From NCBI GenBank assembly GCA_963682025.1, contig OY821519.1, positions 252,886,116-252,950,115 of the forward strand: a stretch of DNA of 64,000 nucleotides, given 5' to 3'. Below are positions 1-64,000 of this stretch, piece after piece. Source of the DNA: Cordilura impudica (taxonomy: Eukaryota; Arthropoda; Insecta; Diptera; Scathophagidae). Under the pieces are notes generated by a model. It did not search any database and was not told the DNA's origin. It saw nothing but the letters and a program-made list of their open reading frames with translations. Position numbers and translations under genes: made by a program. Each line of letters starts with the position of its first letter. The stretch's first letter is position 1.

Positions 1-300
1 TAAAAAATTACCTTTTCTCAAAAAAATAACTTTTCTTAAAAAATTAGCTTCTCCGAAAAAAGCACCTTCTCTTAAAAAAGTACCTTTTCTGAAAAATTAA
101 CTTTTGTGAAGAAAGTTTTTTTTTAAATAAGTATCTCTTCTTAAAAAAACTAAATTTTCTTTAAAAGAACTTTTTCTTAAAAATAGAAAATATAGGCTAC
201 TTTTCTTCAAAAGATAATTTTCTTTAGAAATTATATTTTCTTAAAAAAGTACCTATTTTTAAAAAAATATCTTTACTTAGAAAAGTGTTTTTTTTTAAAG
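1..300 (-). repeat. Degenerate 18-bp minisatellite, block 1
   Basis: A run of imperfect units of the form CTTAAAAAAGTACCTTTT, the reverse complement of the AAGAAAAGGTACTTTTTT unit seen elsewhere in the window. Unit length is about 17-20 bases with many substitutions and indels. The block is cut by the window start. It has no coding sense. Confidence 0.85.
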
Positions 301-2454
301 TAAGTTACTATTAGGTCTGCTTTTTTAGTAAATGTCGATTGAATTAATTTCCCATAACTTTTATTTGCTTTAAACTAAAACACTTTTCTTTAAGTTTCTA
401 TATTTATTCATAGCTTACAAAATGCAATTCCATTGAAAAATATGTAGTTTTAACAATTTAAGTTTGTTTTCTTGATAGAGATCCATACAATGATATAGAG
501 TATACATTATAAATTGTATCGACATTCTAAACAATTTTTCAATTTTCTAGCAAATATTGTATTCAATTGTGTATATATAGTTGCTTTGTATTTGCTTTGC
601 AATTTAGTTTTTACATACAATTTTTTCAGAATACGAATGATGTTTATTTAACATTTTCTGCAACTCTTCCAACCAATTCGGCCAACTACTGAATTTCCCT
701 TCTAAACACTTATATATGAAGAAATGAAGTCAATAAGTTTTTCACTTGAACGCCTTTCCTTAAGTTTTTGTACTACATATCTTACAAGAAAAATTCCTTT
801 TTTCAAAACTTTTCTGTCATAAGTAGTTCTTTATCAATTTTGCATACAAAGAAAAAAAGCTACAGAAATTGTTACATTGAAATGTAAAATGGCCATGATT
901 GGAAATATAGTTTTGAGCCATATGTAAGAAATTTTAAAATGTATTTATTTGTGAGTATTCATTTATATATTTTTTTTTTGTAGATACAAACTTTTTATAA
1001 TAAAAAAAAGTCAAATCAATTTACTATAACACAAAGTAGCTCAGTAGATTTTTAAACTAAATCGTATTTAATTGTTTAGGATTGAAACTGAAACATATTT
1101 AAAATGTCGTATTTTATTTATTGTACTTTTATTGCGTTGTAAATAATTGATGAGTGTACTTACCTTTTGATTAGAATTTATATTTGAGAATTTGAAAAAT
1201 TTTGAAAGGATCTGTAAGAGAGAGAAAATGAATTTAGAACATAATGAGATATTTGATAAGGCAAAGAATTTAAAATCAAATGGTTGGTCAAATAATTTTA
1301 CATGGTGTACAAACCACTATATAGGGTTCCTGTTATAAAAAAAAATAACATCCAAAAAAAATACTTCCTTTAACAATAATTTTTGCATGGGAGAATGTCT
1401 TTTATGTTCGAATTTCAATGTTTTTGGCATACGAAAAAACTCCCATTTTTTTTTTTTTACCATTTTTACCCTCTGAATATAAGTTTCGGTAGCAAAGACA
1501 AAATTCTGCTAATTTTTTAGCGTCCTGTAACATATGCTAGTTTCATATAAAGTTGAGTCTTTATTTGTGCGTTTGCTAAAAAAAAAAAAACAGTGGGCTA
1601 CGTATAATTAATTTTTTAATATATTTTCTAATACTCATACGTAGAAGTGTACAACCTTTCCAATACTGCATGACAAAAACAATTTAATTTCTCTAATATA
1701 CTGATATATTTAGAACATATGGCAACACTGAATTATGTTTAACTATGTAAGTCAAAAGTGATGCCTTCGTTAAGTGCAAAAGTAAAATTTTGTCCTCTTT
1801 TCAATTAGTTAGAATTTAGAATAACAGTGAATAGATGTTTTGATGTTTTGATAGACAGCCAAATATTTGTCTAACACATGATGCCCTCTGCATCTACATA
1901 CATATATATAAAAAAACACACACACACAATAAAAAACAGGGTCAAGAAAATTTATTTTTGTCCAAATGGGCCATAAAAATAAATATGCTCGGGAGAAATT
2001 ATGTACATGAGCTAAGATAGGCTAAAATCACATTGAATTTGTTCCAAATTTTTTCAGTTTAGTTAAGGCTCCTGTATAACTTGGTTTTATTGCGGCCAAC
2101 TGGATTTTTATTAAAGCTAATAAGTAATACATTCATGGTTTTTAAAAAATTTTTTATGTTTCGAAAAAAGAAAAAAGAATTTAGAGATTTTCATTTTTTA
2201 GCAACGAATTGAAAATAATAACTGCCAAACTAAGTGAATGTCATCGAAAACTCATTTTTAAAAATAAAAACAAATATTAAATCGAAATTCATCTTAAGCT
2301 CATCACTTAGCGGATGCTATCTTGAGTAATAGACTTGCTGATTCGATGAATGTGTACGCTGTACGTATTTTTTTAAATTATTTTCCTAAAATGCACGGAA
2401 ATTCGATTGCTATTAACAGCATAAGTAAAATAGGATATATACAAATATATGTAT
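301..2454. other. AT-rich unclassified DNA
   Basis: No supported gene. It contains scattered homopolymer runs (T-run near 1449, A-runs near 1342 and 1585) and a short CA run near 1915-1928. No open frame with credible composition was found on either strand. It could be intergenic or intronic. Confidence 0.5.
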
Positions 2455-2640
2455 AAAATCGCAAAAAGCAAAATTGCATAAACATAAAATCTCAAAAACG
2501 CAAAATCGCGAAAACGCTAAAATCGCACCACAGCAAAATGGAAAAAACAGAACAATTTTTAAAAAGAATGCAAAATCACTAAAATGCAAAGTCGTAAAAG
2601 TGGAAAAATAGCGAAACCCTAAAATAAAACAAGTTTAAAA
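2455..2640. repeat. GCAAAATCGCAAAA-type degenerate array, block 1
   Basis: Short A-rich units built around AAAATCGCAAAA with frequent changes, mostly 9-16 bases long. The same array type returns at 4029-4660, 4905-5205, 5513-6260 and, in shorter form, inside 17370-17900. It resembles a decayed simple repeat rather than a gene. Confidence 0.7.
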
Positions 2641-3412
2641 ATTTTAGTCGGTCTAGACCGACTATACGATACCCTATACCATGTGTTTAGAGGCCCTATC
2701 TCTCAGACCCAACCAACTCGATATAGAAAATAAGCAAAAACCAAATTTGAGTGAGATTTGTATTAATTTTTTTGGCTGCATATATGAAAAGTTCATATCG
2801 GATGCTATATCTATATGGGGACTAGGCCTAAAAATGGATCGATCCTGACCATGTTTGGTAAAGTCTCTTGTATTTTGCAAAAATACATACAAAAAAAATT
2901 TGAGAAGAATCATTGCAATATTTTTGTTTTTTGATAGATATAAGTGAAGATCGGGAAGCAGCTCTATATGGGGCCTATGACTAAGAGTTGTCCTCATTTT
3001 TGGACTACTGATTAATGGATGTAATAAATACAATTTGACTAAGATTTATATGATAATTTGGATCTTATGGCAATTTATGTTGATTTCATAGGAGTCATTT
3101 ATATGTGGGCTAGGTCTGACCACGGACCGATTCTCAGCAATTTCAATAGCGTTCATCCTATGGCCGATAAAAGCTTGTATAGCAAATTTCATCCAAATAT
3201 ACTCATATTTGCGACCTGCAGTTTGATTACAAGCTTTACATGGACACACAGACGGACGGACGGACGGACGGACATCGTTAAATCGAATCAGATAGTGATT
3301 CTGATTCGATCGGTATAATAAAAGATGGGTCTAGGTCAAATATTTTTGGTAGTTACAAACAGCAGCACAAAGTCATTATATACAAACCACATAGTGGTAT
3401 AGGGTATAAATA
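2628..3412 (-). mobile_element. mini-me-like (Helitron-like) repeat copy A
   Basis: Nearly full-length copy, reverse relative to the GTCC strand. It opens with an 18-bp perfect palindrome AGTCGGTCTAGACCGACT (2645-2662) followed by ATACGATACCCTATACC, has a (CGGA)n tract at about 3251-3275, and ends with GGTATAGGGTATAAA. Known dipteran mini-me/INE-1 elements also carry a GTCY microsatellite and TATACCC/GGGTATA ends; assignment here is by that resemblance. The 119, 86 and 67-residue frames inside recur only because the repeat recurs. Confidence 0.7.
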
Positions 3413-4041
3413 GCGCAAAATCGCTATATCTATATGGGGACTAGGCCTAAAAATGGATCGATCCTGACCATGTTTGGTAAAGTCTCTTGTATTTTGGAAA
3501 AATACATACAAAAAAAATTTGAGAAGAATCATTGCAATATTTTTGTTTTTTTATAGATATAAGTGAAGATCGGGAAGCAGCTCTATATGGGGCCTATGAC
3601 TAAGAGTTGTCCTCATTTTTGGACTACTGATTAATGGATGTAATAAATACAATTTGACTAAGATTTATATGATAATTTGGATCTTATGGCAATTTATGTT
3701 GATTTCATAGGAGTCATTTATATGTGGGCTAGGTCTGACCACGGACCGATTCTCAGCAATTTCAATAGCGTTCATCCTATGGCCGATAAAAGCTTGTATA
3801 GCAAATTTCATCCAAATATACTCATATTTGCGACCTGCAGTTTGATTACAAGCTTTACATGGACACACAGACGGACGGACGGACGGACATCGTTAAATCG
3901 AATCAGATAGTGATTCTGATTCGATCGGTATAATAAAAGATGGGTCTAGGTCAAATATTTTTGGTAGTTACAAACAGCAGCACAAATTCATTATATACAA
4001 ACCACATAGTGGTATAGGGTATAAATAGCGCAAAATCGCGA
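2804..4041. repeat. 619-bp tandem segmental duplication
   Basis: Bases 2804-3422 are repeated at 3423-4041 with few differences: one GGAC unit fewer in the second copy and a few point changes. The duplicated unit comprises most of mini-me-like copy A plus about 13 bases of flanking A-rich array (AGCGCAAAATCGC-type). The junction sits at a short shared GCTATATC/ATCGC sequence, which suggests an unequal exchange or replication slip rather than a new transposition. Confidence 0.9.
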
Positions 4042-4660
4042 AAAACCTAAAATCACAAGAGCGCAGAACGCCAAATTGTAAAAACTTAAAATTGCTAAAA
4101 AAAAATTTAAATGGTAAAAAACACAAAATAAAAAAATTCTAAAACCTAAAATCGCAAAAAGACACTCGTATAAAATTCGCATAACGTCAAAATTGCAAAA
4201 AAGAAAACGCAAAACCACAAAAATGCTAAGACACAAAATCGCCAAAGCCGTAAAAGCGCAAAAGCGCAAAAACGTAACACATTTTAAATGCAATTGCAAA
4301 AACACAAAACCACAAAATTGTAAAATCGTACAAAAGCAAAAACGGCAAGTAAAAGTGCAAAACCGCGGATACCTTAAATCGCAACAACATAAAATCGCGT
4401 ATACCTAAAACTGCAACAATGCCAAAATGCAAAAAATTAAGATCGTAAAAATGCAAAATGTCAAAAACGCAAAATCATAAAAATGATAAAACAGAAAATG
4501 CAAAAACAAAATTGTAAAGATATCACAGGAACTCAAAATTACAAACAAAAAACTAAAACCGCAAAATCGCGGAAACGCAACACTTTTTACAAGGAATTGT
4601 AAAAGTCCAAAAACCCAAAATTTTAAAACCAAAAAATTTAAATCAAAATAGCACAAAATC
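4029..4660. repeat. GCAAAATCGCAAAA-type degenerate array, block 2
   Basis: Continues the A-rich array found before copy A. Units such as GCAAAAACGCAAAATCG recur with high divergence. The overlapping Phe/Leu/Cys-rich frames on both strands are low-complexity by-products. Confidence 0.7.
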
Positions 4661-4673
4661 TTAAAAGCTAATA

Positions 4674-4890
4674 ACTGTGGTCATGCTTTTGAGAAAAATA
4701 ACTTTTTATGTAAATGTAATGGGGCTTCATTACGACTTAGGTCAGTATGTTTTCATTAATAACTTTTTAATAAACAGTTTTAGAGAAATGGGGATTTCAA
4801 GTAAATATAAAGCATTTTTAGTAGAATATGATAGCTTACATAACTCAAATCGTTCTTAAGTCGACTGAGGCGGTTATCGCTTGTGACCAC
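4674..4890. mobile_element. Possible small MITE with 9-bp inverted ends
   Basis: The segment interrupts the A-rich array and has CTGTGGTCA at its left end and TGACCACAG at its right end. Internal sequence is not array-like. No convincing target-site duplication was seen, so the assignment is weak. Confidence 0.3.
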
Positions 4891-4904
4891 AGATATAAGT
4901 GTTT

Positions 4905-5205
4905 AAAAGGAATTATAAAAATGAAAATGACAAAATCGCAATTACAAAACGCAGAAACGCTAAGTCTGGAAAACGCAAAATCGTAAAAACGCAGTATAAT
5001 TCTTAAAAGAAATATTAATAGAAACTATTTTTTATAAGTATTTCGTGTAGATTAAATTTTTAAAAGGAATTGCAAAAACGTAAAAACTCCAAAACACAAA
5101 CGCACAAAATCGGAAGAAAATAAAATTGTGTAAACGCAAAATTGCAAAAACGTAAGAATATAAAATCGCAGATTAAAATGGCAAAAACGTACGGTATGTA
5201 CGGTA
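4905..5205. repeat. GCAAAATCGCAAAA-type degenerate array, block 3
   Basis: Resumes the A-rich array after the possible MITE, again with AAAATCGTAAAAACGCA-like units. No gene is supported. Confidence 0.65.
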
Positions 5206-5221
5206 TGAAAACTGATTCCTA

Positions 5222-5332
5222 ACCACACTGCTCGTAGGCCTGAGGTGAGTGCGTTAAAGCGCATGACCAAAAGGTGCAAGTACGAGTGTATGTAAGACAG
5301 TCGCAGGTTCCAACCTCATGGCCGCCCTAAGT
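5222..5332 (+). repeat. tRNA-like (SINE-type) head
   Basis: The segment reads like a decayed tRNA. It has an A-box-like stretch around GTGAGTGCGTTAAAGCGC, a GACC-loop-GGTC-like arm and a B-box-like GCAGGTTCCAACCTC. It is followed within 70 bases by a hammerhead-like motif. This arrangement suggests a short retroposon transcribed by RNA polymerase III. It is too diverged to be a functional tRNA. Confidence 0.35.
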
Positions 5333-5396
5333 ATAAAAATTTCATATAGAAACAATCCATTCAATTAGAACATAACAATTAAAACAATGTTAAATA

Positions 5397-5437
5397 AATT
5401 GCTGATGAAGGCTGAAATGCCAGAAACCGGTCCGATT
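5397..5437 (+). ncRNA. Hammerhead-ribozyme-like motif
   Basis: The core CTGATGA (5402-5408) is followed by stem II (GGC, loop TGAAAT, GCC), then GAAA (5423-5426), and ACCGGTC, which supplies A15.1, U16.1 and the cleavage-site C. Stem I can form five pairs between 5397-5401 and 5433-5437. Weak points are an A-A instead of an R-Y pair at positions 10.1/11.1, and a stem III without a loop (palindromic ACCGGT), which would work only as a dimer. Penelope-like elements and some SINEs carry such ribozymes. Confidence 0.45.
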
Positions 5438-5512
5438 AAGAATACAGTGCAGTTATGAATTTTTAGAAATATACGCTTTCTTCTGTTCTCCCACGCACCA
5501 TTGAAAACAAAA

Positions 5513-5556
5513 ACTGAATTTCGCAAAAAAAAAACAAAATAACAAAAACATCAAAT
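5513..5556. repeat. A-rich degenerate array left of the MITE
   Basis: Short continuation of the A-rich AAAACAAAAT-type array, directly abutting the MITE at its AAAT target-site duplication. Confidence 0.5.
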
Positions 5557-5713
5557 GTGACCTTCTCCGAACAAAGGGACCTAGTGTGTGAAAATTATGT
5601 TTTCAGAGAAAAACGCATTTAAAGTTTCTACACCCTTTTAGGTACCAGAATCCACCGTTTTTGACACAACCCGTTTTTTGACACACTAGGTCCCTTTTCT
5701 CGGAGAAGGTCAC
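5557..5713. mobile_element. 157-bp MITE with ~33-bp inverted repeats
   Basis: The ends are inverted copies: GTGACCTTCTCCGA at the left and TCGGAGAAGGTCAC at the right. The pairing continues through AAAGGGACCTAGTGTGT and ACACACTAGGTCCCTTT with few mismatches. The element is flanked by AAAT on both sides (5553-5556 and 5714-5717), a clean 4-bp target-site duplication. It has no coding capacity, so it is a non-autonomous DNA element. Confidence 0.85.
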
Positions 5714-6262
5714 AAATAAAAAAACAAATGCAAAATCATAAAAACTAAAAAACGCAAAAACACATAATCTGAGAAACGAATAACAATTATGAAACGGAAT
5801 TGTAAAAATAGAAAATCGCAAAAAATCAAAAATACAATATTGTAAAATCGCACAAAAGCAAAATCACAAGTGGGAAAATGCAAAACATTTCTTAAAAGAA
5901 ATATTAAAAGAAATTATTTTTTATTAATATTTCGCAAATATTGAATATTAAGTGGTTTCAATGAATGGGTGCCTTAGGAGCGTTAATGTAAAAACGTAAA
6001 ATTGAAAAATCGCAAAAAGGTAAAATCGTAAGACGAATTATAAAAATCGCAAAAAACAAAAAAAAAATAAGATATAAAATATAAGAACTTACAAAAGCAG
6101 AATCTCAAAATCGTAGAAACACAAAACCGCCAGAACATAAAGTCGCAGCAACATAAAATTTAAAAAATTGACTAAGACACAAAATGGCAAAAACAAAAAA
6201 AATCACAAGAACGCAAAAGAAAAACAAAATATAATAAAAACAAAATAGCGAAAACTTAAAAT
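5714..6262. repeat. GCAAAATCGCAAAA-type degenerate array, block 4
   Basis: Array sequence continues to the right of the MITE, with an interruption of mixed sequence around 5890-5990. No gene is supported. Confidence 0.65.
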
Positions 6263-6264
6263 GT

Positions 6265-6700
6265 ATCAATATTTAAATAAAATTCATTAAATTTCATCAT
6301 AAATATTTGTCGAACACACAGAAGATATATAAGTGAGTTTGTTAATAAATACGTTTATAGATGCCTAAGGGTATGCTAATTAATTTAAACAATTCACACT
6401 TGAAATGCGATAAATACAATTATTTATAAATATTTATATAATCCATACGATGCCATATGCCAAATTTCACACTCCTCCGTTCGCGCATTTTGCTTAAAAA
6501 CGGTCACAGAGATTTTCTTTCACGTATTAATATACATATACTACCAGATTCCAGCCCTCGAAATTCGAGTGCAAATTCTAGGAAATTTTATTTTTTCATT
6601 AAATAAAGACCCTAAAGGTGTGCTAATCAATTGTAGTCAAATCAAAAATCAACACAAAAAACAAACTCATTTTGATTACAAAAACACAATAACAAATTTA
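6265..6700 (+). repeat. R2 dispersed repeat, partial copy
   Basis: Includes the R2 end CCAGCCCTCGAAATTCGAG (6551-6569) followed by TGCAAATTCTAGGAAATTTT. The preceding part, with GAACACACAGAAGATATATA, is also found in the R2 copy near 36050. The copy stops at AACAAATTTAA, exactly where a mini-me-like copy begins. Confidence 0.6.
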
Positions 6701-6701
6701 A

Positions 6702-7483
6702 CAAGTAAGAAAATTACAGTCGGTCCAGACCGACTATACGATACCCTATACCATGCGTTTAGAAACCCTATCTCTTAGGCCCAACTAACTGGACATTGAA
6801 AATAAGCAAAAACCAAATTTGAGTGGGATTTTTATTAATTTTTTTGGCTGCAGATGTGAAAAAGTTCATATCGGATGCTATATATATAAAGGGACTAGGT
6901 CCAAAAATGGACCGATCCTGATCATGTTTGGTAAAGTCTCTTGTATTTCGCAAAAATATATACAAGCAAAATTTGAGAAGAATCAGTGCAATATTTTTCT
7001 TTTTTGATAGATTTAAGTGAAGATCGGGAAGCAGCTCTATATGGGGTCAAAGGGACCATTTTTGGACTACTCATTAATGGATGTAATGAACGCATACAAA
7101 CCAAATTTGAGTAAGATCTATATGACAATTTGGATCTTATGGCAATTTATGTCGATTTCATATGGGTAATTTGTATGGGGGCTAGGTCTGAACATGGACC
7201 GATTCTCACCAATTTCAACAGCGTTCATCCCACGGCCGCTAAAAGCTTATATACCAAATTTCATCAAAATATATTCATATTTGCGACCTGCAGTTTGATT
7301 ACAAGCTTTACATGGACACACAGACGGACGGACGGACGGACGGACGGACATTGTTAAATCAACTCAGAAAGTGATTCTGATTCGATCGGTATAATTAAAG
7401 ATGGGTCTAGGTCAAATATTTTTGGTTGTTACAAACAGCAGCACAAAGTCATTATACCCAAACCACATAGTGGTATAGGGTAT
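6702..7483 (-). mobile_element. mini-me-like repeat copy B
   Basis: Begins ACAAGTAAGAAAATTACAG, then the palindrome with one mismatch (GTCGGTCCAGACCGAC), a (CGGA)n tract near 7323-7350, and ends GGTATAGGGTATAA. It lies between two R2 pieces in opposite orientation. Confidence 0.75.
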
Positions 7484-7640
7484 AATTATACATATGCTAT
7501 GTATGTTTTAATAAATTTGTTAATGTGTTTGTTAATGAGTTTGTTATCTTCATGAAAGTGTTGGTTCGTGAATTGGCTAAGTTGAAAAATAAAGCTGCCT
7601 AGAAATTGCACTCGAATTTCGGGTGCTGGAGTCTGCTAGT
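7484..7640 (-). repeat. R2 dispersed repeat, partial copy (reverse)
   Basis: Carries TTTGTTAATGTGTTTGTTAATG in the middle and ends with GCACTCGAATTTCGGGTGCTGG, the reverse of the R2 end. It is followed directly by a second, similar piece. Confidence 0.6.
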
Positions 7641-7832
7641 ATTCGTATAAAATTATACATTTGCTATGTATGCTTCAATAAATTTGTTAATGTGTTTCTT
7701 AATGCGTTTGTTATCTTCATTCACAATAATAATAAACCATAAAAGTGTTTGGTTTGTGAATTGGCTAAGTTGAAAAATAAAGTTGCCTAGAAATTGCACT
7801 CGAATTTCGGGTGCTGGATCTGCTAGTATTCA
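7641..7832 (-). repeat. R2 dispersed repeat, second tandem partial copy
   Basis: A near repeat of the preceding 157-bp piece, with extra bases (an ACAATAATAATAAACCATA stretch). It again ends in the CTCGAATTTCGGGTGCTGG end motif and CTGCTAGTATTCATATA. Confidence 0.6.
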
Positions 7833-8001
7833 TATAATGGTTATGTAAGAAATCTTTAAATTTATACGAGTACTATGTAAAAAGTAACTGTCTTGGTAAT
7901 AGATGTCGCTATTTAATTTGAAAGGATATTATTTGCTGAAGGCACTACTATTCACACCTGTCAAAATGTAGATTTTTCACCAGTAAATAGCTTGAGTATA
8001 A

Positions 8002-8212
8002 ATTACATTTATTAGGACTTGGTACCTTCTTTATAAATGCCGTTTTGCTGATTACCATCAAGGTCATCCAAACGAGGTTACTTTGCCAGAAATTATAGAA
8101 AAAATCAATTGCAAGGTTATGAATAATCGGGGATTAAAAATCCCAGAGATTGGGGAGACTATGTGCTACTTAATTGAGTGCCTACATAACATGTTGCAAA
8201 ATATTTGGCCAT
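8002..8212 (+). pseudogene. Possible exon or coding remnant, unrecognised
   Basis: One plus-strand frame stays open for about 70 codons with balanced, non-low-complexity residues, including RFADYHQGHPNEV and NRGLKIPEIGETMCYLIE. It ends in a TGA after LQNIWP. TATTAG just before it could be a splice acceptor. It has no start codon and I do not recognise the product. It may be an exon of a larger gene, a decayed gene, or chance. Confidence 0.25.
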
Positions 8213-9273
8213 GAAAAATCTGTCCGCAAAATATGTGCTTCGTTTTTGTTTCAGTTTCTCATATTTTGTTTGCCCAAAAGCCGCCTTATCATGATGTATT
8301 TAAAATTTTTTTCATCATTTATAAATAATTTCAAAAAATCCAGCTGCTGATTTACTTCATTTTCTTTTTTTTGAAAATCTTTTCCGTTTTCACTTAATAA
8401 ACATTTTTAAACATAGGTCCACTTAAACCAACTGGAATTTAACCAATATTTTACTTTTTTAATCTTCCTTCTTTTGTTTGTAAATATTTCATATTTTTCA
8501 TTTACAAAACTCGAAACACAAATAATCACTTTATCACCCTTAACTCACGTTTTTTTTCTCTCTCTCGAAACCAACACGCCACCAAGAACAACAACAAGAA
8601 AAAACAAATACAAGTATGTACTTTGAAACAGGGATTTTTATTATGCCCTAAAGACTGAAGGAGAATAAGGAAGACAAGACGAGAAACACAATACAATAGA
8701 ATAAACAACACATTAACATACACACACACACAAATATTTACAAGCGTTAATGCAGCCGCACATAAAAACTCATATAAAAAAAAAAACAGAAAGACACACA
8801 CACATCCACACATACACACATAGATCTAATACAATAGCAAAGAGTCATTGCACTAAATTGCAACTTTGTAGATAATAATAAAAATTAAAATATGTAATTG
8901 TTGTTGTTGATGTTGTGGGATGAAGCCAAGATATGGCAACAAACAACAATTGCAACAAATACACTTGAAACATGTGTTCACAACATATTTTTATTGTTGT
9001 AAACAACTTATGAGATTCTATAGAATAAACGGTGTATTTGTATAGTTAGATTTTTTTCTGCCACTGTCTGTAACTAAATCTGTATGTCTGCATCATTGTG
9101 CCTGTGTTTATGTGTTACCAACACAACCGACTAAACTACTTTTTAATAAAATGCTCGAATATTTCTCTGTATAAATATTCATTGTATTTTATAGTTTATT
9201 TTAGTTGTTTTTCAAAAAAAAAAAAAAAAAAAAAAAATGAATAAATAAAATGAGTAAAGGAATTTTTTAACTG

Positions 9274-9277
9274 CGCG
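9274..9277. repeat. Target-site duplication CGCG, left
   Basis: CGCG directly precedes the 5' LTR and recurs at 16731-16734 directly after the 3' LTR. Four-base duplications are usual for this group of elements. Confidence 0.85.
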
Positions 9278-9805
9278 AGTTAAGTCCAATGGAACACTGA
9301 ACTCAACAGATTCCATCGAACTTGAAAACCCTATATCTAGCATAAGAATAAATTACCAAGAATAAAATAAATACCATATTATTAAAATTATAATTTTTAA
9401 TAACTAGAACAAAGTGTTAATAAACTTTGTATTAATAAAATTGTTTACTCAATAATTATTTCAGTTCATCATTTAAAATGAAATAAATGTCAAACTAACA
9501 GAATTATAATTTTAAACGAAAACAAAGTGTTAATAAACTTTCATATGGAAACTTACTTCATTCATTGAAACTTGATACCTTTGTTTTCGTCATTAAACTA
9601 GAACAAAGAGTTAATAAACTTTGTATTGAAATTTTGTTTATTCATTTCAATCATTTAAAATAAAATAAATGTCAAATCACCAAAATTACAGTTTCAAAAC
9701 GAAAACAAAGTGTCGATAAACTTTCGTATGAAAAACTCACTTTGTTTTCGTCATTTACTTCCTACAAAATACAATATTGTTTTATGACCAACCAATTAAA
9801 CGTTC

Positions 9806-9813
9806 TATAAAAG
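9806..9813 (+). promoter_or_regulatory. LTR TATA box
   Basis: TATAAAAG within the 5' LTR, about 150 bases from its end. It precedes a U3-R boundary that I cannot place exactly. The same sequence is at 16576-16583 in the 3' LTR. Confidence 0.55.
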
Positions 9814-9895
9814 AAACCAATAGCATAAGCATATTTTTTTATTGAATATTTATAGTTTTAGATTAAGAATATTTTTGTATAAAAATATAGCAAAC

Positions 9896-9901
9896 AATAA
9901 A
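9896..9901 (+). promoter_or_regulatory. LTR polyadenylation signal
   Basis: AATAAA near the LTR end. The matching copy in the 3' LTR (16666-16671) would be the one used for the element's transcript. Confidence 0.5.
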
Positions 9902-9959
9902 GTAAAGAGCAGTTCATATTAACATTCCAACCAAATGTATTCGTGGACTTTCATTTAAC

Positions 9960-9971
9960 TGGCGCAGTCGG
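9960..9971 (+). promoter_or_regulatory. Primer-binding site, tRNA-Ser type
   Basis: TGGCGCAGTCGG starts at the last base of the LTR. This sequence matches the primer site reported for 17.6/297-group elements, which use a serine tRNA, rather than the lysine-type site of gypsy. Confidence 0.75.
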
Positions 9972-9986
9972 CAAACAAATCCAAAA

Positions 9987-10281
9987 GATATTCTGAAGAA
10001 TATCCCTATTTGGTCGCGACGCTATCTAAAAGAAATTAATGAAGATATTCTAAAGAATATCCTTTTTTAAAACAAAGAAACATTAGTGAAAATTGTCTAA
10101 AGAATATCCTTTTTTTTAAGAAAAAAAAAAAAAGTGAAACATTAGTGAAGATATTCCAAAGAATATCCTTTTTTGAAAAAAAATAACATTTGTTAAAATA
10201 CTGAAGATATTCTAAAGAATATCCTTTAAAAAAAAAAAAATATATATTTGTGAAAAATTTTAATATATTCCGAAGAATATC
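9987..10281 (+). repeat. Leader array of palindromic GATATTC..GAATATC repeats
   Basis: Six units spaced about 57 bases apart lie in the untranslated leader, at 9987, 10044, ~10091 (half-decayed), 10150, 10206 and 10264. Each carries an 18-base imperfect palindrome of the form GATATTCTAAAGAATATC followed by CTTTTTT and an A-rich spacer. Arrays in this position in gypsy and Idefix act as insulators; any such role here is only an analogy. Confidence 0.85.
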
Positions 10282-10378
10282 ATTTTGAAAACAAAGAAGA
10301 AAAAAGACTAAAGAACTTATTTTTCGTTACGGTTCGAGTTTGTGAAGGAACAGTGAATTGTGTCTAAACTCCAGGGAG

Positions 10379-11509
10379 ATGCCTAAAGATACGGAGAAAA
10401 CTGAAACACCACAGTTTAAACCATACTTCAACATATTACAAAGCAACGATATACTCAACACAATGACATCAACATCATCAACAGCAACACTAACTTCTGC
10501 TCCAACACAAACATCAGCACCCACAGCAGTGCCAACAGAAACATCATCGTTGGGTCCGATTCCAATTTCTATCCTTTTGAAGGAAGTAGATAGAATAAAT
10601 GTTTTCACTGGAAAAGATCGAGACTATGACATATCATCATTCATCCAGGAAGTCGAAATCTTCCTACGAATTTTTCAAGATGGTGAAATGGAGGAATATA
10701 TATACCATCGCTGCATACTTAAGAAGATACAGGGAGAAGCAGCCAATATAATTCGAGGTTTAACCGATAAATCATGGCAGAACGTGAAAAATGAGCTATT
10801 AAAGGTGTTCGGCATCAGGGAAAGCTACACCCAACTATACCATAGAGCACTATCAACAAAAAACAATGATGTAAGTCAATTATATAATAATTTAAAAATA
10901 ATATTAGATAAGTTGAATACAAAATACGAACAAGATTCATGTAAACCATTAGAATTCAACCCAAATATAAACGAATCAATGATTTTTCGAACTTTTGTTA
11001 ATGGTATACCTCCGCATTTGGCAAGTGTTATATATAGCCGAAATATTAATACTATTCGCGAAGCATATCATTGTTTACAGGAATGCGACATGATCAGGGA
11101 AAATAATCGACATTTTAGAAATACTAATCAAAATATTAAATACACTAACCAAAATTCTACCCATAATTATTCCGAACCTCACCAAAGGCAAAATTTTCGA
11201 CAAACAAATTTTAGACCGAGTAGACAGAATTTCCCAGACCAACGGACACAAGGTTTTTCTTGTCACCAAACACAAAACTTTCCAAATTCAAATCGACAAA
11301 CACAAGGTTTTGATAATCGGCAAGGGCAATATTCAAACGTAATTCGAAATTCGCAACAGTTCCGACAATCTAATCAGTCGCGACAAAATTCTGGTCAACA
11401 TCGACATAATGTTGAACCGATGGAAATAGATCATATTGAACAGAGTGAAATTGTTCCGAATGAGGAAGCAAATTTTCGTTCAGCCAAAAAGAAAACGGTT
11501 TACCGATAG
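10379..11509 (+). CDS. gag: Gag polyprotein
   Basis: Structural capsid precursor of the errantivirus. I start it at the ATG at 10379 (MPKDTEKTETPQ), giving 376 residues; the frame is open a little further upstream but has no earlier ATG. Residues ~25-65 are Ser/Thr/Pro-rich, ~75-235 form the helical capsid-like part (ILLKEVDRINVF...), and ~244-350 are rich in Gln, Asn and Arg. The last part replaces the usual CCHC zinc knuckles, which are absent, as is typical of this group. The frame ends with TAG at 11507-11509, overlapping the pol frame, so Pol is expected as a Gag-Pol fusion. Confidence 0.9.
   Translation: MPKDTEKTETPQFKPYFNILQSNDILNTMTSTSSTATLTSAPTQTSAPTAVPTETSSLGPIPISILLKEVDRINVFTGKDRDYDISSFIQEVEIFLRIFQDGEMEEYIYHRCILKKIQGEAANIIRGLTDKSWQNVKNELLKVFGIRESYTQLYHRALSTKNNDVSQLYNNLKIILDKLNTKYEQDSCKPLEFNPNINESMIFRTFVNGIPPHLASVIYSRNINTIREAYHCLQECDMIRENNRHFRNTNQNIKYTNQNSTHNYSEPHQRQNFRQTNFRPSRQNFPDQRTQGFSCHQTQNFPNSNRQTQGFDNRQGQYSNVIRNSQQFRQSNQSRQNSGQHRHNVEPMEIDHIEQSEIVPNEEANFRSAKKKTVYR
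11464..11509 (+). promoter_or_regulatory. gag-pol -1 frameshift window
   Basis: The pol frame is open from 11464, after a TGA at 11461-11463, while gag ends at 11509. This leaves a 46-base overlap in which the ribosome must move back one base. The best slip site is GCCAAAAAGAAAACG (11483-11497), where tandem lysine codons can re-pair with CAA AAA. The exact codon was not determined. Confidence 0.6.
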
Positions 11510-14500
11510 TACAATTAACTATTGGTAATTCCAAGATAAGATGTTTGATTGATACTGGATCAACCACATCAATATTAAATTGTAATGCACTTCCTAGTTA
11601 TGAACGTATAAAATTAAGAAAACCATTAATTTTCTCAACTCTGGCAAGCAAAGTAGTTATAAGTGAGGAAATTGTCACGGAAATCCCAGAAGAGTTTTCC
11701 GATAATAATTTTATGGCTTGGAAATTGTTGAAATTGACTAATAATAGATTTGATGGAATAATTGGTAATAATATATTGAAACCTTTAGGTGCAAAAATTT
11801 GTTTAGAAGAACGGTATATTCAGATTAATGATAGAAAAATTTTTTTTACAAATTCATTTCCTTGCTATTATAACGAGATTCATGCATTGGAATTTTTAGA
11901 TGTCAATAAGGAGAACATTAAAAAACTTTTTAGAGTCGACATGAATTCCGAAGAAAAAGAGTTTCTTCGTGATCTCATAAGTAAAAATAGCGACTTGTTG
12001 TTTCATGAAGGTGATTCACTTACTCATACTCATGAGATAAGACATTCCATAATTACTACTACAGATAAACCTGTATACTCTAAAATATACAGATATCCCA
12101 AAATACATGAAGACGAAATTAACAGGCAGATCCAAGAAATGTTACAACAGAAAATAATTGTGGAAAGTAACTCTGCCTATAATTCTCCTATCTGGGTTGT
12201 TCCAAAGAAAATGGACCAATCGGGCAGGAAGAAGTGGCGCATTGTTGTTGACTACAGAAAATTGAACGAGATAACGGTGGACGACAAATTTCCAATACCC
12301 AATATAGAAAATATATTGGATAAATTGGGAAAATCTACTTATTTTACAACATTGGATTTAGCCAAGGGTTTTCACCAAATTCTCATGAATACAAACGATA
12401 GAAAAAAAACAGCTTTCTCGACTCCCTTGGGACATTTTGAATACAACAGGATGCCCTTTGGATTAAAAAATGCTCCAGCAACCTTTCAACGTCTTATGAA
12501 CTCGGTACTTAGAGAATATATTAATAAAATTTGCGTTGTTTATTTAGATGACATTTTAATTTTTAGTACATCATTAACAGAGCATGTACAGAGTGTCAAC
12601 AAAATTTTTCAAAAATTACGAGAGCATAATCTGAAGATACAGCTCGACAAATGCGTTTTTTTGGCGAAGGAAACTGAATACCTTGGTCATGTTCTGAGCG
12701 AGGAAGGTCTAAGACCTAACCCAAATAAAATTGATGCAATTCAGAAGCTAAAGCTTCCTGAAACAACTAAACAGATAAAATCTTTCTTAGGAGTTACGGG
12801 GTACTACCGAAAATTTATTAAAGACTACGCAAAAGTTGCACAAGGATTAACTAAATATCTAAAGAAGAATACGAAAATTAATCTCAACGATCCTAATTAT
12901 CATGATTCCTTTGAAAAATTGAAAAAGTTGATCATTAACCCACCGATACTTAAGTATCCAGATTATTCAAAAAAATTTAAATTAACTACTGATGCAAGTG
13001 GTTATGCTGTAGGTGCCGTATTGTCTCAGGAAAATCATCCAATTGCCTATGCAAGTAGAACATTGAATGACCACGAGAGGCATTATGCGACTGTGGAAAA
13101 AGAATTGCTGGCTATTGTTTGGGCAGTAAACTACTTCCGTCCATATCTATATGGCAGGCAATTTGAACTATTTACGGACCATCAACCATTGGTTTGGCTT
13201 CAATCCAAAACCAAGGGTAAAGATATAAACCAAAGACTCCAGCGTTGGCTGTTGAGGTTGGGAGAGTATGATTTTAAAATAAGTTACATCAAGGGTAAAG
13301 AGAACGTTGTAGCCGATTTTATGAGCCGTATAAATGCACCAAATGATATTGTTTTCATGGCAGATGATCAAATGAGTGTGGCTGCAACTATCCATTCTCA
13401 ACAGGAAGAATTGAATGATCATTTTTTTATTTTGGACACAGTCGTTAATAGATTTGAGAAGCAAATAATACTAACTGATAACAAAACTAATGAAACTCAA
13501 ATCATTGACGGCAAACATAAAATTTTTTTAAACACTAACGATATCATAACCGGTACAATGACCGATATAATTAGAAGGAATATAACTATCAAGAGAAATT
13601 TGAAGATAGGTATTTACACCGAATTGTCTGATCATTTGTACAATAAAGTACAATTAAAGCTAATTGAAATATTCGGTAACTCAATAAAATTTGTCCGATG
13701 TGTTTATCACGCTAAAGATATGCTGAATGAGGATGAATTGTATAGATATATAGCAAAATACCATAAAAATGAAACAGGTCATGCAGGAATTAACGAAAAT
13801 TATTGTGGTTTGAAAACTAAAATTTATTTTAACAATCTTAAACATTTTATTCAGAAATACGTTAATAATTGTAATGTTTGCAACAAATCCAAATATGATA
13901 GGAAACCAATAACACCAAAATTTCATGTCACAGAAACACCAAAAGATGTTAATGAAATAGTACATATGGACGTATATACAAATAAGAAACACAGTTTTTT
14001 ATCTTTCATTGACAAATTTTCAAAATACGCAGTTATGTTATATTTGGAAGACAGAAATAGCTGTACAATAGTAGAGAAAATTAGACTCTATATATCAATG
14101 AGAGGTAAACCAAACAAAGTAGTTACAGACAACGAATTCGCATCCATCAATGTAAAGAACTTTTTACGAGAGGAAAATATTACAGTTCATTTCACCAAAC
14201 CTAACAACCATACAGGAAATGCAGATATCGAAAGATTACATAGTAGCATATCAGACAAGTTTAGAACATTAGAATTTCAACGATCAGAATTATCAGTACA
14301 AGAGCGAATGTATAAATGTGTTGAATGGTATAATAAATCCATTCACTCAACAACGATGAGCAGACCATTTGATGTAATACAAGGAACAATAGATAAAATA
14401 AAATTATATAATCGATTAAAAGACTTTAAGGATAAAATTATAACAAAAAGAAATTTGAATAGGGAACAATTTAATTATGACAAACCAGAAGCATATGTGA

Positions 14501-14661
14501 AAAATTATAAAGCTTTAAGACATAAATACGAACCTCGTTATAGAAAACTGAAAGTAGATAATATCCACCCAACTAACATCAAACGTCCCTTTAAATTTGC
14601 AGATTCACTGGATATTACGGCTTACGATTCTAATCCTACTAATATCACCGGTAATGAATAA
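11464..14661 (+). CDS. pol: Pol polyprotein (PR-RT-RNase H-IN)
   Basis: Replication polyprotein made by -1 frameshifting from gag. It has no ATG of its own near the start, so I give the open frame from 11464. Numbering residues from 11545, the aspartic protease DTGS is at 3-6. Reverse transcriptase carries YLDD at 333-336. RNase H has catalytic Asp at 483 (TDAS) and 545 (FTDHQP). Integrase has the zinc pair H740/H746 with C776/C779, and a D809, D862, E896 triad. The D862-E896 gap is 33 residues, slightly short of the usual 35. No stops or shifts were seen. The end overlaps the env ATG (ATGAATAA). Confidence 0.95.
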   Translation, partial: GSKFSFSQKENGLPIVQLTIGNSKIRCLIDTGSTTSILNCNALPSYERIKLRKPLIFSTLASKVVISEEIVTEIPEEFSDNNFMAWKLLKLTNNRFDGIIGNNILKPLGAKICLEERYIQINDRKIFFTNSFPCYYNEIHALEFLDVNKENIKKLFRVDMNSEEKEFLRDLISKNSDLLFHEGDSLTHTHEIRHSIITTTDKPVYSKIYRYPKIHEDEINRQIQEMLQQKIIVESNSAYNSPIWVVPKKMDQSGRKKWRIVVDYRKLNEITVDDKFPIPNIENILDKLGKSTYFTTLDLAKGFHQILMNTNDRKKTAFSTPLGHFEYNRMPFGLKNAPATFQRLMNSVLREYINKICVVYLDDILIFSTSLTEHVQSVNKIFQKLREHNLKIQLDKCVFLAKETEYLGHVLSEEGLRPNPNKIDAIQKLKLPETTKQIKSFLGVTGYYRKFIKDYAKVAQGLTKYLKKNTKINLNDPNYHDSFEKLKKLIINPPILKYPDYSKKFKLTTDASGYAVGAVLSQENHPIAYASRTLNDHERHYATVEKELLAIVWAVNYFRPYLYGRQFELFTDHQPLVWLQSKTKGKDINQRLQRWLLRLGEYDFKISYIKGKENVVADFMSRINAPNDIVFMADDQMSVAATIHSQQEELNDHFFILDTVVNRFEKQIILTDNKTNETQIIDGKHKIFLNTNDIITGTMTDIIRRNITIKRNLKIGIYTELSDHLYNKVQLKLIEIFGNSIKFVRCVYHAKDMLNEDELYRYIAKYHKNETGHAGINENYCGLKTKIYFNNLKHFIQKYVNNCNVCNKSKYDRKPITPKFHVTETPKDVNEIVHMDVYTNKKHSFLSFIDKFSKYAVMLYLEDRNSCTIVEKIRLYISMRGKPNKVVTDNEFASINVKNFLREENITVHFTKPNNHTGNADIERLHSSISDKFRTLEFQRSELSVQERMYKCVEWYNKSIHSTTMSRPFDVIQGTIDKIKLYNRLKDFKDKIITKRNLNREQFNYDKPEAYVKNYKALRHKYEPRYRKLKVDNIHPTNIKRPFKFADSLDITAYDSNPTNITGNE
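14591..14602 (+). promoter_or_regulatory. Candidate splice acceptor for env mRNA
   Basis: TTAAATTTGCAG precedes the env signal-peptide codons in phase with the env frame. Errantivirus env is known to be made from a spliced RNA, so an acceptor here is expected. It is a sequence match only. Confidence 0.4.
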
Positions 14662-16135
14662 CTTATTGATTCAACCTATAAATGAAGGCAACAGTGGATA
14701 TACGGAAATTAAGTTGGACAATGTAACAATGGTCGAAGCATATACAACGATAGTTCACACCATTTATCTAAGTGAAATCCAGGAAATAATTAGCCACATT
14801 GAAAATAGTATACAGCAGTCTAACATAAATAAACAAGTCTTACAAGCTCAGCTTAACAGGGTTATAATAAAGTTTCGTACTCTACAATTGAATAGAGGTA
14901 AAAGAGGTTTAGCTAATGTTTTGGGATCAGGTCTGAAATGGATGGCAGGAACTATGGACGAAGAAGATAGGGAAACAATACAGAATCATTTACAAATTAT
15001 AGATAACAATAATCATAATATAATAGAAACCGCAAACAAACAAATAAAAATTACAAATCATTTCAATGAAACACTAACTAACTTAAAACACACTATTGAA
15101 TCGGATAGAGATATTATTCTGGCAAAAATCAATTCAATAGACAAAAATAACTTAGATATTTTTTCACACATTTTTTATCTTGATTTGGTGCTAAAGATTA
15201 AAACATTGGACGAACAGATTGAGCATATACAAGATAATATTATTGCAGCTAACCACAATCTTATGACTAACAATATACTAACACCAGAGGAAATTAATGA
15301 TTTAAATATTGATTTCAATAAATTACAACAAATACAATTAACAGTTGCTAAATACCGGAATGAACAAATTGTATTTTTTATAAAGATACCACTAAATATT
15401 ATTACAGTCCCAAAATCATTGATTATGCCAATTAAAAACAAGGAAGGTTTTGAATTGGATATAAGAATACAAGAAATTGTTATTATCAATAATACTGTTT
15501 ACAATTACAATAACGAACAAAATATTTCCAATCTAAAAAAATCAAACCTATGTATTTTTAGTAATAAGCAAAAGTGTTACAAAATTCTCAATAATAAAGA
15601 AGAAATTTTAGAGGTTGAACAGGGAATGGTGCTTCTAAAGAATGTAAATGGTGCAAAGGTAGAAAGTAACTGCGACAGCAGGAAATTAGTTTTAAGTGGA
15701 AATCAACTTCTTACATTTAATGATTGCAAAATAAAAATTGATGGCAATATTTATGAAAATAAACAAAAAGAATATAAAACCAGTTTTGCATTATCACCAA
15801 ATTTAAATTTAAATAATATGGAAACAACCATTTCTTTGGATCAAATAGCTATAAATGAAGTGGAACATATAAAAACCATAGAAGAATTGAAATATCATAA
15901 AGCAATACATTTTAATTCAATAATTGGTAATTATTTTCTAACTATCTGTATTGCAATTATATGTTTAACTTTTATAATCATAATTTATAAGAAATACAAA
16001 AAATCTCTTAAGAAAATCCAGGAGAATTTTCAATCTAAGGAGGGAGGAGTTAAGTCCAATGGAACACTGAACTCAACAGATTCCATCGAACTTGAAAACC
16101 CTATATCTAGCATAAGAATAAATTACCAAGAATAA
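14654..16135 (+). CDS. env: Envelope glycoprotein
   Basis: Membrane fusion protein of the errantivirus. The first ATG is at 14654, but the frame is open upstream and those ~19 codons read as a hydrophobic signal peptide (RLTILILLISPV). A splice acceptor-like TTTGCAG ends at 14602, in phase. The natural message is therefore probably spliced, with a start codon brought from an upstream exon; the donor was not found. Counting from 14597, a furin-type RGKR lies at 100-103, followed by a Gly-rich fusion-peptide-like GLANVLGSGLKW. One transmembrane segment is at ~445-466 with a Lys-rich tail. The last ~29 codons lie inside the 3' LTR. Confidence 0.88.
   Translation: MNNLLIQPINEGNSGYTEIKLDNVTMVEAYTTIVHTIYLSEIQEIISHIENSIQQSNINKQVLQAQLNRVIIKFRTLQLNRGKRGLANVLGSGLKWMAGTMDEEDRETIQNHLQIIDNNNHNIIETANKQIKITNHFNETLTNLKHTIESDRDIILAKINSIDKNNLDIFSHIFYLDLVLKIKTLDEQIEHIQDNIIAANHNLMTNNILTPEEINDLNIDFNKLQQIQLTVAKYRNEQIVFFIKIPLNIITVPKSLIMPIKNKEGFELDIRIQEIVIINNTVYNYNNEQNISNLKKSNLCIFSNKQKCYKILNNKEEILEVEQGMVLLKNVNGAKVESNCDSRKLVLSGNQLLTFNDCKIKIDGNIYENKQKEYKTSFALSPNLNLNNMETTISLDQIAINEVEHIKTIEELKYHKAIHFNSIIGNYFLTICIAIICLTFIIIIYKKYKKSLKKIQENFQSKEGGVKSNGTLNSTDSIELENPISSIRINYQE
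16037..16047 (+). promoter_or_regulatory. Polypurine tract
   Basis: AAGGAGGGAGG abuts the 3' LTR start at 16048. This is the standard position for the plus-strand primer. Confidence 0.85.
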
Positions 16136-16730
16136 AATAAATACCATATTATTAAAATTATAATTTTTAATAACTAGAACAAAGTGTTAATAAACTTTGT
16201 ATTAATAAAATTGTTTACTCAATAATTATTTCAGTTCATCATTTAAAATGAAATAAATGTCAAACTAACAGAATTATAATTTTAAACGAAAACAAAGTGT
16301 TAATAAACTTTCATATGGAAACTTACTTCATTCATTGAAACTTGATACCTTTGTTTTCGTCATTAAACTAGAACAAAGAGTTAATAAACTTTGTATTGAA
16401 ATTTTGTTTATTCATTTCAATCATTTAAAATAAAATAAATGTCAAATCACCAAAATTACAGTTTCAAAACGAAAACAAAGTGTCGATAAACTTTCGTATG
16501 AAAAACTCACTTTGTTTTCGTCATTTACTTCCTACAAAATACAATATTGTTTTATGACCAACCAATTAAACGTTCTATAAAAGAAACCAATAGCATAAGC
16601 ATATTTTTTTATTGAATATTTATAGTTTTAGATTAAGAATATTTTTGTATAAAAATATAGCAAACAATAAAGTAAAGAGCAGTTCATATTAACATTCCAA
16701 CCAAATGTATTCGTGGACTTTCATTTAACT
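16048..16730 (+). repeat. 3' long terminal repeat
   Basis: 683 bp, same limits and by eye the same sequence as the 5' LTR. It includes the end of env (stop at 16133-16135) and the poly(A) signal at 16666-16671. It is followed by the CGCG duplication at 16731-16734. Confidence 0.95.
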
Positions 16731-16734
16731 CGCG

Positions 16735-17235
16735 CGGTAAGGAACGACCATGATGTTATCATAATCTCAAACCCAAATTTTGTTCGAAAGAAAATCTTAA
16801 AAAATAGAAAAAACTATTGTTGAATCTCAAAATTATTCTCTCCGAACTATGAAAAATTATAGCAGACATTAGGGCGATCGATCCTTATAATGTAAGCAGC
16901 AAATACTTGATATTGATTGGCATACTGAATATATGACGAACCTTGGTGGCAATTTTAGAAATAGAATTCTTTCCAGGGTAGACTGGACAACAAAGTCTTC
17001 CATAGACAGGACTGGGAACTTAGTCTGTTCTGATGTCTCGAGGATAGGAGCAAAAACAGGTCAAGGGGTTTACTCAAGGGTTCTTCATATTAGGATGTAG
17101 CAAATACTTCCTATCGAACATAATTATTTCACACCGAAATACAGCGAATATAATTGTGGAACGGCATATGGATCCATCAATCATTACACATTGGGGTCAA
17201 AATGTGTAAGGGAATATATTGCATTTTTCAATCGA
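16735..17235. other. Unclassified flank of the errantivirus
   Basis: No open frame or repeat family was recognised. It is somewhat less AT-rich than the surroundings and is probably older unique DNA. Confidence 0.35.
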
Positions 17236-18050
17236 ATCGCACTACTCACCTTGAGGATAATATGAGTTAGAGGCCATACTGGGTCCTGGGTACGAGTTAT
17301 CTAAGTAATGTGTAAGGAGGGGGCTGAAATCGCTGGAGTGGCGCTCATATTTTAATCCCTTTATCGGTGCAGCTTATTTTAAATTAAAAAATCGCCAATT
17401 CAAAAATCGCTAAACCGAAAATCGCGAAAAACAAAAATCGCCAAAAACAAAAATATTCAATATCAAAGATGTCAATTCCAAAATAGCGAAATCAGTACTA
17501 GCCAAAAAAAATAAATCGCTTCATTCAAAGCAATCATCGAGTGGAGGATTTAATTTGAAAAATTCATGTTTTTCGCATTCGCTTGCTCCTTAGTAGGAAC
17601 GCCGAAAAATTTGGTAATTTTTGCAGCGAATGAAAAATCAAAAAATATTCTATATCAGCAAACATTGAAATAAAAATCGCACTACTCACCTTGAGGATAA
17701 TATGAGTTACAGTCCATATTGGGTCCTGGGTATGAGTTATCTAAGGAACTCAGCCTATTTTACATTAAAAAATCGCCAATTCAAAACTCGCTAAACCGAA
17801 AACCGCGAAAAACAAAAATCGCCAAAAAATATTCAATATCAAAGATGTCAATTCCAAAATAGCGAAATCAATACTAGCCAAAAAAAAAAAATCGCTTCAT
17901 TCAAAACAATCGTCGAGTGGAGGATTTAATTTGAAAAATCCATGTTTTTCGCATTCGCTTGCTCCTTAGTAGGAACGCCGAAAAATATGGTAATTTTTGC
18001 ACCGAATGAAAAATCAAAAAATATTCTATATCAGCAAACATTGAAATAAA
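17236..18050. repeat. Tandem duplication of a ~440-bp unit
   Basis: The unit beginning ATCGCACTACTCACCTTGAG at 17236 returns at 17676. The second unit lacks about 59 bases present in the first (around 17311-17370). Otherwise both carry the same AAAATCGCCAA-type A-rich stretch, then TCGAGTGGAGGATTTAATTT and TTCGCATTCGCTTGCTCCTT. Differences are few, so the duplication is fairly young. Confidence 0.85.
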
Positions 18051-18164
18051 AAAAAAAAAATTATATATAATGGAATGTTTTAACTGCACAATACAAAGTT
18101 CGTAGGAAAAAGATACATGTTTAAAAGTTTCGGTAATTTTTAATTCTGTCAATATTTCTTTATT

Positions 18165-18545
18165 ATCTATAATATTAATAGGTTAGGCGATTTCTTGTGA
18201 CCGATGTTTTGTTCTACCGTTTTAACCCGATTTTGACCAAATGTATATTATTTGAAAGGTATTTATTTTTAGCTGTTTTACAGATTTACAGATTTTTAAA
18301 TTTTTTCCTTTATTTCGAGTAAATTGCATTTAAAGTTGGTACTTAAAAAAAAACATAAATTTATACAATGCTATGTGTGTGTTTATTAAATTTGTTAATG
18401 TGTTTGTAATAACAATGAGTTTGTTTTTTGTGTTGATTTGTGAATTGGCTGAAATTGATTAGCATACCTTTAGGGTCTTTATTTAATGAAAAATAAAATA
18501 TCCTAGAGTTTGCACTCGAAGTTCGAGGGCTGGAAACTGTTGGTT
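18165..18545 (-). repeat. R2 dispersed repeat, full-length copy
   Basis: An uninterrupted copy of about 380 bp. In reverse it runs from the CCAGCCCTCGAA end through AACAAATTTAATAAACACAC and TTTGGTCAAAATCGGG to TATTAATATTATAGATA. It shows what the site of the mini-me insertions in other R2 copies looks like when empty. No coding capacity was seen; it behaves like a MITE or SINE. Confidence 0.75.
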
Positions 18546-19955
18546 ATTATTATTTTCTGTAGAATGTTAAATTTATTTTTGCTAACTAAATGACCATACA
18601 AACAAAGGTAGAGTGACCAGAAATTCGTACAACAATTCAAAATGTGTTTCGCTATATGCCTGTCTATCACTCAATTTAAGACTTTCACATACACTTTCAT
18701 GCAATGGCGGAAGCGGAAGTTAAAGCTTAAGTAATAAGTATACAAAACTTATTTGTACATGTATTGTAAGCATTATTCTTAAATCTTGTGTCTGTACTAT
18801 TTAGCTATTCCTATGTACAATGTACATACATATGTTGACGTAAATATACAATCTGTCTGTAATATTCCAGAGACAAACAACATTTTATGGTTTGTAAAAT
18901 ATTGTCTCTGAGAAATTCAAATGTACATAAAGTAAATGTTTTGTCTTGCTTATGTGAGAGAATGTTTAATGTATAAGTGAATAAGAATGGAAATGATATT
19001 CACTTTCATATGTAAATATATATGTTTACAAATGAATGTTTTGCTAAGACTGTATATGTGACCAAAAATATAAAGACATTTTTTTTTTTGTAATTTTTAT
19101 AAATTTGCACATTTTTCCCACTTTACGGTAGCATTGCGTTATAAGTAATTTGCCACAAAATTCCATATTTCCGCAGTATTATGCGAAACACTTGTGTGGA
19201 AATATATTCCCCATATTTTTTTTGCTTTTTTTTATCATTAACACGAAGCATACTTTAAGGCATCATTAGCTAAGGTATATTAAAGCATAATTTTAATATA
19301 AATTCTGTATCACAAAGTTTGGAAATTTGAAATGTGCATTTAAAAAAAATCAGTTTCGATTGCTTGTCGCTATTTCATAAGAAATATGCCATTATTATTT
19401 TTCTTTAAGTGACTTTTAAAGAATTTCTTTAAAATTCTCTAAAGCATTTGCTTAATTGCTAACTTTTTTTTATGATGCTTTTGTTTTTACCAAAATGCTT
19501 AGCGTTTCTTTTATTATGGCTTGTTTTTCAACTTGGTGTATTTTGCAGTAGTTTTTATATTTTGATTTCTTGCACAGTATTATTGCTAAGAACTTGGTTA
19601 GCTCCTCTGCCTTCTATGTATGCACAAAAACAAAAGGACTATTTTTAAAATTTATTTTACAATTTAAATATGCGTGCCAACCATTTGCTAAGTACCGTCA
19701 TACCAAATCGTGAGCCTTCCGCTCTTTAAGCGTTTGACTTTAAACAAACATAATATAGGCTTAATCGAAGTATTAGGGTCAAGTATTATAATAATAAAAG
19801 CTGTTAATTTCAGAATACCATGATTTCCTTAAAATAAATTTGAATATTAAAGTTTTTCACTAGAAAGCTTAAAAATCTATAAAAAAAAAAATATATTTTT
19901 TTTATTACGAGGGCAGCTGAAGAAATCCGAAATTGTTAAAAACAATTTTAAGAAA
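18546..19955. other. Unclassified AT-rich DNA
   Basis: No supported gene or repeat family. A short imperfect palindrome CAGAGACAAAC...TATTGTCTCTG lies at about 18869-18911. Confidence 0.4.
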
Positions 19956-22900
19956 ATGTTCTTCTTGAAGAAAACTAACTTTTTGAAGAAAGGTTACTTT
20001 TTTTAAGAAAACATAGAAACATAAGCAAGTATGGAAAAAGTTAGAAAAATGCGTCTACTACTTTCACGTTAAAAAGTTGATGAATTGAAAAAAGACTGAC
20101 CTACAGCACTTTTAAAAAAACGTTCTATTTGTGGACTTGAACCGCAGATCATACCTTAAGAAATGTTATTTTTTTAAGGAAAGGTACTTTTTGAAGAAAA
20201 GGTAATTTTTGAAGAAAATATACTTTCTCAAGAAAAGGTAATTTTTCAAGAAAAGGTGCTTTTCTAAGAAAACACACTTTTTAAAGAAATGGCTCTTTTT
20301 TAAGAAAAGCTTATTTATAAGAAAAGATATTTTTCTAAGAAAACGTGCTTTTTTAAGAAACACTTTTTTTAAATAGGTACTTTTTAAAGCATGGGTACTT
20401 TTTTTAAAATGGTACCTTTTGAAGACAAGGTACTTTCTTATGAAATTGCGCTTTTTTTAGAAAAGGAACTGTTTGATGAAAAATTACTTTTTTAATAGAG
20501 AGTACTTCTTTAAGAAATGGTACTTTTTTAGAAAAGATATGTTTTTCAGAATATATATTATTGTTTAAGAAAATTTACTTTTCCAAGAAAGGCACTTTTT
20601 GAAATAGAGGTACTTTTTCAAGAGAAGGTACTTTTTGATGAAAACAAACTTTCTTAGACAAGGTACTGTTTGAAGATAGTGTATTATGCAATGAAAACGT
20701 AGTTGTTTAGGACATGTACAATTTTCAGAAAAGATACCTTTTGAAGAAAATGTATTTTATAAAAATATTTTTTTATGAGACAATATACTATTTGAGGAAA
20801 ATATACTTTTTGTTAAGAAAAGTTAGTTTTTAAAAAATGTACTTTTTGAAGAAAAGATACTTTTTGAAGAAAAGGTAATTTTAAAGAAAATTTACTTTTT
20901 GAAAAAGGTAATTTTTGAAGAAAAGATACTTTTTAAACCTTTTCTTAAAAACACATATTTTTTGATTTATTTATTTTATTTTTAGAAACATTTCTCAGAA
21001 TATATAATTTTGTTAAGAAAATTTAATTTTGGAAGAAAAAGGTACTCTTTGTATTAAAGGTACTTTTTGATGCAAAGTAACTTTTTTAAGTGTACTTTTT
21101 AAAGAAAAGGTTTTTTCGATGAAAGTGTACATTTTAAGAAAATGTGATATTTTCAGATATGATACTTTTGAATATTTTTAAGAAAAGGCACTATTTTAGG
21201 AAAATATACTTTTTTAAGAAATGTTACAAGTTGAAAGGCTCTTTTTTTAAGAAATGGTACTTTTTTAAGCATATAACCCTTTTTTTAATATATTTTTTAA
21301 GGAAAGGTATTTTGTTAAGAAAATTTACTTTTTAAGAAAATGTATTTTTTTAAGAATATGTACTTTTTGAAGAAAATGTATTTTTAATTTATTATTTTTT
21401 TAAGAAAATATAATATATCAGTGAAGGTACTTGTTTTAAGGTATATTAAATTTACTTTTGTAAGGAATGGTACTTTTTTAAGATAATGTAATTTTCTTAA
21501 ATAAACGGCGCATTTTCAAGAATTTATATTTTTTAAGAAACCTTTTTTTTAGAAAAGGTAGTAAATGTACTTTTTTAACTAAAGTTATTTTTTAAGAAAA
21601 TTATAATTTTTGTTTAAGAAAAGGTACTTTTTTAACAAACGGAACTTGTTTTGGGAAAGTTATTTTTTCAAAGAATCCACTTTTTTAAGAAAAGGTTCTT
21701 TTTGAAGAACATTTACTTATTTTAAGAAAAATTATTTCTAAGAAATAGCTAAGGTTAAAGAAAAATTACTCTTTTAGGAAAAGGTAATTTTGTAAAGAAG
21801 ATATACTTTTTTAACAAGAGGTATTATTTAAGAATAGCTATTTTTTAAGAAAGTCAACTTTTTCAAAAAATCTACTATTTTAAGAAAATATGCTTTTTTA
21901 GGAAAAGACACTTTTTTAATAAAAGGCTTTTCTTTAAGAACAGGAAGTTTTTTAAGAAAATTTACCTTTTACGGAAAAGGTACTTTTTTGAAAGGTACTT
22001 TTTACGGAAAAGGTACTTTTTTTTCAAAAGGTACTTTTTAAGAAAAGATATATTTTAAGAAATGTTATTTTTTGAAAAAAGGTACTTGTTTTAGTGCTTT
22101 TTTAATAAAAAGGTAATATTTTAATCAAAGGCACTTTTTTAACTTTTCTTTAAAAAAAGCTACTTCTTTAGGAAAAGGAACTTTTTTAAAGCAATGTCCT
22201 TTTGAAGAACATTTACTTTTTTAAGTACGGTTAACGTTTTTTAAGAAAATATACTTTTTTTAAAGAGAATTTTCTTTTTAATAAACGGCACTTCGTTTGG
22301 AAAAGGTATAGCTTGAGGTACTTTTTGGAGAAAATGATTTTTTTTAAGAAAGGTTAATTTTTTAATAAGAGGCACTTCTAAGAACAGGTACTTTTTTAAG
22401 AAAAAAATGTATTGTTTTTATTGGTAAAATATACTTTTTTTAGAAAAGGAATTTTTTTAAGAGAAGGTAATTTCTTTAGAAGAGGTACTATTTTAAAAAA
22501 TTACACCTTTTACTTTTTTTAAGAAATGATTTTTAAGAAAAACAACTGTTTTTAAGAAAACCTATTTTTTTAGAAAATGTTTTTTTTTTAAATTTACTTC
22601 TAGATATGCTTCTTTTTAACGAATAGAACTGTTTCTTTAAATATTTTTTGATAAATTTTTGGCATATATGTACCTCGCTGTATTATAAATCATCAAAATT
22701 TTAATTAAATGAATTGTTATTTTAAAGAAAAATCAAATAAATATTAATAATAACTTTATTAGTTACGGTTAGCTACTGATATTTTTTTCACCAAATATTC
22801 TTTCCGAAAACATAAGTAAACATCTAAAAATCATATGTTTAATTCGAAATCTGAAATTAAGCTTGCAGTTATCACTTCCTAAAAGCCAGTATGTACTATA

Positions 22901-23155
22901 TATGTTTATGAAAAGGTTCTTCTTTGAGGTACTTTTTGGAGGAAGGTACTTTTTTGATAAGGTATAATTTTTTAATAAAAGGCAATTATTTAAGAAGTAC
23001 TTTTTTTTAAAGAAAATGTACTTTTTTAAGAAAACTTACCTTTTTAATTTTGATTTTTTAAAGAAAAGTTACTTTTGAATAAAGCTACTTTTTTAGAAAA
23101 GGCAAAAAAGTACTTTTTTAAAGAAAATGTACCTTTGTGGAAAGAGTTACTTCTT
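19956..23155 (+). repeat. Degenerate 18-bp minisatellite, block 2 (largest)
   Basis: About 3.2 kb of units close to AAGAAAAGGTACTTTTTT. Unique-looking AT-rich interruptions occur near 20040-20160 and 22620-22910. The unit length is often 18, so one frame encodes a six-residue repeat such as FLRKGT, which explains the Phe/Leu/Lys-rich spurious frames here. Confidence 0.9.
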
Positions 23156-23590
23156 AAGCCCAAAACACATAACTGCGAGTTGCGGGTGCAAGAAAAAACA
23201 GGATGAGGCAGCATGATTTTTTCTATATGTGGAAGCGAGATCGATAGTCAAGCTTGTTTGTGTGGCATTGCCAACTTAAGTTGTAAAAACACTCGCAAGG
23301 GAATAGAATTGAGGAGAATCAGCTGATAGGCATTAAACGCGATGCCTACTATAGTAATTACTTTATTAAACCCGTTAATAATTTCGATTTTATTCATTTT
23401 GTTACATTTATTGTTTGTTAAATGAACAGCTTTGTATACAATTTACAATTGAATTATGTTTGACAGTAGGACAATCAGCTGCTCGAAAACATTTTGATGA
23501 TTTTGTAAAAGCACAAAAGCACAAATTCTCGCATGCAAAAAGCTTCGTTTTTAATCGCACTCGCAACTCGCAGTTATGTGTTTAGGGCTT
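23156..23590. mobile_element. ~435-bp MITE inserted in the minisatellite
   Basis: The left end AAGCCCAAAACACATAACTG continues with CGAGTTGCGGGTGC. The right end is its inverted copy (GCACTCGCAACTCGC...GTGTTTAGGGCTT), about 34 bases with few mismatches. Minisatellite resumes on both sides. The target-site duplication is unclear. The interior is non-coding. Confidence 0.8.
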
Positions 23591-23720
23591 TAGGGAAAGC
23601 TATTTTTTAAGAAAATAAGTTTTTATAAGAAAAGCTACTTATTTAAGAAACGATATTTTCTTTTGCAATTTTCTTTTGTAAGATATGCTACTGTTTTCAT
23701 GAAAGGAACTGTTTTGTTTG
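23591..23720 (+). repeat. Minisatellite remainder right of the MITE
   Basis: A few decayed AAGAAAA..CTTTTT units continue the array after the MITE. Confidence 0.6.
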
Positions 23721-24440
23721 TCATATTTTTACCTCGCTCCATTATAAATCATAAAATCTCAATCATCTTTCCGAAACCCTAAGAACATCTACTTAATTTG
23801 AAATATGAAATTATACTTGCAGTTCTTCCTTTTTAGAAGCAGTATGTATTTATACTTTCTAAGTTATTCCTTAATAATTGGTTAATAATTTGCTTCTTAG
23901 CATATGATTTTATTCTAAAAATTAGCATATGCCAATTCAGTTACTTCTTCGCTTTTCGTTTTTTTTTTCTTTATTATTTTTCCAGAAATTTACATAAATT
24001 TTATATTTTTTCTCTTATAAAAGAATAATGCTAATAACTACTTTTTAGTTTTTGTATGTAATTTCTATTAATGCATTGTGGAAATATGTTTTCTACTGCT
24101 TAATAGGATTTGCATTAAATTAAAAGGTTGATTTTTTAACTTTCCTAAAATATAAATAATAAAACGTCTTAAAGTTTTACTTATGATGGATTTGAGAAAA
24201 ACATAACTTCTAAAGATGTTTTTTGTGTTTTTTTTTGTCAGAAAGTATTAAAAATTGGCAAAAGCCTCAAATTATGTAAATTGACATTGAAACTTTATAT
24301 TGCTTTTAAAAGTTTTGCGGCACGGTTTTTCTTTTATACAAAATATGTGAATGTTCTTTATGATTAAAGAAATACGTAGATGGACAAATTGTGAGTGACT
24401 TAATATTTTTTATTATTATTAATTTTTATTAATGAAAATC
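23721..24440. other. Unclassified AT-rich DNA
   Basis: No supported gene. Part of it resembles 22640-22880 (ACCTCGCTGTATTATAAATCAT and ACCTCGCTCCATTATAAATCAT), so two related interruptions exist in and beside the array. Confidence 0.4.
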
Positions 24441-24691
24441 CTAATGTAACAAGATTTAAAATCTTATAAAACAACATTAGTCATAACAAATTAATTTTCA
24501 ATAAGGAGAATGTATGTAAGTTTAATTTATAATTAAAATTAGAAGAATATAAAATAAAATATAATATAAAATATATAAAAAATAAAATAAAAATGTAAAA
24601 ATAAAGTGTAAAAATATCCTGCACAGCAGGTAAAAATTATATAGAAATTAAAATTGAATTAACTAAAGAAATTAAAATGAAGTATTAAAAA

Positions 24692-25345
24692 TCAATTGAG
24701 AAAAAGGTTAAATAGTTCTTTCTTAAATGATGTTGTATTTGATATTTTGTGAAGTTGATTATTTACAGTATGTAACGAGTTCCAAAGACGTATGCCATTT
24801 ACAAAAAAGTGTCTTTCGGATATTAGTATATTGTACAGTATTGGTACAAGACAGTTATTACGGTTAGATCTTGTGAATAGTAATCGCTCGAAAAGGTAAA
24901 CGGGTTCTTTAGTGAAAATAAGTAAAGTTCTAAATTTAAGATAGTCTTCAAATGAAATGCCATAAATTTTATTTAGAACAACGGAGATACTATTATATTT
25001 GCGTAAACCGTAAACATATCTAACTACACTTTTAAAGACGCATGTAAGTTTACCCATGTCTGCACTAACACAACCTGACAACAATTCACAACCATATAAA
25101 AGCGTAGGTAAGATAAACGATTTTGCAAGAACAAATCTAATTTTCTGCGGTGTGAAGTACTGAGAAGACCAAAGACTACGGAGAATACTATAAACTTTTC
25201 CAGAAGCTTTGTTAATTTGATCATTCCACGTTAGGGTATTATTGAAAATCATTCCAAGGTTTTTAGCATTGCAGACAATAAAACCCAAAAATAGTTCAAA
25301 AAAGAAACCAGCAATTAACATACATATGTATGAAAAAAGAGAATT
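24692..25345 (-). pseudogene. Non-LTR retrotransposon reverse transcriptase, C-terminal fragment
   Basis: The open minus-strand frame encodes the part after the catalytic palm of a LINE-type reverse transcriptase. Visible motifs are KNLGMIFNNTLTWNDQINKA, LAKSFILPTLLYGCELL, a VVRYVYGLRKY segment and the late FFVNGIRLWNSL box with a C-terminal FKKELFNLF. The YADD-containing domain and the endonuclease are missing, so the element is 5'-truncated, the usual fate of these retrotransposons. The first ~20 residues are hydrophobic and do not look like the family; they are probably flank. The region 24440-24690 is then its 3' untranslated part. Jockey/CR1-like affinity is likely but not proven. Confidence 0.8.
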
Positions 25346-26102
25346 TTAACAAATTTAATCATGATCCTACATCTATATCTTTCTGTACTCGTAATTTAAG
25401 TATTTCATTTAAGAACTTTGTAAAATAATTTCCCTATATTTCATTGCAATAGTGATGCCTTATCAAACATCCTCTAATATGTACTTTTATTAAGGACTTT
25501 CCTTATTCTCTTTACGTAACTTTAAGAGAATGTGTTTGAAAAACCACAATGACAGATGTATAAGAACCTTAATCGCTTTTTATGCTAAACAGACTACAAC
25601 AAAAACAAAAAAATAAGAAAAAACATCTTCTAACATTTGATGGTGGCTTCTGGGTACGTATGTTCAAGTACATACTACCAATTTATGTAGAAGAATGTGT
25701 TTTTAAACATTTAACTACAGTAGTCTTTGCCAGCATTCTATGGTGCTCAATTCTTTACCAATTACATTAAATTAAAAATATTTTTCTAGTGAACACCAAA
25801 ATTTGGGCTGAAAAGACCTCTACAGAAAAGTTTTGCAGATGTAAAAGTTGGAAATACTGCTTCTAAATATACATATGTACATACACATACTCATATTCCT
25901 CTATATATTCTATGCATGAGTATTAGAATGACACTTTTTTCTCTGATGTATATACATATTAGAACAATTTTCATACACAAAATCAGTAATCGTTTTAATA
26001 CTCAATTTATCGTAAAAAAACTCACCTTAAATTTCGTAGATGTTTTAACTATTCTGACGTCTTGTTATATGTCCACAGGAAAAAACAAAAACAACCATTG
26101 TT
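25346..26102. other. Unclassified AT-rich DNA
   Basis: Two 62-codon plus-strand frames (25582 and 25916) lack any recognisable motif and are probably chance. No repeat family was recognised. Confidence 0.35.
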
Positions 26103-27092
26103 AGCTTGAACTTACAAAACAAAAACAATTCACCACTCCCGACAACAAAAACAACTTAACATATAACATTAACATCTGACTAGCCATTTAAAAAAAATAT
26201 AAACACTACGGTGGCCAGCGGAGTCTCACATTGAAATTAGTAACAATTTCCACTGCCACATTGGATATTTTGCTATTAAATGAATATTTATTGATAATAT
26301 TGTTAGTTTATTAACATTTCTTATGATTTTTTTACAATTATAGCCTTTAATTTTATAAAATTATCTTGCCAAACAACCACGTAACACAAAAGAGGCTGCA
26401 GCCGGCAGCTTTAAAATAGTTTTTCATTTTTATTAACAATTAACACTGACACTCATAAAATTTTGTATTCCGACAACAGAGCGGTTTCTATGTAATCGAT
26501 TTCTTTAATAATATCATTAGCTTTTTAACAATAAATTAATTTAATTCATATTTTTATACGGACATTACAAATTTAACAACACAATTACGAGATCTACTAA
26601 TTGAGAACTAATTGTCAATTTCAACTAACAAAACAAAAACAATTCACCACACTGCACAACAGAAATAAATCAACTGACATTTGCCTAGCTACTAATAAAA
26701 AAAAAAACAAACGACACTACCGTGGCCATCGGAGTCCCACATTGATATTAATAACAATTTTCACTGCCACCTTGGATTTTTCGCTATTAATTGAATATTT
26801 GTTAATAATTTTATTAATTTTTAACATTTCTTCTGACGTTTTTACAATTAAAACCTTAAACACTTAACACCGAAGAGGCTTCGGCCATCTGCAATAAAAG
26901 ATTTTTTAATATTATTTAACAATTAACACTGAAACTCATTAAATTTTGCATTCCGAACACAAAACGGCTTCTTTGTAATCGATTTATTTAATAATATCAT
27001 TAGTTTTTTTTAACAATAAATTAATTTAATTTATATTATATACGGACTCTACAAATTTAACAACACAATTGGGAGATCTATTAATTGAGATA
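26103..27092. repeat. Tandem dimer of a ~500-bp unit
   Basis: Unit 1 (about 26103-26616) and unit 2 (about 26617-27092) align with an offset of 514 bases. Shared landmarks are AACAATTCACCAC, GGTGGCCAGCGGAGTC/CGTGGCCATCGGAGTC, GAGGCTGCAGCC/GAGGCTTCGGCC and TGTAATCGATTTCTTTAATA. Divergence is considerable, so this is an older duplication. No coding sense was seen. Confidence 0.8.
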
Positions 27093-27665
27093 TAACGGCA
27101 TTGCCAGATGTAAATAAATGAGTTAATGTGCCTGTGGTGGGTGTCAAAATTATGTTGAAAACAAAATATTAACCATAAAAATTCTGCTATATTACAAGAA
27201 CGTGAAAATAATATGATTGTTTAAAAAAGATGTGGCCACGATAGTCCATTTAGCAATTTTTTTTGTTAGATTTAGCGACATTTTAAATTTGGATATATTT
27301 AAGTCTGTTATCCTGAGAACTTAAAAAAATTAGTATATTTGAGTGGATTACAAAAAAAATTCACTATGGTTTCTGAAAATCCTATCTATTGTGACTGACA
27401 ATATTCCTTATTAGCAATGGCAATCCCGTAATCGTGTACACAGTTTCCAAAAATTTGTTAAAAATTTTACAAGTTAGTTTTGTTCCAACAAAATTGGCCT
27501 AACGACTGGTCGCTGCTGTCCTTTAGATTTAGAATGTTGTAAAATTTCGTTCTGAAATTTGGCTTTATTTACTCTTACAAATAAGAAAATTAGATTCGCT
27601 CTAATATAAAAGCATATAAAGCAGCCTTCCGTTATTTACCTAAATCTGACAAAAAAAAATCATAA
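27093..27665. other. Unclassified DNA
   Basis: No supported gene, no recognised repeat. It ends just before the start motif of mini-me-like copy C. Confidence 0.35.
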
Positions 27666-27856
27666 AAACAAGTAAGAAAATTATATTTAGTCTTGACCAA
27701 TACCCTATACCATGCGTTTAGAGACCATATCTCTTAGGTCCATATAATTAGATAAATAAATAAGCTTAAACCAAATTTGAGTCTTTGGTTTTTATTTATC
27801 GAGCTTACTGGTCGTTTTTCCAATGCAAATAAAATAATTTTTACTTCATTTTTATA

Positions 27857-27893
27857 CCCGACGTTTCATCGATTTGTTGTCGACATTTTCAAG
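27857..27893 (-). ncRNA. Decayed hammerhead-like motif of the Penelope fragment
   Basis: On the minus strand, CTTGAAAATG stands where CTGATGA would be expected. It is followed by TCGA-loop-TCGA as stem II and then GAAACGTC, the exact 3' core of Penelope-type hammerheads. The damaged first core block means it is unlikely to cleave. Confidence 0.4.
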
Positions 27894-28072
27894 GGAATCT
27901 GTTATTGAATTTAAAATTTTTCCATATTTTAATTTTAATTTTAATTTTAATTTTGGCCAAAACGAAGCAAAACTTACATTTATGAAAAAATTTGTAAATT
28001 AACTAAAACATTAAATTTTTTTTATAAAAAACACAAGAAACATATACTACTTAAAATCTATATCACAGTTGT

Positions 28073-28282
28073 TTATAAAATCACAGAGTGGACTAATTTG
28101 TCTTTGTCATCTTTAATAGTGATTGCCCTATCTCCTTTCTGTTGGATTCTCAAATTTTCCAGTGTCAGTCTAATGTTCTCCCTTCTCTCTTTATCCAATA
28201 TTTTTGTATTTTCAAAATCTGACTTATGCCGTTTGTCTATTATGTGTTGAGCTAAAGCTGTAGTCTCTTTTCTCTTTCTCAT
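28073..28282 (-). pseudogene. Penelope-like GIY-YIG endonuclease C-terminal remnant
   Basis: A 69-codon frame reading TTALAQHIIDKRHKSDFENT, then KILDKERRENIRLTLENLRI and finally an Ile-Asp-Leu-rich end. The ALAQH...HKSDFENTKILDKE pattern matches the region after the GIY-YIG core in Penelope-type retroelements, where the His, Asp-Phe and Glu positions recur. The GIY-YIG motif itself and all of the reverse transcriptase are absent, so this is a 5'-truncated dead copy. Confidence 0.65.
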
Positions 28283-28977
28283 GTCAGTTATGTGTTATGT
28301 GTTTTGTTCTTCGGATGAGAAAAATTTTATATCGGATGCTATACTTATATGGAGAGTAGGTCGAAAAATGGACCGATCCTGGTCATGTGTGAAAAGGTCA
28401 CTTATTTTTTGCAAAAAAATACACAAACCAAATTTGAGACAAATCTGTGGAATATTTTTGTTTTTTGATAGATTTAAATGAATATCGGAAATCAGCTTAA
28501 CTAACTCCTATCGGGTTTATTTTTGGACCACAGATGAATGGATGTAATAAATACACACAAAGCTAATTGGACCAAGATCGGTATGATAATATGGAATTTA
28601 TGGCAATTTAAGTCGATCTCGTAGGGCTCACTTGTATGGGGACTAGGTTGGAACTTGAAACGATTTTAAGCATCCTATGGCTGATAAAAGCATATATACT
28701 AAATTTTATCAAAATATATTCATATTTGGGTCCTTTAGTGTGATTACTAAGTTTACTTGAACACACAGACAGACGGACAAACAGACAGAAGGCGCAGAAA
28801 GTGATTTTGTGTCTAGTGGTTTAATGAAAGATGGGTCTAGGTCAAATATTTAGTTAGAAACATCAGCTCAAAGTCATTATACCCTGACCACTTAATGGTA
28901 TAGGATATAAACACTGTTCAGTAAAAAGTTATTTTATTGATATTTTCAACTCTAGCAGGCTACAATATATAAAAAAA

Positions 28978-29135
28978 AAAAAACAATTAAGAAAATTGGA
29001 ATTGGCCTGGACCTACTATACAATACATACTTTCATGCATTTAGAGAAAGGGTCTTAGATCCAACTAAATGTTTATAGCAAGTCAGTACAAAACAAATTT
29101 GAGTGTCATTGCTATTCCTTTTTTTTTGACCTGCA
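28978..29135 (-). mobile_element. mini-me-like repeat, truncated copy K
   Basis: Starts ACAATTAAGAAAATTGG and continues through a decayed palindrome (GGCCTGGACCTACTATACAATAC) and AAACAAATTTGAGTGTC, then TTTTTTTGACCTGCACA. It is cut there by the mariner relic. Confidence 0.55.
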
Positions 29136-29154
29136 CACACGAACAGTCGACCAA

Positions 29155-29545
29155 TTCAGGTGGTCACGGCAGAAACGTATAAGAATATCCTGAAAATGGT
29201 ATTGAATGATCATGGACTGAAGGAGCGTTTCTTACTGAAATTATAAGCATTTAGAAAGTTGGTGCCGCGCAAGATGGGTGCCGCGTATACTCATAATTGA
29301 ACAAAAAATGTGTCATGAAGATGTTTCAATAGAGTACTTGGCGACGTTTCACAACAATAAAGCCGAGTTTTTTCGTCGCTTCGTAACCATGGGTCCACCA
29401 CTTCACACCTGCGAGTAAACAACAGTCAAATGAGTGGGTTGAAATGTTATAATCGTGTCCAAAGAACGCGAAGACAGTTCAATTTGCATGCAAGGTTATG
29501 GCTTCTGTTACTGTTTTTCGGATGCTTGTGGGATAATTTTTATTG
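29155..29545 (+). pseudogene. mariner transposase pseudogene
   Basis: A relic of a Tc1/mariner DDE transposase. One frame is open from WVPRILIIEQKMCHEDVSIE (29274) through FFRRFVTMG to a TAA at 29416. A shifted frame continues with SKQQSNEWVEML and later AKTVQFACKVMASVTVF-like sequence across further stops. In intact mariners the FVT is followed by the second catalytic Asp and a HHYTPES block; here part of that is missing. Inverted terminal repeats were not found. Frameshifts and stops make it non-functional. Confidence 0.8.
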
Positions 29546-29549
29546 GGCA

Positions 29550-29815
29550 CTAGTAAATGTCGCAAACTGAGAAATCGTCCAAGAAATAAAATGAAGAATG
29601 ACCCAATGAAAAATGGCCTAAAAAATTATAAAACGCCAAAAAAAAATATATATGAAATTTTGCCAAAAATAAACATGAAAAATGGCCCAAAAATAAATAA
29701 TGAAATGTTGCCCAAAAATATAAAATGGCCCAAAAATATGAGAAATGTCAAAAAACAAGCTCAAAAATTAATCAATATTTTCCATATTAAAATTATGCAA
29801 AATTAAATATTTATT
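29550..29815. repeat. AAAATGGCCCAAAAATATGA-type degenerate array
   Basis: Short A-rich units with GGCCCAAAAAT or TTGCCCAAAAATA recur over about 250 bases. The 87-codon Lys/Asn-rich frame here is a by-product. A similar short array occurs at 45205-45300, next to another R2 copy. Confidence 0.65.
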
Positions 29816-29821
29816 TATACT

Positions 29822-30950
29822 AACAGATTCCAGCCCTCGAAATTCGAGTGCAAATTCTAGGAAATTTTATTTTTTCATTAAATAAAGACAAATCAACACA
29901 AACAGCAAACTCATTTTTATTACAAACACAATAACAAATTTAAACAAGAAAGAAAATTATAGTCGGTCTAGACCGACTATACAATACCCTATACCCTAAG
30001 GCCCAATGAACTGGATATAGAAATAAGCATAAACCAAATTTGAGTGGGATTTTTATTAATTTTTTCGGCTGCAGATATGAAAAAGTTCATATCGGATGCT
30101 ATATCTTTATGGGGACTAGGCCCAAAAATGGACCGATCCTGACCATGTTTGGTAAAGTCTCTTGTATTTTGCAAAAATATATACAAACAAAATTTGAGAA
30201 GAATCAGTGCAATATTTTAGTTTTTTGATAGATTTAAGTGAAGATCGGGAAGCAGGTCTATATGGGGCCTATGACTAAGAGTTGTCCAATAGGGATCATT
30301 TTTGGACTACTGATTAATGGATGTAATATATACATACAAACCCAAATTGACTAAGATTTGTATGATAATTTGGATCTTATGTCAATATATGTTGATTTCA
30401 TAGGGGTCATTTGTATGGGGGCTAGGTCTGAACATGGACCGATTCTCACCAATTTCAACAGCGTTCATCCCATGTACGATTAAAGATCAAATACCAAATT
30501 TCGTCAAAATATATTCATATTTGCGACCTGCAGTTTGATTAAAATTTTACATGGACACACAGACGGACGGACGGACGGACGGACGGACATCGTTAAATCG
30601 AATCAGATAGTGATTCTGATTCGATCGATATAATTAAAGGTGGGTGTATGTCAAATATTTTTGGTTGTTACAAACAGAAGCACAAAGTCATTATACCCAA
30701 ACCACATAGTGATAAAGGGTATAAAAACACACACATAGCATTGTATAATTTTATGTATGTGTTAATAGCAACTTTAAATGCAATTTACTCAAAATAAGGG
30801 AAAAAATTTAAAAATCTGTAAATCTGCAAACGTCTTAAAAGAAAGACCTTTCAAATAATATACGTTTGGTCAAAATCGGGATAAAACGGTAGAACAAAAC
30901 ATCAGTCACAAGAATCGCCTAGCCTATTAATATTATAGATAAAAATTAAT
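29822..30950 (+). repeat. R2 dispersed repeat interrupted by mini-me-like copy D
   Basis: The left part runs from CAGATTCCAGCCCTCGAAAT to ATAACAAATTTAA (about 29942). The right part restarts at AAACACACACATAGCATTG (30724) and ends at TATTAATATTATAGATA. Compared with the uninterrupted copy at 18165-18545, the break lies exactly where mini-me-like copy D sits. Confidence 0.8.
29943..30723 (-). mobile_element. mini-me-like repeat copy D
   Basis: Full-length. It has the intact 18-bp palindrome (29960-29977), a (CGGA)n tract near 30562-30590 and an AGGGTATAA end. It lies within the R2 copy. Confidence 0.75.
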
Positions 30951-31230
30951 TTTTCGTTATGGAAAAATAGCCCATATAGTTATAAAACAAATGGATTTTG
31001 TTTATGAAATGTAATCAAATAAAGACTAAGCATTAATTTAAAAAAATAATTGAAGAGTGTCTTGAACAACTGCATAACAATATGGACAATGAAAAGAGCT
31101 CAATCCTTTCGCCAAACTGGTTGCTTGCATTTTTAAAACGCTGGGTGTACCTTGCGCTGCAGGCGAATAATTAAAAAAAAAATCGCCAAACTGGTTGATG
31201 TGTCATTTTCATAATGAAAAAAGACCCACT
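30951..31230. repeat. R2-associated extension
   Basis: GAAGAGTGTCTTGAACAACTGC and AAAGAGCTCAATCC here match the reverse complement of about 45310-45425, where they also sit beside an R2 copy. R2 may therefore be longer than 380 bp, or the two copies share a duplicated flank. Confidence 0.5.
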
Positions 31231-31675
31231 ATCAAAACAAGGTCCAACTAATTAGATACAGAAAATAAACATAAACCAAATTCCAGTGGCATTGTTATTA
31301 ATTTTTTTTCATATCGGATGCTATATTTATATGGGGACTAGGTCGAAAAATGGATGGGTCGGGACCATACTTGGTAAAGCCACACATTTTTGGTAAAAAC
31401 ATATACAAACCAAATTTGAGAAAAATTTGTACAATATATGAATATATATATATATTATTTTTTCTGATAGATGTAAGTGAAGATCGAGAAGCAGCTATAT
31501 ATGGGGGCTATGTCTAGGAAATGTGCTGCAGGGTTAATTTTTTGATCATTGATTAATTGGTGTAATACACATAAAGCAAATTTGACCGAGATATAAACTT
31601 GATTAATTTGGTAATTTGGATCAATTAAGTCGATCACATAGGTAGGTGTCATTTGTATGGAACTAGGGCTCACCT
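31231..31675 (-). mobile_element. mini-me-like repeat copy E, truncated
   Basis: Recognisable from AAGGTCCAACTAATTAGATA through ATATCGGATGCTATATTTAT to GTCATTTGTATGGAACTAGG. It lacks the palindrome and the GGAC tract. Confidence 0.55.
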
Positions 31676-31961
31676 AAACCATACAGGACGGGGAGAATCG
31701 GCTACATATAGAGGTTGCGGTGAGGATGATGAAACGCTAGAACACTACCAGCCTGTTGGGTCTTAGTGAGATATGCTGGAAACCATTCAGGAAATTGGCA
31801 GATAAAACAGAATTTCTAAGTTAATATAGGGGAGAAACCGGGTGAATATGGAGATGCAGAGCGCAAAACAAGCCGACTCTCTGGCTTTAGTGTATATTCG
31901 GGTACAACGGCTATGAGCTATGTGTAAACACAGCTTCTCTTGTCAACATAACCTAACCTAA
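31676..31961 (+). pseudogene. Non-LTR retrotransposon 3' fragment
   Basis: A short plus-strand frame reads TYRGCGEDDETLEHYQPVGS before a stop. This is the Cys/His box found near the end of many LINE-type polyproteins (CxxC..ET.EH). About 190 bases later the segment ends in AACATAACCTAACCTAA, a tail typical of several insect non-LTR families. It is 5'-truncated and abuts a truncated mini-me-like copy. Confidence 0.6.
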
Positions 31962-32039
31962 GCCGTTGTTGAATTATGGTTTATATATAAGATAGCCGTG
32001 ACTTAAGGGGAGACCCAAGTTACGAACCTGCAGAAAACT

Positions 32040-32665
32040 ATTTTTATACCCTATGTGGTTAGGGCATAATGAGTTTGTGCTGATGTTTGTATATACCAAA
32101 AAAATATTGCACCTAAACCAGGCTTTTATTATACAGATTGACTCAGAATCACTTTCTGAGACGATTTAGCGATGTCTGTCCGTCCGTCCGTCTGTCTGTT
32201 CGTCTATGTGCGACCTTGTAATCAAACTATAGGTTGCAAATATGTTTTGGTGAAATTTCATATATAAGCTTCTATCTGACATAGGATGAACCCTACTGAA
32301 AATGGTAAAAATGGGTGCATGTTTAGACCTAGTCCCCATTCAAATGACCCCTATGAGATCGACTTAACTTACCATAAGATCTAAATTTCAAATTGGGTTT
32401 GAACAGTAGTCCAAAAATGAACTCTATAAGACAATTCTTAATTAGACCTATCAAAAACAAACATATTCCACAGATTGTTCTCCAATTCGGTTTTATATGT
32501 TTTTGTAAAAAATAATTGACTTTACCAAATATGGTCAGGATCGGCCCTCATAAATATGGCAACCGATATGTACTTTTTCAGATCTAGAGATTAATATAAT
32601 TTAGTTGGGCCTAAGACTAATTATCTAAACGCATGGTATAGACTATAATTTTCTAACTGGTTTTT
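32040..32665 (+). mobile_element. mini-me-like repeat copy F
   Basis: In the GTCC orientation: TTTATACCCTATGTGGTTAG at the left, GTCCGTCCGTCCGTCTGTCTG at about 32177, and CGCATGGTATAGACTATAAT at the right. It is diverged, with internal loss, and the palindrome is gone. Confidence 0.65.
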
Positions 32666-32689
32666 TTTTTTAAATGTCTTTCAAATGAA

Positions 32690-33209
32690 AATTTTTAAGT
32701 TGAAAAGTACCAGTTTTCTCATTTTTGGCCGTTTTTATCCCTTAAATTCTCTAATTACAATTTATTTATTCTTGGCCGTTGTTTGTGTCTTTGGTGGAAT
32801 CTACATACCACTTACACTTACAGGCCGATATTATCCCCTTAACACCCAAATTTCCAAAAGTTTTCCTTTCATTTGATGTTTCTGTCTCTATTCTAATCAA
32901 TACGTTTGTTTAGAAGATAAAAAATGTACAATTTTTCCCCTGTTTGGCAGTTTTCCCCCTTAAATGGCCGGATTTCGAAAAAAAAATTAAACCCCAGCCA
33001 ATGTTTGCATCTCGGAAGGATTCTACACATCAATTTTCATGTTCCTAGATTCATTTGATACCATTCCCCCTCCTTTTTTTTTTGCACATTTTTGCACCCT
33101 TAATGTACGAAATTCAAAAATCCTTTCTTAGTGGATCATTACGTCGACAGGGGAACCTACAGTTCAAGTTCCAAGTTTCTGGGTCGAAGGGTTTCGGCTT
33201 ACACGCAAC

Positions 33210-33210
<1 letters not shown>
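32690..33210. repeat. Diverged tandem repeat with CCCCCTTAA motif
   Basis: A phrase of the type GCAGTTTTCCCCCTTAA followed by GGCCGGATTTCGAAAA returns about four times (near 32730, 32822, 32947 and 33087), about 90-140 bases apart, with strong divergence. Small frames in it are not credible genes. Confidence 0.5.
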
Positions 33211-33213
<3 letters not shown>

Positions 33214-33240
<27 letters not shown>

Positions 33241-33241
33241 A
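33214..33241. repeat. (TA)n microsatellite
   Basis: An uninterrupted TA run of about 13 repeats. Confidence 0.9.
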
Positions 33242-33289
33242 AATCTTGCCAGAAATCATGGCTTACTATTTAGTATATTTTTAAGCAAG

Positions 33290-34120
33290 TCGTTTCTGAA
33301 AGAGAATAACAAGGCTTAATACTAATTTTTTTTATTAAAGGCATAATATTAATTTAATCTTGATTATTATCAGGGCTTAGTGCTGTATCAAATCTAGGTT
33401 TAAATAAAAATAAACTCTTGTTTATGATCGGGGCTTAATATTGTATTCAATCTTGGATTAATATTTTATCAAACCTGAATTTATTACGTGATTTAATATT
33501 TTAACAAATTTTGGCTCAATTAGTGGCTATCTGTATATTGTATAAGATCATGGCTTAATATTTATAACATATATTCACTAAAATCGTAGCTTAATAGTAT
33601 ACTAAATATATAATGGCTTAGCAATATATTAAGTCTTGATTATCAAGCATGGCTTAATTTTTTTTTTGCAAATTTTTATGCTAATCGTAATACAAAAATA
33701 TTTTTTTATTATCCAGGTTTAAGGTTACATTAAACCAAGCTTTAATGTTAATTTTTAAAATCAAGGCTTAATATTATTATAATCTTCATTATTATCAGGG
33801 CTTAACATTATAATAAATCTAGATTTAATTATAAATAAAATCTTGTTTATAATCAGGGCTTAATTATATTCAATCATGGCTTAAAACTTTATCAAACCCT
33901 GACTTATATCATATCTTAAATCTTGTTTCAAATTATGCCGAGGTAATGTACAAAATATTACTTTACATCTTAACTTAAATGGGAACTTCATAAAATATCA
34001 ACTCTTGATTAAAATACGGCCTTAAAATCATATTAAATCTTAACTGTATTGATATTTTAATATCATTTTCAATGATGGTTTCATATTATGTCAAATCTGG
34101 ATACAAATTTTAGCTTAATA
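33290..34120. repeat. Diverged tandem array with GGCTTAATATT motif
   Basis: The phrase CAGGGCTTAATATT...AATCTTGGATT and variants recurs about every 40-100 bases. It resembles the larger array at 35640-38500, which has the same TTAA/CTTAA flavour. No coding sense was seen. Confidence 0.6.
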
Positions 34121-35639
34121 TACATATTATCAAAACTGAATTTCAATCATTTTATATTGCCTTTATCCTTTGTTTTGTCTATCAATCGCCGTTTAAAAAG
34201 TGGCATTTTATTCACAAAAGTTAAACTCGTTAGTTTAAAATTTAGCATTTTGCAGCTGATACAAGTATTTTGAAGCTTCTCAAATCCCATAAATTTATAT
34301 TTTGACGTTGTTATTCATTGTTGGAAAATATATTAATTTTTCTCTTTAGTTTTATTTTGTTACATGAATTTCGTCTGTCTTCCTTCCTACCGCATACATG
34401 CATGGTTAGTAATTTGGCTTTTAACGACTGTCTCAGAATAACAACCACAAAATATTAAAGTTTATGGCTGACATTGTCTCGCATTGTAAACTGATATTTT
34501 GGCACAAAGCAACGTAAGAGAATGAGTTAAAATATAAAGAATACATGACATATTTGCTGTTACAGTTATAGTCACGTTAATGTTATTGCTGCTGCTGCTG
34601 CTGGTCGTAACGACGATGATGGCTATGACGTAGACTAGTAAAATTTATGTTACTTAATTTGTTGCATGTTTTATAACGGCAATGAAAATATAAAACAAGT
34701 GATATCCAACAAGAAAATATGACAAATTTTTAAACGATAATATGGAGAAATGTGTAGAAGGAAGCCGAACTTCACACCACATTAAGGTCAAATTAAATAA
34801 TGAAGGAATTCTTTTTAAAGAACACTCAAAACAAAAATTAAAGACATAATTTTATAGCTTTTCCTTGTTTTATTTCAATATAATTTTTTCGTGACAATAT
34901 CCCTTAAGTCTTATTTAGTTGTAACATTAACCTTGACAACTGAGACATTTTGTTGTGGAACAAAATGAAAGTCTTTCACTTAGTTTGAACAAAATTTCTA
35001 ATATTTCCATAATATTCTGTATAATCTTGTCTGTTGCCATAGCCGTTTACAAATATTAAAATAAGCAAGAAAATTTACAAAAATCAAGTGCAAAATGATA
35101 TCACATTATCTTGAAAGCAATGTTTTTGTTGTTGTCATCCTTCAGAGATCTTTCAGTTGATTTTTTTTTTCCAACATTTACGTAGAGTGCACTTCAACAA
35201 CAACCCGGTTAACAATCTTAATCATCATCTAATATGATGGCCTTTTGTCAATGTTTAATATTTAAATATACAGTTTTTGACAGCAAGAGAAGCCAGAAGC
35301 AAAATTCTAGAAGGGAAGTCTACTAAGCAAAATATATAATTGACTTTTAACTCACTCATTAGCAGAAATATTTGAATCAAACATTAATCTAATAAAGTTA
35401 AGCTAATGTACTATGATTCATACAAATGTGATACACTTGGATGTCATTAAAAGACGGAAGGACGGACATCGTCATATAAATCGATCAGTATAACAAAAAA
35501 TATTTCCAGGTCAGGTACCAAGTAATAGTGTAGAATATAAAAACTCAGTATTATACAAGGATAGAAGCCATACCTCTGGAAAATATTTAGTTGATATACA
35601 TAAAATTCAAAATTTGTTCTGATATTTCTTAGATATTCA
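34121..35639. other. Mostly unclassified DNA
   Basis: No supported gene. A GCTGCTGCTGCTGCTG run lies near 34587-34602. A short mini-me-like scrap (GACGGAAGGACGGACATCGT, about 35449-35533) is the only recognised repeat. Confidence 0.4.
35449..35533 (-). mobile_element. mini-me-like repeat scrap J
   Basis: Retains only the GGAC tract and the following ATCGATCAGTATAACAAA, then TTCCAGGTCAGG...AGAATATAAA, which is the right-hand end of the family. Confidence 0.5.
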
Positions 35640-35868
35640 AGGCCTGGATTTCAGCCCACATTTTGTCTGATTTTAATCCAATATTTAAGTCAAGCTCTAG
35701 AAACGATCGATATTAAAGTTAAGCCATGATTTATATCAAGACAACCGACTACTGAGTTCAAGCTCCCAAAGCCTGACTTAACTTGCCTTGAACTCAAAAT
35801 TAGTTATGGCATAACACTAAAAATGAAATTAGGCTCCCGAAAGTGCTGCATTCAATATTTTAATTAAT

Positions 35869-36410
35869 ACTAGCAGAGTCCAGCACTCGGAATTCAAGTG
35901 CAAATTCTAGGAAATTTTATTTTTGCATTCAATTTTTTTCTTTCATTCTTTTCTTAATCTATATATGTAAGTATATATAAAATTTATGAAAATTTAAATA
36001 AAATTCATTAAATTGTGAATTTGTAAATAAAATTCATTAAACTCCATTACAAATATTTGTTGAACACACGGAATATATATAAATGGGTTTGTTAATAAAT
36101 AAATTTATAAAACCTTAAAAGTATGCTAATCAATTTTAGACAATTCACAATTCAACACAGGGTAACACGTTAGTAAATTTAATAAGCACACACACAGCAT
36201 TGTATAGTTGTATGTGTTTTATTAATGGCTTAGGAGGAACTTTAAATGATTATTACTGCAAAAAATATACCAGATGGTTCACATCTGCAAAAATGATGCA
36301 CATCTGCAAAGAAAGACCTTTCAAATGGTATGTTTTTTTTTTCAAAATCGATTGATAACTAAGAGCGTAGAAGGAGTCCTTAGCTTTGGCTATTAATATT
36401 ATAGATGAAT
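35869..36410 (+). repeat. R2 dispersed repeat, long copy
   Basis: From AGAGTCCAGCACTCGGAATT to GGCTATTAATATTATAGATG. It is about 540 bp, longer than the 380-bp copy because of an internal stretch (AAATAAAATTCATTAAA, GAACACACGGAATATATA) that is also present at 6265-6400. Confidence 0.65.
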
Positions 36411-38500
36411 CCACTATTTAACTCGCTTCCATAAAATATATTAATCTTGGACTGAAACCGCGTTTCTGTTTGATGTGAAATTTTTAAACTAACATTAAAC
36501 TAAATTTTGTTAAATCAAACTATTCAGGGTTCTAAAATATATTAAGATCGACTTAAATTCTAAAAAAAAGTAGGCCTTCCATACAATTTAGCAAACCATG
36601 ATTGAAATCAAGATTCTGTGTGAAGAAAGGAAGTCAAGCTGAAGAAAAATTTAACAATTAATTTTACATCCCAAAAAATTTCAAGCTAGGCTTAAGTTCA
36701 AAACTCGGCTTGGCATAAGCCAGTAATAAAAAATAAAAGTACCAGGAAAAATTATGTTTTTTAATAAAATTAAAAATTTTAATTTATATATACTCGAATC
36801 CACTTTCTAAATCGATTTCGTGAAATATATTGAGCTTGGATTGAAGTTGCAAATAATTAATTCTTTACTGAATTCAAAATTTTAATTTAATTCCTTATAA
36901 TTCCACTTTTAACACAGTCGCATGAACTATATTAAGCTTGAATTAAGACCGAAGTTCTGTTTAATATTAAATTTACTAAACTGGAATTAAACTCAATTTT
37001 TCAATTTAAGCTATTCAGAGTTCTGAGAAAATATTAAGCTCGATTTATAAAACAAATTAAGATCCGGAAAATGTATAACGTGCAGCTCCACAATGACTGT
37101 TAATTTCCAAAAATATATTAATCTAGGCTTAAACTTTAAATTTAGTTAAGATCCTGTAAATTAATAATTTTTTACTGAATTCAAAATTTTTATTAAAATT
37201 CACTTGAAGACACTATTTAAGCCGGCCTCGTGTAAAATAGTAAGCTTGGATTAAGATCGATTATAAAATTACTAAACCAGCATTAAACTAAATTTCGTTA
37301 AATAAGCTAGTCAGAGTTTTGACTATATCTTAAGCTCGACTTAAATTCTAAAAGAAATAAAGCTTCTGTAAACAACTTTAAGCCTCTACATAAATCAAGA
37401 TTTTGTCTGACTGAAAACACCACGAAAGTCAAGTTCGGCAAAAAAAATTTAGTTAAAACTGAATTCCACAATGAACTTGAATTGCGCAAAATATATTAAG
37501 CTAGGCTTAAACTAAAAATTCGCAGTGGCATTAGCCACTAATGCAGTTAAGTTCCTGAATATAATTAATTTTTTATTGAATTAAAATTTTTAATTTAAAT
37601 CCAAATGAATGCACTATTTGAATCGGTCTCGTGAAATATTAAGCTTGGCTTAAAGTCAAAATTATGTTTTATATTAAATATACTAAACCAGCATCAAATT
37701 CAGATTTTTCGAGATTAAGCTAGTCAAAGTTCAGACAAAATATTAAGCTCGGCTTAAATTTTAAGAGAAGTTAAGCTCCTGGAAAGTTTTTTAACCCATA
37801 ATACAACTCAAGATACTATCTGTCATTAATAGAGTACTATAGTTAAGCTCCTGAAAAATATTAAGTTCGATTTGAATTCAATGAAGAACGTCAATTTCCG
37901 AATATATATTAAGCTAAGCTTAAACTTAAAATTTGGTTTGGCATTAGCAAATAATGCAGTTAAGCTCCTCTCGTATTAAATATATATTTAATAAAATTCA
38001 GTTTTGGCAAATCAAGAAAGTCGTGGATGTGAAAAAATTAAACTCAACTGAAATTCTAAATGAAATTAAGCTCCTAAAAAATGTGAGGGCTTCAAATAAG
38101 TAACGATTTTGCTTGAATGAATGAGACCACCATTTAAATAGACATTCTGTACGTTATGAAATTAGAAAACTAAAAATAAAGTTACATTTGTGGAATTAAG
38201 TCATTATTTTGAAGACAAAATCATGGAAAACAGTGTTAAGCTATGATTTAATACAAGATTCCTTTAGAAAGTAAGCTCAGGTAAATTTGAATTTAGAATT
38301 AAATTCCACAAGTAACGCTTCCACAAACAAATGGAAAGCTGGACTTGAGCTCAAAATTATGTATAACCTTAAGCCATGTACAATGAGAACATTCGGAAAT
38401 AATGCATTTTTTTAATTAAAATTTTTTATTAACATATGACAATTAGACTAGGCGAAAACCAGTCTACAAAAAATATATTAAGCTCGAATTAAAACCAAGA
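36411..38500. repeat. Diverged satellite-like array, ~300-400-bp unit
   Basis: A composite unit recurs at about 36413, 36803, 37211 and 37614. Each has CACTATTTAA-TCG-CTCGTGAAATAT, AAGCTTGGATTAAGA, TAAACCAGCATTAAACTAAA, TTAAGCTAGTCAGAGTTCTG and TTAAGCTCGACTTAAATTCT. Smaller CTTAA/TTAAGCT submotifs run throughout, and similar sequence starts at 35640 and continues faintly to 39720. Divergence is high, so it is an old array. Confidence 0.65.
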
Positions 38501-38549
38501 TAATATATATCTTTTTGTAGTAAAGCTATTGATAAATCTGTGTAAATCT

Positions 38550-39252
38550 GTTTTCTGGAATAACCACGTATGTCCATTTTTGTCAGTTTTGAGTTAATGA
38601 TGCCAAATATATTAATTTTTAACGCTCTTTACATGTGTTCAATTTTTTTTATTTAAATGTTGACCATTTCTGAGTTTTTTCTTTAAATAACGGCGTAACT
38701 TAAACGTTTATTAAATTAATTTGCAGCACTAACGACGTATATCAACCTACGTTTGATCGCTGACAAATTATTTTCTCAGAAAACGACACATAGCGACATA
38801 CGTTGTTATTAATGAAAAAAAAAACTGCAAAATAATTTTGGATTAGTTTTCAGTGTATAACCACTTGTAAAAACTTGTGTGTTTATTTCTGATATTTTTT
38901 GTCACCATTATTTTTGATACGTTATACTAATTCCCGTTAACTTTTTGTTGACGAACAAAAAAATCCATTTTTCAAGCAACAACAAAGAAAACGACGTTTG
39001 TCGACATAAGTTGTTTTATTTGCACACACTTTAAGAGTAATTTACATATTGTTTTTTCGTCCTTCTCTAGGATCTATTCCTCTGAAGATTTTTGACTCAA
39101 AATTTTATATAAAGTATTTATTGCCCATAACTGCAGGACTGTTAAATAAAATGTTCTAAAAACTTTATATCGAGCCCATAATTTCAAATATAACGTTTTT
39201 TGGCTCCCCTGAACATTTTGATTTTATGACATACGCGGTTATTCTAGAAAAC
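38550..39252. mobile_element. 703-bp foldback-type element
   Basis: The left end GTTTTCTGGAATAACCACGT (then ATGTC) is matched in inverse at the right end by GACATACGCGGTTATTC followed by TAGAAAAC, 25 bases with two mismatches. The interior has several related phrases with AACGACG and GACATA.GTTG. No target-site duplication was resolved and there is no coding frame. Confidence 0.6.
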
Positions 39253-40044
39253 CACAGAAATATTATATTAGACTCCAATCGAAAATTTGTATATATATGA
39301 AGCAACGATTAAAGTCGGTTTGCAGAAAACTATTAAGCTAGGCTTAAGCCAAGTTTTTTAATAGTATAACTTCAAAGCCATGATTGAACTCAAAATCTTG
39401 AAAATTCTTAAGATTTTATTCAATAAAGTTTACGATACTGTATGATATTTAGTAATATTAAGTCCAGATTTAATTTATAAATTTAAATAAATGTTTAAAG
39501 TGATAGTTCTACACTATATAAAACCACGATTTTGGTTTTCAGTTTTATGCAACACCGAAATTTACTTACAAGAAAATATTAAGCAGTGATCCTGAGTTAC
39601 GTACAACCTATAAAGCCATAATCCCATCTTATATATTATTCCATATTATTCATCATTATTCCCATAATAAATTAAAATATTAAGCCATAATTTCGGCTTA
39701 CATATAAGTACATGTTATGTTCTACATAAACGTCGGAAGTCTATGTAATTAATGATGTATTGATCGCAATGATAAGCAACGATCATTGTCTGTCAACACT
39801 AATATTTAGTTGAATTTGTATTACAAAATGCAACTATTCCAGCCACTGAAGACGAGAAATGTATTAATAAAAAATATGCGGTTTAAGTTGAAAGACAAGT
39901 TAATATTAAACTACAGCCATAGCTAAGGCAGCTGATGAAGCCATGACTGCACTCAATTACAATCCGAAGTTGTAGGCACATGTCCTATATTCCTCCTGAT
40001 ATAACAAGCCACCATTTCATATAGAATCGATTAAAATAACACAA
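39253..40044. other. Array remnants and unclassified DNA
   Basis: Up to about 39720 the sequence still contains TTAAGCTAGGCTTAAGCC and TTAAGCCATAATTTCGG phrases of the preceding array. Beyond that nothing is recognised. Confidence 0.4.
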
Positions 40045-40300
40045 GGTTTTCTTAAAAAAAATTCCTTACCTTAAAGAAGACAATTTTCTTAAGAAAATAT
40101 CTTTTCTGCAAAAAGTACATTTTCTTAAAGCAGATTTTCCAAAAAAAAAAAAAAACGTAAATGAAGTACTTTTTCTTAAAAAATAACTTTTCCTCAAAAA
40201 AGTACGTTTTCTGAAATAAGTACGTTTTCTTAAATATGTACATTTCATTTAAAAAGCAGTTTATGTAAATATGTTTTTTCCTAAAAAGGTTTCATTTCTT
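40045..40300 (-). repeat. Degenerate 18-bp minisatellite, block 3 (reverse)
   Basis: Units of the CTTAAAAAAGTACCTTTT form, the reverse orientation. It is interrupted at 40303 by a mini-me-like copy and resumes after it. Confidence 0.8.
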
Positions 40301-40302
40301 AA

Positions 40303-41068
40303 ACAAGTAAGAAACTTATGGTTGGTCTAGACCGACTATACGATACCCTATACCATGTCCTAACTCTTAGGCCCAACTAACTGGACATACAAAATAAGCA
40401 AACACCAAATTTGAGTCTGATTTTAATTCATTTTTTTGGCTGCAGATATGAAAAAGTTCATATCGGATGCTATATCTATATGGGGACTAGGTCCGAAAAT
40501 GGACCGATCCTGATCATGTTTGGTTAAGTCTCTTGTATTTTGCAAAAATATATACAAACAAAATCTGAGAAGAATCAGTGCAATATTTTTGTTTTTTAAT
40601 AGATTTAAGTGAAGATCGGGAAGCAGCTCTATATGGGGCTAAAGGGATCATTTTTGGACTACTCATTAATGGACGTAATGAACGCATACAAAACCCAATT
40701 TGAGTAAGATCTATATGACAATTTGGATCTTATGGCAATTTATGTCGATTTCATAGGGGTAATTTGTATGGGGGCTAGGTCTGAACATGGACCGATTCTC
40801 ACCAATTTCAATAGCGTTCATTCCGTGGCCGATAAAAGCTTATTTACCAAATTTCATCAATATATATTAATATTTGCAACCTGCAGTTTGATTACAAGCT
40901 TTACATGGACACACAGACGGACGGACGGACGGACGGACGGACATTGTTAAATCAACTCAGAAAGTGATTCTGATTCGATCGGTATAATTAAAGATGGGTC
41001 TAGGTCAAATATTTTTGGTTGTTACAAACAGCAGCACAAAGTCATTATACCCAAACCATATAGTGGTA
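40303..41068 (-). mobile_element. mini-me-like repeat copy G
   Basis: Starts ACAAGTAAGAAACTTATGG, with a nearly intact palindrome (TTGGTCTAGACCGACTATAC), a long (CGGA)n tract near 40918-40945, and a GTATGGGGTATAAAA end. It was inserted into the minisatellite. Confidence 0.8.
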
Positions 41069-42100
41069 TGGGGTATAAAAAGTATATTTTCTTAAAAATG
41101 TGCCTCTCTTAAAAAAATCAGTTTTTCTTAAAAAAAAACTAAATTTCTTTTTTAAATGGTGCATATCCTGAAAGAAGTAAAATATCTTAAAAGTACCTTT
41201 TCTTAAAAAACGGCATTTTCTTGAAAATGTACAATTTCTTAAAAAGTCAGAATATGTACTTTAAATTACATTACATAATTACGTTCTCCTAAAATAGTGT
41301 ATTTTTAAGAAAGTATCTTTATAAAAAATTTCTTTTTTGAAATAAGTACATTTTCGTGAAGAATTTCCTCTTCTTAAAAAAGTAACTTTTCTCAAAAGTT
41401 CAGTTTCTTAAAAAGCAAATTTTTTAAAATAGTACGCTATTTTTTTTAAAGTACCTTTACTTAAAAAAACTACATTATTTACAAAAAAAACCCTTTTTTA
41501 AAAAAGTACCTTTTAAAAATATTAACGTTCCTTAATAAAGTAAATAGTAGCTTTAAATTAGTACCTTTTTGAAATAAAGTTCCTTTTTTTAAAAAATTAC
41601 CTTTTCTTTAAAATATACCTTTCATTAAAAACTAACTTTTCTTTAAAAGACTAAAACAGTACCTTTTCTTAAAAAAGTACCTTTTCTTAAAAACGTTAAT
41701 TTGGTTAAAAAATATCATATTCTAAAGAAGTAGCTTTTCTGAAAAGAGTAAGTTTTCTTGAAATAGTTAATTTTCCTAAAAAAAGTACATTTTCTTCAAC
41801 AAGCACTTTCTCTTAGAAACGTACTTTTCCAGACAAGAAAACTATTTTTCTTGAAATAGTTGATTTTCGTTAATTAGTATATTTTCCTTAAAAGGACCTT
41901 TTCTTAAAAGATTTTCTGAAAAAATCAACTTTTTAAAAACTACCTTTTCTTAAAAAAGTACTTTTTCATAAAAAAGAAAATTTTCTTAAAAAGGACAATT
42001 ACTTTAAAAAAGTGCCTTATGTAATAAGTACATTTCCTTAAAAAAGCATTTTATTAAAAGAGAACCTTTTCAAAAAAAATAAATTTTTTTTTAATTTTTT
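41069..42100 (-). repeat. Degenerate 18-bp minisatellite, block 4 (reverse)
   Basis: Same array as block 3, resumed after the mini-me-like insertion, with CTTAAAAAAGTACCTTTTC units. Confidence 0.85.
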
Positions 42101-42590
42101 ACTTTTGGCACATTTGTTTCAAAAATTGATCTATATTCTGCATGACAGGTTATAGAGTTGTTTCGGGTCGAGTCACCAATCCTCATCAGTAACAAAAAGC
42201 AGTAGGCTGCTGGGTGAAACGTTTTCTTCATATACCTTTGCTGTGAAACCAATGCAATGAGAAACCAAGCAAAGAGTTTTACTATTAAACCTTCCCCAAT
42301 ATAACAAACGAAATATAGAACATCTTTGCAACAAGTGTTTTTGTATATGTGTATGCTTTTGCCTACTGCAATATACTTGTTGTTTTTCTTTTTTCCTTAA
42401 AACAACTATTTGTCTTGCTAAACTTATATTTAGCGTTAACGGCATGCCTTCCGTATTATTTAGTTGTTATTTCATATTTTTACAAATGTAAAAATATTAT
42501 TTTTTTCAGGCTCAATTATTGAAGAGATAAAAAAAAAAGAATAATAATATTTATACATTTGTAAAAAAAAAAAATAGCAAATAAAAATTT
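42101..42590. other. Unclassified spacer between minisatellite blocks
   Basis: No gene or known repeat. The 90-codon minus-strand frame at 42173-42445 has no recognisable motif. Confidence 0.4.
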
Positions 42591-43440
42591 CTTTTGTTTA
42601 AAAGTACATTTCTTTAAGAAAGTAAATTTTCTTAAAATAGTACATTTCAATAAAAAAAAACCTTTTGAATAAAAATTGTATTTCTTAAAAAAGTACATTT
42701 GATTCAGTTTTAAATTTTATTCTTAAAAAAGTACACTTTATTCAAAAATAGCCATTTCCAAAAAAGTATCTTTTGCTTAAGGGTAAATTTTCTTAAAAAA
42801 GTAGCTTTTCTTAAAAGGTACCTTTCCCCAAAAAAATACATTTTCTTAAAAAGGTACATTTTAATAAAAAAAAAACTTTTTCCATAAAGAAATTAGGAAT
42901 AAGCACATTATAAGCAAAAATAACCATTTCTATAAAAATTAAAATTTCCGAAAAATTCATTTCGTTAAGAAGTAAATTTTCTTAAAAAAGTACTTTTACT
43001 TAAAAAAGTACCTTTTTCTTAAAAAAGTAATTTTTCTTAAATAAGTACCTTTTCTTAAAAATTATCTTTTCTTAACATAGTACCTTTTCTAAAATAAGTA
43101 CCTACATATTCTTATAAAATACCCTGTCCTAAAGTTTTACCTTTTTTTAAAAAATATCTTTTCTTAAAAAGTAACTTTTCTAAATAGTACATTTTCTTAA
43201 AAAAGTACAAATTTGAAAAAAGTTAATTTTCTTATAAAAGTATCCTTTTTAAAAAGTCAAATTTAAAAAAAAGTACATTTTCTTATAAAAGTACTTTTTC
43301 TTGAAAACGCATCTTTTGTTAAAATTTTAATATTTTTTAATATTACGTTTTCTTAATTAAAGTACTTTTTTCAAGAAAAAGACCTTTCCCTAAAAAGTTC
43401 ATTTTTGAAATAAAGTCGATTTCCAATAATTATTATATGC
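42591..43440 (-). repeat. Degenerate 18-bp minisatellite, block 5 (reverse)
   Basis: CTTAAAAAAGTACATTTTC-type units, the last block in reverse orientation before the forward blocks from 52390. Confidence 0.85.
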
Positions 43441-45180
43441 CCATTCGAATTTCAAAACACAATTATCTTTTTGGAATCCTTCCTCAAATATTTAATTTGC
43501 TAAAGTTTAGATCCGTTAAACAACATTCCTTCTCTTACCTTCTTAATACTGTTAGCTGATTTGGCCTTTTGGCATTCAATGTTACCATTGCTCTAGAGGA
43601 TTTTATAATTTACATTTAATTAGGGATTGTGCTGGAGCTACAAAAAATTGCATGCTTAACGAGCGCATTATAATTTCTTTAGCTAGCGCAAATAACACGA
43701 GAATAACACAAATAATATGCAAACGGCACGATAAATGATTACGGAAAACATAATAGAAAAACATTTAAACCAAAAAAAAAAAACTACTAAATGTTATTTT
43801 GCTGGAGTAAAACCAGAATATACAGTTTGAGAAGTTCGCCCAAAGACCAACATAAATATCTAACATGTGTTGGCGTTTGTGTCTAAAACAAGCATTTACT
43901 TGCCAGTAAACCTAGAAATTTATGCAAACATACAAAAAAAAAACTACGTATGTATGTATGCCCTATACATGTCATCATCTTAACTTGTAATATAAAATAA
44001 TTTTAAGGAATTCTTCATTGTGGTTGTGACGACAATGCTGGCAAGGATTTCTTAAAGACATGTCTGAAATATTGTCTCTACACAAAAAATGCAAACGAAA
44101 TTCTAAGAATCCACTTCATTTTTCTCCTCCTAAGAGATATATCAACTTTTAGAATATCTTGGCGGAAGGCTGAAGAGAAAAAAATTTTCTATTTCCTGTA
44201 TAAAATATGATGAGGAAATATCAAAAGGATTTGTTAGCTGGCAAAGTAGAAATAAATCCTCTAGAAAAGTAGTAGAATTTTAATATGACTTGCAGAAGAC
44301 AATATCAACATTTTAAAGATAATTTCAAACCAAATGGGAATTTTAGATATTTTCAGGATACAACGGCATGTTTGCTTTATTTCAAAAAAATAAGAAAAAA
44401 CGTGGAATGAAATGTCACCAATTGAAGAAAATTTAAAAGTTTTTTAAAGTTATGGGTTGCATATGTCAAAATATTTTTTCAAATTCTATAGTCCTACCAT
44501 AAAAATTTTAAACACTAAATTTATAGTAAAAAAACGTAAAGCAAATTTAAAATGTTTAAATCATTTACATAATGCCTTTATATTTACATATATTTAATAA
44601 AAGTTATTTTCACAATTTTATCTACACATTTACACAGTTATTTGTATATAAAGCTTTTTATATTATTGCATTTATAAACTGCATTCTATCTCTTGTGTTT
44701 TTGTTTTGTTTTTTTTTTTTTATTCTCTATACTCTACTGACCTATTTAATATGCTTTAGTTTAATATGAAAAAATTATCCTAAAAGTATGCAATATGCAA
44801 AACAATTGAAGCTTTTTTTGAATTTTCATAAACACTCATAACCATGCACTTAAAACTTTAATTTTAAAGTGTTAAAATATATCAGATATTGTTTTTTTTT
44901 TATTTAAAAAATAGTTTTTAGCAAATACAATAAATAGTAGATAGAAATCTGAAATACGTGAATGTTTGTAATTGCTGCAGAGGTGAACATACAATTACGC
45001 AATAGTCATGGTTCGAAAATTATAAAAAAAAATTCGTTACAAAAGGACTACAAAATTTTAATATATACAGTCTGCCCATATTTGGAATGGCAACAGGCCA
45101 AATCAATCAAAACGAAAAAGAAGAATTTAAAATTGAGTCAACTTTTAGGCTTTAGGAAATAACGCCCAATAAACAGTGAT
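43441..45180. other. Unclassified AT-rich DNA
   Basis: No supported gene. The frames at 44572 and 44962 are hydrophobic or Lys-rich without recognisable motifs. No repeat family was recognised. Confidence 0.4.
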
Positions 45181-45440
45181 CCGTAAAAATTAAAAATCGC
45201 AAAAAATTACATTTTGCCCAAAAATATATGAAAAATATGAAAAATATATATGGAAAATATGAAAAATAATCAAAAAAAAAAAAAATAAAGCAAAAAATTA
45301 AGCACTCAAGAGTCTACTAAAGTTATGCAGTGAAAAGAGCTCAACCTTGCGCCACAGGCGAAAAATGTTAACAAAAACTCAATGCCCATATTAGCATGCA
45401 GTTGTACAAGACACTCTTCATTTATTTTTTAACTGTATAC
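45181..45440. repeat. A-rich array and R2-associated extension (reverse)
   Basis: TTTTGCCCAAAAATATATGA and GAAAAATATGAAAAATAT units are followed by a segment matching 31050-31150 in reverse (AAAAGAGCTCAACC, ACAAGACACTCTTCA). Both features accompany R2. Confidence 0.55.
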
Positions 45441-45912
45441 TAAGTATCTATAATATTAATAGGTAAGGCGATATTTTGTGGCCGATAATTTGTTAAACAG
45501 TTTTCTCTCGATTTTGACCAAACATATCTTATTTGAAAGGTATTTCCTCTTAGCTATCCACCAGATTTAAAGATTTTTAAATTTTTACATTTTTTTGAAG
45601 TAGCTAAAATGCATTTAAAGTTGCTACTAAAACATACATAAAATTATACATTGCTATGTCTGTGTTCGTTAAATTAGTAAATGTGTTTGTAAGTTTGTTC
45701 TTTTCATTCACAGTAATAATTGTGTTAAATTGAAAATTATTTTTGGACATAAACCAATAATTGGACAAACGCAATTACGACAATAATCGATATTTAAAAA
45801 ATTGAACTGGCTAAAATTGATTAGCCTACCTTTAGGATCCTTATTAAATGAAAAAATATAATCTCATGGAATTTGCACTCGAATTTCGAGGGCTGGGATC
45901 TACTAGTTTATA
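45441..45912 (-). repeat. R2 dispersed repeat copy (reverse)
   Basis: From TATCTATAATATTAATAGGT to TTTCGAGGGCTGGGATCTAC, about 470 bp. It has an extra ~60-base piece near 45730-45800 relative to the 18165-18545 copy. Confidence 0.7.
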
Positions 45913-46197
45913 TGAATAAATTAAAAAATTTATTTACACTTAATATGTAACTCTTATTAGGCAGATGAGTAGATCAGAAACAAAAAAATTTGTTTATAGT
46001 AATTTTTATCGATTTCGACTACAATTTACTAATTTATAATTTTTCATTTCTCATTTTTTCATTTAAGAGAATTTTGTATGGGAGCGTTTTGTTTGCGCCA
46101 CATATAAAATTGGCTGACTCTTCCTATAAAATTTTACTCAATATGGTATCGATTTTTAGTTTTGGACGATTTTCATTTTGGCATTTAATTGTTTAGT
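45913..46197. other. Unclassified spacer
   Basis: No gene or repeat recognised. Confidence 0.4.
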
Positions 46198-46815
46198 TTT
46201 TATAACCTATACCACTATGTGGGTATAAAGACATTCTGCACCTGTTCGTAACTACCAAAAACATTTGACCTAGACCCAACTTTTATTATACCGATCGACT
46301 CAAAATCGTTTTCTGAGTCGATTTAGCGATATCCATCCATCCGTCCGTCCGTCTGTGTGTCCAAATATGAATGTATTTTATGAAATTTTTGGTATTAAAG
46401 CTTCTATCGGCCATAGGATGAACGCTATTGGAATTGGTGAAAATCGGTACATGTTCAGACGTGGTCCCCATGCCAATGACCCCCATCAGATCGACTTAAA
46501 TTCCCGTAATATCCAAATTATCACACAGATCTTGGTCAAATTGGGTTTGTATTTGTTTATTATATCCATTTATCAGTAGTCCAAAAATTTACCCCATAGG
46601 ACAGTTCTTAGTCATAGCCCCCATATGAAACTGATTCCAGATCTTCTCTTAAATCTATCAAAAAATAAAAATATTGCACAGACTTTTCTCTAATTTGGTT
46701 TGTACATGTTTTTTTTTTCCAAAAAATAAGTGACCTTCTCAAATGTGGTCATTTTTCCATTTTTCCATATAAATATGAACTTTTTCATATCCGAAGGCAA
46801 AACAATTAGTTAAAA
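46198..46815 (+). mobile_element. mini-me-like repeat copy H, truncated
   Basis: TTTATAACCTATACCACTAT at the left and CCGTCCGTCCGTCTGTGTGT at about 46339. The copy fades at AGGCAAAACAATTAGTT, before the palindrome. Confidence 0.65.
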
Positions 46816-48473
46816 TGTTACTAAAATATTATTTATGCTTATTTTCTTTATGTAAAATTGGTTGTTTTTTTTTTGTTTTGTCTTGTAAAGAATATAAAGT
46901 ATATTGATTACGCAGTGCAACAGTGAAAAAATACACGGACTTGGCAGTATAAGTTCGATTCTAAGCCATATACTCAATCTGGTGAGATTAGTGACCAACT
47001 TTTTCTATGGGCCTCAAAGGATTCTGAAAATCAGTATGGCCTACAAAAACAGATTGGTGATACCAGTTTACTATATTCGGCAATAATAAGACTCCGTTGA
47101 ACAAATTTTATTCACATTTTAAGCGAAAAAATATTTGCAAATATTTGGCTACCACGGTAGAGCTGATAACAATTTTGGTACTTAACTCAAAACTCATCTT
47201 CAATGGAAGCAATTTTTAGTTTGCGTATCCTCTTATATGTATGATCCTTGATATAATGTCCTGGTTTCTTTGGATCAACTATGAAAAACTTAAAAAAAAT
47301 AACTGTTTTTGGTAACTCTTTTACTTGGGCAGGTGACCAAAATTAAGATTCGCTTATCATTTCGTGGTCTCTACAAGTTTTACCGTAATCTACAGACGCC
47401 CCATCAAGACTTCTTTATAAACGAGTTTTTAAAAAACGTATCAATTTTTTTTAATAAATATGTAGAAAAAAAAAATTTTTTTTTATTAATTAAAAATTTT
47501 TTTAAATTAAAATGGCCACATATCAAGACACTACAATATAAATACCAAAAAAAAAACAACTTTATTCAACTTTTGACAGGCTCTTACATGCACACAACAC
47601 AGGCACAGCAGGTATCTCTCTGGATATGAAACAAACTGACAATAACAGTGTATTTTCACATGTAACTCAAAACAACATAAAACCGATAGAAAGCAAAACA
47701 ATAAACTCCATAAAATATGCAATGTATTGTAATAAAAAATTTATATTAAAATAAATGAAAAAAATTAGAACAAATGAAAATGGTTTGAATTCATAAATTG
47801 TTAAAGGGGAATTGTAACTAGCACATATGCACGGACACACACTAGATAGATACAAAAAAAAAGCAGAGCCATGACAATAATGAAAAAAATTGGAAACTTA
47901 AATAAAATTTAAAAAAATAATAATAAAACAATACAAAAATATAATAAATTAATAATAAACTTCAATAAACTGTTGCAGCCACATGAGTGAAATTTGAATA
48001 TTTTTGTTGAGATTTTTAATTAGAAACTAAATTAGAAATGAGTTTGCAGGAAGTGGTTCTTAGAATGGATTTCAATTTAAAATAATGCATAAATGCTAAA
48101 AAGTTAAAAATTAAACTGAATTAAAATATAATTGATATATATATATATATAAAAGTATGATAATTTATTGATATACTTTTTTCAAGGATCATACATATGT
48201 GTATGATTCTTGCTTTTATGCTCTCAAAATATTTTCAAATATATTTTCTATGAAAAATTCTTAAAATCAGCTTTTTAACAGCTATATAAGAACAGCCAGT
48301 GAGGGAAAAATTCTTAAAAGAAAATCCCCTCCAATCGATATAATTCTAAGTAGTTTATACCCTGATAAAAATGAAAATTTTTGGAGTACTCGTCGCCTTA
48401 TAAATGATTTTACTATTTTTCGAAGCGCATGCCAAAAACCTTCATACAAAATAGTGTATGACGTGTATAATAC
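46816..48473. other. Unclassified AT-rich DNA
   Basis: No supported gene. The 106-codon frame at 47309-47629 becomes low complexity over A/T runs and is not convincing. A short TA run lies near 48134-48150. Confidence 0.35.
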
Positions 48474-48477
48474 TTTA
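48474..48477. repeat. Target-site duplication TTTA, left
   Basis: TTTA before the left inverted repeat recurs at 52175-52178 after the right one. Confidence 0.65.
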
Positions 48478-49058
48478 GGGTAAAAACATATGAAATCAAC
48501 CGAAAATATTAACATTTGTGACCTCATCACCTCCAACTTTGATAAGATTTTGTACACATGATCTATGGATCGGCACAATAATATTTGCCAACTTTCAGAC
48601 ATATAGCCTTCGAACTTTCAGAATTATGGCCATTCCAAGTTGGCAAAAATCAATAAAAATGCACTCAGATGCCTTAACACAATTTTTAATATCTCGAAAA
48701 GTATTCATTGCACGTTAATAATCAAGGGCTCATTTTACAGACTAAAACATGCGCCATTCCAAAAATTTTTTTTTTCAAATTTTCGATCAAGGATAATGTA
48801 AATAAAAAAGGACTAAAATTTCCAAAGGATATTTCTCGAAAATCAATATTTTTAAAAATTTCAAAAAAATGTATGTTAATTCTTATTATGTTTTGTACAA
48901 GTCTGTCAAATTTCAATGTCGAGTCTTTATTACAACATGAGTTATTAAGAAAAAAGCAGGCGAAGGTTTATGTATTTCATGAAATGTACCAAAATGCAAA
49001 AAGGTGACAAATTACAAAAAGAAGGCAAAATCAAATGTAACGGAACTTTTTCGACTTT
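48478..49058 (+). repeat. Left terminal inverted repeat
   Basis: Runs from GGGTAAAAACATATG to ACTTTTTCGACTTTT. Its inner part encodes the same by-product frame (KDNVNKKGLKFPKDI...) as the right repeat, which made the inversion visible. Confidence 0.85.
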
Positions 49059-49210
49059 TCTTTGCTTAAACTCTTTTTCTCCATTGCTAAACCTTTAATA
49101 AAAAGTACAACATAATGTATTATCATTATTAAACACTTTATTACAGCATATTTATTTATTTCTGAAGGATTTCAATTAAAAAATCTGCATCTGCCGCGTA
49201 TCGCTTGACT

Positions 49211-51187
49211 TTAATTTTTTTTTTTATCTACAGGTTCAATAGAATGCAGCTTTTGAGTTCCAGGAATAGTACGCAAATCTTTAAAACGAATTTGAAGGAA
49301 CCGTGCTTCTTCTTCGTGGTCTTCTAGAGTTAAAAACTCGAAATTACAGTTCAAAAGATTTTGCAGGCACCATTCATATAATTGTTTTGGAGTAGTTATT
49401 TGACCTTGTAATGGACGCTGTAAACTAGCTCGACGTGCCTCTCTCTTTACGGTACCTCCAAGACCGTCACTTGGGCCTTTCCCATGGCTTGTTGCAAAAA
49501 AATGCCACTCAGCATTACATCCAAAATCTTCCATATGATAACATAAATTGATAAAGTTCTTTTTATTTTTAAACTGGGCAGCACTACCGTCTGAAAAATA
49601 CGTGATTTTCTTCGGGGTTGTTTTAAACTTTTTTCTCAAAAATACATTCAGGTGGCGATGGAACAGGTGAACAGGTACAGAATCGTGTACAAGACAATCA
49701 GATATTATTATGAAGTTTGTATGTTGTGTTTTTCCATCTGATTTAAAATAAATAGCAATTGGGTATAAAGTGGCCTGAGAGTTGTTCCAGTGAAATCCCT
49801 GGACTGCATCCTAAATAGTAAAAGAAGCATTTTCTGAAAAATCGCAAACTGCTATATACTCATTTTCTTCCAAATTTGATTTTCTTTCGCTCAGATATGC
49901 TGCCTGCTGTTTTGCAATAAATGAATGAGGTAATAGAATTTCAAGTTTTTCACATAGGGAATCCACAAAAACGTCGGCTTGGCCAATCATGGTCTCCAAA
50001 TTATCCCTATCTACACTTACCCATTGTTTATATGTTATTTCATCAATATCATTTTGCTCTAGTAATTGATTTAGTTTTGCTTTTAAATTTTCAATTCCTG
50101 GACACTTGTTACATTTACGTAGGTGACACTTTGAAGAAGATGGAATGCATGTCATTTGTTTCAAACAATCTTTGTAACATTCAAGCTGATAATTCGGAAC
50201 ACCAGCAGTTAATTTTTTTAAATTTATGGCATCAATCATCAGCTACACATTTTGATGCTTTGTACAAACACACACGTTATGAGATCCACTCGCATTTGCT
50301 AGAATTATATTCCTCGGACGAAGTTGGCAAAACTTGCAAATACCTATTTTTATTCCATCATGTCGTTCCTTGAATAAGGCGTACATTTCTCTTAAGTTTC
50401 CAAGCAAAAGTCTTTTATTTTTCCTGACTTTTGTACCATTTTCAAAAACAGACACGAAATCTTTCTGTCCGGGCATACACCTGCTGACGTCATCGGATTC
50501 ATAAAAGGATTTTACTAAATTGCTTGTCACTGGTGAAATTGGACTTCCCAGTTTTGGGTAAGGCGTACTCATCACACCCTTTGTTTCAACCAAATGCTTA
50601 AGGAGGAATTCTTCCTCAATTTTATGTATTGCCCAGCTTTTTGGTAAAATTGTTAGCAGTTGGATTTTCTCGCTATTTTTTGTTAATGTTTTAAACTTTT
50701 CTTTTAATTGTTCTATTATTTCGGATTGTGGGCACATATGCGAAGTTGATTGTGCTGAACCGTGGAAAATTTTGTCTTGAATCGAATCACTTATTTTCCT
50801 GAATTTTCCATCTCTGTACCGTTTTTGATGTAACTTCTTCTTTTTTATCGGAGATTGTTCCAGATACGGTAAATATTGGTTTAATTTTGAAATAGCAACT
50901 TCTTCCGTGCCTGACGCAATGTCATCTTTTTCCGTGCCTGACGCAATGTCATCGAAAGTATCTACATTTTCGTTTATGTCTGAACCTTCTTCCAAATTAG
51001 ATTTATTAGATTTCTTCAGATGCGAAAATTTTATTCTACATGTCCCACAAATTTTATTTGAGATCGCAATGTTTTTATCCTTAGTATACTGTAGCATCCA
51101 TTCTTGGACTTGTCTTAAACTTTTATTGCACCCAGTGTGACCGGATTTTTTAAAAGGATTACAGCAAAATGTTGACTGGAATGGCAT
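49211..51187 (-). pseudogene. Transposase-like gene broken by two TAG codons
   Basis: A single 659-codon frame from the ATG at 51187 to a stop at 49211-49213. Its only breaks are TAG at 50243-50245 (codon 315) and TAG at 49811-49813 (codon 459). Possible zinc sites are C8, C9, H17, C20, C47, C50 near the N-terminus; CKFC with HNVCVCTKH just before codon 315; and a four-Cys CHLRKCNKC region after it. Later come CDFSENASFT, ISDCLVHD, YFSDGSAAQFKN and HGKGPSDGLGGTVKRE, a plausible RNase H-fold DD(E/D) set. I recall similar uncharacterised proteins in Hydra and aphids. It may be dead or read through. Confidence 0.75.
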
Positions 51188-51602
51188 ATTTTTTTTTTTT
51201 TAAATACCACAACCGAATGAATTGTGCACGTTTTTTTTGTATTGACAATAATTATAATTTATTTAAATATTTAGTCTCTTTTTTTTGTTTTTTCAAACGA
51301 TCAAGTCACTTTAACACTATAACACTTTGACGTTTAGCACTTATGAAATCTAGTATTCAACTGAAGTTTGTCTTACAGTCTCTGAACGATTTATACTGTT
51401 TTTTTTTGGTATAAAAAATAGATTACAGGTAAAAAAATACACGCCTTGCTTTTCTTGAATTGGAAAATTTGCGTGAACTACGGGTCATAAAATGTTTTTT
51501 AAATAGGGACTGAATTTGCTACTGCCAATAAGCCGACCACAGGTCATAAAATATTTGTAAATTTTTTGTGTGAACAGGCAATAAATATTTCGTCTAGGTT
51601 GT
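51188..51602. other. Presumed promoter region of the transposase-like gene
   Basis: Non-coding interior between the gene start and the right inverted repeat. It includes T-runs and TATACTG/GGTATAAAAAATA near 51390-51420, which on the minus strand could serve as core promoter. No firm element was identified. Confidence 0.3.
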
Positions 51603-52174
51603 AAAGTCGAAAAAGTTCCGTTACATTTGATATGTCCTTCTTTTTGTAATTTGTCACCTTTTTGTATTTTGGTACATTTCATGAAATACATAAACCTTCG
51701 CCTGCTTTTTTCTTAATAACTCATGTTGTAATAAAGACTCCACATTGAAATTTGACAGACTTGTACAAAACATAATAAGAATTAACATATATTTTTTTGA
51801 AATTTTTAAAAATATTGATTTTCGAGAAATATCCTTTGGAAATTTTAGTCCTTTTTTATTTACATTATCCTTGATCGAAAATTTGAAAAAAAAATTTTTT
51901 TGGAATGGCGCATGTTTTAGTCTGTAAAATGAGCCCTTGATTATTAACGTACAATGAATACTTTTCGAGATATTAAAAATTGTGTTAAGGTATCTGAGTG
52001 CATTTTTATTGATTTTTGCCAACTTGGAATGGCCATAATTCTGAAAATACGAGAGCTACGATACTGAAAGTTGGCAAACGCTATTATTATGTTTAACTTT
52101 CCCTTCGTAACAAAATTCATCCAATTCGAAATCGGTGCGGTCAACTCATTGGTTGATTTCATATGTTTTTACCC
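51603..52174 (-). repeat. Right terminal inverted repeat
   Basis: Inverse of the left repeat, ending GATTTCATATGTTTTTACCC. Immediately followed by TTTA. Confidence 0.85.
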
Positions 52175-52178
52175 TTTA

Positions 52179-52389
52179 GATTCTTTTCTCTTCCCTTTGT
52201 ACATAAGCCAAATACTTTTGTTCAGGACCGATTTGTAAGTTAAAACAATTAGTTTAAGCATTTGATCCGATCCGATATTATCAATCGAGCAGTCTAATTA
52301 CAGCAACTGCATTATTTCTTGATCAACGAAAATACAAAATATGATGACGAATACTTTTTTTTAGATTTCAATTTCAGTAAATGGGAAAC
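52179..52389. other. Unclassified spacer
   Basis: No gene or repeat recognised. Confidence 0.4.
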
Positions 52390-53592
52390 GGGAATTAAAA
52401 AAAAACACCTTTTCAAGAAAAGACCCTTCATTTAGAAAGGGTACATTTTTAAGTGAAGGTAAAATTTTAATAAAAAATATAGTTTTGTAAGAAAAGGTAA
52501 ATTTTTAAAAAATTAACTTTTTAAGAAAAGTTTAATTTTTAAGAAAATATATTTTTTAACAAAAGCTGCTTTTATAAGAAGCGGTACGTTTAAAAAACGA
52601 GGTATTTTTTTTAAAGCATATGCACTTTTTTTAATAAAAGACCATCGTTGTCATAGTTCTCCTCTTTATTATACTAATGATTTAGTTATAAGTATAATAT
52701 ATTTAATAAATAAATAAATAATAAAAGATATTTTTTTTAAAGAAAATGACTTCCTTTAAGAAAATAATCTTTTTAAACAAAGGTATTTCTTTAATAACAG
52801 GTAATTTTTATGAAAATTCAAAATTCTAAGAAAAATTATATTGTAGGAAAAAGTACTGTTTAAGAATAAATTAGACATAGTAAAAATAGGCGATACTTTT
52901 TATAACAGGGTACTTTTCTTCCTAAGCAGATGCACTTATTTAAGAAAAGGTACTGTTTCGGAAATAAAATAATTTAAAGTAATAAAACTATTTAAAAAAC
53001 AGTACTTTTTTAAGAAACTCGTAAGAAATGTTACTCATTCAGAAACATCATTTCTTAGGAAAAGACACTTTTTAAGAAGATCTACTTTTTTAAAAGATGT
53101 TACTTTTTTGTTTTATACTTTTAAAAAAATCCACCTTTTATAAAAATGTACTGTTTTAAGATAAGGTACTTTTAAAAAGAAAAGTACTTTTTCAAAAGGA
53201 AGTATTCTTTAAGAAAAGGCACTATTTAGAAAAATGTACTTATTTAATAAAACGGACCCTTTTTTTAATAAAGGTACTTTTAGCAAAAGGAACTCTTTGG
53301 AAAAGGTACTTATATAGGAAAAGGTACCCTTTTAGGAAAAGGTGATTTTTTAAGAAAAGCTAATATTTTAAGAAAATGTACTTTCTAAGGAAAGGTGATT
53401 TTTCAAGGGGAAGTTCACTTTTAGGAAAAGCGGATTTTTGAGAAAAGTCATTACTTTTAAAGAAAATGTACTTTTTAAAGATGAAGTACTTTTAAGAAAG
53501 TACTTTTAAGAAAATATACTTTTTTGAGAAAAGCTACTTTGTGGAAAGAGGTACTTTTTTTTAAATAAAAATGGACTTTTAAAAAAAAAGGA
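52390..53592 (+). repeat. Degenerate 18-bp minisatellite, block 6
   Basis: AAGAAAAGGTACTTTTTT-type units, forward orientation, with a short AT-rich break near 52640-52720. Confidence 0.85.
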
Positions 53593-53593
53593 T

Positions 53594-54366
53594 TTTTATA
53601 CCCTATACCACTCTGTGGTTTGGGTATAATGACTTTGTGCTGCTGTTTGTAGCAACCAAAAATATTTGACCTAGACCCATCTTTAATTATACCGATCGAA
53701 TCAGAATCACTTTCTGAGTTGATTTAACAATGTCCGTCCGTCTGTGTGTCCATGTAAACCTTGTAATCAAACTGCAGGTCGCAAATATGAATAAATTTTG
53801 ATGAAATTTGGTATATAAGCTTTTATCGGCCATGGGATGAACGCTGTTGAAATTGGTGAGAATCGGTCCATGTTCAGACCTAGCCCCATACAAATTACCC
53901 ATATGAAATCGACATGAATTGCCATAAGATCCAAATTTTTATATAGATCTTACTCAAATTGGGTTTGTATGCGTTCATTACATCCATTAATGAGTAGTCC
54001 AAAAATGATCCCTTTGACCTCATATAGAGCTGCTTCCCGATCTTCACTTAAATCTATTAAAAAACAAAAATATTGCACTGATTCTGCTCAAATTTTGTTT
54101 GTATATATATTTGCAAAATACAAGAGACTTTACCAAACATGATCAGGATCGGTCCATTTTTGGACCTAGTTCCCATATAGATATAGCATCCGATATGAAC
54201 TTTTTCATATCTGCAGCCAAAAAAATTAATAAAAATCCCACTCAAATTTGGGTTTTGCTTATTTTCTATGTATAGTTAGTTGGGCCTAAGAGATAGGGTT
54301 TCTAAACGCATGGTATAGGGTATCGTATAGTCGGTCTAGACCGACTATAAATTTCTTACTTGTTTA
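53594..54366 (+). mobile_element. mini-me-like repeat copy I
   Basis: Complete copy in the GTCC orientation. It has TTTATACCCTATACCACTCT at the left, a short GTCCGTCCGTCTGTGTGTCC tract near 53730, an intact 18-bp palindrome (54330-54347), then ATAAATTTCTTACTTGTTT at the right. It was inserted into the minisatellite. A hairpin ~13 bases before one terminus is what Helitrons show at their 3' end. Confidence 0.85.
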
Positions 54367-55500
54367 AATTGAATTTTATTTAAAACGTAATTTCTTAAGA
54401 AAATGTACTTTTTTTAAGAAAATATATTTTTTTAAGAAAAGGTATTTTTTTAAGACAGCGTACTTTTCTGAAAAAGGTACTTTTTTAAGAAAGTGTATTT
54501 TTGAAGGAAGATACTTTCTTAAGAAAAAATAATTTTGAAGAATAGGCATTTTTAAAAAAATGTATTTTATTTAAATGGTATTTGTTAGGAAAGAGCATTT
54601 TTTCAGAAAATGTAGTTTTCTAAGAAAGGATACTTTTTTAAAAAAAGATATTCTTTTAAAAAAGCTACTTTTTTAAGAAAATTTATTTATTTAAGACAAT
54701 TTGATTTTTTTAAAAATTTTACTTTTTAAGAAGAGGTATATTTTTTAAAGTCTCATTTTTTGAAGTACATTTTCTTAAAAAAGTAACTTTTTTACCAGAT
54801 TTACTTTTTTAAGAAAATTAATTTTTTAAGATACGGTACTTTTTTAAGAATAGGTAGTTTTTAAACAAGTAGTTTTCACAGAAAAGGTACTTTTTTTTAA
54901 CAAAAGGTACTCTTTTTAAGAAATTTTCCTTTTACTACTTTAAGAAACGGTAGTTTTTTAGGAACACACTTTTAAAGAAAAGGTATTTTTTCAGAAAATT
55001 TACTCAGAAAAAATGCATTTTTTCTGATATAATGTACTCAAAAGGAACTCTTTTCAGAAAACGTACATTTGAAAAGAAAAGGTACGTTTTTAAGAATATG
55101 TACTTTTTTAACAAAAGGTAGTTTTTGTAGAAAATATCGTTTTTTAAGATGATGTCCTTTTTAAGGAAAGGTACTTTTTTAATAAAAGGTTTTTTTTTAA
55201 GAAAATATACTCTTTTGAGAAAAACTTTTTTTCACAAAATTATCTTCTTAACAAAAGGCACTTTTTGGTGAAAAAAGCATTCTTTAAAGAAAATTTACTT
55301 TTTAAGAAAACATTTGTTTCCAGAAGAATTACTTTTTCAAGTACATATTTTTATAAGAAGGCGACCGTTTTTACAAACGGCATTTTTTAGGGTAATTCAT
55401 AAGAAAAGTTACTCTTTTACGAAAAGCTACTTTGTGAAGAAAAGTTAAATTTTTTTGAATAGCACTTTTTTAAGAAAATTAACGTTTTAGAAAGTACTAG
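54367..55500 (+). repeat. Degenerate 18-bp minisatellite, block 7
   Basis: Continues block 6 after the mini-me-like insertion, with AAGAAAATGTACTTTTTT-type units. Confidence 0.85.
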
Positions 55501-56090
55501 CTACGTAAAAAAATTAAATAAATGTCTGCAAACATTTTCGAGTTGAATAACCGAAAAAAAATTTGTTTGTGCAGGCATTTATTCCATTTTTTTAATATTA
55601 AAAGTTTAATAACTCAGTTAGTTTTAACCAGATTTTTTAAATCAAAGCTGCATTTTACACATGAATAAATATACTTTTATAAGTTCATAAACTATACGGT
55701 TCCTAAATAAGAAAGTGTTAAAACATTTTCAAAAATCAAAAATAGAGAATATTTTTAAACAAAATGAGTTTGCTGAAGGAATACGCACAGATGTCTCAAT
55801 ATTACTTAGATATCGTGTTCGTAACTTCGAAAGGCCTCAGTTTCTTTTTTCTAGATCCGTGAAATTCCAAATCGATTAATATTCAACAAAGTTACTGGCT
55901 TATATGTTCAGAAGGACCTAGAAACAGGCTTTTTACCTGTAACTCAAGTTTTTAAATGTGTTTCGAAAAATTTCAAAGACAGGGTCGTGTTGTACTCTAC
56001 AAGACCTATCAGAAAAAAAGTATCGCATCCCAGGTATTTTTTTCTGCAACACAGTATTATTTTTACTGAATTTTATGTTTCTGGGAGAAG
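55501..56090. other. Unclassified insertion in the minisatellite
   Basis: A 0.59-kb segment of distinct, less repetitive sequence between two minisatellite blocks. Near its left end an imperfect inverted pair (AATAAATGTCTGCAAAC and GTTTGTGCAGGCATTTATT) could fold. It may be a mobile element, but termini were not identified. Confidence 0.35.
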
Positions 56091-56275
56091 GTTCTATTTA
56101 AAAAATTTTACTTTTTAAACAACTTTACCTCTTTTAAGAATATGTACTTTGTGAGAATAAGGTATCTTTAAGTAAAGGTACTACATTGGAAAGTAATCAA
56201 AACTTTTTCAAGAAAATTTACTTTTTCAAGAAAACGTGATTTTTGCAGAAAATTTTCTTTTTTAAGAAAATAAAA
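56091..56275 (+). repeat. Degenerate 18-bp minisatellite, block 8
   Basis: Short run of AAGAAAATTTACTTTTT-type units directly before the DUF1091 gene's 5' flank. Confidence 0.7.
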
Positions 56276-56457
56276 ACCGTTAACTAAATTTATTTAAAAT
56301 TTCTGTGTCCATTATTTAGTTTTGCTCTACCCAAAGTAGAGGGTTAAATCTAATGCAATTAAATTATTCTGTTAAATACATATAAAATTAATTGGATTTA
56401 AAAAAAATGTAGGTAACGTTATACAAGCATCGTACTTTTATTCGCATCCTTTTTAGG

Positions 56458-56465
56458 TATAAAAA
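56458..56465 (+). promoter_or_regulatory. Candidate TATA box of the DUF1091 gene
   Basis: TATAAAAA inside GCATCCTTTTTAGGTATAAA, a stretch kept in the pseudogene copy (61878). It lies about 220 bases before the ATG, which implies a 5' leader of roughly 190 bases. Confidence 0.35.
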
Positions 56466-56676
56466 TTACATGTTTTGGATCCATATCATCGGGGTTATAT
56501 TGGTTGAAAATATATAATTTTTTAAATAAAATTTTGAGAGGTCTTTGAATGCAGTAATTGAAATTAAAATTATTTTATAATATAATTAATTGTGTTTTAT
56601 AAATATTATACGCATCACTGCTTTATAGACGACTATTTCAATCAAAATTTTCAATAAACTGAATTTAGTTTGTGAA

Positions 56677-57929
56677 ATGAATTTCATTTATCAAGTTGTA
56701 TTAATTTATTATCTATTAACAATAACTGGAGGATATGTACGTTTTACGAACATTAAATGTCTTGCATTGGATAAACCATTTGCCACATTTGAAAAATGTC
56801 ATTTAAAACTCTTGCGACGTGGCATAGTGGGCTTGTATAATATTTTTATGGTAGAATTTATGTTGGTTAATTTTTCAAACTAATTCTGGGGCAAACCTGC
56901 CGACCAGTTTTAGTGTTTAATCCTTTTGAAATCAAACAATTTTTTTTTTTTTAGTTAGGGCAAGTTTGCCTACCAACTGTCAGAGCACCAATCATTCTGT
57001 TCTCCAACAGTGGTCTTTATTTTATATTATTTTTGTGCTAATTCAGCACTTAATGTTTTTGGTTTTTTATTATTTACAATTTTAATTACTTACTTATACA
57101 TACATAAAAATAAAAATCAAATTCAAATAAAATCAAATCAATAAATGTAAAACAAAAAAATAAGTTCAAAAAAAATATTTAAATAAAAAAAATGTGTTTA
57201 TTAATGAAGATTGTGTAAACAAAATTTATACTTGAACTTGAAAAAAAAGAAACAATGAGTGGCCTTCATGAAAAGTGTCATTTTTCACTTTTGGTAATTA
57301 AAGGCTAAACATTGTATTTAAGCTAAACATTGTATTTGAGTAGCAACAAAGTGTGCCATCAATTTTTTTGGATTTATATTTCATACATGTTATTTTGAAT
57401 TTAAGTTTTTTTTGTTAGCAACAGAAATTCATTTGGTGGATCTCTACACTTGAATATTCACGTCAAATTACATCAGATTCCAGTTACAAATGTTACGGTA
57501 TATTCTAATTAATTTATAAATGCCATCTAAGTTACTTGCCTATTTTTCGTTTAGATTAATTTGGATTTACTACGAAAAGCCAATGGCTATCATCCATTTC
57601 TCTATAACGTTACTACCGATTTTTGTAAATATTTTAGATGTACAAAACATTTGTCATTTCTAAAAATATTTTTTTTCGATTTACTGATAAAATGTTTAAA
57701 TGTCAACCATTCTTGTCCTTACAATGTAAGTGTTTTTTTAATAATTATTTTTAAATTTAAATTTTTTATATTTTTATAGCATGACATAATTGTGAGTAAC
57801 TTGGTATTGGATAAATCGATGTTTCGATACCTGCCATTACCCACCGGCGAATATATATTTAATCTCAAAGTTGCTGCTTATAAAGATTGGAAAGCAGATG
57901 TTAAAGCTTATTTTGAACAAATTGAGTAA
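56677..57929 (+). CDS. DUF1091-family secreted protein gene (4 exons)
   Basis: Predicted exons are 56677-56834, 57419-57497, 57555-57725 and 57780-57929, all in phase with GT/AG introns, giving about 185 residues. DUF1091 proteins are fly-expanded, MD-2-like lipid-binding-related proteins of mostly unknown function. A signal peptide occupies residues ~1-19. Family signatures are FTNIKCLALDKPFATFEKCH (C28, C41), KANGYHPFLYNVTTDFCKYF, NHSCPYN and LPLPTGEYIFNLKVAAY. The first intron is unusual: the paralogue is continuous there, and the acceptor at 57417-57418 adds about 11 extra codons (NRNSFGGSLHL). If that intron is not removed, the protein stops after 68 residues. Confidence 0.8.
56836..57452 (+). 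mobile_element. 617-bp insertion in the first coding exon
   Basis: Relative to the paralogue at 62248, the coding line GTGGGCTTG|AATATTCAC is split by 617 bases, with CTTG on both sides (56832-56835 and 57449-57452), as in a target-site duplication. The insert is AT-rich, starts TATAATATTTT and has no frame of its own. It could be a small mobile element that now acts as an intron. Confidence 0.6.
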
Positions 57930-58510
57930 TATGGTTTATTTGAATAGTAAGCCTATTCAAATTAAATTTTTTGTGACTTTCTTGACATGAAAGGTCAATA
58001 TTAATGATATTTCTAAATTAAACATACACAAATTATCTCAAGTTAAGGTTTGAAAACACCTTAATCTCGCAAAATATATATTTATTATCAAAAAATAAAT
58101 TTGGAGAAAGCTTTTGATTTAAATGTGACGTGGAAAAAATCACAAGCCAAAAGGACGTATTAGAGAATCAGATGATATACGTGCGAAAGTAGATAAGGAA
58201 TATAGTAAAACTGCGTTTATAGTCTTTCATTTTGTAATTTTGTTTCGTTTTAAAATGACTTCACACGATTTAATTTTTCAGAAAATATATTGTTCACATA
58301 TCAAGACAAAAAGGAGTCCATAATAGCCTTTCAAAACTTAATCCTTTAATATCATAAGAAATTTCAATAAATTTTTTCGAAAAAATATATTAAAATAGAT
58401 AAAATTTTATCCATCTTAGCTTTATTTCGCTTTTTTCTATTCAGGGCTTTACTACTGAAAATATTAATTTACATTTTTCTTCATTTCGGGGTTTTACTTT
58501 TGCGCTGGAA

Positions 58511-58649
58511 AAAAATTGTTTTCAAAAATATATATAAAAATAAATATAAAAATAAAAAAAAAATTTTTTTAAGTTAAAAAATAAAAATTTTTTTTTTTTT
58601 AAATAAATGTTTTATGAAACAAATTTCAGCAGTATTTTTAATGTTTTTT
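58511..58649. other. A/T homopolymer-rich spacer
   Basis: Long A and T runs and ATGAAACAAATTTCAGCAGTAT, which has a counterpart near 59578 (ATGAAACAAATTTGAACTGTAT). It marks the join between duplicated segments. Confidence 0.5.
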
Positions 58650-59385
58650 TTTTTTTTATTATTTTTTAAGAAAAGCTGCATCTTTTAGGATATTTACCTT
58701 TGTTCTTACAAATTTACATTTGAAAGAAAATATGTTTTTTCACGAAAAGTACTCTTTTAAGAAAAACTTTTTTTTACAAATATACTTTTTTTTAACAAAA
58801 GGCACTTTTTTGTAAAAAAAAGACTATAACAAGAATTTACTTTTTTTAAAAATACGCATTTCTCTTTTAAGAAGGATTTTTTAAGAAAAATTATTTTTTC
58901 AAGAAAAGGTATTTCTATGAACATTTACTTTTTTAAGAAAGTATACCCTTTTCAAAAGCGGCCCATTTTTAGCAAAGGTAGTTTTTAAGAAAAGTTACTC
59001 CTTCACGAAAATCTCCTTTTTGAAGAAAAGATAATTTTTTTGGAATAGCTGTTTTTTAAGAAAATTAACTTCCTAAATAGTGTTAGCTAGCTAAAAAAAT
59101 ATTTTTTTTTCAAGAAAATGTACTTTTCTAGGCAAACATTATTTTTACTGGAATTTATGATTATAGTAGAAGAAGGTACTTTTTAAACAATTTTACTTTT
59201 TAAGAAAATTTACCTCTTTTAGGAAAAGGTACTTTTTGAGAATAATGTATTTTTTAAGTAAAAGTACTATAATTAAAAATAAGAAATACTTTTTTAAGAA
59301 AAGGCACTTTTTTAGGAAATGGTACTTTTTCGCGATACCTTACCTTTTTACGAAAATTAACTTTACGAAATACTACGTTTTTAAG
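58650..59385 (+). repeat. Degenerate 18-bp minisatellite, block 9
   Basis: AAGAAAAGGTACTTTTT-type units, forward. Confidence 0.85.
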
Positions 59386-59389
59386 AGAA

Positions 59390-59640
59390 AAAGCAAATAT
59401 ATTTATAATTTCTGTATCCATGTTCAGTTTTGTCGTACCCAAATTACTTTAGGACTAACCTACTTATTGAAAATAGTAGAGGATTATAATCGAATGCAAT
59501 TAAATTATTCTGTTAAATACAAATAAAATAAATTTGAATTTAAAAAAATTGTTTTTTTTTTTGTTTAAAAAACAAATATTATATGAAACAAATTTGAACT
59601 GTATTTTCTTGTTTTTTTTTATTATTTTAGGTAAGGTACT
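59390..59640 (+). repeat. Flank-only copy of the duplicated segment
   Basis: AATTTCTGTATCCATGTTCAG, then AATGCAATTAAATTATTCTG, match the start of the segments at 56290 and 61677. The gene part is missing. Confidence 0.65.
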
Positions 59641-60550
59641 TTTTTAAGAAAAGGTGATTTTTTTTGGGAATGGATGGATCGGGGCCGCATAAAATAACAC
59701 ATAAAAAAATCGCACAAAACATCACGAGTAGCTATAAAAGATAGTTTTCGCAACATAACTAAAAAATATTTTTTTGATGCGGTGAACTCAAAATCTTACG
59801 AAATAACTCAACATTTTCCAATTGTATTTCAGAAAACATTAATTGAATTTCAGAGAGTATCAATTGAATTTCAGAGAGTATCAATTGAATTTCGCACAAA
59901 ATAGGTACTTTTTTAATAAAAGATACTTTGTTTATATTTCAAGAAAAGGTACTTTTTATAGAAAACATACTTTTTACGAAAAGTTATTTTTTAAGAGAAG
60001 GTACTTTTTAAGAGAAGGTACTTTTTTAAGAAAAGGTCCATTTTTAAGAAGAGGTAGTTTTTTAAGAAAGCGTCCTTATCTAAGAAAATGTACCTTTTTA
60101 AGAAAGCGTACTTTTTTAAACAAGCTACTTTCTTAAGAAAAAATAATTAAAGAAAATTTTTTTAGAAAATGTACTTCTATAAAAAAGGGTGCTTTAAAGA
60201 GTACTTTATATATTTTTAAGAGATAATTTTTAAAATTTGTAATTTTTAACAAAAAGTACTTTTTTAAAAAACGTACATTAAAAATGGGTAATTTTTTAAA
60301 AGAATGTATTTTTTTTAGAAAAGCTGCTTTTTTTAAGAAGAGGTGCTTTTTTAAAAAAAGATACTTTTTAACAAAAGGAAGTTTTCAAGAAAATGTATTT
60401 TTTAAGAAAAGGTACTGTTTTGAGCTATTTTACAACCAAAAGTCAGCTTATAGGAAAAAGTCTTTTTAAGCAGAGGTATTTATTTAAAGAAAATACCCTT
60501 TTTTGAGAGGCGAAATTTTATAAAAAATATGCTTTTTTAAAAAAATTTAC
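59641..60550 (+). repeat. Degenerate 18-bp minisatellite, block 10
   Basis: The cleanest stretch of the array lies at 59990-60110, where the 18-base period is nearly exact and encodes a six-residue repeat (FLRKGP, FLRRGS, FLRKRP). A separate 21-base triplicate (ATTGAATTTCAGAGAGTATCA type) lies at about 59838-59898. Confidence 0.85.
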
Positions 60551-60806
60551 TTTTAATTAGTTTTTATTATTCGTTTCGAGATCATGTATATATTTTCTAA
60601 TAATAGAAAAAATAATAATTTTTGTAATGTAAAAGAAATATTGAAAAAATTGAAGACAGCGCTAGATGTAGTAACCACTTTCGAACAACACGACTTGTTC
60701 ATCTTCAGCATCCTTCTGCCTATTACATTACAAAAATTATTATCTTATCTATTATTAGAAAATATATACATGATCTCGAACCGAATAATAAAAACTATTC
60801 AGTGTA
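60551..60806. mobile_element. ~255-bp foldback MITE
   Basis: Two arms of about 78 bases are inverse copies (AGTTTTTATTATTCGTTTCG and onward; right arm ending CGAATAATAAAAACT). They enclose ~90 bases that on the minus strand contain CTGAAGATGAACAAG and TTGTTCGAAAG, reminiscent of a worn hammerhead-like fold. It was inserted in the minisatellite. Confidence 0.75.
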
Positions 60807-60834
60807 ATAAAGGTTAACAATACATAACCCTAAC

Positions 60835-61668
60835 AAAAAATGTACTTTTTTAAGAAAAGATACTTTTTTAAGATATTTTAAGATATTTATTCAAGAAAAT
60901 TTTTTTTACGAAAGCGTATTTCTATAAAAAAAGGTGCTTTACTTTAAAGGAAGAAACTTTTTTAATAATATGTACTTGATTTGGATTAGGCACTTTTTAA
61001 GATAAAGAACTTTTTTACGAAAATTAACTTTTTTACCGAGAGCACTATTTTAAGATAGGGTAAAGTTTTAGGAGATGGTACTTATTTAAGAAAAGGTATT
61101 TTTTTTAAGGAAACGTCGTTCCTAGGAAAAGTTACTCTCTTAATTAATATTACTTTTTTTGAAACTGAACTTTCTTTACATGAAAATTAGCTTTTTTATT
61201 TTTTAAAAAGAGGTCCTTTTTACTAAGATACTTCTTTAAGAAAGCGTACTTGTTCCAGAAAAATTTACTTATTTTAAAAGGATGAATTTTAGAAAAGATA
61301 ATTCTTAATAAAAAGTACATTTTTAAGAAAAGGATTTTTTTAAGAAAAACACTTTTTAACAAAATTATACTTTTGAAGAAAATTTATCTTTTTAAGTAAA
61401 GGAATTTTTTATAAAAAAAAGGTATTTATTTTAATTCTACTTTTTGTACTTTTTTTGACAAAAGGCAATTTATTACGAAAAGGTATTTTCTTAAGAAATG
61501 GTACCTCTTTAAGTAAGTTACTACTTTACGAGTAGATACATATAAAACAACTGAACTTTTTGTGGAAAAATAACTTTTTGAAGAAAAAAAATTTTTTTTA
61601 AGAAAAGGCACGTTTCTATGAAAAGGTACTTTTTTAAGGGACGATTCTGTTTAAAAAAAAGTAATTTT
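60835..61668 (+). repeat. Degenerate 18-bp minisatellite, block 11
   Basis: AAGAAAAGGTACTTTTTT-type units, forward, ending just before the pseudogene-bearing segment. Confidence 0.85.
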
Positions 61669-61669
61669 T

Positions 61670-62900
61670 TTTTTAAATTTCTGTATCCATATACAAAATT
61701 AATTTAGAAATGATTTTCTTTTTGAAATAAGTAGAGGCTTAAAGTATAATGCAACTATATTATTCGGAAAATTACAACAAAAAGTAATTGCATTAAAAAA
61801 AGCGTAGATAACGGTATAGATAAGTAACTTTAAATTCCATTATGGTATTTTTAAGTGATCACCGCATCCTTTTTGGGTATAAAAAATGTTAACATTTGGT
61901 TCGCTATCATTTCGGTTCCATTAGTTGAAAATCTACAATTTTGTAAATTAAATTTTGAGAGGTTTTTGACTGCAGTAATTGTAATTAAAATTATTTTCAT
62001 AATTAAAATATTTGTTTTTTTTTATTAATATCATTACATGCATGACTGCTTGATAGACAACAATTTCAAACAAAAACTGAACTTAGTCTGAAAAATAAAT
62101 TTCATTTATCAACTTCTATTATTTTATTATCTGTTAACAATAACTGGAGAAAATGTACGTTCCACTAATTGTAAATGTCTTTCGTTAGATAAACCATTTG
62201 CCATATTTGAAAAATGTCATTTAAAACACTTGCGACGTGGCGTAGTGGGTTTGAATATTCACGTTAAATTACATAAACTTCCAGTCTCAAATGTTACGGT
62301 ATAATCCAGTTTTATAAATATCTTCTAACGTGTCTATTTTTAAATTAGGCTAAAGTGAAATTATTACGAAAAACCATAAACGTCTGTCCTTTCTAAAAAT
62401 ATTTTTTTTTTCGATTTTCTGTTGATTTTCTGTTAATCATACTTGTCCTTATAATCTAAGTGTGTTTTTGTTTTTAGTAATTATTTTCGAAATATTTAGT
62501 TTTTCGGTGTTCTTTATTTCTTACAGCATGACATCATAATTGCCAATTGATAAATCGATGTTTCGAATTGTGCATTACCCACCGGTGAATATGTATTTAA
62601 TACTAAATTGGATGCTTATAAAAAGCGGAAAGCAGATTTCAAAGCTTATTTTGAACAAATTTTGTAATATGAGTAATCCTGAGAAATATTTGTCAATAAT
62701 ATCCATTCAAATCTTAACCCTTAAATACGATAAGAAATCTCAAATTTTTTTGAAAAAAATATCTTTAGTACTTAAATATGTACCAACACATAGACAAATT
62801 CTATCCATCTAGCTTTATTAAAGTTTTTCCTATTCAAGCTTTTACTACTGAAAATATGAATCTATATTTTTGTGACTTTTTTTTAAATTTATATTTTACA
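61670..62900 (+). repeat. Segmental duplication, pseudogene-bearing copy
   Basis: Counterpart of 56280-58510 with several deletions. Upstream (ACCGCATCCTTTTTGGGTAT) and downstream (CTTTTACTACTGAAAATATG) landmarks are conserved. Confidence 0.8.
62095..62667 (+). pseudogene. DUF1091 pseudogene
   Basis: A paralogue of the gene at 56677. The start codon is changed from ATG to ATA (62095-62097). Exon 1 plus 2 reads on without interruption to the donor at ~62299 and keeps the Cys pattern and LRRGVVGLNIHVKL. In the third exon a large part, including the NGYHPFLYN region, is missing and the frame is shifted. The following donor GTAAG has become CTAAG, and the last exon carries a TGA soon after HDIIIAN. 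It is therefore dead, but it documents the ancestral continuity that the working copy has lost. Confidence 0.8.
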
Positions 62901-63285
62901 GCTCTTTGAAATAAATAAACGTAGATACATACAACTTGATTTTTATTTGTTTGTTTATTAGAAATGTAGATATATTTTTTGAGTGTTATTATTTTCTTGT
63001 ACATTTGAACTTAGCCATGCATATCTTTGTTACGTATAAACTTTTTTTTTACTATTTTTTTTGTTTTTTATATGAAATTTTATCGGACTATATTTACATT
63101 TTCGTACATAATTCCTGATCAATTTGGTCTATAGGCTCTAAATACCAAACTGCTGTCGATTATAATACTCTACCTATTGCGGACAGGAGAATATTTTCAA
63201 CAGACATTCAGATGGATGTCGCCATATCGGCTCCTACTTTTATAAGGATCAAAAATATATAAAGTTTATGGGGCCTCCGGTTGTT
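62901..63285. other. Unclassified DNA
   Basis: No gene or repeat recognised. It separates the pseudogene segment from the final minisatellite block. Confidence 0.4.
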
Positions 63286-64000
63286 ATATTTTTACAGAAA
63301 ATGCACTGTTTTTAAAAAAGGTACATTTTTAATAGAAGGCACTTAAAACAAAATTTTACAAAAACTGTGCTTCTTTAAGAAGAAATACCTTTAACAAAAA
63401 ATACTTCAAAATATCTAATTTTATAAGAATAGATATTTTTTAAGAAAAGGTACCATTTTAAGAAAAGGTAATTTAAAAAAACTGTACTTTTTCAAGAAAA
63501 TGCTTTTTTAAGAAACCATACATTTTTCAGAAAATTTACTTCTTTTTAAGAAAAGGTACTCTCTTACGAAAAGCTACTTTCCTAAGAAAATTTAATATTT
63601 TAAGGAAAGGCACTTTTTAAGATAAGGTACTTTTTAAGAAAAGGCACTTTTGTAACACAAATTACTTTTTTTAAGATAAGTTACTTTTTTAACAAAGTCC
63701 CGTTTGTTAAGGAAATGTACTTTCTAAAGAAAACTTACTTAGAAAAGGTACTTTTTAAGAAAAAGTAATTGTTAAGGTACTTTTTACGAATCCGTGCTTT
63801 TTTCAGAAAATATACTTTTTTAAGAAAGGGTACTCATTTACGAATATGTATTTTTCTTTTTTAAAGTACTTTTTTAAGAAATTTTATTCCGAAATTATGT
63901 TTCTATAAAAAATTTACTTTTTAGCAAAATTTACTTTTTTTAAGGAAAGTTGCTTTCTAAAAAGGTACGTCTTAAAAAAATGTACTTTTTAAAGAAAAGT
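63286..64000 (+). repeat. Degenerate 18-bp minisatellite, block 12
   Basis: AAGAAAAGGTACTTTTTT-type units continue to the window end, so the array extends beyond it. Confidence 0.85.

What the first reader, a model, noticed from the sequence alone, without database searches (positions are those of the whole stretch)
48478..52174. Long-inverted-repeat DNA transposon with an unnamed transposase-like protein
A well-bounded 3.7-kb element with ~575-bp inverted repeats, GGG ends and a TTTA duplication carries a 659-codon frame with several Cys/His clusters. It also has candidate catalytic acids in CDFSEN, YFSDGS and SDGLGGTVKRE. Related proteins are common but uncharacterised in some invertebrates. 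This gives them a defined mobile context and a testable superfamily (possibly Sola).
Basis: partly seen in the sequence, partly recalled or inferred. Interest (0 to 1): 0.75.

Follow-up and report, generated by a model that had tools for sequence, protein, structure and literature searches.

The report
Young long-armed jumping gene, Sola-like
This is a real cut-and-paste jumping gene that seems to have spread recently to hundreds of copies in its host genome; the copy here is broken, but other copies look intact, and its cutting enzyme belongs to a large yet mostly unnamed family.

The parts
48474..48477 (.). left copy of the TTTA target site duplication
48478..49058 (+). left inverted arm: 24 bp perfect end, ~75 bp not matched by the other arm, then ~480 bp matched at 92-98%
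49211..51187 (-). transposase reading frame, broken in this copy (two in-frame TAG, 8 residues missing against P0001, shifted 3' end)
50972..51187 (-). N-terminal Cys/His region (C8, C9, H17, C47, C50 of relatives); putative zinc-binding, DNA-binding part
   Evidence: conservation; limits chosen by me; function inferred
49841..49843 (-). codon of first putative catalytic Asp (CDFSEN; D457 of P0001, 157 of 158 relatives)
49589..49591 (-). codon of second putative catalytic Asp (YFSDGS; D541 of P0001, 158 of 158)
49466..49468 (-). codon of third putative catalytic Asp (GPSDGLGG; D582 of P0001, 157 of 158)
51603..52174 (-). right inverted arm
52175..52178 (.). right copy of the TTTA target site duplication

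Best explanation
A recently amplified cut-and-paste DNA transposon. Its single gene makes a DDD transposase with an RNase H-like core. The transposase is taken to bind the ends through its N-terminal zinc and helical region, to pair them and cut at GGG/CCC, and to join them to target DNA across a 4-bp stagger, which repair turns into 4-bp duplications. Shown: ends, duplications, empty sites for one insertion, number of ends, uninterrupted frames in other copies, conserved triad. Predicted: the fold. Inferred: end binding, cutting chemistry, recent age, and that intact-looking copies are active. The window copy cannot make the whole protein and could move only if another copy supplied it.
Confidence: 0.92

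Rival explanations
1. The element belongs by descent to the Sola superfamily as Repbase defines it.
For: Published Sola traits are a DDD transposase, 4-bp duplications, mostly 2-9 kb and arms of 11-1124 bp (PMC10741241, passages); all fit. A relative in Bemisia is named 'Cc8L18.2-like', a name I take (recalled, no call) to come from the wasp Cotesia congregata, whose genome is said to be rich in Sola2 (PMC7822920, passages); a lead only.
Against: No Sola sequence was compared. Duplications given for Sola2 of slime moulds are AT-only (PMC3627910, passages), whereas 10 of 18 here hold a G or C. One classification puts Sola in a clade with RNases H of retroelements (PMC3985635, passage), while this model's best matches are integrases and transposases.
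Confidence: 0.6
2. It is an undescribed superfamily, or a separate branch, of DDD transposons that only resembles Sola in anatomy.
For: No Pfam or NCBIfam model fits, no relevant PDB sequence, six family motifs were found in 0 papers of the library, and only one listed relative is called 'transposase'.
Against: Repbase and Dfam were not available; absence from Pfam says little about them.
Confidence: 0.28
3. It is a Kolobok-, piggyBac-, Ginger- or IS481EU-type element.
For: These also make duplications of about 4 bp (PMC9587614; PMC10045372); the KolobokP lineage has 3-5 bp duplications, not only TTAA (passages).
Against: 0 of 18 duplications are TTAA; no C/DxxH motif between D541 and D582 in P0001 or the consensus; ends are GGG...CCC, not CC...GG (piggyBac) or TNT...AYA (IS481EU). 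Ginger ends of TGT are recalled, from no call.
Confidence: 0.04
4. The repeat is a segmental or satellite-like duplication, not a mobile element.
For: High identity between copies.
Against: 4-bp duplications with different flanks and paralogous empty sites.
Confidence: 0.01

Closest known systems
Sola superfamily (Sola1, Sola2, Sola3)
   Same: DDD triad, 4-bp duplications, element size and arm length within the published range
   Different: Sequence kinship untested; duplications more varied than those given for Sola2 of slime moulds
Retroviral integrases, Mos1 mariner, IstA, CAST transposase
   Different: No sequence match; third acid is D, usually 40 residues after the second; N-terminal half without a match
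Kolobok and relatives with C/DxxH
   Same: DNA transposons with a DDD/E core and, in part, 4-bp duplications
   Different: No TTAA among 18 duplications and no C/DxxH motif in P0001 or the consensus

Membership tests
DDD/E (RNase H-like) transposases | RNase H-like core with first D on or near strand 1, second D on or near strand 4, third acid on or near a following helix | tested here: met
   in the predicted model D457 follows strand 451-456, D541 ends strand 535-541, D582 starts helix 582-598; rule from PMC5718144 passages; structural matches
DDD/E (RNase H-like) transposases | Inverted ends and fixed-length target duplication | tested here: met
   18 of 19 sites with exact 4 bp, empty sites for L023
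Sola | 4-bp target duplications | tested here: met
   18 of 19
Sola | DDD (not DDE) transposase | tested here: met
   third acid is D in 157 of 158 relatives; catalysis not tested
Sola | Significant profile similarity to Sola1, Sola2 or Sola3 transposases | not testable with these tools
   no Sola sequence held; founding paper not held
Sola2 | AT-rich duplications such as AWWT | tested here: inconclusive
   duplications 18% GC against 30% in flanks, but 10 of 18 hold G or C; published rule seen only for slime-mould elements
Kolobok | TTAA duplications | tested here: not met
   0 of 18 are TTAA; but the KolobokP lineage is given 3-5 bp duplications, so this row speaks only against classical Kolobok
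Kolobok, hAT, MuDR, P, Dada | C/DxxH between second D and last acid | tested here: not met
   read on P0001 and the A3 consensus: C557-x-H559 only; not checked in each relative
piggyBac | TTAA target and CC...GG ends | tested here: not met
   definition from passages of PMC9587614 and PMC10045372

The most novel reading that the evidence does not exclude
A large group of DDD transposases that no superfamily yet covers, with a D-(83)-D-CxH-HGK-D-K signature, dissimilar subterminal stretches inside long arms and, in 118 of 158 relatives, a C-terminal module; this genome would hold about 450 copies of one family in mid-burst, many with uninterrupted frames.
Probability: 0.22. Interest if true: 0.62.

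Novelty: new member of a known kind. Interest (0 to 1): 0.42.

Why it matters
It gives a many-membered protein family without a Pfam model a demonstrated mobile context, exact ends, a target duplication length and a testable catalytic triad, so these proteins can be named as transposases rather than hypothetical genes. A burst of hundreds of copies, mostly full length in the sample seen and many with uninterrupted frames, is also a possible source for a gene-transfer tool and for study of a young invasion.

Full report
The element. Window 48478-52174 begins GGGTAAAAAC and ends GTTTTTACCC, flanked on both sides by TTTA. Inverted arms of 298 nt (98% complementary), 207 nt (91%) and 25 nt (100%) enclose it. 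Aligned end to end, the arms are 24 bp identical, then about 75 against 65 bp that do not match (about 42%), then about 480 bp at 92-98%, ending near 49058 and 51603. In 16 near-full-length copies (the window and 15 fetched) positions 25-100 are 42-46% alike between the two ends of each copy, while positions 1-24 are 92-100% alike. Positions 101-300 are 86-93% alike in 14 copies (75% in L029, 63% in L031), and positions 301-575 are 98-100% alike in 15 (77% in L035). Over the unmatched stretch the other 15 copies average 98.7% (left) and 98.3% (right) identity to the window copy. The asymmetry is therefore a family trait, not decay of one copy.

Copies in the host genome. The window lies in a 1.486-Gb assembly of 855 contigs. 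A search with the left 300 bp gave 1023 first-look candidates; only 40 were scored, the window included, all 98-100% identical. The exact 24-bp end occurs 461 times forward and 444 times reverse, against 0 and 0 for the pattern read backwards. The first 100 places listed, all on contig C1, give 44 inward-facing pairs and 12 single ends; 38 of 44 pairs span 3.50-3.76 kb. In this sample full-length elements dominate; pairs of 848, 1552 and 1917 bp show that shorter derivatives exist. If the rest of the genome is like this sample, about 400 to 450 copies keep perfect ends; this is an extrapolation.

Target duplications and empty sites. Two of 20 (L026, L039) showed no right end within the stretch and were left out. 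With the window, 19 sites remain: 18 have an exact 4-bp duplication and none matches at 5 bp; L033 differs at one base (AAAT/ATAT), and L027 has an altered right end, TTACAT. The duplications are varied (for example ACTG, CCAA, ACCT, AATT), 18% GC against 30% in the flanks, and 10 of 18 hold a G or C. Outside the duplication, C precedes in 9 of 18 and G follows in 11 of 18; T stands at position -6 in 13 of 18 (p 0.0005, 0.00001 and 0.0014, uncorrected for 24 positions). The C and G would be a symmetric target preference, but the T at -6 has no mirrored A, so this is a hint only. Joining the flanks of L023 with one TACT finds eight other places, each exactly 200 bases long and 96-99% identical, plus the two halves at the filled site. 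They are other copies of the sequence in which L023 sits, not the same locus in another individual. The four fetched (L041-L044) are ungapped and hold a single TACT.

The gene. The minus-strand frame 49211-51187 has 659 codons including TAG at residues 315 and 459. Compared with the nearest relative P0001 (97% identical, 684 aa) it lacks 8 residues and matches only to residue 665; by eye the remaining residues continue in another frame. Six fetched copies (L021, L022, L023, L027, L028, L034) likewise have the last residues in another frame. Six of 20 fetched copies (L026, L029, L030, L031, L032, L036) align over all 684 residues in one frame without a stop, five of these with both ends seen. 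Genome-wide, 118 matches to the C-terminal half were scored out of 13512 first-look candidates, all 99% identical or more; 104 have no stop in the matched part and 73 of these lie in open frames of at least 660 codons (copied by hand into). These are matches, not copies: L021 holds two. Intact-looking copies thus exist; none was tested for activity.

How it most likely works. From the anatomy and general knowledge of DDE/D transposases: the N-terminal zinc and helical region binds the ends, transposases pair them, the aspartates with metal ions cut at the GGG/CCC borders, and the free ends attack target DNA 4 bp apart. Ends, duplication, empty sites and conserved triad rest on the calls above; the fold is predicted; binding, pairing and chemistry are inferred.

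Comparison with known groups. The published description of Sola (PMC10741241, passages seen) is DDD transposase, 4-bp duplications, mostly 2-9 kb, arms of 11-1124 bp; every item fits. Sola2 of slime moulds is given AWWT or AT-rich duplications (PMC3627910, passages), narrower than here, and one classification places Sola beside RNases H of retroelements (PMC3985635, one passage), whereas the matches here are mainly integrases. Classical Kolobok needs TTAA, though its KolobokP lineage has 3-5 bp duplications, and with hAT, MuDR, P and Dada it has a C/DxxH motif (PMC9587614, passages); TTAA is absent among 18 duplications and the motif is absent from P0001 and the consensus. In Cotesia congregata, viral-segment 'BV26' genes are Sola2-derived short elements (PMC7822920, passages); together with the 'Cc8L18.2-like' name, whose link to that wasp I recall only, this hints that the family may already be filed as Sola2, but I could not check it. 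The founding Sola paper is not held. So 'works like a DDD transposon with 4-bp stagger' is well supported; 'is a Sola' is likely but unproven; an unassigned superfamily remains possible.

Verdict. A real and abundant transposon family that looks young; the window copy is defective. Ordinary in kind, useful because it gives a mostly unnamed protein family its likely function, ends and target rule.

Noticed in passing
window 10358-16135: Three long open frames in a row (383, 1038 and 512 codons) that look like gag, pol and env of a gypsy/errantivirus-type LTR element (labels from reading, no family search).
   Followed up: no
window 24692-25321 (minus): A 209-codon frame that resembles the end of a LINE reverse transcriptase (by reading only).
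   Followed up: no
L021: A 5285-bp copy with an internal repeat of about 1.6 kb, so the transposase C-terminal half occurs twice.
   Followed up: partly
window, nine places such as 3662-3985 and 53635-53949: A dispersed repeat of about 320 bp, 72-86% alike to the right flank of L034.
   Followed up: no
G000 C2:170329906-170331246, C2:170416148-170417479, C5:21573894-21575075: Long COX1-like stretches in large contigs, besides contig C855, which I take to be mitochondrial: probable nuclear copies of mitochondrial DNA.
   Followed up: no
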